Shown here: positions 1-37,750 of the stretch, piece by piece | How positions within the stretch are numbered: position 1 is the stretch's first letter | Layout: each line of letters begins with the position of its first letter | From: Desulfarculaceae bacterium JdFR-97 | GTDB lineage: Bacteria > Desulfobacterota > Desulfocorpusculales > Desulfocorpusculum | Direction of reading: 5' to 3' | NCBI GenBank assembly: GCA_002010915.1 | Contig: MTPG01000071.1 | Coordinates: forward strand, 14,019-51,768 | DNA length: 37,750 nt | Translations under genes and position numbers: made by a program | Notes under the pieces: model-generated | The model's input: the letters and a program-made list of their open reading frames with translations, nothing else | The model's database searches: none | What the model was told of the DNA's origin: nothing

Positions 1-537
1 AAAAATGACGACCCAAAAGTACATCCCGCAGGTCCGGATCTCTACGTATCGGCAATAGGCCCATAAGGAGAGCAACCAGAAAAGGGCGCAGAGGAGGTCT
101 TTCCGCTCCGCAACCCAGGCGACGGACTCCACATGCAAGGGGTGAAGGGCAAAGAAGATGCCTATGAACCAGCTCCTCCAGAAGTCTCCTGTCATTCGGA
201 ATATGACGGCGAGGATAAGAAAACTGTTCAACAAATGGATCAGGAGATTCGTAAGGTGATGTCCCCCAGGATTCAGTCCGAAGAGCTCGAAGTCCAACAT
301 GTGGGAAAGCCAAGTCAGAGGGTGCCAATAATCCACATTATTGAACGTGAAGGACCAAACAATGGAAGAAAGAGAAAGTCCTTGTCGAACATGAGGATTT
401 TTTGTCACATAGATATCGTCATCTAGATTGATGAAGTCATGCTCGACTACCTCACGAAAACAGAAGAAGGTCAAGACAAGAACAAAGATGGTGGCCAGAA
501 GGCGGACTCGACTTGAATCTTTCAAGTGAAATGTCAC
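1..537 (-). CDS. TMTC-like membrane glycosyltransferase (TPR family), N-terminal part only
   Basis: An open minus-strand frame runs off the left edge with no stop. It reads a first membrane helix (LLATIFVLVLTFF), then the FINLDDDIYVTKNPHV and DYWHPLTWLSHMLD motifs, a second helix, and ALHPLHVESVAWVAERKDLL. These are hallmarks of bacterial protein O-mannosyltransferase/TMTC-type proteins, which usually carry many membrane helices and then C-terminal TPR repeats; here only about 178 residues are visible. The acidic DDD pair in the first loop is where such GT-C enzymes bind a lipid-linked sugar donor. The start is unclear: GTG at 537 or TTG at 525 are the only candidates after the in-frame stop, and neither has a good ribosome site. 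It follows the methyltransferase-glycosyltransferase gene by about 50 bases on the same strand, so both probably act in glycan assembly at the membrane. Confidence 0.75.
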   Translation of the reverse strand, partial: MTFHLKDSSRVRLLATIFVLVLTFFCFREVVEHDFINLDDDIYVTKNPHVRQGLSLSSIVWSFTFNNVDYWHPLTWLSHMLDFELFGLNPGGHHLTNLLIHLLNSFLILAVIFRMTGDFWRSWFIGIFFALHPLHVESVAWVAERKDLLCALFWLLSLWAYCRYVEIRTCGMYFWVVIF

Positions 538-587
538 AGGTTCTGTCTCAGCGCCTGGATTTCATCCTCAAAGGCCGGATTTCCGGG

Positions 588-2039
588 TCAAACGAACTTC
601 AATCGGGACAATGCAAAGAGCACCGTCCTGAAGAGCAACCAACCGTGTCTCCATCTCAGTATATTGGTCCGTCCATATTTGCGCTGCCCATATCGGATCG
701 GAATCTCCACGATCTTCAGGTTTAATTTCGCGGCTCCAAACAACAGGTTGAAATCCCCAAAAGGGTCAAAATCCCCGAAGTAGGATCGGTTCAATTGGAT
801 CTTTTCATAGTCCGATCTCCATAGGGCTTTCGTCCCGCAGAGTGTGTCCCTTATGGACTGGCCCAAAAGCCAAGTGAAGGTCCAACTGAAGAACTTGTTC
901 CCCACCAGATTGAGAAAACGCATGGCCTCTTTTTCCATGGGATAAACGAGACGGACTCCCTGAACGAACTCCCCTTTTCGGGATCGAAGGACCTCGTAGA
1001 ACCGGGGGAGATCCTCCGGCGCAACCGTCAGATCCGCGTCCAGGATCATCAGGATCTCTCCCCGGGCCTTCTCGAATCCCAACCGGACGGCATCCCCTTT
1101 CCCCTCTCCCACCTGCTTCACCAGAAGACAGGGAATCTCCGGGTGCCTCTCCATCTCCCTCTCGATCGCCTCGTAGGTCCCGTCCTCCGAATGACCTTCC
1201 ACGAAGATGAGCTCGGTTCGACTCCCCATCTTGGGGAGGCGATAAAAAATCTCCGGAATGTTGCCAGCCTCGTTGCGGGCCGGGACAACTACCGAGACAC
1301 TGGGCTCTGCGGATACTTCCATATGGCCGGGCCGAGGCCTTGCGATGAGAAAGTTGGTAAGAGCCAGGTAGTGAAAAGGCCAAATCCGGACCACCACCTT
1401 ATTACAGAAGGATGCCAACAAAGGAATGGGTAATGGACAGAGGATCTCCCCCCATCGGCGGATCACCTCGCAGTCACTCAGATCCATCAATCCCTGGATA
1501 TCCTCCACGGTGAGCCAGTTTTGAGGAAGAAGTGGCTTGGCCAGTCCCAGTCGTCTGGCCGCATGGAGGGGAATTTCCCAGAGTCGACTGTAAGTATTAA
1601 GTAGAATTCGGGTCCTGGGGGTGGCCAGCCTACGAATCTCCTGAAAAGCAGTCTGAACATCCCATAGGTCGTTGATCACATCCGAGAGGATGATGACGTC
1701 GAAAGATCCTTTCAGGCAAAGGAAGTGAGCGTCACACTGAAGGAAGACTAGGCGAGGATGTCTCTTTTTGGCGCGGCGGATCATCTCCCCGGAAAAATCC
1801 ACTCCTACTCCCAAGGAAGGTTGGAGAGAGGCGAGCAATTCCCCGGTCCCACATCCGATTTCGAGGACGCGTGCATCCCTAGGGACCATGAAACCATAAA
1901 TCTGCCGGACCCGCCGATGATAGTATCCCCCCCAATGGGACCTACTCTCGCTCCTCCTCGCAATTGCGTCCCAGTGTGCCCGCCTACCTCGGGCGTAGTC
2001 GGACCCAGCCCTATCCAATGGTTGTTCTTTCTTCGGCAT
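588..2039 (-). CDS. SAM methyltransferase fused to GT2 glycosyltransferase
   Basis: A two-domain protein of 483 residues. The N-terminal half is a class I SAM-dependent methyltransferase with the glycine-rich motif VLEIGCGTG (about residues 58-66) and the acidic GVDFSGEM motif. The C-terminal half (from about residue 246) is a family 2 glycosyltransferase like dolichyl-phosphate-mannose synthase: VSVVVPARNE for the nucleotide, EGHSEDGT, and the metal-binding ILDADLT motif near residues 332-338. It probably transfers a sugar to a lipid carrier and methylates a related substrate during polysaccharide synthesis. I prefer the ATG at 2039 (a GAG sits 7 bases upstream); an ATG at 2081 would add 14 unconserved-looking residues and has its purine tract too close. 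The next gene on the strand is the TMTC-like transferase. Confidence 0.85.
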   Translation of the reverse strand: MPKKEQPLDRAGSDYARGRRAHWDAIARRSESRSHWGGYYHRRVRQIYGFMVPRDARVLEIGCGTGELLASLQPSLGVGVDFSGEMIRRAKKRHPRLVFLQCDAHFLCLKGSFDVIILSDVINDLWDVQTAFQEIRRLATPRTRILLNTYSRLWEIPLHAARRLGLAKPLLPQNWLTVEDIQGLMDLSDCEVIRRWGEILCPLPIPLLASFCNKVVVRIWPFHYLALTNFLIARPRPGHMEVSAEPSVSVVVPARNEAGNIPEIFYRLPKMGSRTELIFVEGHSEDGTYEAIEREMERHPEIPCLLVKQVGEGKGDAVRLGFEKARGEILMILDADLTVAPEDLPRFYEVLRSRKGEFVQGVRLVYPMEKEAMRFLNLVGNKFFSWTFTWLLGQSIRDTLCGTKALWRSDYEKIQLNRSYFGDFDPFGDFNLLFGAAKLNLKIVEIPIRYGQRKYGRTNILRWRHGWLLFRTVLFALSRLKFV

Positions 2040-2780
2040 GAATGAACTCGGGGTAGGCTCCGCCCGTACAGGAGGGGCCATCCCTCCCTACAAGAGAGGA
2101 CATCCGTATCGGCTTAGGGGTCTCAAGGACCCGTTTCATCCCTTGAGCTTCCGGGAAAAGATGCCGGCAGCTCAAGCCAATCATATGCAGGTAAAACTTA
2201 TAAAAATTAGATTAAAATAGCAAGCAATTAATATTTATTTTTTATAATTTTTTTTAATAAGCTTTTTCACTCCGCTATTCGCAGCCTTTTCTGGGAGCCG
2301 AGCAACTCATTCTGTCCTAGGGGCCTGCATATTAAGAGCGAAACCTGCTCCTATAGGAATCCGATAGCGTCGTTTTCCAGCTCTCAGCCCCTCACCAGGT
2401 CTATGGGAAAGCTGTTCACAAGCTCGAGCCATTTCCTCTCATCATGATAAGCAAAACTTAGCCGTTCCAAGTAATAACAAAGCAATTTTCGTTCCAAAAC
2501 GTCTTGGTTAGAAACCAGTGTATAAAGTTCCCCCCACCGAGGGAGCAGCGCAAGGCTAGAGCTAATAGCATGGGTCATTCATTCCAGAGGCCATACCAAA
2601 GCGAGGCATGGCAGTTAGTACAACTTTCAGGGCCCATCAACGCGTCAGTCAAGGGTGTGGACAGAGGAGTGCTATGGAGAGGAAGATCCTTGCTTGCACG
2701 AGCAGGAGACAATAAATCTCCATATGTCGAAAGTGCAATAAGGCTCTGCTTTGCCTCCCGGTGACCGCAGGTCCCACCGC
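2040..2780. other. Intergenic region with an AT-rich core; no supported gene
   Basis: This 740-base gap lies between lepB and the methyltransferase-glycosyltransferase gene. Positions about 2190-2275 are strikingly AT-rich compared with the surroundings (long A and T runs), which could be a promoter/UP region for the minus-strand gene or a foreign insertion. Short open frames on both strands at 2384-2838 have no recognisable domain; one contains a lone CxxCH (CTNCH) but lacks any other cytochrome feature. I see no tRNA or convincing terminator. Confidence 0.5.
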
Positions 2781-3452
2781 TTAATGTATGAGATCGCCGA
2801 TTCGGCTCCATCGGATGCGATGTCTCTTGCGATCCCATGAGTAGTAGATCAGAAACGCCTTTCCCTTGACCATCCCTACATGCACGAACCCCCAGTAGCG
2901 GGAATCCCGGCTGTTGTCCCGGTTATCTCCCATGACGAAGAGATGGTCCTTGGGGACACGAACCGGGCCGAAGTTGTCGCGGGGGTCCAGGCTCCCAGGG
3001 ATCACCCTAGGGTCACTATAGTACCCATGCTCGTCCTTCAATGGGCTCCCATTGATATAGATCCTCTTGTTTCGGATCTCGACCACATCGCCCTCCACAG
3101 CGATAATCCGTTTGATGAAATCCTTTCGGTGATCCACCGGAAAAACGAAGACGATTACATCTCCACGCTTGGGTTTAGTGAAGGGAAGGAGCCGGATCTT
3201 GGTGTAAGGGATCCGGAATCCATAGATGAATTTATTGACCAGAATGTGGTCTCCGATCTGAAGGGTGGGCATCATGGATCCCGAGGGGATCTTGAAGGCC
3301 TGAACGAAGAATGTCCGGATGAAGAGGGCCAGAAAGAGGGCTATGGCGATGGCCTCCGCATATTCCCGGAGGGTGCTCTTCTTCTTTCGATGCAGAACGC
3401 CCTCGTTAGTCAAGGGCAGGGTATCGAGCTTGGTCTTCCCTCTGGCCATCAT
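2781..3452 (-). CDS. lepB: Signal peptidase I
   Basis: Membrane-bound serine protease that removes signal peptides from exported proteins. A single N-terminal membrane segment (about residues 33-52) is followed by the catalytic serine motif IPSGSMMPTL (Ser59), the catalytic lysine in DFIKRIIAVEGD (Lys114), and the conserved box E GDNRDNSRDSRYWG (about residues 175-188). The length, 223 residues, is normal for a family member with one membrane anchor. Its ATG overlaps the stop of the upstream UDP-glucose dehydrogenase gene by four bases (ATGA), with a second ATG immediately after, so the two are translationally coupled. Placement inside a polysaccharide cluster is common but the enzyme is a general secretion function. 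Confidence 0.96.
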   Translation of the reverse strand: MMARGKTKLDTLPLTNEGVLHRKKKSTLREYAEAIAIALFLALFIRTFFVQAFKIPSGSMMPTLQIGDHILVNKFIYGFRIPYTKIRLLPFTKPKRGDVIVFVFPVDHRKDFIKRIIAVEGDVVEIRNKRIYINGSPLKDEHGYYSDPRVIPGSLDPRDNFGPVRVPKDHLFVMGDNRDNSRDSRYWGFVHVGMVKGKAFLIYYSWDRKRHRIRWSRIGDLIH

Positions 3453-4753
3453 CCCCTCCCGACTCCAATATATTCAAAACCCTTTTCGCGAACTTTGCTC
3501 GGCTCGTAGATATTCTTCAGGTCGATAAGCAACGGCCTCTTCAACTCCTTCTTGAGTCTCCCGAAATCGAGGTTCCTAAATTGGTTCCATTCCGTGGCGA
3601 TGATCAAGGCCTCGCTCCCCCTTGCGGCCTCATAGGCGTCCTCGCAAAAGGTAATCTTCCCATCCAACACCAGGGAGGCATTTTTCATCCCGGCAGGATC
3701 ATATGCGCGAAGGATCCCCCCCTTGACCAAGAGCTGATCCGCAATATAGACGGCGGGGGCTTCCCGGATATCGTCTGTGTTGGGTTTGAAGGTCAACCCC
3801 AACAAAGCGAGGGTCTTCCCCTCGACTCCCTCCAACACCCTCTCCACTTTCTCGACCATCCGCTCCCGCTGCTGACGGTTGACGCGAAGGACCGCCTCCA
3901 CCAACTCCAGGGACACCCCGGCCTCTCTGGCAAAATGGGCCAATGCCCTGGCATCCTTGGGGAAGCAGGACCCCCCGAATCCTGGACCCGGATGGAGAAA
4001 CTTGGGGCCGATCCGATGGTCCAGGCCCATGGCCTTGGCCACTTGGTGAACGTCGGCCCCGATGACCTCGCAGAGGTTGGCCATCTCATTGATAAAAGAG
4101 ATCTTGGTGGCAAGAAAGGCGTTGCTGGCGTACTTGATCATCTCGGCCGTCTCAATATTGGTGATCACGAATGGGGTCTCGATCAGATAGAGGGGGCTGT
4201 AGAGATCCTTCAGAATGGCCCGAGCCTGGTCGCTCTCGGCCCCGATGACCACACGGTTGGGACGCATGAAGTCCTCAATGGCCGAGCCCTCCCGAAGGAA
4301 CTCGGGGTTGGAGGCCACCTCGAACTGGTAGGCTCCTTGGGAACACTCGCGGATGATCCGTTCCACCCGCCTTGTGGTTCCAACAGGAACCGTGCTTTTG
4401 GTGACCACGAGCTTGTACCCGTCCAGGCTCTCCCCGATCTGACGCGCCACCTCATCCACCGCGCTCAGATCCACGGATCCGTCTTCCCTGGAAGGAGTCC
4501 CCACACATATGAAGATCACCAGCGATTCCCGAACCCCGCGTCTCAGGTCCGAGCTGAAAGAGAGTCTCCCTTGTTCCGCATTCCGTTTGACCAGTTCTTC
4601 CAACCCGGGCTCGAAAAAGGGTATCTTCCCTTCCCGAAGCGTGTGGAGCTTCTCGGTGTCCTTCTCCACACAGATGACCTTGAGGCCGAACTCGGCGAAA
4701 CAGGCTGCAGTGACCAATCCGGCGTAGCCCGCCCCAACCACGCAGATGTGCAT
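3449..4753 (-). CDS. ugd: UDP-glucose 6-dehydrogenase
   Basis: Oxidises UDP-glucose to UDP-glucuronate with two NAD+, giving a precursor for acidic polysaccharides. The 434-residue protein begins MHICVVGAGYAGLVTA (NAD-binding glycine motif, residues 7-12), has the acidic beta-strand end CVEKD, TKSTVPVGTT and EFLREGSA motifs in the middle, and the catalytic cysteine in GFGGSCFPKD (Cys263). The start at 4753 is chosen because AAGGAG lies about 8 bases upstream and because the Rossmann motif then begins at residue 2; an in-frame ATG 54 bases further out would add an unrelated leader. It overlaps lepB by four bases. A related UDP-N-acetylmannosamine dehydrogenase activity cannot be excluded, but the sequence fits the UDP-glucose branch best. 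Confidence 0.93.
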   Translation of the reverse strand: MHICVVGAGYAGLVTAACFAEFGLKVICVEKDTEKLHTLREGKIPFFEPGLEELVKRNAEQGRLSFSSDLRRGVRESLVIFICVGTPSREDGSVDLSAVDEVARQIGESLDGYKLVVTKSTVPVGTTRRVERIIRECSQGAYQFEVASNPEFLREGSAIEDFMRPNRVVIGAESDQARAILKDLYSPLYLIETPFVITNIETAEMIKYASNAFLATKISFINEMANLCEVIGADVHQVAKAMGLDHRIGPKFLHPGPGFGGSCFPKDARALAHFAREAGVSLELVEAVLRVNRQQRERMVEKVERVLEGVEGKTLALLGLTFKPNTDDIREAPAVYIADQLLVKGGILRAYDPAGMKNASLVLDGKITFCEDAYEAARGSEALIIATEWNQFRNLDFGRLKKELKRPLLIDLKNIYEPSKVREKGFEYIGVGRG

Positions 4754-4898
4754 GGTACCACTCCTTTCCCTTACTATATCCCCAAAGAAACTCCCGTTAC
4801 CGATCAACCCTCTCCCAATCCGGAAAGAAGGACCCTACCTTTTCCCTCCACATTATGATTATGCTGTTGACGGAAAAGGATCCGGCCCTTTGGTATTC

Positions 4899-6839
4899 TT
4901 AGAGAGAGTAAGAAAACCCCGACATTCCTCCTTCCACATGGCATCGATGCCATAGCTCCAACATCAAGAGATTCCAGATTTGATAATGGCGATTCCTTAC
5001 CCCTTCCATGTGTTCCCGGATCAAACGCTCCACTCGCTCAGGACGGAAGTATCCTCTTTCTCTAGCCCGTTGATCCGTCAGGAGATCCCAGACCATCTCC
5101 CTCAAATCCTCCTGGAGCCAGCGCTCCAGAGGTGGGGTAAAACCCCTCTTCCGTCGCTGCAGAACTCCTTTAGGCAAGAGACCTCGCAGGCTCCGCCGCA
5201 GGATCCACTTTCCTCGGCCCCACCTCACCTTCAAATTCGAGGGGAGAGACGCGGCAAATTCCAGCAGGTAGTGGTCCAAAAAAGGAGATCTCACCTCCAG
5301 GCTGTGGGCCATGGAGGCAATGTCCATCTTCACCAAAAGATCATCGGGAAGATAGGTGTTGATATCGGTGTGAAGGGCCTGACCCACCAAGTCTTCAGAA
5401 GGACCCTCTTGGAACATGGTCTCCAGAAGGAACAATGTATCCCGCTGAGAGACTTCTTCCAGGAATTCTTCGCTGCAGAGCCATTCTTTCTCATCAGGGG
5501 GGAAATGCGAGATCCATTGTCCGTAACGACGAGCGAGGCTATCTTCCCCTGGACGTGCAAAGAGGCGGACTCGATGGAGCCAATGAGAACGTTCCCACCC
5601 TCTAGCTGGAATCCTGGATAATAATGACGGGATCATGCGCTGCCTCAGGGCTCGAGGGAGGGCCGCGAACCGCCGATACCACCCCAAAGCGCGATATCGC
5701 TGATAGCCGGCGAAGGCCTCATCCCCACCATCCCCGCAGAGGGCCGCCTTTACTCGTTGACTCATGGCCCTGCACACGTAGAAGGTGGGAACTGCCGAGG
5801 GATCTCCGAAAGGCTCATCGTAATGCCAAGCGATGCGTGGTAGATCCTCCTGGATGTTGGGGGTCACGTGGATCTCTTCATGGTCCGTTCGGTATCGCCC
5901 AGCCACCTCTCGGGCGAAGCGGACGTCCTCCGATCCATCGTCCTGAAAATCCACCGTAAGCGTCCGCAGCGGGCCTCGGCTGTGGAGCCGCATGAGGGCC
6001 ACAACAGCGCTACTGTCCAGTCCCCCACTTAAAAATGCCCCTAGTTGAACATCGCTCACAAGGCGCAGTCGTACGGCCTCTTCCAGCCGGGCCATCAGTT
6101 CCTGGACAGCGGATCTCGGGTTCCAATGCTTCTCCGTGTCCCACGGAAGGGTCCAATATCGTTCCACCCGGATGGTTCCCTCCTTCCAGATGAGGTAATG
6201 GGCCGGAGGAAGTCGCTTCACTCCTTCCCAGGCACTCAAATCTCCGGGCACGTACTGGAGGGTCAGGTAATGGTATAAGGAATCCAAATTCACGCTGACC
6301 TTCCATCGAGGGTCGGCCTTGAAGGCCTTTGCCTCACTGGCAAAGGTCAAGGAATCTCCATCCAACCGATAATAGAGGGGTTTTTGACCCAGACGATCCC
6401 TGGCCAAAAGAAGAGCCCGCTTGGTCTCGTCCCAGATTCCCAATGCGAACATCCCCCTTAGATCCTGCAGAGCCCTCTCCCCCTTCTCCTCATAGAGATG
6501 GAGGATCACCTCCGAATCCGTTCGAGAACGAAACCGATGACCTCTCTGAATGAGTTGTTCCCGCAGCTCGCCAAAATTATAGATCTCCCCGTTAAAGACC
6601 AGCCGAAGGGACCCGTCCTCGTTGGGCATGGGCTGACGACCCGCCAGGCTCAAGTCGATGATGCTCAACCGTCGATGCCCCAATCCCACCCAAGGTCCGC
6701 GGTGGGAGCCACCGGCACTTCGGACCCATATCCCCTCGTCATCGGGCCCCCGATGCGACATGAGACTGCACATCCGTCGAAGGGTATGGACATCCATCCG
6801 AGGCCCCTCCATGGACACACTGCCGCAGATTCCGCACAA
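4899..6839 (-). CDS. asnB: Asparagine synthase (glutamine-hydrolysing), AsnB type
   Basis: A 646-residue amidotransferase that uses glutamine and ATP to amidate a carboxylate, aspartate in the classical case. The N-terminal class II glutaminase domain starts CGICG with the catalytic Cys at residue 2, followed by HRGPDD, the LGHRRLSIID segment and FNGEIYN. The synthetase domain has the ATP pyrophosphatase loop FLSGGLDSS (residues 269-277). Because Cys2 must be the mature N-terminus, translation must begin at the TTG codon at 6839; GGAGG sits 9 bases upstream and supports this rare start. AsnB paralogues are frequent in exopolysaccharide and exosortase gene clusters, and its position among sugar-nucleotide genes suggests modification of a glycan or surface component rather than housekeeping asparagine synthesis. 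Confidence 0.93.
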   Translation of the reverse strand: MCGICGSVSMEGPRMDVHTLRRMCSLMSHRGPDDEGIWVRSAGGSHRGPWVGLGHRRLSIIDLSLAGRQPMPNEDGSLRLVFNGEIYNFGELREQLIQRGHRFRSRTDSEVILHLYEEKGERALQDLRGMFALGIWDETKRALLLARDRLGQKPLYYRLDGDSLTFASEAKAFKADPRWKVSVNLDSLYHYLTLQYVPGDLSAWEGVKRLPPAHYLIWKEGTIRVERYWTLPWDTEKHWNPRSAVQELMARLEEAVRLRLVSDVQLGAFLSGGLDSSAVVALMRLHSRGPLRTLTVDFQDDGSEDVRFAREVAGRYRTDHEEIHVTPNIQEDLPRIAWHYDEPFGDPSAVPTFYVCRAMSQRVKAALCGDGGDEAFAGYQRYRALGWYRRFAALPRALRQRMIPSLLSRIPARGWERSHWLHRVRLFARPGEDSLARRYGQWISHFPPDEKEWLCSEEFLEEVSQRDTLFLLETMFQEGPSEDLVGQALHTDINTYLPDDLLVKMDIASMAHSLEVRSPFLDHYLLEFAASLPSNLKVRWGRGKWILRRSLRGLLPKGVLQRRKRGFTPPLERWLQEDLREMVWDLLTDQRARERGYFRPERVERLIREHMEGVRNRHYQIWNLLMLELWHRCHVEGGMSGFSYSL

Positions 6840-6904
6840 CGCCCTTTTCCTCCCCTTTCAGCTTCCGTGAACGTCGAAGGAGACCTCCTCTGGGTCCTGG
6901 TGGC

Positions 6905-7885
6905 CTAGTCTCCCCCAGGATGGGAAGAAGACGAATCCTCAATCAGACCAAAGTGGCTCAAAGTCCTCCGGAGCCCTTCTTCGAAATCCACCTTAGGTCG
7001 GTAACCCAGAAAACCCTCGGCCAAGGTGATATCCGCCAGAGAATGACGGACATCCCCGGGACGGGGAGGGGCGAATTCCGGAGTGGGCTTCACCCCTGCC
7101 ACTCTCGACATGGCCTCCAGCAACTGCAGCACACTGATGCTCCGCCCGCATGCGATGTTGAAGACACGGCCTGGGGCCTCCTCGGCGAAACACGCCCGCA
7201 GGTTGGCCTCCACCACGTTTTCCACAAAGGTGAAATCCCTGGTCTGCCGTCCGTCTCCATAGATGGTGGGAGGTCGTCCCTCCTTTAGAGCTGAGGCGAA
7301 GCGGGGGATCACTGAGGCGTAATGGGAGGAGGGATCCTGCCTGGGTCCGAAGATGTTGAAATAGCGAAGGACCACGGTCTCCAGGCCGTAGGAGGCGAAA
7401 AAGGCCCGGCAATACCCTTCCCCTGTAAGCTTGGTGGCCGCATAAGGGGAAAGGGGGGACGGGGGAAGATTCTCCCGTTTTGGCCGTATCTCCTCCCCTT
7501 CCACATTGCCGTAGACCGACGAAGAGGAGGCAAAGATCACCCGCTTTACCCCCGCCTCCTTGGCCTTGATGAGGACCTTAAGGGTCCCCTCCGCATTGAC
7601 TCGATGGCTCGTCCAGGGATCCTCCACGGAGCGGGGGACCGAGGGGATGGCGGCTTGGTGCAGCACGTAATGGACCCCCTCCATGGCACGTCCCAGCAGC
7701 CACTCTTGGCAGATATCCCCCTCGATGACCTCCAAGGACGGATGACCGGCCAAGTGGCTGAGATTCTCCCTCCGGCCCGTGGAAAAGTCGTCGATGACCC
7801 TGACTTCATGACCGTCGGACAAAAGTCGGTCCACCAGATGAGACCCGATGAATCCTCCTCCTCCCGTCACCAAGAACCTCGCCAT
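6905..7885 (-). CDS. NAD-dependent sugar-nucleotide epimerase/dehydratase (GalE/WbpP-like)
   Basis: Extended short-chain dehydrogenase of 326 residues, probably a UDP-sugar 4-epimerase. It shows the NAD-binding TGGGGFIGSH motif (residues 7-16), the DDF strand end, the catalytic SSSSVYG serine region (about residues 120-126) and YxxxK as YAATK (Tyr148, Lys152). The motif AAIPSVPRSVEDP resembles the UDP-N-acetylglucosamine 4-epimerase branch (WbpP-type) more than classic GalE, so UDP-GlcNAc or UDP-glucuronate are possible substrates; the latter would fit the nearby ugd. GGAGG 7 bases upstream of the ATG supports the start. It lies 65 bases upstream of asnB and 45 bases downstream of truA on the same strand. 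Confidence 0.88.
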   Translation of the reverse strand: MARFLVTGGGGFIGSHLVDRLLSDGHEVRVIDDFSTGRRENLSHLAGHPSLEVIEGDICQEWLLGRAMEGVHYVLHQAAIPSVPRSVEDPWTSHRVNAEGTLKVLIKAKEAGVKRVIFASSSSVYGNVEGEEIRPKRENLPPSPLSPYAATKLTGEGYCRAFFASYGLETVVLRYFNIFGPRQDPSSHYASVIPRFASALKEGRPPTIYGDGRQTRDFTFVENVVEANLRACFAEEAPGRVFNIACGRSISVLQLLEAMSRVAGVKPTPEFAPPRPGDVRHSLADITLAEGFLGYRPKVDFEEGLRRTLSHFGLIEDSSSSHPGGD

Positions 7886-7930
7886 GCTTCAGCCTCCTAT
7901 GATCTCCCGAAAGCACCCCAACGAAGGGCC

Positions 7931-8710
7931 TTATATGCCCCGTATGGTGACCATGTCAAGTTCCCATGGGGGAGGATATCGCACCGATGTCAGGAACAAA
8001 CCTCTGGCCGGAGCTGTCATCCCGGCCGCAGCCCGATCTTTCCGCATCAGGATGCAAGGAATCTCTTCAGGAGCCCTCTTTCCCAGACCCACCTCCACCA
8101 ATGTCCCAACAATGGACCGAACCATATATTTGAGAAAGGCATTGGCCTCGATCCAGAAGACGAGCAGGGGCCCCTCTCTCCGCCAACCACAATCGATCAC
8201 TTCTCTAATCGGGTTGTTCGCATCGCAATTGGAGGATCGAAATGACGAAAAATCGTGCCTCCCCTTGATGAAGCGAGAGGCCTCCTCCATGGCCTGAAGG
8301 TCGAGAGGAGAAGAAAGATTCCAACTATAGCGATGCTGAAAGGCCGAGGCCACCCGATCGTTCCATATCCGATACTCATATCGTTTGCCCAGTGCGCTGA
8401 ATCGTGCATGAAAGGACCACTCCACCTCTTGGGCCAAGAGGATTCGGATATCCTCCGGCAAAAGGGCGTTTAGGGCTCTCTGCAGGGTATCGGGATCAAG
8501 GCGGGAGGATGTATGGAAATGGGCCACCTGTTGCAAAGCGTGGACCCCCGCATCGGTCCTCCCCGCAGGGGTGAGCCGACTTGGGTGTTGGGTGATCCTT
8601 TGGATGGCCTCTTCCACTACCTGCTGAATGGTCCGAACTCCCGGCTGGATCTGCCATCCATGGTAGCCTCCCCCGTCGTATTCCAATATCAGCCGGATGT
8701 TTCTCTTCAA
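7931..8710 (-). CDS. truA: tRNA pseudouridine(38-40) synthase
   Basis: Isomerises uridines 38-40 in the tRNA anticodon stem. The sequence shows LEYDGGGYHGWQ near the N-terminus, the catalytic aspartate in AGRTDAGVHA (Asp53 from this start), the FHARFSALGKRYEYRI segment and the C-terminal FLKYMVRSIVGTLVEVG motif. No good ATG is available: the TTG at 8710 begins just before the conserved first strand and gives 259 residues; a GTG at 8746 would add 12 residues but lies in the repeat hairpin beside the gene. The start is therefore uncertain. The gene closes the minus-strand polysaccharide block but is a translation housekeeping function. Confidence 0.93.
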   Translation of the reverse strand: MKRNIRLILEYDGGGYHGWQIQPGVRTIQQVVEEAIQRITQHPSRLTPAGRTDAGVHALQQVAHFHTSSRLDPDTLQRALNALLPEDIRILLAQEVEWSFHARFSALGKRYEYRIWNDRVASAFQHRYSWNLSSPLDLQAMEEASRFIKGRHDFSSFRSSNCDANNPIREVIDCGWRREGPLLVFWIEANAFLKYMVRSIVGTLVEVGLGKRAPEEIPCILMRKDRAAAGMTAPARGLFLTSVRYPPPWELDMVTIRGI

Positions 8711-8740
8711 AGCTTCTTCTATGTTCCCTTTCAGGGTTTC

Positions 8741-8925
8741 CAGCACGCAGGCTGGAGGCTGCGGCTACAGCTTTTGTCCCACGATCCTACGCCAACGGTG
8801 TGGGGCTCCATGCTGATAAGCTCACCCTTCAGCCCCCGAGCCTCCAGCCCCTAACCTTGAGCCGAGCACCTTCGCCGTTCGCCTTTGCGCCGCTCTCCAG
8901 CTAAAGGGGAGCTATTTTTCTCCGT
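8741..8925. repeat. Intergenic repeat mosaic upstream of truA
   Basis: The stretch begins with an imperfect hairpin (GCAGGCTGGAGGCTGCGGCTAC) split here as GCAGGCT / AGGCTGC, then a degenerate run of GGCTCAAGG-like words (about 8822-8865, read on the minus strand), and ends with a block at 8881-8922 (TTGCGCCGCTCTCCAG followed by a T-rich tail) that resembles blocks at 21971-22010 and 22877-22913. No gene is supported between truA and hpnA (8747-9158) apart from the promoter described separately. Confidence 0.55.
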
Positions 8926-9024
8926 ACGCATTCTAAGTCTTTGAAACCGTACCACAATCCTCTACCGGGTTCAAGAAGTGCCACTAACCCTCCTTTCGGT
9001 CGGAAGATACGGCCTTTCTCCGTC

Positions 9025-9053
9025 TGGACACTCCTGGCGTTTTTCCCTATGAT
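9025..9053 (+). promoter_or_regulatory. Probable sigma70-type promoter of the hpnA operon
   Basis: TGGACA (9025-9030) and TATGAT (9048-9053) are separated by exactly 17 bases, one mismatch from consensus in each box. It points toward hpnA, predicting a leader of about 100 bases. Read directly from sequence; no start-site data. Confidence 0.55.
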
Positions 9054-9158
9054 GGTGGGATAATAACCGGCTTTTCGGGGATCTCCTCGATTTCGCCATA
9101 AACTGTTTTCCTGAGTTGCAGAAAGGATTCGCCTGGGACGCTTGAGGAGACCTGGATC

Positions 9159-10154
9159 ATGAGGGTGATGCTTACGGGGGCCACAGGTTTTGTGGGCGGA
9201 CACCTCCTCAAGCTCCTCCTGGAGAAGGGATTTTCAATCCGATGTCTCGTCCGACCGGGACGTGAAGATCTCCTTCCCAGAGCAAGCCGGGTGGAGATCG
9301 TCCATGGAGATCTCTGCGACGCTCAAGCCGTGGAGAGGTGCGCTCGAGGATGCCGTGTCATCTTCCATGTGGCCGCCGACTATCGCTTATGGGTCCCGGA
9401 CCCCTCTAGGATGTATGCTGTTAACGTGGGTGGGACGAGGAATGTCCTCTTGGCGGCCCGAACGGCCTCCGTAGAAAGGGTGATCCACACCAGCACGGTG
9501 GGGGCCCTGGGAATCCCTCCGGACGGCTCTTGGGGTACCGAAAAGACCCCCGTCTCCCTCCATGACCTTGCAGGGCCTTATAAACGTTCCAAGTATCTGG
9601 CGGAGCAAGAGGCCCTTCATGCCGCGAAGGAAGGACTCGACGTGGTTGTGGTCAACCCAAGTACCCCCGTGGGACCTGGCGACCGTAAACCTACCCCTAC
9701 GGGGAAGATTATCGTGGACTTCCTTAATCGTCGGATGCCCGCTTATGTGGAGACGGGCCTTAATTTGATCCATGTGCGCGATGTGGCGCAGGGCCATGTG
9801 CTGGCCTTGGAACGGGGGCGCAGGGGTGAGAAGTATATCCTGGGCAACCAAAACCTCACCCTTCGGGAGATTTTTCAGATGCTCGAGGAGATCGCAATGA
9901 TCCCTGCGCCGCGCATCAAACTGCCCAGAAAACCCATCGAGATCTTGGCCATTCTCAATGAGGCCGTGAGTCGCTGGATCACCCATCGTGAGCCCCGCAT
10001 ACCGCTGGACGGGGTGCGTATGGCGGCGAAGAAGATGTTCTTCGATGCTTCCAAGGCCGTGGATGAGTTGGGGCTTCCGCAGACTCCCGTCCGCCAGGCT
10101 CTCTCGGAGGCGGTGGAGTGGTTCCGTCGAAACGGATATGTCCGGAATACCTGA
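9159..10154 (+). CDS. hpnA: Hopanoid-associated sugar epimerase HpnA (NAD-dependent epimerase/dehydratase)
   Basis: Extended short-chain dehydrogenase of 331 residues. Features in order: NAD-binding TGATGFVGGH (residues 6-15), HVAADYRLW (about 70-78), the NVGGTRNVL segment, the catalytic serine strand HTSTVGALG, and YxxxK as YKRSK (Tyr141, Lys145). The HVAADYRLWVPDP and AGPYKRSKYLAE motifs are typical of the HpnA family found in hopanoid clusters; the exact substrate of this family is not established, though a sugar or sugar-like head group is assumed. GGAG lies 9 bases upstream of the ATG. The hpnH gene two positions downstream confirms the context. Confidence 0.88.
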   Translation: MRVMLTGATGFVGGHLLKLLLEKGFSIRCLVRPGREDLLPRASRVEIVHGDLCDAQAVERCARGCRVIFHVAADYRLWVPDPSRMYAVNVGGTRNVLLAARTASVERVIHTSTVGALGIPPDGSWGTEKTPVSLHDLAGPYKRSKYLAEQEALHAAKEGLDVVVVNPSTPVGPGDRKPTPTGKIIVDFLNRRMPAYVETGLNLIHVRDVAQGHVLALERGRRGEKYILGNQNLTLREIFQMLEEIAMIPAPRIKLPRKPIEILAILNEAVSRWITHREPRIPLDGVRMAAKKMFFDASKAVDELGLPQTPVRQALSEAVEWFRRNGYVRNT

Positions 10155-10172
10155 GCGAGGAACGGATTCACC

Positions 10173-11045
10173 ATGCCTTTTGAAGAGGATTCAAGGGAAC
10201 CAGGTGGCGGCAGAAGCCAAACCTCAGGCTCACGGGACCGAAAGCTAGGCGACGAATGGGCCGACTGGGACGGCTCTGTAGATGGAGACATCGACGAGCC
10301 CAAAGGGCGATTCCTCCTCTTGGCCACCTCCATTTGGGGGCTCCTGGCGGTGGGGCTTCTGGTCCTGGCCTACCTCGTGGAACCCAGGCTGAAGCAGTGG
10401 CCGCCCTGGGTGCAGGTCCTCACTAAGGGCGCCATAAGTGTGCTCTTCGTGGCCGCCCTGGCCTATTACCTCCTGGTCCTCGTGGAGGTCCTCACGGAAC
10501 GCGTCTCCGTCCTTCCCTACGGCGCCAGCGAAAAGATGCTCCTTTGGCTCCTTCCCAAGGCCGTCTGGTTGGGAGGCAAATTCGGGCTCTCGCGTGATCG
10601 GATCGGAAACTCGTTCGTGAAGGTCAACAACGCCCTGACACGGTCCTATAGGAGGCGGATCGACGGGACCAAGCCGGTCATCCTCCTGCCACGATGCCTA
10701 AGCCGTGAGACCCGCAAGGCGATTCGGGAGATGGTGGGAGATTCCCCCTATGGTATCTACACAGTGGGAGGAGGAGAGGAGGCAAGAAAGGTCATCAGCA
10801 AGGAGCGACCCAGCTTTATCATCGCCTTGGCCTGCGAACGGGACCTGATCAGCGGGATCAGGGACGTGGCCCTTCGGATCCCTGTGATCGGAATCCCCAA
10901 CAAGCGCCCTGAAGGACCTTGCAAGAACACCTTGATCGACCTGGAGGAGTTCCGGAAGGCCCTTCAATTCGCTCGTGAGACCGCCTACCGAGGCACTCCT
11001 TCCATAAGGGAAGCCATTACCCGCACTTCGGATGACGCACCATGA
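10173..11045 (+). CDS. DUF116 membrane protein in the hopanoid operon
   Basis: A 290-residue protein of unknown function. The first 45 residues are hydrophilic and charged, followed by two membrane segments (about 47-69 and 84-107), then a cytoplasmic DUF116 domain with three conserved-looking cysteines: LLPRCLSRET (Cys175), ALACERDL (Cys221) and PEGPCKN (Cys250), spacing that could bind a metal or iron-sulfur cluster. It begins 18 bases after hpnA and overlaps hpnH by four bases (ATGA), so it is translated with them. The tight coupling to a radical SAM enzyme suggests it serves HpnH, for example as electron donor, membrane anchor or partner; this is inference. I assign the family from the domain pattern only. 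Confidence 0.8.
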   Translation: MPFEEDSREPGGGRSQTSGSRDRKLGDEWADWDGSVDGDIDEPKGRFLLLATSIWGLLAVGLLVLAYLVEPRLKQWPPWVQVLTKGAISVLFVAALAYYLLVLVEVLTERVSVLPYGASEKMLLWLLPKAVWLGGKFGLSRDRIGNSFVKVNNALTRSYRRRIDGTKPVILLPRCLSRETRKAIREMVGDSPYGIYTVGGGEEARKVISKERPSFIIALACERDLISGIRDVALRIPVIGIPNKRPEGPCKNTLIDLEEFRKALQFARETAYRGTPSIREAITRTSDDAP

Positions 11046-12040
11046 AATTTCCTCTTTCCCTTCACTGGAGTATGACCCGTTACCTCGTGAAGATGCGGCG
11101 CAAAGGGGTGGAGCGGTTTCCACTCGTGCTCATGTTGGAGCCCACCCATCGCTGCAACCTCCAATGCACCGGATGCGGCCGCATCCGGGAGTATCGAGAG
11201 ACCCTCCACATGGAACTCTCTCTGAGCCAATGTCTTGAGTCTGTACGTGAGTGTCCCGCACCTGTGGTGACCATCACTGGAGGAGAGCCCCTGCTCTATG
11301 AGGAGATCGACTCCCTGGTCAGGGAGATCCTCAGAGTAGGAAGGCACATCTATCTTTGCACCAATGGTCTACTTCTGGAGTCCTCTCTGGATCGCTTCAG
11401 ACCCTCCAGCCGCCTTACCCTTAATGTCCACCTGGACGGTCCTCCGGAAGTCCACGACCAACTGATCGGCACCCCGGGGATCTTCGAACGTGCTCTGAAT
11501 GGAATCCGTGCGGCCAAGGCGAAAGGCTTTCGAGTGACGACCAATACCACCATCTATCGGGAAACCCGGCCCGAAACCCTGGATCGACTCTTTCATGAAC
11601 TGACCCAAGTGGGCGTGGATGGACTCTTGGTTGCTCCAGCCTATCACTACGAGGCGGTGGACGACGGGATCTTCCTCACCAAGGAAGAGATCATCCAAAA
11701 GTTCCGACAGATGGAACCCGTCCTCAAACGCCATAAGATCCTCAGCACGCCTCTTTATCTCGACTTCCTCATGGGACGGAGGGCCCTTCGGTGCACCCCA
11801 TGGGGGAATCCGACCCGCAACCCTAAGGGCTGGAAGTCCCCCTGTTATCTCATCACGGACGGCCACTACCCCACATTCCAGCAGCTGATGGAGGCCACTC
11901 CCTGGGAGCGATTTGTCACAGGAGATGATCCCCGCTGCCGCAATTGCATGATGCACTGCGGATTCGAGCCCACGGTGGTCCGGGAGTTGAGCGGGAGCCT
12001 CAAGGATCTGTGGCGAATGATCCTCTGGAACCTCCAGTAG
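11042..12040 (+). CDS. hpnH: Adenosyl-hopene transferase HpnH (radical SAM)
   Basis: Radical SAM enzyme of 332 residues that joins the 5'-deoxyadenosyl group to diploptene to form adenosylhopane, the first step of C35 hopanoid side-chain synthesis. The cluster-binding motif CNLQCTGC lies at residues 38-45 (Cys38, Cys42, Cys45), followed by the SAM-binding TITGGEPL motif and LNVHLDGPPEVHD. Further cysteines near the C-terminus (PWGNPTRNPKGWKSPC and DPRCRNCMMHC) match the HpnH family. The ATG overlaps the stop of the DUF116 gene, giving a hpnA-DUF116-hpnH transcription unit. Squalene-hopene cyclase is not in the window and must be encoded elsewhere if the pathway is complete. Confidence 0.92.
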   Translation: MKFPLSLHWSMTRYLVKMRRKGVERFPLVLMLEPTHRCNLQCTGCGRIREYRETLHMELSLSQCLESVRECPAPVVTITGGEPLLYEEIDSLVREILRVGRHIYLCTNGLLLESSLDRFRPSSRLTLNVHLDGPPEVHDQLIGTPGIFERALNGIRAAKAKGFRVTTNTTIYRETRPETLDRLFHELTQVGVDGLLVAPAYHYEAVDDGIFLTKEEIIQKFRQMEPVLKRHKILSTPLYLDFLMGRRALRCTPWGNPTRNPKGWKSPCYLITDGHYPTFQQLMEATPWERFVTGDDPRCRNCMMHCGFEPTVVRELSGSLKDLWRMILWNLQ

Positions 12041-12050
12041 CCGTATAGAG

Positions 12051-12115
12051 GGCGCAAGGCCCAGGACACTAGGCTCAAGGCTGAGGGTTCAAGACTCAAG
12101 GCGCACGGTTTATGG
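12051..12115. repeat. Degenerate short-period repeat (GGCTCAAGG-like words)
   Basis: Repeated words such as GGCTCAAGGC, GGGTTCAAGA and ACTCAAGGCGC follow each other with a loose period of 7-9 bases just after hpnH. A similar run is present in reverse orientation at about 8822-8865. It has no coding potential. Confidence 0.45.
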
Positions 12116-12134
12116 TGCATAGCAATTTCGTCGA

Positions 12135-12423
12135 CGCTTATTCACTTAGCTCCGAATTTGTTACAAGTTACAAAGAAGGATGTCCCTGGAGCGAATATTC
12201 GAGATTTTTCGGGGCGCCCCCGCCTTGGCGAATCCCTCACTTGGGCGGGACCGAAGGGCGGATTTCCGGGCTTTGCGGCCGTTAGGCCGATTCCGGGAAT
12301 CCGAATCCCGCCGTAAAGGCGGGACAGCCTAGAGCAGGCCGAAAAATATCGCCAGTGAGAACAAGGGACATCCTTCTTTGTTCAACGCCTAAATGAGTCC
12401 CTGCTGAGCTAAGTGAATAAGCG
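12135..12423. mobile_element. MITE-like palindromic element with perfect terminal inverted repeats
   Basis: The element is bounded by a perfect 17-base inverted repeat: CGCTTATTCACTTAGCT at 12135-12151 and its complement at 12407-12423. Inside lies a second perfect 18-base pair, ACAAAGAAGGATGTCCCT at 12170-12187 and its complement at 12364-12381, and further inward GATTTTTCGG pairs with CCGAAAAATATC. The GC-rich centre holds smaller hairpins. It has no open frame, so it would be a non-autonomous element (MITE) or a very large stem-loop RNA. I could not see an obvious target-site duplication at the ends. It separates hpnH from the CruF-like gene and may end or stabilise the hpnH transcript. 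Confidence 0.7.
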
Positions 12424-12435
12424 GATTCTCGTAGT

Positions 12436-12453
12436 CGCGGGCCTCAGCCCGCG
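12436..12453. repeat. GGGC/GCCC hairpin repeat unit
   Basis: Perfect hairpin CGCGGGC-CTCA-GCCCGCG in the sequence TAGTCGCGGGCCTCAGCC. It belongs to the group of REP-like units of the form GGCT(n)AGCC also seen at 21858, 22675, 22700 and 36128. It sits 70 bases upstream of the CruF-like gene. Confidence 0.6.
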
Positions 12454-12523
12454 CAACGTAGAAAACAGCCTTGCAGTCATTCTCACTGCCTGCAACGAAC
12501 TTCATGACGCATCCGGGTAAGTA

Positions 12524-13327
12524 ATGGAAGCACTCCTCGGGACGATCATCCTGCGCCCATACGTCTTTCTTTTTTTGGCCTGTTATTTGATCGGGGCTTC
12601 CCTTCAGTTCGGCATCCGGCCAGCAATGCTCTTCATACCGGTGGGCTACCTCATCGCCCTCGCATCGGAATGGTCCTCCACACATTGGGGGTTTCCCTAT
12701 GGATTGTACGGCTACGTTCCCGCCACGGCGGGAACGGAGATCTGGGTCTTGGGTGTTCCCTTCATGGACTCGCTCTCCTATGTGTTCCTTTCGGCCTCCA
12801 GCTACAGCACGGCCCTCTTCCTGTGGAGGCCCATCCGGAAGGGAACCAACGGTTGGCAGATCGGCCTGCCCGAGGGCCCTGAGAAACCGTGGGCTCCCAT
12901 CCTGCTGGGGAGTCTTCTTACGGTCTTTCTGGATGTGATCATCGATCCTGTAGCCCTCCGGGGGGATCGTTGGTTTCTGGGAAAGATCTACGCCTACCCC
13001 CTGGAAGGTCCCTATTTCGGTGTTCCCCTGAGCAATTTTGGGGGCTGGCTGATGGTTGGCTTTGTGCTCATCCTCAGTCTTCGTCTTCTCCATGGATGGG
13101 AGGGTAGTGGAAAGCACAGGTACCACAAGCCGTGGGCGCCCCTTTGGGGCCCTGTCCTCTATCTGGGGATCTTGGTCTTTAATCTGACTGTCACCTTCTG
13201 GATCGGAGAGATCACCTTGGGTCTGGTGGGAGCCTTTTTGACAGGGCTGTTGGTGACGCTGGGAGGTTTCTGGACCCTATCCAAGATATCTCTGGAGTCC
13301 ACCCCGAAGGATCACGAGGAGAGATAG
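12524..13327 (+). CDS. CruF-like carotenoid biosynthesis membrane protein (DUF422)
   Basis: Integral membrane protein of 267 residues with about seven hydrophobic segments. The polar motifs SEWSSTHWGFPYGLYGY, GVPFMDSLSYVFL, LDVIIDPVA and YFGVPLSNFGGW are characteristic of the CruF/DUF422 family, whose characterised members hydrate carotenoid ends (gamma-carotene 1'-hydroxylase, bisanhydrobacterioruberin hydratase). The conserved acidic and histidine residues in these loops are the likely active site. In this window no other carotenoid gene is present; its neighbours act on hopanoids, so a hopanoid or other isoprenoid substrate is possible. The ATG has only a weak ribosome site. Its 3' end overlaps the convergent hpnG by 16 bases. 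Confidence 0.82.
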   Translation: MEALLGTIILRPYVFLFLACYLIGASLQFGIRPAMLFIPVGYLIALASEWSSTHWGFPYGLYGYVPATAGTEIWVLGVPFMDSLSYVFLSASSYSTALFLWRPIRKGTNGWQIGLPEGPEKPWAPILLGSLLTVFLDVIIDPVALRGDRWFLGKIYAYPLEGPYFGVPLSNFGGWLMVGFVLILSLRLLHGWEGSGKHRYHKPWAPLWGPVLYLGILVFNLTVTFWIGEITLGLVGAFLTGLLVTLGGFWTLSKISLESTPKDHEER

Positions 13328-14067
13328 GCCTCCAAGATCGGCCACAGGACTGTCCCGAGTGCTCGGCTGGCCGAGAGGGCGTTTCGTGCCATCCGAGCTA
13401 TCTGGTATATGCCTCCTGGTCGACGCATAAGGTCTCGAAGGATGAGCCTTCCGCTAAGCCGGAGGGATTCGTCCATCCATTCACGGATCCGTTCCTCCAC
13501 TGGATCGAACAGGGTGTCGGAGATGGAACGAATCGCTGCCAATGGGACCTCCCTGGCGCAGAGGGCCTCGCATAGATAATAGGTCTCCATGTCGACCACA
13601 GCGGGCATGAACTCCTCGGGGAGGATTTCGGCCAGCTGCACCTTGCTCGCGGGTGCATCCACCGAGACCACCCCTCCGCCAAGATGAACCCTTTGGGACC
13701 TCCCTCCCCATGTCTCCGGCCGCGGAGGGAGATGCGTCATACAAGGGGGAGAAAGGGTCCCGACCATCTCGTGGAAACGGGTGACCCTGTCGGCCGCCAC
13801 CACATGGCCGACGCCCAGCTCCGAATGAAGCCCCCCGGCGAACCCTACGGAGAGAAGTGCGCGCGGGGAAAGATCCTCCAGGATCTCCTCCAGCCCCTCC
13901 ATGGCCCTTGCCGCGCCCATCCCCGTGACGATCCAACGGATCCGGATCCCACCTTCCACCCTCTCGTAGATGCAGCGGCCCGATGAACTCCTTCGCATAG
14001 TCCACCCCTTGCGCCTCAAGAGAGGCCACCCTTCCATGCGAAGAGCCGTTAAGATCCCGATATCCAT
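13312..14067 (-). CDS. hpnG: Hopanoid-associated phosphorylase/nucleosidase HpnG
   Basis: A 251-residue member of the nucleoside phosphorylase/nucleosidase superfamily. In the C35 hopanoid pathway HpnG removes adenine from adenosylhopane to give ribosylhopane or its phosphate. Visible motifs are IGILTALRMEG at the N-terminus, the TGMGAARA phosphate/ribose loop, LSVGFAGGL, the VVDMETYYLCEAL motif that binds the ribose hydroxyls, and SISDT near the C-terminus (the catalytic aspartate position of MTA/SAH-type nucleosidases). I choose the ATG at 14067 because the conserved first strand starts there (an ATG at 14076 is equally possible); the open frame extends to 14400 but that part has no family features and overlaps a pseudogene on the other strand. 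It runs convergent to the CruF-like gene with overlapping 3' ends. Confidence 0.85.
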   Translation of the reverse strand: MDIGILTALRMEGWPLLRRKGWTMRRSSSGRCIYERVEGGIRIRWIVTGMGAARAMEGLEEILEDLSPRALLSVGFAGGLHSELGVGHVVAADRVTRFHEMVGTLSPPCMTHLPPRPETWGGRSQRVHLGGGVVSVDAPASKVQLAEILPEEFMPAVVDMETYYLCEALCAREVPLAAIRSISDTLFDPVEERIREWMDESLRLSGRLILRDLMRRPGGIYQIARMARNALSASRALGTVLWPILEAYLSS

Positions 14068-14161
14068 GCCGCGCATAGTTGATGGCTGTCCCGCCTTAAT
14101 ACCCGCCCTCTTCCGGTCGATATGATAAAACAAGGCGGATGAAACATCCAGGAGATCTGTA

Positions 14162-14512
14162 TCTCCCGAACATGTTCCCATCTTTGCCATCCGAGGGGAG
14201 ATTCGTCGAATCGAGGAGCTCTGGGAAACCAACCTAACCTCATGCAACAGAGACGGATCGAAGAGGACCTGCAGGCGATATACCGATGGGATCCTGGAAT
14301 ATACGGGCCGAGGAGGAGAGTTTTTCGGGAAGGAACGCTTTGAGGAGCAGATCGTGAGGCTGCGCAGCCTGCCTCTCGGGAGGATGGTCGCAGCTCTCAC
14401 GGACGTCCTGAAGAAATGCGGCTATCCTTCGGAGCCGAAGAAGGAGGAAACCGCCCCTTTTCCTGGTGGCATCAGTCAGGAGACTGCGGACTGGATAGAG
14501 GACCAGCTCTGA
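14162..14512 (+). pseudogene. Remnant of a SpoIIE/PP2C-type phosphatase
   Basis: The frame ending at the TGA at 14512 reads YTDGILEYTGRGGEFFGKER and then LRSLPLGRMVAALTDVLKKCGY, the C-terminal pattern of PP2C/SpoIIE phosphatases (YTDGLxE.. GEFFGEER). Upstream fragments in two frames (GEIRRIEELWETN; then MQQRRIEEDLQA from 14242) look like the linker and coiled-coil that normally precede the phosphatase domain, but most of the catalytic domain is missing. The gene is therefore broken by an internal deletion and at least one frameshift. It overlaps the region just upstream of hpnG on the other strand. Confidence 0.6.
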
Positions 14513-14544
14513 GCGTCTGTCTTCGGCACATCTGAGCGGGGGAG

Positions 14545-14716
14545 ATGAAAAAGGGCAAGGCGCTGACGGCCCATGCCATAAAGGGAAGCGCGAGCACTTC
14601 CTGCAGGCAAGGATGGACGACTATCTCTCAAAACCGATCACACCGGATGGCCTCTTCTCAATGGGCTGGAGAACTCCATGGAAGAGCTCAATGGGCGTTG
14701 GGGAGGTGCTTCGTAG
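14545..14716 (+). pseudogene. Remnant of a response-regulator receiver (REC) domain
   Basis: The frame from the ATG at 14545 reads ALTAHAIKG, then a shifted frame continues KREHFLQARMDDYLSKPI and PDGLF, and a third frame gives LENSMEELNGRWGG to a stop at 14716. Together they match the last third of a receiver domain (LTAHAxKGDRExxLxAGMDDYLxKPI), as found at the end of hybrid sensor kinases. At least two frameshifts are needed, so it cannot be functional. It directly follows the phosphatase remnant and may come from the same or a neighbouring signalling gene. Confidence 0.6.
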
Positions 14717-15185
14717 ACCGGAATCTCTGTCTCAATAATGGCTCTCATCATCCATATGGTGTATTTTGTCTATCTCGTCCGTTTCGTGCGTGGGTTTAAC
14801 CGCTCACTCCCTTCGTATTTCATCTCCACGGTCTCAAAAGAATCCTCGAATACCTTGAGGATTACATTCCCTTAGCCCATTAGCGGACCTGATTCGATAA
14901 TGAATCACATCCCCCCAGTAAACGCACCCCGGAAACACCCTGCTTTCCATCCTCTCTCTGCATCCCCTCCCTAAACAAAGCCCTACGCTCTCCTCCATTC
15001 TCTTTGGCGGAAAGCCTTCCCCATTTATTCAAATCCTTGACTCACCCATCCCCACCTTAGGTAGAAGCGACCTCTCCGTGGCGGCAATTTACCCATTTTT
15101 TTCCTTGAGGCAAAATGCGCAAAAATCATCCAATCATCCAGACAACCAGATACACCGGATAAACCGGACCCCCGGGTTATCAATC
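14717..15185. other. Intergenic region with two short period-9 repeat runs
   Basis: No gene is supported here. The sequence contains three units of a period-9 repeat at 14764-14790 (TTTTGTCTA, TCTCGTCCG, TTTCGTGCG) and four at 15137-15171 in the opposite orientation (ending ACCAGATAC, ACCGGATAA, ACCGGACCC), both described under the array at 35879. The rest is C/T-rich and probably decayed coding sequence. Confidence 0.5.
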
Positions 15186-15214
15186 TTGACACGGTCCTTG
15201 GATATGGATAAGTT
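15186..15214 (+). promoter_or_regulatory. Possible promoter of vapBC
   Basis: A consensus TTGACA (15186-15191) is followed after 17 bases by TAAGTT; the overlapping GATAAG is an alternative -10. The -35 box is perfect but the -10 is weak, which fits a promoter repressed and tuned by the antitoxin. The AT-rich sequence just downstream (TTTATATGTATAT) could be part of an operator. Confidence 0.35.
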
Positions 15215-15248
15215 TTAAGGAAAGTTTATATGTATATGGAGTATGGCA

Positions 15249-15455
15249 ATGAAGAAAACCACAGTGGTCATCGACGAGAAACTCCTCGCCGAGGCCATGG
15301 AGGCCATGGGGGCCAAGTCAATCCGCGAGGCCATCGAGACGGCCCTTAGGGCCGCGGTCAACAAGAAAAAACAGGAGGCCTTGGCCGCCGCGCTGGGCAC
15401 CTTTGAGCTGGATTTGACCCTGGAGGAGCTGGAAGAGCTGCGCAATGCCCATTGA
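15249..15455 (+). CDS. vapB: VapB-family antitoxin
   Basis: A 68-residue antitoxin of a type II toxin-antitoxin pair. It starts MKKTTVVIDEKLL (a beta strand as in ribbon-helix-helix DNA-binding proteins), continues with the helix EAMGAKSIREAIETALR and ends with an acidic toxin-binding tail (TLEELEELRNAH). GGAG lies 7 bases before the ATG at 15249; an ATG six bases earlier has the purine tract too close. It overlaps vapC by 11 bases. It should neutralise VapC and repress the operon. Confidence 0.88.
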   Translation: MKKTTVVIDEKLLAEAMEAMGAKSIREAIETALRAAVNKKKQEALAAALGTFELDLTLEELEELRNAH

Positions 15456-15867
15456 TCGCTTTCTCGTGGACACTTCGGTCTGGATCTTCGCATTGAGGAG
15501 GGATCCTATCCCCTCGATCCGGGAGCGGATCGGGCGCCTCCTCAATGCGAACGCCGTCTTGATCACCAGGATCATCCAGCTGGAGATCCTGGGCGGTGCC
15601 AGGACCGAGCGGGAATTCCACCGATTGAAGTCCCTCCTGGATGCCCTCGATCGGGTGGAGGCGGAACGCCCTGTCTGGGAGCGGGCGTACGGGCTTGCCT
15701 TCACGTTGAAACGCAAGGGCATCACCGTCCCCTATACGGACATCCTGATTGCAGCCTGTGCCATGGCCTCGGGCTCCACCTTAGTGCACGCAGATGCCCA
15801 CTTCGACCTGATGTCCGAACACGTGGACCTTCAGGTGGAAAGCCTCGTTGCGGAGGTTCAAAATTGA
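15445..15867 (+). CDS. vapC: VapC-family PIN-domain ribonuclease toxin
   Basis: A 140-residue PIN-domain endoribonuclease; family members cut tRNA or rRNA when released from the antitoxin. The acidic active site is present: FLVDTSVWI (Asp9), IIQLEILGG (Glu47), YTDILIAACAM (Asp99) and HADAHFDLM (Asp117/Asp121). The start overlaps the end of vapB by 11 bases, giving the usual coupled order antitoxin-toxin. All key residues are intact, so the toxin is likely active. The pair sits among gene remnants and repeats, consistent with an acquired module. Confidence 0.92.
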   Translation: MPIDRFLVDTSVWIFALRRDPIPSIRERIGRLLNANAVLITRIIQLEILGGARTEREFHRLKSLLDALDRVEAERPVWERAYGLAFTLKRKGITVPYTDILIAACAMASGSTLVHADAHFDLMSEHVDLQVESLVAEVQN

Positions 15868-15968
15868 GGACGTCCGTGAAATTTTGGGTATGGTCTATAT
15901 TGAAAGTGGCACGCTCATCTCTTGGGTCGGGAAGATGGCAAGCAATCCCTTGCCACAGGAGGTAGACC

Positions 15969-16167
15969 GTGCTGGAGCAAGAGGTACATATCGTACTTGG
16001 GTTTCGTTTGGCAATGGGCGAAGTGATTCTCGGCAAGGTTGTCTATACGCTTCAGAAGCCTTCGGGATCCGCTTATGCTTCGGATCCTTGAGGCCATATT
16101 GATGGGCTATGACGATATTATCTGTGACCAGCTCCTTGGAAAGTGTGGAAAGGGAAAGGTGCCATGA
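15969..16167 (+). pseudogene. Frameshifted small gene coupled to the HDAC-family gene
   Basis: A GTG at 15969 has a perfect AGGAGG six bases upstream. The frame reads LEQEVHIVLGFRLAMGEVIL and KVVYTLQK, then stops at 16091. The next frame, open from 16027, reads RDPLMLRILEAILMGYDD and IICDQLLGKCGKGKVP and stops at 16167, overlapping the ATG of the HDAC gene by four bases (ATGA). A single frameshift joins the two into a roughly 65-residue protein with strong start and coupled stop, so an intact ancestor is very likely. A near-duplicate CTTCGGGATCC / CTTCGGATCC lies in the shift zone. I recognise no family; it could also be a programmed frameshift or a sequencing error. Confidence 0.5.
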
Positions 16168-16904
16168 AGGTCGTGTTTCACGAGGAATTCCATCGCTGCT
16201 ATACGCCTGACCCTGCAGCGGCCCAAGGCCGGATGGAGGCCGTTGTGGAGGCCGTTGGAGACCGCTTTTCCTTTGTGAAGGCCCGACCCGCCACGTCCGA
16301 GCAGATAGGAAGGGCCCACAGCTCACGGCATATGAAATCTGTGTCCTCCGCAGGGCTCTATGAGATCGCCGCCCTTGCGGCCGGGGGCGCTGTCCAGGCC
16401 GCCCTCATTGGAATGAAGGAGCCTGCCTTCGCCCTGATCCGACCCCCCGGCCACCACGCCTCCAGGGATCACAGCTGGGGATTTTGCTATTTCAACAACA
16501 TGGCCATCGCGCTGCTGGAGCTTCGGGCCCAAAGACTCATCCGAAGCGCCTTGGTCCTGGACATCGATCTCCACTTCGGCGACGGAACCGTGGACATCTT
16601 GGGAGGCCAGGGCTGGGTGCGAATCCACAACCCCTCCTCAAGGGACCGTGAGCTTTACCTGAAAGAGGTGGAGGAGGCCATCGCCGGAGAACCTGTGGAC
16701 ATGATCGGAGTCTCCGCGGGATTCGACTATCACCAAGACGACTGGGGAGGGCTCCTCACAACCGAGGATTACGGGCAAATCGCCCGTTGGGTCCGCAAGG
16801 CAGCATCCCAATGGGGCAGCGGGTGTTTCGCTGTGTTGGAAGGGGGATATAACCATCAAGTCCTAGGGGAAAATGTGGTGGCCTTTCTTGAAGGGCTATC
16901 ATAG
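16164..16904 (+). CDS. Histone deacetylase/acetylpolyamine amidohydrolase family protein
   Basis: Zinc-dependent amidohydrolase of 246 residues, shorter than typical family members (about 300-370). Active-site pieces are present: LIRPPGHHAS with the two histidines (His97, His98), the metal-binding LDIDLHFGDGT (Asp135, His137) and SAGFDYH with the third metal ligand (Asp188), then LEGGYN near the end. The second histidine of the usual DxDxHHG motif is replaced by phenylalanine. The substrate cannot be told from sequence; bacterial homologues deacetylate polyamines, acetoin-related protein lysines or other small amides. I choose the ATG at 16164 with GGGAAAGG just upstream; it overlaps the stop of the preceding frameshifted small gene. 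Confidence 0.88.
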   Translation: MKVVFHEEFHRCYTPDPAAAQGRMEAVVEAVGDRFSFVKARPATSEQIGRAHSSRHMKSVSSAGLYEIAALAAGGAVQAALIGMKEPAFALIRPPGHHASRDHSWGFCYFNNMAIALLELRAQRLIRSALVLDIDLHFGDGTVDILGGQGWVRIHNPSSRDRELYLKEVEEAIAGEPVDMIGVSAGFDYHQDDWGGLLTTEDYGQIARWVRKAASQWGSGCFAVLEGGYNHQVLGENVVAFLEGLS

Positions 16905-16937
16905 TGTAGGCGGACTCATGCGAAACTGAAGGGATCA

Positions 16938-16982
16938 ACGAAATAAAGGAGAGGGACCAGACCAGCGGACCGGACGGAAACG
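16938..16982. repeat. Period-9 repeat, five units
   Basis: Five successive 9-base words: ACGAAATAA, AGGAGAGGG, ACCAGACCA, GCGGACCGG, ACGGAAACG. They belong to the degenerate ACSARAYRG family described at 35879-36353 and sit between the convergent HDAC and DUF362 genes. Confidence 0.5.
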
Positions 16983-16986
16983 TCTC

Positions 16987-18060
16987 TCAATCAATCCGCT
17001 TCAGACGATAGCTTGTGCTGCCCATCCCGATCCTCTCTGCATGCCTCAGCTGCACCATGGGATCCAGATGGGGATGGGAAAGCGCGGCCAGGTCCTTTCC
17101 TCCCACCTCTCGAGTGAGGTCCAAGGTGGCCATATCCACCGCCACAGGGTCCGTGGATCCCAGGATCCCGATGTCGGGTAGGATCTTCTTCTGGGCCGTG
17201 GGCATGCAATCGCACTCCTTGGTCATGTCCACCAACACGTTGAAGAAAAAGCACTTTCCCTCCTTGTGGACCAGCGCCCCCATGGCGTACTCGGCCATGC
17301 TCCTCTGGAGTTGAGCCGATTCCTTCCCCCAGTTGTAGCGTATCGCATCGAATCGGCAGACGGCCAGGCACTGACCGCAGCCGATGCAGGCCTCTTGGAG
17401 GATGTAAGAAGACTCCTCCCTTTCCTCGATGGCCCCCTTGGGACACCATTTACGGCATTTCCCGCAGAGCTGGCATTTCTGGGGGTCGACCTGGGGCATG
17501 ATGGAGGAGTGCTGTCGCATCTTTCCCGCACGGGAGGCCAGCCCCATACCCAGGTTCTTGATGCAGGCCCCGAAGCCCGTGCCGATATGCCCTGTCGCGT
17601 GGGAGACCACCAGAAGGGCATCGGCCGCAAGGATCTCTCGGGCGATCTGAACCCGGCTGTGAAGTTCACCCGGGATCTCCACCTCCATTTCGGTGTTGCC
17701 CACAAGCCCGTCAGCCATGACAAAAGGGGCCCCCACCCGCTCTATGGAAAACCCGTGGCCATGGGCTAGAAGGATGTGTTGGATGGCGTTTCCCCTCTGC
17801 CCCCGATAGAGGGTGGACGTCTCGGTAAGAAAGGGGAAAGCCCGCGAACCCTTCACGCGTCGGACCAGCTCGGCCACCACTTGCGGGCGCACATGAGTGC
17901 GGTTTCCCTTCTCTCCCACATGCACCTTGATGGCCACAAGCTCCCTCTGTGAGATCCTCGAGGCCACATCAGCGGCTTCATAGAGCCTCCCCACGGCCTT
18001 GGCCTGTTCCTTGGGAGTGGCCCCGTCACGAACCTCCACCAAGTAGACCCATGAACTCAT
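16987..18060 (-). CDS. DUF362 domain protein with two 4Fe-4S clusters
   Basis: A 357-residue cytoplasmic iron-sulfur protein of unknown role. The N-terminal DUF362 domain includes IKVHVGEKGNRTHVRP, TETSTLYRG and the SHATGHIGTGFGACIKNLGMG segment. A ferredoxin-like insert binds two clusters: CQLCGKCRKWC (Cys196, 199, 202, 206) and CIGCGQCLAVC (Cys225, 228, 231, 235). Members are common in anaerobes and probably take part in electron transfer. I place the start at the ATG at 18060 with a GGGGG tract before it; the frame is open further upstream, but that region is the shared divergent promoter region with purL. It is transcribed alone, divergent from purL. Confidence 0.85.
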   Translation of the reverse strand: MSSWVYLVEVRDGATPKEQAKAVGRLYEAADVASRISQRELVAIKVHVGEKGNRTHVRPQVVAELVRRVKGSRAFPFLTETSTLYRGQRGNAIQHILLAHGHGFSIERVGAPFVMADGLVGNTEMEVEIPGELHSRVQIAREILAADALLVVSHATGHIGTGFGACIKNLGMGLASRAGKMRQHSSIMPQVDPQKCQLCGKCRKWCPKGAIEEREESSYILQEACIGCGQCLAVCRFDAIRYNWGKESAQLQRSMAEYAMGALVHKEGKCFFFNVLVDMTKECDCMPTAQKKILPDIGILGSTDPVAVDMATLDLTREVGGKDLAALSHPHLDPMVQLRHAERIGMGSTSYRLKRID

Positions 18061-18184
18061 CCCACATCCCCCTTTGCCCGAACCTTCAGCCCGGAATGCT
18101 ATGCCAACAACGCTCCTCATGGCAAGCCCAAGCCTCATGTGTGGGACCTGGGGCCCTGAGTCCTTCTCCGTAATCCCCTCGGGA

Positions 18185-18213
18185 TTGACGGCTGAGGCCC
18201 CCCGGAGTATAAA
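18185..18213 (+). promoter_or_regulatory. Probable sigma70-type promoter of purL
   Basis: TTGACG (18185-18190) and TATAAA (18208-18213) are exactly 17 bases apart, one mismatch from consensus in each box. It points to purL, whose ATG is 50 bases downstream. This is the clearest promoter in the window. Confidence 0.65.
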
Positions 18214-18263
18214 GTTGAGTGCCCACCCCATTGACTCTATCCATGGGAAGGGGATGACCGCCA

Positions 18264-21239
18264 ATGATCCATCGCATCGAGATCGGCTTCCTGGAGGATG
18301 TCGGGGATGCGTACGGAGCACGCATCGCAAGGCGCATCTCTGAACATCTCGGTTTTGCCGTTGATCGAGCCCGCACCATCGATGTCTACACTGTGGAGGG
18401 AGACATCTCCGAGGGCCAGGCCGAACAGATCGCCCGAGAGCTCTTTCTCGACCCCATCACCCAGGAATTCCGCGTGAACCGCCCCCTGGCCCGGGATTTC
18501 GACTGGCTCATTGAAGTGGGCTACCTCCCCGGGGTGACGGATAACGTGGGGCGCACCGCCCGAGAGACCATCGAGACCTTTTTGGAGAGACCGCTGGGTG
18601 GGGGGATCTACACCTCGCGGCAATACCTCCTTTGGGGACGCCTCTCCAGGGAGGAGGTGGAGCAGATCGCCGTGCGGCTTCTGGCCAACACCCTCATCCA
18701 GCGGTACGAGATCCGAAGCCGCAGACAGTGGGAGGAAGGCCGGATCATCCCTCCACGGGTCCCCAAGGTCAGGGGCGAAGCAGTGGACCACGTGGAGGAG
18801 ATAGACCTCGAGATCCCCGACTCCGACCTTATGAGGCTGAGCCAGGAGCGCGTCCTTGTGCTGGACCTCAGGGAGATGAGGGCCATCCAGGCCTATCTCA
18901 GGCGCAGTGAGGTCCTGGAAGCCAGGCAACGGGTTGGACTGGGGCCGAGGATCACGGATGTGGAGATCGAGGCCCTGGCCCAGACCTGGTCCGAGCATTG
19001 CAAGCACAAGATATTCAACGCTGTTATCCGGTATGTGGACGAGACAGGCCGCCAACGGGTCATCCACAGCCTCTTCGATACATTCATTCGAGGGGCCACT
19101 CAGAAGGTCCGCGAGGCATTGGGACATCGGGACTGGTGCCTCTCCGTATTCAAGGACAACGCCGGTGTCATCCGGTTCAACGATGAGTGGAACCTGGTCT
19201 TCAAGGTGGAAACCCACAACACCCCCTCGGCCCTGGAACCCTATGGAGGTGCCCTCACCGGCATTGTGGGGGTCAACCGGGATCCTTTCGGCACAGGAAA
19301 GGGGGCCAAGCTGATCTTCAATACGGACGTCTTCTGTTTCGCCCCCCCGGATTACGACAAGCCCCTCCCCCCCCGTCTTCTCCATCCGCGGCGGATATTC
19401 GAGGGGGTCAGAGAGGGAGTCGAACACGGAGGTAACAAGAGTGGGATACCCACGGTCAACGGATCCATCGTCTTCGACGAGCGCTATGCGGGAAAACCCC
19501 TTGTCTACTGCGGGACAGGAGGGCTGATGCCCCGCACTATCAAGGGAGAGCCCGCCCACGAGAAGGCCGCCAGAGCTGGCGATCTCATCGTGATGACGGG
19601 AGGCCGGATCGGTAAGGACGGTATCCACGGCGCCACCTTCTCCAGCGAGGAGCTCCATGAGGGCTCCCCGGCCACAGCCGTCCAGATCGGAGATCCCATC
19701 ACGCAGAAAAAGATGACCGACTTCCTCCTCAAGGCACGGGACGAGGGCCTCTACACGGCCATCACGGACAACGGCGCCGGGGGGCTCTCGTCTTCGGTGG
19801 GGGAAATGGCCAAGGATTGCGGGGGCTGCGAACTCCATCTCGACCGAGCTCCCTTGAAATACCAGGGACTGCGGCCATGGGAGATCCTCCTCTCAGAGGC
19901 CCAAGAACGAATGACTCTGGCCGTGCCTCCGGAGAAGGAGGCCCGATTCCTGGAGCTGGCCCGCCGTATGGGTGTGGAGGCGACGGTCCTGGGACGTTTC
20001 ACGGACAGCGGCTACTTTCATGTGCTTTACGAGGGAAGGACCGTGGCCTACCTGGATATGGACTTCCTCCACGATGGAGTCCCCCGGATGGAGCTCGAGG
20101 CCCGATGGAGCCCTCCTAGACATGAGGAGCCGGACTTCCCCTGCCCCGAGGAGTTGACCTCCCTCCTGCTCGCCATGCTCGGCAGGCTCAACATCTGCAG
20201 CAAGGAATCCGTGGTTCGACAATATGACCATGAGGTCCAGGGGGGAAGCGCGGTCAAACCCATGGTGGGGGCTATGGAGGACGGACCGGGAGATGCCGCC
20301 GTGTTGCGGCCCTTGCTCGACTCCACGGAGGGGGTGGTCGTCTCCCATGGAATATGTCCCCGGTACAGCGACATTGACACCTACGCCATGATGGCAGCCG
20401 CCATCGATGAGGCCCTTCGAAATTACCTCTGTGTGGGAGGGGTCATGGACCGCTTGGGAGGACTGGACAACTTTTGTTGGCCTGACCCCGTCCAATCCGA
20501 GAAAACCCCCGATGGCCACTATAAGCTGGCCCAACTGGTGCGAGCCAACCAGGCCCTCTACGATATCACTACAGCCTACGGCATCCCCTGTATCTCCGGC
20601 AAAGACAGCATGAAGAACGACTACAAGATCGGGGAGACCAAGATCAGCATCCCCCCTACGGTCCTCTTCTCCCTGATCGGCCGGATCCCAGATGTCCGAA
20701 AGGCCGTGACCATGGACGTCAAGCGCCCCGGCGACCTGGTCTACGTCCTCGGGATGACCCGTCCTGAATTGGGAGGGTCCGAATATTTCGCCCACTACGG
20801 GTTCGTGGGAAACGGGGTCCCCCGCGTGAGGCCCGATGACTTCCTCCCCCTGTATCGTTCCCTCCAAGACGCCATTCAGGACGGCCTCATCGCCTCCTGT
20901 CACGACTGCTCCGACGGAGGGCTGGGGGTGGCGCTGGCGGAGACGGCCTTCGCCGGGGGTTACGGCATGGAGGTGGAGCTGGGAAAGGTCCCTCAGGAAG
21001 GGCTGGATCGTGACGACTGGATCCTCTTCTCAGAATCGCAAGGACGTTTTGTGATCACGGTTCACCCGGAACACAGGGAGGCCTTCGAAGAACGCATGGC
21101 GGGCCTTCCTGCGGCGATGGTGGGCAGGGTGCGGGAGGATTCCCTCTTTTTAGTGAAGGACCGAACCGGAAGGCTCATCGTCAAGTCGCAAATCCAAAAG
21201 CTTAAGGCCTCCTGGAAACGCCCCTTGGCCGACTTTTGA
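18264..21239 (+). CDS. purL: Phosphoribosylformylglycinamidine synthase, PurS-PurL fusion
   Basis: Converts FGAR to FGAM in purine synthesis, using ATP and ammonia from glutamine. The protein has 991 residues. The first about 180 look like PurS-type small domains (MIHRIEIGFLEDVGDAYG; a second copy around DWLIEVGYLPGVTDNVG), and PurL follows: QTWSEHCKHK near residue 245, KVETHNTPSALEPYGGA and the glycine-rich TDNGAGGLSS, then the second half with GKDSMKNDY and HDCSDGGLGVAL. There is no C-terminal glutaminase domain, so a separate PurQ must supply ammonia; none is in the window. A strong promoter lies upstream. The gene is followed after 3 bases by the convergent arsR gene. Confidence 0.93.
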   Translation: MIHRIEIGFLEDVGDAYGARIARRISEHLGFAVDRARTIDVYTVEGDISEGQAEQIARELFLDPITQEFRVNRPLARDFDWLIEVGYLPGVTDNVGRTARETIETFLERPLGGGIYTSRQYLLWGRLSREEVEQIAVRLLANTLIQRYEIRSRRQWEEGRIIPPRVPKVRGEAVDHVEEIDLEIPDSDLMRLSQERVLVLDLREMRAIQAYLRRSEVLEARQRVGLGPRITDVEIEALAQTWSEHCKHKIFNAVIRYVDETGRQRVIHSLFDTFIRGATQKVREALGHRDWCLSVFKDNAGVIRFNDEWNLVFKVETHNTPSALEPYGGALTGIVGVNRDPFGTGKGAKLIFNTDVFCFAPPDYDKPLPPRLLHPRRIFEGVREGVEHGGNKSGIPTVNGSIVFDERYAGKPLVYCGTGGLMPRTIKGEPAHEKAARAGDLIVMTGGRIGKDGIHGATFSSEELHEGSPATAVQIGDPITQKKMTDFLLKARDEGLYTAITDNGAGGLSSSVGEMAKDCGGCELHLDRAPLKYQGLRPWEILLSEAQERMTLAVPPEKEARFLELARRMGVEATVLGRFTDSGYFHVLYEGRTVAYLDMDFLHDGVPRMELEARWSPPRHEEPDFPCPEELTSLLLAMLGRLNICSKESVVRQYDHEVQGGSAVKPMVGAMEDGPGDAAVLRPLLDSTEGVVVSHGICPRYSDIDTYAMMAAAIDEALRNYLCVGGVMDRLGGLDNFCWPDPVQSEKTPDGHYKLAQLVRANQALYDITTAYGIPCISGKDSMKNDYKIGETKISIPPTVLFSLIGRIPDVRKAVTMDVKRPGDLVYVLGMTRPELGGSEYFAHYGFVGNGVPRVRPDDFLPLYRSLQDAIQDGLIASCHDCSDGGLGVALAETAFAGGYGMEVELGKVPQEGLDRDDWILFSESQGRFVITVHPEHREAFEERMAGLPAAMVGRVREDSLFLVKDRTGRLIVKSQIQKLKASWKRPLADF

Positions 21240-21242
21240 AGA

Positions 21243-21632
21243 TCATTCCCTAAAGGGCCCATTCGGAACGGATTGAGGACCACCCGACTTCCCTTCCCCG
21301 GAGGGGGAAGGGCTCGCTTCTTTTTCTTTATACTTGAGGATGCTGAGGATCAGGTCGCGGACCAAGGGGTGGGTGAGGAAATAGTGGACCTCGACTCCCT
21401 CTCGTCGAGAAGCGATGATCCCCTGCCGTTTCATGATGTTTAAGTGCTGGGAGACATTAGATTGGGAAAGCCCTAGACAACTCCAGATGTTCTTGACATT
21501 GCAATCTCCCACCTCGGAGAGACCGTAGACGATCTGAAGCCTAACCGGATGGGCCAACACACGAAGGAGATCCGCCTCCTCACTAAAGTCCAGCTCCTTG
21601 ACCTGGGTCATCACCGCCTCTTTGTCCGCCAT
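21243..21632 (-). CDS. ArsR-family winged-helix transcription regulator
   Basis: A 129-residue DNA-binding repressor. ADLLRVLAHPVRLQIVYGL begins the winged helix, VGDCNVKNIWSCLGLSQSNVSQHLNIMKRQGI contains the recognition helix, and VEVHYFLTHPLV forms the wing and dimer helix. Two cysteines (in DCNV and SCLG) lie near the classical metal site of ArsR/SmtB repressors, but the usual ELCVCDL motif is not complete, so metal or redox sensing is only possible. The C-terminal 25 residues (SPSPSGEGKSGG...) are low complexity because the DNA there forms a hairpin that may end purL transcription. No obvious target gene is adjacent. Confidence 0.88.
   Translation of the reverse strand: MADKEAVMTQVKELDFSEEADLLRVLAHPVRLQIVYGLSEVGDCNVKNIWSCLGLSQSNVSQHLNIMKRQGIIASRREGVEVHYFLTHPLVRDLILSILKYKEKEASPSPSGEGKSGGPQSVPNGPFRE
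21291..21330 (+). terminator. Possible intrinsic terminator of purL inside the 3' end of arsR
   Basis: A perfect 9-bp stem, CCCTTCCCC-GGAG-GGGGAAGGG (21291-21312), is followed by CTCGCTTCTTTTTCTTTA, a T-rich tract starting 7-8 bases after the stem. It lies about 50 bases after the purL stop and within the antisense arsR coding sequence. The displaced T tract makes this tentative. Confidence 0.4.
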
Positions 21633-21799
21633 GACACCGTCCCCCTTGACTTTGAGGATATCTAAAGCCCAAGATTACCACCGCAATCATTCAATGGGAG
21701 GTCCCACTTCATCCTCCTCCCCCATAAAGGAACTGCCATGTCCCACCTAGATGGGCCACCCTAGAGCCACCCAAATAACTGCCCAGCTATTCCCCATGC

Positions 21800-22010
21800 A
21801 TCTTTCAATGCGCAGGCTGAAATCCGTCAATGACATTAGCCCACTCCACTCGGTGGACAGGCTAAAGCCTGCGGCTACAAAATGTCTTTCCGCCCTTGGC
21901 GGACTTCCTGCTCCAGTTTGGTGGGCCCCTAGCCTCTAGCCTTTCCGCCAAGGGGCGGATGTGCCGTACGCCTTGCGCCGCCCCCTCGGTAAGCGAAGGT
22001 CATTTTCCAC
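21800..22010. repeat. Intergenic repeat block (hairpin CAGGCT/AGCCTG and conserved tail)
   Basis: The block starts ATGCGCAGGCTGAAATCCGTCA, holds the hairpin CAGGCT-AA-AGCCTG (21858-21871) followed by CGGCTAC, and ends with GCCGTACGCC and GCGCCGCCCCCTCGGTAAG. The block at 22749-22913 has the same order of elements: ATGCGCGGGCTGAATCCGTCA, TGCGGCTA, GCCGTGTGCC, GCGCCGCTCCCTTGGTGAG. The pair is a dispersed, imperfect repeat. No gene is supported between 21633 and 22178. Confidence 0.6.
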
Positions 22011-22024
22011 ATATTTACAAATAT
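22011..22024. promoter_or_regulatory. Short AT-rich dyad, possible operator
   Basis: Perfect dyad ATATTT-AC-AAATAT in an AT-rich patch that also contains CATAATATGGTGAT. ArsR-family repressors often bind dyads of similar composition, and arsR lies 380 bases away, but no direct link is shown. Confidence 0.25.
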
Positions 22025-22178
22025 CATAATATGGTGATAAAAGAAAGAAAATGGAGAGGGAAAACCGGAATCAGATGGCTGGGTCTCCCCAGTGCGGAAA
22101 AGAGAAGGCGGATAGGAAGGAATCAGGCTCCCTAGTGAAAGGAGAGCTGGTAATCCTCGATCAGCAAGGAGGGGTTTC

Positions 22179-22355
22179 ATGGAGGGTTCTGTTGTGCTCC
22201 AACTATCGGAAGAGGAGCTTGTGCGTCTCAAGAAAATCCTTCAGCGTCGAGACGAAGGAGAAAGCCTCCTTTTTATCCGCGAAGTGCTCCGACCCAAGCT
22301 TCACACCCTGCGAAGCCGTGAGCTTCGATCGGATCGTCCTACGAGTGTGGGTTGA
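22179..22355 (+). CDS. Small helical protein of unknown function (58 aa)
   Basis: An ATG at 22179 preceded by AAGGAGG with 6 bases spacing, the best ribosome site in the region. The product reads MEGSVVLQLSEEELVRLKKI, then QRRDEGESLLFIREVLRPKL and ends HTLRSRELRSDRPTSVG. It starts with a strand and continues as one or two charged amphipathic helices; there is no signal peptide or membrane segment. It resembles small antitoxin-like or adaptor proteins in size and charge, but I recognise no family. It stands alone in a repeat-rich region between arsR and the PD-(D/E)XK gene. Confidence 0.6.
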   Translation: MEGSVVLQLSEEELVRLKKILQRRDEGESLLFIREVLRPKLHTLRSRELRSDRPTSVG

Positions 22356-22634
22356 TTCCGTCTCGGTCTTCCTTGCGCCGATCCACGGCGCAGACGTCCC
22401 GGCTCATTCATGTCCTTACGCCCAGCTTGGGAAAAATCCATCGATTCAAGATGATCCATACTGCCACAACTCCCAAAATCCAGATCCATCCTTCCATGCG
22501 AACCTCCGCTTCTGCTCTTCCTTAAGTATAGCGCATCAGGGGGAGACCTCACAGTCCTGGATCACTGGACGATTTGGACCCCCGATCATTCTCTAGGAAC
22601 TGCCATATCCCTCCCTGCCAAGGCACGATGTGCA

Positions 22635-22717
22635 CCCTCGATGAATGAAAAAGCTTCCGGATGCGAGGGGGTAGGGGCGACTTCAGTCGCCCCCTTTTGG
22701 GAGGCTAAAGCCTCCCC
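22635..22717. repeat. Dispersed repeat with two adjacent perfect hairpins
   Basis: The unit begins ACCCTCGATGAATGAA, continues GCTTCCGGATGCGAGGG, and then holds hairpins GGGGCGAC-TTCA-GTCGCCCC (22675-22694) and GGGAGGCT-AA-AGCCTCCC (22700-22717). A diverged copy lies on the minus strand at 36052-36127 (ACCCTTGATGGATGAA, GCTTGCCGGATGCAAGGG, GACTTCAGTCGCCC). The first hairpin is followed by CTTTT and could act as a terminator for the 58-aa gene. Confidence 0.65.
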
Positions 22718-22748
22718 TCCCCAGCGAGTGGGAGTATATTTCCTGACC

Positions 22749-22913
22749 ATGCGCGGGCTGAATCCGTCACAAATCCAAGATATGGTTCATGATGAGCGGG
22801 CTAGGGTCTGCGGCTATCCCGCTACCAGCGGGACTACCCCGCCTAGGGCGGGGCTCCATGGTAGGCCGTGTGCCTCCGGCGCCGCTCCCTTGGTGAGGGG
22901 AAGGCCTTTTCCC
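22749..22913. repeat. Second copy of the 21800-22010 repeat block
   Basis: Same order of elements as the block at 21800-22010, plus two further perfect hairpins, CCCGCT-ACC-AGCGGG (22818-22832) and CCCCGCC-TAG-GGCGGGG (22837-22853). The open frame that runs through it into the next gene is not coding here; this is why the PD-(D/E)XK gene is started at 23004. Confidence 0.6.
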
Positions 22914-23003
22914 TATGGACTAATGCGAGCCAGCGACCAGTATAGCGCTGTGGGAATGGTTGTGATACAAAGGGGGAGCCCCTATGGGGATTTGGGGGGC
23001 AGG

Positions 23004-23912
23004 ATGGAAGGGGATTGGAGACAGATTCGAATGGAGCTTCGACGGCTTGAGGCCCAGGTAGCCTCCTTGAAGCGGTGGGTGGAGCGCTACGGCGGAGGGT
23101 TGAAGGGGATGCTCACTCGCCGTGGCCTCCAGGTGCACCGAAGGGCACCCGAGGACCGTTTCCTTCTTCCCCCCGAGGCCGATGAATATCAAAGGGATCG
23201 ATTCTACAGGCTCCTTCACCGCTATTCTTTCCGGCTACTTTTGCGGGATGTGATCCGTCTGAGGGAGGGATTCGGAGCCGAAGAGCTCACATCCTACTGC
23301 TCCATCCGGACCGCAAGGGGGTATCTGAGCACCCTCCAGGCCTTGGGCATCGTGGAGAAGCTCTCACTGGAGAGGTGGCGGCTGCGGAGGACCAGGGTCA
23401 ACAGCTTCGGCGAGACTTTGGAGTGGTTTGTGGCAGAGATTCTCCGAAGGGAGTTCTTCGCCGATGTCCTCCATTCGGTCTCCTTCCGCAGCTCCCCTCC
23501 GGGAGGAGACTTCGATGTACTGGCTTGTATGGAGGGAATCTTGGTCTACATCGAGGTCAAGTCATCGCCCCCGCGCGGAATCGAAGCCGAAGAGGTGCAG
23601 GGGTTCCTCCGGCGACGGGAGTTCCTGGCCCCTCACTTGGCCCTCTTTCTGGTGGATACGCATCTCCGCATGAGAGACAAGATGGCCCCGATCCTGGAGG
23701 ATGCCTTGGGAGGGGGACCCTGGGAGGTCTTCGGCCCGCTTCGACGGGTCCATCGCCTTCGCAAGGAGATCTTCCATGCGGGCCATCGAATCTACCTCCT
23801 CAACGCCTCCAGGGGCATCCTGAGCAATCTGCGCGTGTGTTTCCTGGACTTCCTGCGCCACGGCCATCCGGCCACGTGCACCGCGGTGGAAAACGAAGAC
23901 CTTCTCCAGTGA
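23004..23912 (+). CDS. PD-(D/E)XK nuclease-like protein with coiled coil and winged helix
   Basis: A 302-residue protein with no family name that I recognise. Residues 1-30 (RQIRMELRRLEAQVASLKRW) form a short coiled coil. Residues about 90-122 (GAEELTSYCSIRTARGYLST, then LQALGIVEKL) look like a winged-helix segment. Residues 133-190 carry the restriction-endonuclease-like core: Glu140 in GETLEWF, Asp169/Asp171 in GGDFDV, and YIEVKSSP with Glu184 and Lys186. That ExK signature suggests a DNA or RNA nuclease or a catalytic relic. The start at 23004 has a GGGGGG tract upstream and avoids the repeat; an ATG at 22956 is possible. It is followed after 9 bases by the phosphatase gene, so the two may be co-transcribed. 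Confidence 0.7.
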   Translation: MEGDWRQIRMELRRLEAQVASLKRWVERYGGGLKGMLTRRGLQVHRRAPEDRFLLPPEADEYQRDRFYRLLHRYSFRLLLRDVIRLREGFGAEELTSYCSIRTARGYLSTLQALGIVEKLSLERWRLRRTRVNSFGETLEWFVAEILRREFFADVLHSVSFRSSPPGGDFDVLACMEGILVYIEVKSSPPRGIEAEEVQGFLRRREFLAPHLALFLVDTHLRMRDKMAPILEDALGGGPWEVFGPLRRVHRLRKEIFHAGHRIYLLNASRGILSNLRVCFLDFLRHGHPATCTAVENEDLLQ

Positions 23913-23921
23913 GGTGGATCC

Positions 23922-24923
23922 ATGGAGGACTTTGAAAGAGAATTGGAGGCCGCTATTCAAGCTGTGGAAATGGCGAGCCGCCTCTGTCGAAACGTCCAAA
24001 AGGAGTTGGTGGACGAGCACACACTGGCCAAAAAGGACCGAAGCCCTGTGACAGTGGCCGATTTCGGCTCCCAGGCCCTCGTCTGTCACCTGCTCCAGGA
24101 GACCTTCCCCCATGACCCGGTGATGGCAGAGGAGACACCGGATTACCTCTACCGCCCGGACAACGCCTCGCTCCTGGCCACGGTAACGGAGCATGTCAGG
24201 CGGCTTCTTCCCCATGCCTCGAAGGAGGATGTGGTCCGTTGGATCGGCAGGGGAAGCCAGCGGGCCGCCCCTCGATACTGGTGCCTCGACCCCATCGACG
24301 GGACCAAGGGATATCTTCGGGGCGACCAATATGCCATCGCTCTAGCCCTGGTGGTGGAGGGAACCGTCCGATTGGGTGTCCTTTCCTGCCCCAACCTCCC
24401 TGTGGACCTGAACCATCCGGAAGGGCCCCGCGGGGTGGTCTTTTTCTGCATCCATGCGGGAGGAGCCTTTCAGAGGCCCCTGGGGGCATCCTCCATACCT
24501 CAGCCCATCTGCGTCTCTGCCGCTGGCTCCGGGAAGGAAGCTCGCTTTTGCGAAAGCTTCGAATCGATCCATACGGACCATGAGACCCATCAGGTCTTGG
24601 CGAACAAGCTCGGAATCACGACTCCACCTATCCGCATGGACAGCCAGGCTAAGTACGGGTTGGTGGCTCGGGGGGACGCTTGCCTCTACCTCAGGCTCCC
24701 CAACCCCTCTACACCCGACTACCGAGAGAAGGTCTGGGACCATGCTGCAGGGAGCATCCTGGTGGAGGAGGCGGGGGGGAAGGTCACCGATGTCCGAGGA
24801 CATCCGTTGGATTTTGGGCAGGGCCCACTTCTGAAGAAAAACATAGGGGTCGTAGCCACAAACGGGAATCTTCACCCGAAGGTCCTGGAAGCCTTGAAAG
24901 AATCGGCCCCCTTCACACGGTAA
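23922..24923 (+). CDS. 3'(2'),5'-bisphosphate nucleotidase-like inositol monophosphatase family enzyme
   Basis: A 333-residue Mg2+-dependent phosphatase like HAL2/CysQ, expected to remove the 3'-phosphate of PAP, the by-product of sulfate transfer. The family signatures are complete: the metal-binding glutamates in VMAEETPDY (Glu70, Glu71), DPIDGTKGYLRG (Asp123, Asp126), and WDHAAG near residue 282. The length matches the eukaryotic-type HAL2 group more than E. coli CysQ (246 residues). An SD-like GAGG precedes the ATG. It could instead act on inositol phosphates, but the GTKGYLRG signature favours bisphosphate nucleotides. Confidence 0.88.
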   Translation: MEDFERELEAAIQAVEMASRLCRNVQKELVDEHTLAKKDRSPVTVADFGSQALVCHLLQETFPHDPVMAEETPDYLYRPDNASLLATVTEHVRRLLPHASKEDVVRWIGRGSQRAAPRYWCLDPIDGTKGYLRGDQYAIALALVVEGTVRLGVLSCPNLPVDLNHPEGPRGVVFFCIHAGGAFQRPLGASSIPQPICVSAAGSGKEARFCESFESIHTDHETHQVLANKLGITTPPIRMDSQAKYGLVARGDACLYLRLPNPSTPDYREKVWDHAAGSILVEEAGGKVTDVRGHPLDFGQGPLLKKNIGVVATNGNLHPKVLEALKESAPFTR

Positions 24924-24979
24924 TCCATGCATATTACAATGGTTTGTTAAATCTCGAAAGGGCCTTGTGAGGTGATTCC

Positions 24980-25993
24980 ATGCCTTCCCTGATCGAGGAT
25001 CTCCAGGATCCGGAAGCACTGCCGGATGAGACCAAAAGTATAGGTCTTGTCCAGACCCACATTTCCATTGTATTCATCGGAGACAACTTCGTGTACAAGG
25101 TCAAAAAGCCCGTCAACTTCGGGTTTCTCGATTTCACTACATTGGAGAAGCGCCTCCACTATTGTCAAAAGGAGGTGGAGCTCAACCGAAGGCTCTCCCG
25201 AGATCTCTATCTGGGGGTCCTCCCGGTCCGCTTCGACGGGAAGCGCCATTCGCTTCGTGAAGGACCGGGCGAGATCGTCGACTATGCGGTCCGCATGAGA
25301 CGGATCCCCGACCATCTCCTCATGAAGTCGGTATTCCAGCGGGGGGAACTCAAGACCGAGCATCTGGAGAGGATCGCCGATGCGCTCGCCCGATTCCATC
25401 GATCCGCTCCCCGAAGTCCGGAGATCGATGCGTACGGGACACCTCAGAGTTTCCGGGTGAACACCGACGAGAATTTCGAGCAGACCCGTAATTACGTGGG
25501 CATCACAATTCCACCCGAGGATTTCGCCTTCCTCTGGGAGTGGACCGACGATTTCTATTCCACGAGAGAGGATCTCTTTCTCCACAGGATAGAGGAGGGA
25601 AGGATCCGCGATTGCCATGGAGACCTCCACATGGAGCACATCTGCCTTACAGAGGAGGAGGTAACGGTCTTCGACTGCATCGAATTCAACGATCGGTTCC
25701 GCTACGGGGACACCCTCTCGGATATCGCCTTCCTGATAATGGACCTGGAGTTCCACGAGGGATGGGATCCAGCACGGAGGCTCTGGAAGGCCTATGAGAA
25801 GCGGGCCGGAGAGAGGGATGTGGACGATCTCCTCACCTTTTACAAGGTCTACCGGGCCTATGTCCGAGGGAAGGTATCTAGCTTCCAGCTGGACGACCCC
25901 CACCTGCCCCCAGAGGAAAAGGACCGGGCCGCGCAGACGGCCAAGCGCTACTTCCGCCTGGCCCGAGCCTACCTGGAAGGAGGGATACCATGA
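24980..25993 (+). CDS. COG2187-type aminoglycoside phosphotransferase-like kinase
   Basis: A 337-residue member of the protein-kinase-like/APH fold. The N-terminal lobe has IFIGDNFVYKVKKPV-type strands with the lysine that binds ATP (YKVKKPV, about 39-45) and a helix glutamate (KEVELNRRL). The catalytic loop is CHGDLHMEHI (residues 212-221), the metal-binding FDCIEFND (231-238) and GDTLSDIAFL follow. The substrate is unknown. It overlaps the next gene by four bases (ATGA). In many bacteria the two parts form one protein (COG2187-COG0645), so the pair is probably one functional unit. GAGGTGA lies five bases upstream of the ATG. Confidence 0.85.
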   Translation: MPSLIEDLQDPEALPDETKSIGLVQTHISIVFIGDNFVYKVKKPVNFGFLDFTTLEKRLHYCQKEVELNRRLSRDLYLGVLPVRFDGKRHSLREGPGEIVDYAVRMRRIPDHLLMKSVFQRGELKTEHLERIADALARFHRSAPRSPEIDAYGTPQSFRVNTDENFEQTRNYVGITIPPEDFAFLWEWTDDFYSTREDLFLHRIEEGRIRDCHGDLHMEHICLTEEEVTVFDCIEFNDRFRYGDTLSDIAFLIMDLEFHEGWDPARRLWKAYEKRAGERDVDDLLTFYKVYRAYVRGKVSSFQLDDPHLPPEEKDRAAQTAKRYFRLARAYLEGGIP

Positions 25994-26592
25994 ACGAACC
26001 CTTCATCGAGTTCATGAGCCGGGAGCTGGGCCCCTCCACCTTGCTCATCGCCTGCGGGCTGCCAGCTTCGTACAAGACCGAGACCACGGAGGTGATCGCC
26101 CGGCTCAAGGGCTACAAAATGCTCAGGACGGACATGATCCGTCTGGAGGTCTGGAAGGGCGAAGACATCTTCGACGAGAAGATCGCCTCCAACATGGACA
26201 AGCGAAAGGCAGTATACGACACCATGTTCCGGATGGCCGACGATCTCGCCGGTCGAGGCGAAAGCGTCATCCTGGACGCCACCTTTGTGACGCAGGAGTT
26301 GAGGCGGAGAGCGGCCCAGGTGGCCGCCCGGCATGGGATGACCTTCGTCATCCAGCAGACACAGTGCCCCCAGGAGGTCTCGCTGAGAAGGATCTCCAAG
26401 AGGACCAAGGAGAACTACGAATCCAATGCCATCACGGAGCAGGCCTACTTCAACAACCTCAAGAAATTCGAGCCTGTGGACTTGGATGACTTGAAACGGC
26501 TTTACCCCTCCCTCAGGATCGTCCATCTGCTGGTGGACACCACCTCGGACCTCGAGGAGGAGTGGCGCGTTATTGGAAAGACCGTTCGATAG
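25990..26592 (+). CDS. COG0645-type P-loop kinase with a degenerate Walker A motif
   Basis: A 200-residue protein of the AAA/zeta-toxin-like kinase fold. The Walker A position reads CGLPASYKTETT (residues 22-33): the Lys-Thr pair is kept (Lys29, Thr30), but the two glycines normally in GLPGSGKST are Ala and Tyr. The rest looks intact: LRTDMIRLE (acidic Asp48 and nearby), ESVILDATFVTQELRR (Walker B-like), and a C-terminal TTSDLEEEWRVI. It may bind ATP poorly or work by an altered loop. It is coupled to the upstream kinase by a four-base overlap. The substrate is unknown. Confidence 0.8.
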   Translation: MNEPFIEFMSRELGPSTLLIACGLPASYKTETTEVIARLKGYKMLRTDMIRLEVWKGEDIFDEKIASNMDKRKAVYDTMFRMADDLAGRGESVILDATFVTQELRRRAAQVAARHGMTFVIQQTQCPQEVSLRRISKRTKENYESNAITEQAYFNNLKKFEPVDLDDLKRLYPSLRIVHLLVDTTSDLEEEWRVIGKTVR

Positions 26593-26626
26593 TATGGAGC
26601 CTGCCAGGGGCGGAAGACGGACGAGA

Positions 26627-27619
26627 TCACACCTTCCAACATCGCACCCAATGGCCGTCTTTGAGATAGTAGGCCACCTCCTCCCTTCGGCAGCGCTCCT
26701 CCACCAAGGGGCAGCGTCCCTGGAAACGGCAACCTGGAGGTGGATTGAAGGGGGAGGCCGCCTCCCCGCTTAAAAGGGGCAGGTCCTTTGGGGCATCCGG
26801 GTCCGCCTCGGGGATGGCGGCCACCAATCCCTGAGTGTAGGGGTGGCATGGGTTCTGTTGAAGGTCATCGGCGGGGGCGTATTCCATGATCTGGCCCCCA
26901 TACATCACCGCCACCTGGTCGCTGAAATACTGTACCAGGCTCAGGTCATGGGAAATGAATAGATAGCTCAGACCGTAGGATTCCTGAAGGTCCTTGAGGA
27001 GGTTGATGATCTGAGCCTGTACCGAGACGTCCAGGGCCGAGACGGGCTCATCGCAGACAATCAGCTCCGGCTCCACCGAGAGGGCCCTGGCGATTCCGAT
27101 CCGCTGACGTTGCCCCCCGCTGAATTCGTGAGGGTACCGATCCGCCGCATCCACGGACAGGCCCACCCTCTCCAAGAGGTCCTCCACTCGCCTTCGACGC
27201 TCTGACCGGTCCCGGATGCCGAGCCTGCGGACCCCTTCCTCCAGGGTCTCGCCCACCGTCATTCGGGGATTCAGAGAGCCGTAAGGGTCCTGGAAGATGA
27301 TCTGTAACCGGCTTCGAAACGGGAGCATCTCGCGCGGGCCCAGTGGGGCCAGATCTACGCCACCGAAGAGGATCATGCCGGAGTCGGGCTCCAGGAGTTT
27401 GAGGATCAACCGGCCCACCGTGGTCTTCCCGCAGCCGCTCTCCCCCACAAGCCCCAGGGTCCCCCCCCTGGGAACCTCCAGATAAACATCATCCACCGCG
27501 TGGATCCAGCCCACCACCCTTTGAAGAAACCCCCTCCTAACCGGAAAATATTTCCTCAGCCCCTCGACCTGCAGTAGGACACGGTCCTTCCGGGCCTCAG
27601 CCGCCGCCATCCTGCTCAT
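26627..27619 (-). CDS. Peptide/nickel-type ABC transporter, ATP-binding protein (OppF/DppF-like)
   Basis: A 330-residue ATPase of an oligopeptide-type importer, acting at the inner face of the membrane. Walker A is GESGCGKTT (residues 59-67), followed by the Q-loop in IIFQDPYGSLNPRM, the signature SGGQRQRIGIARAL, Walker B LIVCDEPVSALDV and the H-loop ISHDL. The C-terminal extension has the cysteine-rich PPGCRFQGRCPLVEERC typical of Opp/Dpp ATPases. The ATG at 27619 has AAGGGG 8 bases upstream; frames extending to 27841 overlap the previous gene and lack family features. It is the last gene of the transporter operon, 80 bases after the partner ATPase. Confidence 0.92.
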   Translation of the reverse strand: MSRMAAAEARKDRVLLQVEGLRKYFPVRRGFLQRVVGWIHAVDDVYLEVPRGGTLGLVGESGCGKTTVGRLILKLLEPDSGMILFGGVDLAPLGPREMLPFRSRLQIIFQDPYGSLNPRMTVGETLEEGVRRLGIRDRSERRRRVEDLLERVGLSVDAADRYPHEFSGGQRQRIGIARALSVEPELIVCDEPVSALDVSVQAQIINLLKDLQESYGLSYLFISHDLSLVQYFSDQVAVMYGGQIMEYAPADDLQQNPCHPYTQGLVAAIPEADPDAPKDLPLLSGEAASPFNPPPGCRFQGRCPLVEERCRREEVAYYLKDGHWVRCWKV

Positions 27620-27699
27620 CTCAGGGGCCCCTTCTCTCCCGGGCACCAAGACGGCCCTCCTCCTCCCTCTACGTAGAAAATAGCTTTCCCTCACCCGGG

Positions 27700-28704
27700 C
27701 TAGGGGCGAGAGGGTCCACCTCCCCATGAGCCATGGACGACCGGACACCGGGCCCGACGGCCATCCTGGAACATGCACATGGAGGGGACCTCCTCCCGGC
27801 ACCGGGGGATGCTCCTGGAACACCTGGGATGAAAGGGACATCCCGGAGGCCGATGGGCCGGGTCGGGGACATTCCCTTGGATGGCCTTCAGCCTCTGCCC
27901 CCGTCTGGCTCGGCTGGGCAGGCTTGCCATAAGACCTTCGGTATAAGGGTGATGTGGAGATCCAAAGATCTCGCGGGCCGGCCCCTCCTCCACCACCATC
28001 CCCGCGTACATCACATAGATGCGATGGGCCAGGTGCGCGACCACACGCAGATCATGAGTGATATAGAGGAGGGACATCCCCTGGCTGCGTTGAAGCTCTC
28101 GGAACAGGCCCAGGATCTGCGCCTGGACCGTCACATCCAGGGCCGTGGTGGGCTCATCCGCGATGACCAATTGGGGGGAACACGCCAGGGCCATGGCGAT
28201 CATCACCCGCTGGCGTTGGCCACCGCTGAGTTGATGCGGGTAGTCCCGCAGGCGCTCCTCGGCGGCGGGAATCCCCACCCTAGAGAGGAGCTCTATGGCC
28301 CTCTGTCGAGCCTCTCGGGGTGGGACCTCCTCGTGGACCAGAAGTGCCTCCTCGATCTGGTGCCCGATGGTGAAGACTGGATTCAGGGAGGTCATGGGCT
28401 CCTGGAAGATCATGGCGATCTCCTTGCCACGGATCCGCTGAAGCTCCCCTTCGGACAGCCCCAGCAATTCCTCGCCTCGGAATCGGATGCTTCCCCGCCT
28501 CACGAGTGCCGTGGGGGGGAGGATCCCAAGGATGGAGAGGGCTGTAAGAGTCTTGCCGCATCCCGACTCCCCCACCAGGCAGACTACTTCGCCCCTGTGG
28601 ATCCGCAGGTCCACTCCGGTCAAGGCCGTAACCTGGGTCTCTTCCCCCTGGAAGACCACCTCCAGGTCCCTTACCTCCAGGATCCCCTCCGCCGCTTCCT
28701 CCAT
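27700..28704 (-). CDS. Peptide/nickel-type ABC transporter, ATP-binding protein (OppD/DppD-like)
   Basis: A 334-residue partner ATPase. It has [12 protein letters not shown] at the start, Walker A GESGCGKT (residues 45-52), [13 protein letters not shown], the signature [14 protein letters not shown], Walker [19 protein letters not shown], and a C-terminal [17 protein letters not shown] cysteine cluster. I choose the ATG at 28704 because AAAAGG lies 9 bases upstream and the domain begins at residue 8; a TTG at 28746 would add 14 unrelated residues. It lies 84 bases downstream of the DppC-like permease, with a short repeat between. Confidence 0.92.
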
Positions 28705-28746
28705 TCTCCCTGTCCTTTTCCCGCCTCCGCCATCATCCTCAGCCAA

Positions 28747-28787
28747 GCACCAAACACCAAGAACTACGAATCAAGAACTAGGAAGCC
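28747..28787. repeat. Short degenerate repeat between transporter genes
   Basis: AGCACCAAACACCAAGAACT and ACGAATCAAGAACT are degenerate copies of a CAAGAACT/ACCAA word. It lies between the stop of the DppC-like gene and the start of the DppD-like gene. Confidence 0.35.
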
Positions 28788-28788
28788 T

Positions 28789-29943
28789 TCATGGCAACCG
28801 CTCCCGCAGCCGGGGGTTCAACACATCCCTAAGCCCCTCCCCGAAGAGATTGAACGCCAGCACCACCACCAGGATGGCCAGCCCAGGGATGAGGGTGAGC
28901 CATGGGGCATCGAAGAGGAACTTCCGGCCGTCCGCCAGGATGTTCCCCCACGTGGCGTGTGGAGGCGGGACCCCGAAGCCCAGGAAGCTCAGACCCGATT
29001 CAGTAAGGATGGCCCCGGCGATCCCGATGGTGGCCGAGACCAGAACCGGCCCCACCGCATTGGGCACCATATGTCGGAAGATGATGCGTCGGTCCGAAAG
29101 CCCTAATGCCCGGGCGGCGCTCACGAAGTCCTGCTCCCTGAGAGAAAGGAACTCGGCCCGCACGAACCGGGCCGCCCCCATCCAGCTGGTCAGGCCGATG
29201 ACGGCCATGATGTTGTAGATGCTCGAGGGCAGAAGGGCCACCACCGTGAGGATCAAAAAGAAGCTAGGAAAGCACAGCATGATGTCGATCAACCCCGTGA
29301 TCAGCGCATCGACCGAAAAAAGCGGAGCGAGGACCAAGCGTGCCCCCATCCCATTCCGCCCGGATGCCCCAAGGCGGACAGCGACAAGCACCCCAAGGGC
29401 CAGAGCCCATATCCCAACGCCCCCCCACCCCCACTGGGCATGGGCCAGAGGGATGCCCCCCAGAAGTACGGCCAGGAGGAGATGCCACAGTCGCACCGGC
29501 CGATGGCCGTAGTAACCCGCAACACCCCCCAGGAGAACCCCGATGGCCACGGAGATCCCTACGGCCACGAAACCCACCGTCAGGGAGACCCAGGCCCCCT
29601 GAAGCATGCGAGCGAAGAGGTCTCGGCCCAGGTCATCGGTCCCCAACAGATAGATGCCCAACCGAGGCACCTCCTCGGGCCTGAGCACATCTCTGGATGG
29701 AAAAGACAGCGGAGGCCGGAGCTTCTCCGGAAGCCGGACCAGGGCCGGATCCAGGATCGGATGCTCCCCCATGGTCAGGAGACGACCGGCAAGGGCCAGG
29801 AGGAAGAAGAGGATGAAGATGACCAACCCAGCGGTGGCCAGGCGGTTCTTCCGGAACTGCCTCCAGAAGCCCGACCAGGGCCCCTCCCTCGGCTCCTGGG
29901 GGACGGATCCCTCCTCCATCTCGGCCCACGAACGCTTCTTCAT
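28789..29943 (-). CDS. Peptide/nickel-type ABC transporter, permease (OppC/DppC-like)
   Basis: A 384-residue permease with an N-terminal cytoplasmic segment (KKRSWAEMEEGSVPQEPREG), a first helix (LATAGLVIFILFFLLALAGR) and further helices. It contains LLGTDDLGRDLFARMLQGAWVSL, the hallmark of DppC proteins, and the EAA loop EFLSLREQDFVSAARALGLSDRRII that docks on the ATPase. The region SVDALITGLIDIMLCFPSFF and the inserted segment of about 45 residues (WGWGGVGIWALALGVLV) make it longer than the usual 280-300. The start at 29943 overlaps the stop of dppB by four bases. Its length is about 80 residues over the family norm, due to the insertion and the N-terminal tail. Confidence 0.9.
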   Translation of the reverse strand: MKKRSWAEMEEGSVPQEPREGPWSGFWRQFRKNRLATAGLVIFILFFLLALAGRLLTMGEHPILDPALVRLPEKLRPPLSFPSRDVLRPEEVPRLGIYLLGTDDLGRDLFARMLQGAWVSLTVGFVAVGISVAIGVLLGGVAGYYGHRPVRLWHLLLAVLLGGIPLAHAQWGWGGVGIWALALGVLVAVRLGASGRNGMGARLVLAPLFSVDALITGLIDIMLCFPSFFLILTVVALLPSSIYNIMAVIGLTSWMGAARFVRAEFLSLREQDFVSAARALGLSDRRIIFRHMVPNAVGPVLVSATIGIAGAILTESGLSFLGFGVPPPHATWGNILADGRKFLFDAPWLTLIPGLAILVVVLAFNLFGEGLRDVLNPRLRERLP

Positions 29944-30899
29944 AAGCGGATCCTCGGGTCCACGATCATGTAGAGCAGATCCGACAGGAAGGTCCCTGCC
30001 AGGACCAGCACAGCCGAGATAAAATTCACCGTGAGGATCACCGGGTAGTCCCGTGCCAGGATGGCCTCGTAGGCCATCCGGCCCATCCCCGGCCAGGAGA
30101 AGATGGACTCGATGATCACCGATCCCCCGATGAGGCCCGGGAGGATCAGGCCAAACATGGTTACAAAAGGCAAAAGGGCGTTCCTCAAGGCGTGCTTGTA
30201 ATGAACGGCCTCCTCGGGAAGTCCTTTGGCCCGGGCCGTGCGCACGTAGTCCTGGCCCTCCACCTCCAGCATCTGGCTTCGCACGTAGCGTGACAGCACC
30301 GCGATCCCCCCCGTGGCCCCTAGCACCGAGGGGAGCACCAGGTGCCATATGCGGTCCATGAGCCTGGTGAACCATCCCGCATGGGATAGGCCGAAGGTCT
30401 GGATCCCTATAACCGGCACATGGAGCTGGTTCACCACGGCGATGATGAGCAGATAGGCAAAGAAGAAGCCCGGAATGGAGATGAGCAGATAGGCAAAGAA
30501 GGTAGTGGATCGATCATAGAGGCTCCCCCTTCGAATGGCGGACTGAATCCCCAGGGGAAAAGCCAGGGTCCAGGTGAGGATCGTCCCCACCAGAAAGAGG
30601 GGGAGGCTGTTGAGGAAGCGCTCCCAGATCTTCTTGAGGACGGGCTGGTGGTCCTTCCAGGAGACGGCCCGGCCCGTCAGGAGATCCCGATAGAAGAGGT
30701 AGTATTGCACGTGGAGAGGCTCGTCCAGGTGGAACTCCTTGCGAAACCGCTCCACCAGCTCCGGGGTCATCTTGGGGTTGAGGGGATCCACCTGGCTCGG
30801 CTCTCCAGGCGCCAGGTGGATGATCAGGAAGGAGAGGATGGACACGAAGACCAAGGTCACGGCCTTCTGCACCACGCTTCGAGCCAAAAAAGCGATCAT
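29940..30899 (-). CDS. Peptide/nickel-type ABC transporter, permease (OppB/DppB-like)
   Basis: A 319-residue permease with about six membrane segments. The first helix (KAVTLVFVSILSFLIIHLAPG) is followed by a periplasmic part with ELVERFRKEFHLDEPLHVQY, and then NSLPLFLVGTILTWTLAFPLGI. The EAA loop reads SQMLEVEGQDYVRTARAKGL. LPGLIGGSVIIESIFSWPGMG is the typical DppB motif. GGAGG-rich sequence precedes the ATG at 30899. It begins 79 bases after the binding-protein gene and overlaps the next permease by four bases. Confidence 0.92.
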   Translation of the reverse strand: MIAFLARSVVQKAVTLVFVSILSFLIIHLAPGEPSQVDPLNPKMTPELVERFRKEFHLDEPLHVQYYLFYRDLLTGRAVSWKDHQPVLKKIWERFLNSLPLFLVGTILTWTLAFPLGIQSAIRRGSLYDRSTTFFAYLLISIPGFFFAYLLIIAVVNQLHVPVIGIQTFGLSHAGWFTRLMDRIWHLVLPSVLGATGGIAVLSRYVRSQMLEVEGQDYVRTARAKGLPEEAVHYKHALRNALLPFVTMFGLILPGLIGGSVIIESIFSWPGMGRMAYEAILARDYPVILTVNFISAVLVLAGTFLSDLLYMIVDPRIRL

Positions 30900-30978
30900 C
30901 TCCCTCCTCCCCCTTACAGGGGCCCTCCTAGAGCTGGCCTTTTTATCCGGATCCCTTAGCCCATCCAGGGAAGAATAA

Positions 30979-33081
30979 CTACCCCTCGGCCAGGAACTCG
31001 GGCACCTTCGGCAGCTTCACCCATCGATTGAAGTGAAATGTATAGCTCCCCGTTTTGGTGGGGGTGATCTTTCGATAGGTGACGCGGCCCTGCTCATCCA
31101 CCTCCTTGATGACGATCCGCTTGTCCAGGACCGCGGTCCATTTGGGCACATAGAGAAAGGTATAGGGCTGCTCCCGCGCGATGAGCCGATGTAGCCGATG
31201 GCAGAGGGCCACCTGTTTGGCGTGATCGTACTCCCTTCGGATGCGCACGATGAGATCGTCGGCCTCAGGGTTCCGGAAACCCACGAAATTGAGTTGATAA
31301 GGACCTGTCTGGCTGGAGTGCCAGATCTGGTAGAGGTCGGGGTCGATTCCCATGCTCCAGCCCAGGATCAGGGCATCGAAATCGTGCTTGTCCACTCGCT
31401 CGTTGATGAAGACGGCCCACTCTAGTACATCCGTCTTGACGTCGATCCCAAGCTGCTTCCAGGCGTCTTGGGCGATGGCCAAGACGGCCTTGCGCAGGTC
31501 GTTTCCGCTGTTGGTAATCAAGGTGAAACGCATAGGCTTGCCGTCCTTGACCAGACGCCCCTGGGCGTCGCGCCTCCATCCCGCCTCGGCCAAAAGCTTC
31601 AATGCACCCTCAGGGTCGTAAGGGAGCGGCTCGATGGTGTGATCATAGTAATCGGTCTGCTTGGGGAAGGGTCCAGTGATACGTTCACCTTGGCCATGAA
31701 GGACATACCGGATGATCTTGTCCACGTCGATGGCCATCCCCAAGGCCCTTCGTACGCGCGGATCCCGAAACGGCTCTCGCCGGAGGTTGTATCCGATATA
31801 GGTATACCCGAAGGAGAGACCGGAGAACGACTGGAAACGAGGATCCCGGCTGAGTCGAGCCACCTGATGGGGCTGTACTGCATAGGCATCCAAAGTGCCT
31901 GCATAGAATTCCATCTCTTGGGTCAGGACATCGGAGATGACTCGAAAGACGTACTGCTCGTAATTGGGAGGACCCTCCCAATAGGTCTCGAAGCGCTTGA
32001 GCACTATGTACTGATCCGACTTCCACTCCACGAACCGGAAGGGACCACTGCCCACAGGGCGCCGATTGAAGCCGCTCTGACGGATGGTGAAGTTTTCCGG
32101 GTCCTTCCCCAGTTTAAGGGCCTCGCGGCGGAGGGCCTCTTTGTTGAGGAGGTGTTCCGGAAGGATCCCCATGCTCCACGTCCCCAAGGCCGGGGAATAG
32201 AGCCGCTTGTAGACCACTCGTACGGTCAGCGGATCCAGGACTTGGACCTCTTTTACAGGTTCGAAGTCCGGGGCACGAGGGGATAGATTTCGGGGATCCA
32301 TGATGGCCTCATAGGTGAACTTCACGTCGCGTGCGGTCACGGGACGTCCGTCATGGAACCTCACTCCCTCCCGAATGTGAAAGACGATGAACGGGTTATG
32401 TTCATAGGGCGGGAGAAGATCCCTTGCGATCCGCTCTCGGATCTTTGAGGGCAGATCTTGGGGGAAGTTACAATACTCCAGGGAACGAAATCCGTCGAAA
32501 TACCCTTCCCCCAACAAGGGCTCCAACTTCTCGAAGAGGTCTTGGTCCACGTGGTCCAAGATGATTCGGATGCGGGGCGGAGGGGCAATGCCCACCTCGA
32601 TGGTCTTTCCCTCCCTACCAGCCCTGCCCGGGAGAGGGGCTCGAAGCCTCCGGGGAGGATCGTAGACCGCCTCCACGGATCGGACACCCTCCCAGTCTTT
32701 CAGTTCTTCCCTCAGCCATCGGGCCACCCCTTCGGGTATCTCACGGAAGGCAGGGGGTACCCGGGGGGGCAAATCATAGACCCTAAAGGAGGCCTCCTCG
32801 CCGATCTCCCACCGGGACGCCACCCGGCCTCGGAGTCGAAGCTCCTCGTCCCGGTCCAGGAGCCCTTCGAAGACCAAGTTGTTGATCTCCGCACTAGCAC
32901 TGTCGGCCGCCAGGATGGGATTAAGGATACTGGCATCCCCGATGGAGCCAGAGAGAAAGACCCGGAGACGCTTGGGGTTCCCCCGGGTCTGCTTCTCGTA
33001 GGTGGGAACCCAGAAATAGGACTGAAAGAGTATGAAAAGGACCGCCAATGGGGTGAAGATCAGAAGGCGTCGAACGCTCAT
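30979..33081 (-). CDS. Peptide-type ABC transporter substrate-binding protein with large insertion
   Basis: A 700-residue solute-binding protein of family 5 (DppA/OppA fold). It has an N-terminal signal or signal-anchor (LLIFTPLAVLFILFQSYFW, residues 6-24) with no lipobox cysteine, so it may be membrane-tethered rather than a lipoprotein. The binding fold starts with DASILNPILAADSASAEINN; the conserved FHIREGVRFHDGRPVTARDV is at about 234-253. Between them (about 95-232) there is a roughly 140-residue insertion with no clear family. The rest has NLRREPFRDPRVRRALGMAID and other family motifs. It is the first gene of the five-gene transporter operon and is expressed divergently from xseA. The ligand cannot be told from sequence; peptides are likely. 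Confidence 0.9.
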   Translation of the reverse strand: MSVRRLLIFTPLAVLFILFQSYFWVPTYEKQTRGNPKRLRVFLSGSIGDASILNPILAADSASAEINNLVFEGLLDRDEELRLRGRVASRWEIGEEASFRVYDLPPRVPPAFREIPEGVARWLREELKDWEGVRSVEAVYDPPRRLRAPLPGRAGREGKTIEVGIAPPPRIRIILDHVDQDLFEKLEPLLGEGYFDGFRSLEYCNFPQDLPSKIRERIARDLLPPYEHNPFIVFHIREGVRFHDGRPVTARDVKFTYEAIMDPRNLSPRAPDFEPVKEVQVLDPLTVRVVYKRLYSPALGTWSMGILPEHLLNKEALRREALKLGKDPENFTIRQSGFNRRPVGSGPFRFVEWKSDQYIVLKRFETYWEGPPNYEQYVFRVISDVLTQEMEFYAGTLDAYAVQPHQVARLSRDPRFQSFSGLSFGYTYIGYNLRREPFRDPRVRRALGMAIDVDKIIRYVLHGQGERITGPFPKQTDYYDHTIEPLPYDPEGALKLLAEAGWRRDAQGRLVKDGKPMRFTLITNSGNDLRKAVLAIAQDAWKQLGIDVKTDVLEWAVFINERVDKHDFDALILGWSMGIDPDLYQIWHSSQTGPYQLNFVGFRNPEADDLIVRIRREYDHAKQVALCHRLHRLIAREQPYTFLYVPKWTAVLDKRIVIKEVDEQGRVTYRKITPTKTGSYTFHFNRWVKLPKVPEFLAEG

Positions 33082-33095
33082 GGATCCCTATCGGG

Positions 33096-33126
33096 GATAA
33101 AGTGGGGGCCAGACTCGCCCTTTCAA
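33096..33126 (-). promoter_or_regulatory. Possible promoter of the ABC transporter operon
   Basis: On the minus strand TTGAAA (33126-33121) and TTTATC (33101-33096) are 19 bases apart, close to the binding-protein ATG at 33081. The spacing is slightly long and the leader would be very short, so confidence is low. Confidence 0.25.
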
Positions 33127-33228
33127 TTCACCGTACCAGAAGCATCCTGGAGCTGTCAATGAATGAAGAGTGCTTGATCCCTCCTTCAGGCTGCGATACC
33201 CTGGCTCCACGAGCTGGAGAGACAACGG

Positions 33229-34626
33229 ATGCAGAAGGATCCTCTCTTTCCCTCCGCCCCCGTGAAGATCTATCGGGTGTCGGAGCTGACCGCCGAGATC
33301 CGCAGAACCCTGGAAGGCTCCTTCGAGCCTCTCTGGGTGGAGGGGGAGATCTCCAACCTCCACCTCCACAGCTCTGGTCACCTCTATCTGACCCTCAAGG
33401 ACGACCGAAGCCAGATCCGGGCCGTCATGTTTCGCTCTCAGGTACAACTCCTGGCCTTCGAGCCTGCGGACGGGATGCAGGTTCTCTGTCACGGCCGTCT
33501 GGGTGTGTACGAGGTCCGGGGGGAGTATCAACTGATCCTGGATTTCATGGAGCCCAGGGGGCTCGGTGCCCTCCAGTTGGCCTTTGAGCAACTCAAAGAG
33601 CGGCTTCAAAAGGAAGGCCTCTTCGACACGGAGAGGAAGCGGCCCCTCCCCTTTCTGCCCCAACGCATCGGGATCGTCACCTCTCCAACGGGGGCGGCCA
33701 TCCGCGACCTCCTCCAGATCCTCCATCGCCGATTCCCCAATCTTCACATCCTGATCCGTCCCACTCGGGTCCAGGGTGAGGGAGCGGGGTTGGAGATCTC
33801 CCGGGCCTTGGACGATCTCAACCAAGTGGAGGACCTGGATCTCGTCATACTGGCCCGCGGCGGGGGGTCATTGGAAGATCTTTGGGCATTCAACGAGGAG
33901 GCGGTGGCCCGGGCCATTGCACGAAGCCGCCGCCCCGTCATCACAGGGGTGGGCCACGAGGTGGACTTCACCGTCGCCGACTTTGTGGCCGATCTCCGTG
34001 CCCCCACCCCGTCGGCCGCTGCGGAACTGGCGGTCCCCCTCAAGTCGGATCTCCTCCGCGCCCTCCAGGAACTCGAGGATGCCCTGATCCGTTCGCTCCG
34101 AAGGAGACTCCAGGAGTCCAAAGACGAGCTATCCCAATGGGCCCGAAGGCTTCCGGACCCTAAAAGGAGAATCCTGGACCTGCGCCTGCTGCTGGATGAC
34201 CTCCATGGGCGTCTCACTGTCGGGATGGCCCGCAGGACCCAGCGGGCGCGGGAACAGCTGCATCACCCCCAAGGGCTGCTTCGCCGGTATGACCCTCGAG
34301 AGGAGGCAGTGCGGGCCCGAAGGGAGCTGACCGACTATGGACTTCGCCTCCTAAGGGCCATGGAGGGGAGGACACGGACGGCCCAAGAGGCTTTCCAGCG
34401 GCAAGCCGCTCTGCTGGACTCCCTGAGCCCTCTAAATGTGCTTCGCCGAGGCTACAGCATCACTCGCAGGCTCCCTTCGGGGGAGATCGTCCGGGATGCC
34501 GGGGTCTTGCAGCCCGGCGACCCGCTCCGCATCCGTTTCCACCAAGGCGAGGCCCAGTGCCGAGTCGAAAGCACTCTGGACGTGGAGTCTGAACAAGATC
34601 CGCTTTACCCCCCGGACACTTCCTAA
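33229..34626 (+). CDS. xseA: Exodeoxyribonuclease VII large subunit
   Basis: A 465-residue large subunit of the single-strand exonuclease VII, acting in DNA repair. Its N-terminal OB-fold has LWVEGEISNLHLHSSGHLYL-type motifs, SQIRAVMFRSQ, and GVYEVRGEYQL. The catalytic domain has GIVTSPTGAAIRDLL, LARGGGSLEDLWAFNEE and PVITGVGHEVDFTVADFVADLRAPTPSAAAELAVP, the family signature. The small subunit gene xseB usually follows but is not here: the next feature is the terminator of the convergent gene. The gene starts 147 bases from the divergent transporter operon. The start at 33229 is the ATG of MQKDPLFPS. Confidence 0.94.
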   Translation: MQKDPLFPSAPVKIYRVSELTAEIRRTLEGSFEPLWVEGEISNLHLHSSGHLYLTLKDDRSQIRAVMFRSQVQLLAFEPADGMQVLCHGRLGVYEVRGEYQLILDFMEPRGLGALQLAFEQLKERLQKEGLFDTERKRPLPFLPQRIGIVTSPTGAAIRDLLQILHRRFPNLHILIRPTRVQGEGAGLEISRALDDLNQVEDLDLVILARGGGSLEDLWAFNEEAVARAIARSRRPVITGVGHEVDFTVADFVADLRAPTPSAAAELAVPLKSDLLRALQELEDALIRSLRRRLQESKDELSQWARRLPDPKRRILDLRLLLDDLHGRLTVGMARRTQRAREQLHHPQGLLRRYDPREEAVRARRELTDYGLRLLRAMEGRTRTAQEAFQRQAALLDSLSPLNVLRRGYSITRRLPSGEIVRDAGVLQPGDPLRIRFHQGEAQCRVESTLDVESEQDPLYPPDTS

Positions 34627-34675
34627 ATCCTTTCAAGCCTATTGGGCAGAGCCTCCCAATTCCAATCCTATCCAT

Positions 34676-34712
34676 AAAAAGGGCCTCCGGGATCGGACGC
34701 TCCCGGAGGCCC
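34676..34712 (-). terminator. Intrinsic terminator of the Had-like dehydrogenase gene
   Basis: A perfect 12-bp stem, GGGCCTCCGGGA (34681-34692) with its complement at 34701-34712 and an 8-base loop. Read on the minus strand the stem is followed directly by TTTTT (34680-34676). It lies 44 bases beyond the stop of the minus-strand gene, in the gap to convergent xseA. Confidence 0.8.
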
Positions 34713-34755
34713 GCGCATCGGAGGGTGACCTCCATGCAGGGATTTCTCCTCAGGC

Positions 34756-35856
34756 TCAGAAATCCGGCTCCAGGACGATACGTCTCATGAGCTTTCCGGA
34801 ATGGGCCTCCTCGAAGGCCTCCTGGATGGTGCTCATAGGACGAGTCTCCAGAAAGGGCTCGATCTGGATCTTCCCGGACTGGACCAGCTCCAACACCACC
34901 GGATAGTACTGGGGCAGACACCCCCAGGTGCCGATGATCTCCGCGTCGAACGCCATAAGCCGTGAGATGCTGTATTCGTTTTTGGCCATTCCGAAGCCCA
35001 CCACGACCAGTTTGCCCACAAATGAGAGGAGCCGAAGCGCCATCTCCTGCCCCGCAGAGGTCCCGGATACCTCGAAGATCTTCCATCCCCAATTGTGGGG
35101 GAGGTCGTTGGATTTGCAGATCTCCCTGAATTCGCCCTGCACGGCCTTGGCATCCTTGTCCCGGGAGTTGATCACAGCATCGGCCCCGTATTTCAGGGCC
35201 CGCTCGAGCTTCTCCTGGCTGCGGGCGATCCCGATCACAAAGGAGGCTCCTAGGGCCTTGGCCATCTGCGTCATGTAGACCCCTACGCCGCCGGTGCAGC
35301 CGATGACTACTACCCGATCCCCCTCCTTGAGGTCGGCCCTCATGGCAGCCTGATAGGGCGTAGTGACGGCATCGGCCACTACAGCATAGTGGGAAAGGGG
35401 AAGCCCTTTTCGGTCCTCAATGACACAGAGGTCCTGGGAGGGGACCACGATGTGACTGGAGAAGCCCCCGTAGATCCCAAGACTGTTTCCCGGCATCTTC
35501 TGAGCTAAGCATCGGTTTCCCCTACCCCCCTCGCAGATGGGACAGCGGTTGCAGGGCATCACGGCGGGGATGATGACGTCCTTGCCCTCCAAATCGCCAG
35601 CCACCACTGTCCCGCTGATCTCGTGCCCCAGAGTCAGGGGAGGTTTGCTCACGGTCGGGACCCCGTCGTAGAAGTACCCCAGGTCCGTGTGGCAGACGCC
35701 GCAGCCGGCTATCTCCACCAGGGACTCGCCCGGTTGCAACTCCGGAACCGGGATCTCCTTTTTCTCCAGGAGTCCCTCCGTGACCTTGCCGGTCTCCCGG
35801 TCCTTGCTCCAGGGCCTCACCATCTGCCAGGTCTGGATCTTATCCGGCACAGCCAT
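34756..35856 (-). CDS. had: 6-hydroxycyclohex-1-ene-1-carbonyl-CoA dehydrogenase (zinc alcohol dehydrogenase family)
   Basis: NAD-dependent medium-chain dehydrogenase of 366 residues. In the anaerobic benzoyl-CoA pathway it oxidises 6-hydroxycyclohex-1-ene-1-carbonyl-CoA to the 6-oxo compound. Catalytic zinc ligands lie in GCGVCHTDLG (Cys52, Cys55 region) and GHEISG (His78, Glu79); the structural zinc site is CNRCPICEGGRGNRC (Cys102, 105, 108, 116). The Rossmann motif is VVIGCTGGVGVYM. Segments IQTWQMVRPWSKDRETGKV and YFYDGVPTVSKPPLTLGHE are typical of the Had family. GGAGG 8 bases before the ATG at 35856 fixes the start. No oah, dch or bam gene is nearby, so its pathway partners lie elsewhere or it has been separated. 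Confidence 0.86.
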   Translation of the reverse strand: MAVPDKIQTWQMVRPWSKDRETGKVTEGLLEKKEIPVPELQPGESLVEIAGCGVCHTDLGYFYDGVPTVSKPPLTLGHEISGTVVAGDLEGKDVIIPAVMPCNRCPICEGGRGNRCLAQKMPGNSLGIYGGFSSHIVVPSQDLCVIEDRKGLPLSHYAVVADAVTTPYQAAMRADLKEGDRVVVIGCTGGVGVYMTQMAKALGASFVIGIARSQEKLERALKYGADAVINSRDKDAKAVQGEFREICKSNDLPHNWGWKIFEVSGTSAGQEMALRLLSFVGKLVVVGFGMAKNEYSISRLMAFDAEIIGTWGCLPQYYPVVLELVQSGKIQIEPFLETRPMSTIQEAFEEAHSGKLMRRIVLEPDF

Positions 35857-35878
35857 CCCCACTACCTCCTTTCGTTAG

Positions 35879-36046
35879 TCTTGTCTATCTCGTCTGTTTC
35901 GTCGATTTCGTCTACCTCGTCTGTTTCATCTATCTCGTCTGTCTAGTCTGTTTCGTCTATCTCGTCCATTTGGTCGTGGTTGGGTAGGGGAGACTATTTC
36001 GTCTATCTGGTTGATTTCGTCTATTTCGTTGATTTGGTCTATTTGG
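35879..36046. repeat. Degenerate period-9 repeat array (TTTCGTCTA family)
   Basis: Eleven consecutive 9-base units run from 35879 to 35976: TCTTGTCTA, TCTCGTCTG, TTTCGTCGA, TTTCGTCTA, CCTCGTCTG, TTTCATCTA, and so on, each a variant of TYTCGTCTR with no length change. After a 20-base gap, six more follow at 35997-36046 (TTTCGTCTA, TCTGGTTGA, ...). The array lies immediately upstream of had, starting 23 bases before its start codon, so it forms the leader or promoter of that gene. Confidence 0.7.
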
Positions 36047-36051
36047 AAGGA

Positions 36052-36146
36052 GGGCGACTGAAGTCCCCCCTCCCCGCATAAGGGCAAAGGCCCTTGCATC
36101 CGGCAAGCATCTTCATCCATCAAGGGTGCCCCGCCACAGGCGGGGC
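36052..36146. repeat. Minus-strand copy of the dispersed hairpin repeat
   Basis: Diverged copy of the repeat at 22635-22717 on the minus strand (ACCCTTGATGGATGAA, GCTTGCCGGATGCAAGGG, GACTTCAGTCGCCC). It also contains hairpins AAGGGC-AAAG-GCCCTT (36080-36095) and GCCCCGCC-ACA-GGCGGGGC (36128-36146). Confidence 0.6.
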
Positions 36147-36198
36147 CTGCGGCGGAGCACGGGCAGTTGGTGTGATGATCCCCGCTGAGGATTAAAAA

Positions 36199-36353
36199 AC
36201 GAAATCGACGAAACGGACCAAAAGGACCAGATAGACCAGACGGGGGCGGTGCGAGGCGGATCGGCATGAAGTCGTCAAAGGCTGAGGTCGAGCAAAAGTG
36301 GAAGATGCAAGAAACCAACGAAATGGACGAGACAGACCAGATAGACGAGTAGA
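36199..36353. repeat. Period-9 repeat in opposite orientation, two runs
   Basis: Five units at 36199-36243 (ACGAAATCG, ACGAAACGG, ACCAAAAGG, ACCAGATAG, ACCAGACGG) and five at 36309-36353 (CAAGAAACC, ACGAAATGG, ACGAGACAG, ACCAGATAG, ACGAGTAGA). They are the reverse complement of the array at 35879, so the two face each other across the hairpin repeat at 36052. Confidence 0.65.
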
Positions 36354-36362
36354 TGCCGGGGT

Positions 36363-36620
36363 TCAAAACAGGTCATCCTCCAGAGCAGGTCCCTTTCCCT
36401 CTGCTGGCCGCGTGTAGATGATGCGATATCGGTCTATGTCCATCTCTAGGCAGGTCCTACACTCCCCCTCCTCTCCGGACTCGGGAAGGGGCTCGAGATG
36501 GACCTCGTATCCCAGGTCCCGATAGAGCTGGACCGCTTCGCTCAGACGAGGCTCGCACGCCACAAACCGCCGGGTCCAACCCTGAGCTTCCAGCTCCCTC
36601 TCCCTTTCCTCCGTGCTCAT
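36363..36620 (-). CDS. Small conserved-looking protein of unknown function, ends DDLF
   Basis: An 85-codon reading frame (84 or 85 residues) starting at the ATG at 36620, with GGAGG about 10 bases upstream; a GTG at 36644 is possible. It reads RRFVACEPRLSEAVQLYRDL, GYEVHLEPLPESGEEGECRT, and then CLEMDIDRYRIIYTRP. The cysteine pair CRTC is a possible metal site. The C-terminus is EDDLF. The upstream gene, a GltD-like oxidoreductase 74 bases away on the same strand, also ends DDLF, which suggests a shared partner or a duplication. I recognise no family. Confidence 0.65.
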   Translation of the reverse strand: MSTEERERELEAQGWTRRFVACEPRLSEAVQLYRDLGYEVHLEPLPESGEEGECRTCLEMDIDRYRIIYTRPAEGKGPALEDDLF

Positions 36621-36694
36621 GGGATATATGCCTCCGCCACGCACAGCCCATCCACCCCAGCGGCGAGCGCTGCGGGCGTCATGTCACACCAAAT

Positions 36695-37750
36695 TTAGAA
36701 AAGGTCATCCAGGTCTTCGTCTCCCCCCACCAGACCATAGACCTGCATGAGCTCGGTCTCCCGCTTGGTGTACATCTTGTCCTCTTCGAACTCGAAGAAC
36801 CGGGCCTTGGGATTGCTAGTCAGCTGGTCTTCCAGGGCGGAGCGCAGGTCAGTCACCCCCTTTATGGAAATGACTTTTTTGTCCTCATCCAGAAGGAGGT
36901 AGACCCCCTCCGCATGGGGGACCCGGGCCACGTTCTCGACATCGAAAGGCAACCACTTCTCCGGGGGAAGCACCACGGGGCTCATCTGGACCCGAAGGTC
37001 GCACTGAAGGCAACGGCCCGCCTCCTGAACGGCCGCCTCCCTCTCGTAGCTCATCTCGATGGGATCGAACCCCTTCCGCTCCGAAGGTGCCAGACACGGA
37101 GGATGAAGCCGCGGCCGCTCGGCGAAGCCCTCCTCGCGCCCCAGGTAGGAGTCCGGAGCCGGGGCCTCCACCCATCGTTCAGCGATCACACCGTCGCCCC
37201 CCAGATACCTATCGATGGCTGCCGCGGCCTGTTTCCCTGCGGCCACGGCATCCACCACGGAGCCCGGGAACTTAGCTACATCCCCTCCGGCGAAGACACC
37301 GGGGATCTCCGTCTCCAGAGTCTCAGGGGCCACCTTGAGTGTCCCTCCGGGGCCGATCCTCAAGGCCTCGGCCCCGGCCAGGGAGTCCGTATCCACCCCC
37401 TGTCCGATGGCCAGGATGACCCAGTCGGCCTCCCGACTCATGGTCGTCTCCTCATCGTAGGCTGGATTGAACCTCCCCTCGGCGTCGAAGACAGAGGTGC
37501 AACGGATAAACTCAATGCCGCAGACCTTGCCTCCCCGCCCCAGGATCCTTCTGGGACCCCATCCATTGAAAAACACCACTCCCTCGGCCAGGGCATCCTG
37601 GCATTCCCACTCGTGGGCGGGCATCTCATCCCTCTGCTCCAGGCAGACAAGCTCGACCCGCTCCGCCCCCAGGCGTCGGGCGCTCAGGGCCACGTCGATG
37701 GCCACATTGCCCCCTCCGATGACCACCACAGTGCCGTGGAGCCTAGTTGG
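36695..37750 (-). CDS. GltD-like FAD/NAD(P) oxidoreductase with a C-terminal GIY-YIG-like domain, 5' part missing
   Basis: The frame runs off the right edge without a start, so only about 351 C-terminal residues are seen. The NAD(P)-binding Rossmann motif VVVIGGGNVAIDVA, the GQGVDTDSL region and the FAD motif IPGVFAGGDVAKFPGSVVDAVAAGKQAA are typical of glutamate synthase small-subunit/NADPH-dependent oxidoreductases. EAGRCLQCDLR follows. The last 70 residues (36695-36907) read GVYLLLDEDKKVISIKG, LRSALEDQL and TKRETELMQVYG, matching the shape of a GIY-YIG domain: GVY in place of GIY, IKG where YIG would be, then Arg and Glu. The second tyrosine is missing, so nuclease activity is doubtful. The protein ends DLDDLF. 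Confidence 0.8.
   Translation of the reverse strand, partial: PTRLHGTVVVIGGGNVAIDVALSARRLGAERVELVCLEQRDEMPAHEWECQDALAEGVVFFNGWGPRRILGRGGKVCGIEFIRCTSVFDAEGRFNPAYDEETTMSREADWVILAIGQGVDTDSLAGAEALRIGPGGTLKVAPETLETEIPGVFAGGDVAKFPGSVVDAVAAGKQAAAAIDRYLGGDGVIAERWVEAPAPDSYLGREEGFAERPRLHPPCLAPSERKGFDPIEMSYEREAAVQEAGRCLQCDLRVQMSPVVLPPEKWLPFDVENVARVPHAEGVYLLLDEDKKVISIKGVTDLRSALEDQLTSNPKARFFEFEEDKMYTKRETELMQVYGLVGGDEDLDDLF

Follow-up and report, generated by a model that had tools for sequence, protein, structure and literature searches.

The described systems closest to the repeats analysed here are the STRRs of cyanobacteria, which usually have 7-bp units, are of unknown function and have been suggested to act in transcript stability or translational coupling (PMC2670836), the G-rich heptamers that Rehm and colleagues reported from Xanthomonas and Nostoc (PMC4692102), and the GTAG-tagged REPs with their RAYT (PMC3733652, PMC2817692). 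Reports of 6-9-nt repeats are rare, and intergenic arrays with such long units have been little studied (PMC4692102). The nonamer arrays described below form a precisely spelled family that occurs in distant lineages, lies at start codons and is exchanged between congeners, and as such they offer a concrete system for studying the origin and role of arrays; leader, binding platform and tolerated filler are the candidate roles. A literature search with the nonamer unit strings and their translations found no paper on them, the related papers being those on STRRs/heptamers and REPs only.

Similarly to the STRR heptamers of filamentous cyanobacteria (PMC2670836), the nonamers are short degenerate units in tandem at many intergenic and leader sites of one genome, and form hairpins when inverted, the inverted array arms in the window being 32-43 nt long and 77-84% complementary. 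They differ in having nine bases instead of seven, a strict position-specific alphabet, another phylum as host and a strong co-directional bias near starts; on account of unit length, spelling rule and phylum we set them apart from the STRRs despite the like layout, and separate heptamer arrays exist in the carriers. With the GGGNATC and GGGGA(C/T)T heptamers of Xanthomonas and Nostoc the nonamers have in common the genome-wide intergenic placement of long units, the presence of inverted pairs and a placement that varies among related species (PMC4692102); however, those heptamers are G-rich and quadruplex-forming, whereas the nonamer lacks runs of G and gives a sense RNA with almost no structure. 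The modules beside the window arrays bear a GTAG-like tag reminiscent of the REPs, but the nonamer itself is not palindromic, palindromes being found only in the neighbouring modules, and the arrays of all other carriers examined occur without these modules.

The window, a stretch of 37,750 nucleotides, comprises positions 14019-51768 of contig C6 in the 4.10-Mb, 127-contig assembly of Desulfarculaceae bacterium JdFR-97 (G000, hereafter the source genome). Its principal array had been described in the initial annotation as 17 units in strict 9-base steps; the 9-bp period stands, but the single register does not. An outer array of 12 units on the minus strand (35868-35975, 132.7 bits) and an inner one of five units on the same strand (35995-36039, 64 bits) are one base out of register with each other and are split by a REP-like fragment, GGTCGTGGTTGGGTAGGGGAGACTA (35972-35996), which resembles the palindromes with a GTAG tag that surround the RAYT gene at locus L308. 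Identity within 35868-36046 is 61-63% at lags 9, 18 and 27 versus 20-38% at the remaining lags, and TRF gives a period of 9/27 there. The inner array is followed by a degenerate REP-like palindrome, GGAGGGCGACTGAAGTCCCCCCTCC (36049-36073), and by a GC-rich hairpin (36124-36160) that is a piece of a dispersed mosaic element. The reverse-complement units reported at about 36199-36353 are present (36198-36352), not as a continuous run but as array A (five units, 36198-36242, plus strand, 55.9 bits) and array B (four units, 36317-36352, plus strand, 41.8 bits), both opposite in orientation to the outer and inner arrays and flanking a 74-bp linker. Array A, linker and array B together form a 174-bp plus-strand module (36176-36349), other copies of which, with 84-88% identity, were found at several other places of the source genome.

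The outer array, as had been annotated, stands in a gene leader: its 3' end reaches the Shine-Dalgarno sequence and directly precedes the start of a zinc-dependent alcohol dehydrogenase gene (34756-35862, minus strand; PF00107, PF08240), for which AGGAGG at 35870-35865 points to the ATG at 35856 as the start codon. Three minor sites had also been listed. Two of them, short degenerate arrays of four units at 14753-14788 (minus strand, 33 bits) and of three units at 16937-16963 (plus strand, 22.8 bits), exceed the Markov control, whereas the three diverged, weak units AACCAGATA CACCGGATA AACCGGACC at 15137-15171 (plus strand) fall below the threshold. Adjoining this weak site, a small antitoxin-like ORF is followed by a PIN-domain protein (PF01850) in a VapBC-like arrangement (15245-15867). 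The window contained no Rfam family.

A genome-wide search, as the initial annotation had called for, was positive. The two-step pattern GACNNNNYRGACNNNNYRGAC matches the source genome 248 times and its reversed control 15 times; for the stricter pattern GACNARRYRGACNARRYRGAC the numbers are 218 and 0, and for a three-unit pattern 161 and 0. The arrays are thus neither unique to the window nor without enrichment in the rest of the genome, and the family is largely as first described, and larger. A weight matrix found 102 arrays of at least 20 bits in 479 kb, most of which consists of stretches picked for their arrays (all source-genome statistics other than the pattern counts rest on array-chosen stretches), compared with 0 in a first-order Markov copy; the reversed sequence gave 26 arrays at 20 bits, a control that is not independent, because reversed arrays remain arrays. 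Arrays lie at the ends of the source-genome contigs C11, C15, C35, C13 and C17, which implies that the assembly breaks at arrays and that array counts are probably too low. The contigs C21 and C48 of this genome hold an identical copy of one element.

Within the phylum (Desulfobacterota) the three-unit pattern occurs in 21/395 genomes of scattered families, several of these carriers having one match only, which may be chance or coding. Another phylum, reached via a Candidatus Accumulibacter genome, has matches in 2/299 genomes, with one or two matches each (p = 4e-4). The heavy carriers, namely the source genome, G013/G050/G085, G386 and G305/G341, belong to separate families, while the two genomes of the source genome's own family, G001 and G002, both have 0 three-unit matches. 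A search for plasmid relatives of a long array found none, although some may have been masked by a low-complexity filter. Viral contigs gave two matches only; L227 was the one inspected, and its match resembles a coding repeat of a phage, a perfect and apparently coding GACCAGATA/GGCCAGATA tandem repeat at 7290-7400 of the contig.

Units were counted by their good neighbours on both sides, their own score being ignored, and follow the rule R-A-C-N-A-R-A-Y-V (RACNARAYV), which is the same across several families. Positions 2 (A), 3 (C), 5 (A) and 7 (A) are fixed to 98-99% in the source genome (320 units) and to 99-100% in group f12 (74 units), while the units of G278 are looser (A7 at 88%). Position 1 is G or A, and positions 4, 6, 8 and 9 vary almost freely within their alphabets: position 6 is A/G, position 8 C/T and position 9 A/G (in the source genome C too), and position 4 has dialects, G/C in the source genome, C/T/G in f12 and C in G386. 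Decay of methyl-CpG as the source of the variable Y8-R9 step was rejected by reasoning, the C3-G4 step being kept. Positions 6 and 8 are independent of each other in every group (mutual information 0.000-0.006; 0.000 in the source genome). The order of units is near exchangeable in the source genome (lag-1 z = 1.5, lag-2 z = 3.6) and in G278 (lag-1 z = -1.4); in G386 and f12 adjacent units are more alike than by chance (z 7-8) and multi-unit words are repeated, so local duplication has taken place in the arrays of these two groups. A change in the unit number of a 9-bp repeat would not shift a reading frame.

Positions relative to genes were counted for arrays of at least 40 bits, with the arrays masked, on starts from a crude ORF caller applied to array-selected loci. 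The 3' end of an array lies at most 50 bp from a co-directional start in 36/93 cases and the 5' end at most 50 bp from an opposite-strand start in 4/48 (Fisher p = 1e-4). In the source genome the 3' ends of arrays are found near convergent gene ends too (8/37). Among the arrays overall, many have no start within 50 bp, and some are within coding sequence. In G278, G386, f54, f12 and contig C91 of the source genome the last units abut the start codon or contain it, and a unit of the form GACNARATG can itself provide the ATG. A Shine-Dalgarno motif was found at 8/36 array-flush starts versus 317/738 (p = 0.015), a depletion that is weak because the start calls are crude. Sense arrays of the source genome, G386 and G278 are less folded than mononucleotide shuffles (mean z 1.8-2.2); in f12 and f54 such a difference is not clear. 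The genes behind the arrays, their names being read from sequence, are mixed and include polysaccharide export, nucleotidyltransferase/HEPN pairs, acyl-CoA dehydrogenase, purC, RNase R, GatA, ribosomal protein S11 and toxin-antitoxin genes.

Six orthologous gaps were compared between congeners, each of them picked since one species had an array there, so the rate of persistence is only indicative. Nonamer arrays are present in both species at 4/6 gaps: three between G305 and G341 (beside a tRNA-Glu-like gene, before purC, and at L259/L318, where the arrays differ by exactly 18 bp, i.e. two units) and one in the acyl-CoA dehydrogenase leader of f12, where the DNA upstream is unrelated. At the other two the second species has a heptamer array: rfbD-lpxH has nonamers in G305 and inverted heptamer arrays in G341, and the hemL-like leader of f12 has nonamers in G013 and heptamers of the ATAACCT type in G085, each extending to the start codon. 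Among the 14 aligned unit pairs of the first three gaps, changes fell on 20/56 free versus 4/70 fixed sites (p = 2e-5), and 20/24 of the changes between orthologous units are transitions. In G013 the acyl-CoA dehydrogenase and the hemL-like leaders have about 121 nt in common with one mismatch, a block that ends inside the array, which implies that the leader of one gene was transferred as a copy to another, the junction lying within the repeat. The arrays thus occur in many copies, with a patchy distribution in the phylum; they vary at particular positions of the unit and persist in the leaders of congeners. Their length changes by whole units, they are copied from locus to locus with the break inside an array, and heptamer arrays can take their place.

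In a 255-kb stretch of G085 the autocorrelation of the intergenic DNA peaks only at lags 7 and 9 (and 14); repeats of period 8 are few there and those of 5, 6 or 10-13 nearly absent. Array-free genomes have almost no such intergenic periods. Other degenerate arrays, with 7-base units of the ATAACCT, GAGCATA and TTACGAC types or with a GTGGTTAGG-type 9-mer, were seen at L228, L229, L204 and L255/L288 (G085, G013, G305, G341).

Some of the window arrays sit in a dispersed element of the source genome that combines the palindromes GGGCGACTNNAGTCGCCC and GGAGGCTNNAGCCTCC with linkers. The same palindromes, REP-like and GTAG-tagged, stand on both sides (968, 1214, 1998, 2087) of a Y1/RAYT transposase gene (L308 on contig C86, about 1380-1850, minus strand), and judged from its sequence this locus is a REP system of the source genome. 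The flanks of the transposase gene are these palindromes and not nonamer arrays. In the array loci of other carriers the palindromic modules were counted 0 times, so we regard them as a local vehicle and not as the origin of the arrays.

We propose, with about even chances of being right, that the nonamer arrays are non-coding intergenic leader minisatellites of fast turnover, STRR-like but built of a degenerate nonamer, that slippage and ectopic recombination have spread them, and that they are tolerated or favoured as unstructured leaders. Slippage would lengthen and shorten the arrays; they would spread by recombining ectopically, or through gene conversion, among themselves, and in the source genome additionally by hitching on the RAYT/REP mosaic; and the arrays may fill the space up to the next start codon, where they would serve as leader or as spacer, in many cases with no Shine-Dalgarno sequence, although the alcohol dehydrogenase array of the window abuts one. 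Near starts the sense orientation may be kept because RNA of this sense has almost no structure and can supply an ATG. We infer slippage, ectopic recombination and leader role alike. The active or former copying process that the initial annotation read from the strict period with tolerated changes agrees with the copied modules, the 18-bp indel and the shared leader block; however, with base changes limited to set unit positions and a near-random unit order in the source genome, copying alone is insufficient. This order and the independence of positions 6 and 8 count against simple slippage, and the minisatellite reading leaves the fixity of positions 2, 3, 5 and 7, and a rule common to distant families, unaccounted for. 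A binding partner or a writing enzyme is possibly behind the four fixed positions. That the unit is a recognition site, a putative DNA- or RNA-binding protein or guide RNA reading A2, C3, A5 and A7 plus the purine/pyrimidine at 6, 8 and 9, with the arrays as multivalent leader platforms, would agree with near-invariant beside free positions in unbiased counts under one rule in several families, with the resistance of the fixed positions to change between congeners and with the retention of arrays in the same leaders; the loss of arrays or their swapping for heptamers at orthologous genes, and the variety of array-led genes, from ribosomal protein S11, purC and RNase R to toxin-antitoxin and polysaccharide genes, make it rather unlikely.

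An enzyme dedicated to writing is quite improbable, whether conceived as a putative activity that lays down arrays at gene borders by templated or untemplated repeat synthesis with ambiguity built in at set positions, or, just as doubtfully, as a system that would (re)write replaceable leaders there, each unit being set independently under RACNARAYV and in parallel to the 7-base arrays. The independent choice at positions 6 and 8, the near-exchangeable order in the source genome and G278, the predominance of periods 7 and 9 in G085, the genome-specific dialects at positions 4 and 9 and the different array types in one slot of two species are consistent with such synthesis, while the block duplications in G386 and f12 and the two-unit indel resemble ordinary slippage. 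The palindromic modules between the arrays of the source genome, the dispersal of whole modules there and the RAYT gene flanked by the same palindromes would fit arrays that belong to a RAYT-mobilised REP/BIME mosaic element or ride along with it; yet the arrays of other carriers are alike with no modules at their loci, and many arrays of the source genome stand alone, so this is unlikely, the mosaic is weakened as a general explanation, and RAYT/REP as a general vehicle was rejected. Least of all can the arrays be pure chance or remnants of a coding repeat, which we consider hardly credible: the Markov control yielded 0 arrays, and while two sense frames are often open and a phage contig encodes a similar tandem repeat, one sense frame has stops, the variation is free at non-synonymous positions, the arrays are mostly intergenic and the ORF spanning the window arrays has no Pfam match, for which reasons a coding repeat was rejected.

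Contig C91 of the source genome (L187) has about ten co-directional nonamer arrays among toxin-antitoxin (nucleotidyltransferase/HEPN, VapBC-like), S23-like and sugar-nucleotide genes. An integron-like cassette system, considered for this contig because its arrays separate small toxin-antitoxin and sugar genes from one another, was dropped, since housekeeping genes carry arrays too. In G278 (L238, L239) most of the junctions between genes in a polysaccharide operon and in a nucleotidyltransferase/HEPN region have arrays, and it is possible that the arrays were acquired along with these genes. A RAYT-like gene of another genome, G429 (L265), has an array before its start, and an array-encoded stretch lies within the coding sequence of the RAYT-like protein (DKPDKRDKRNKPNQSD); a similarly encoded stretch forms part of the C-terminus of an S23-like protein in G085 (L268).
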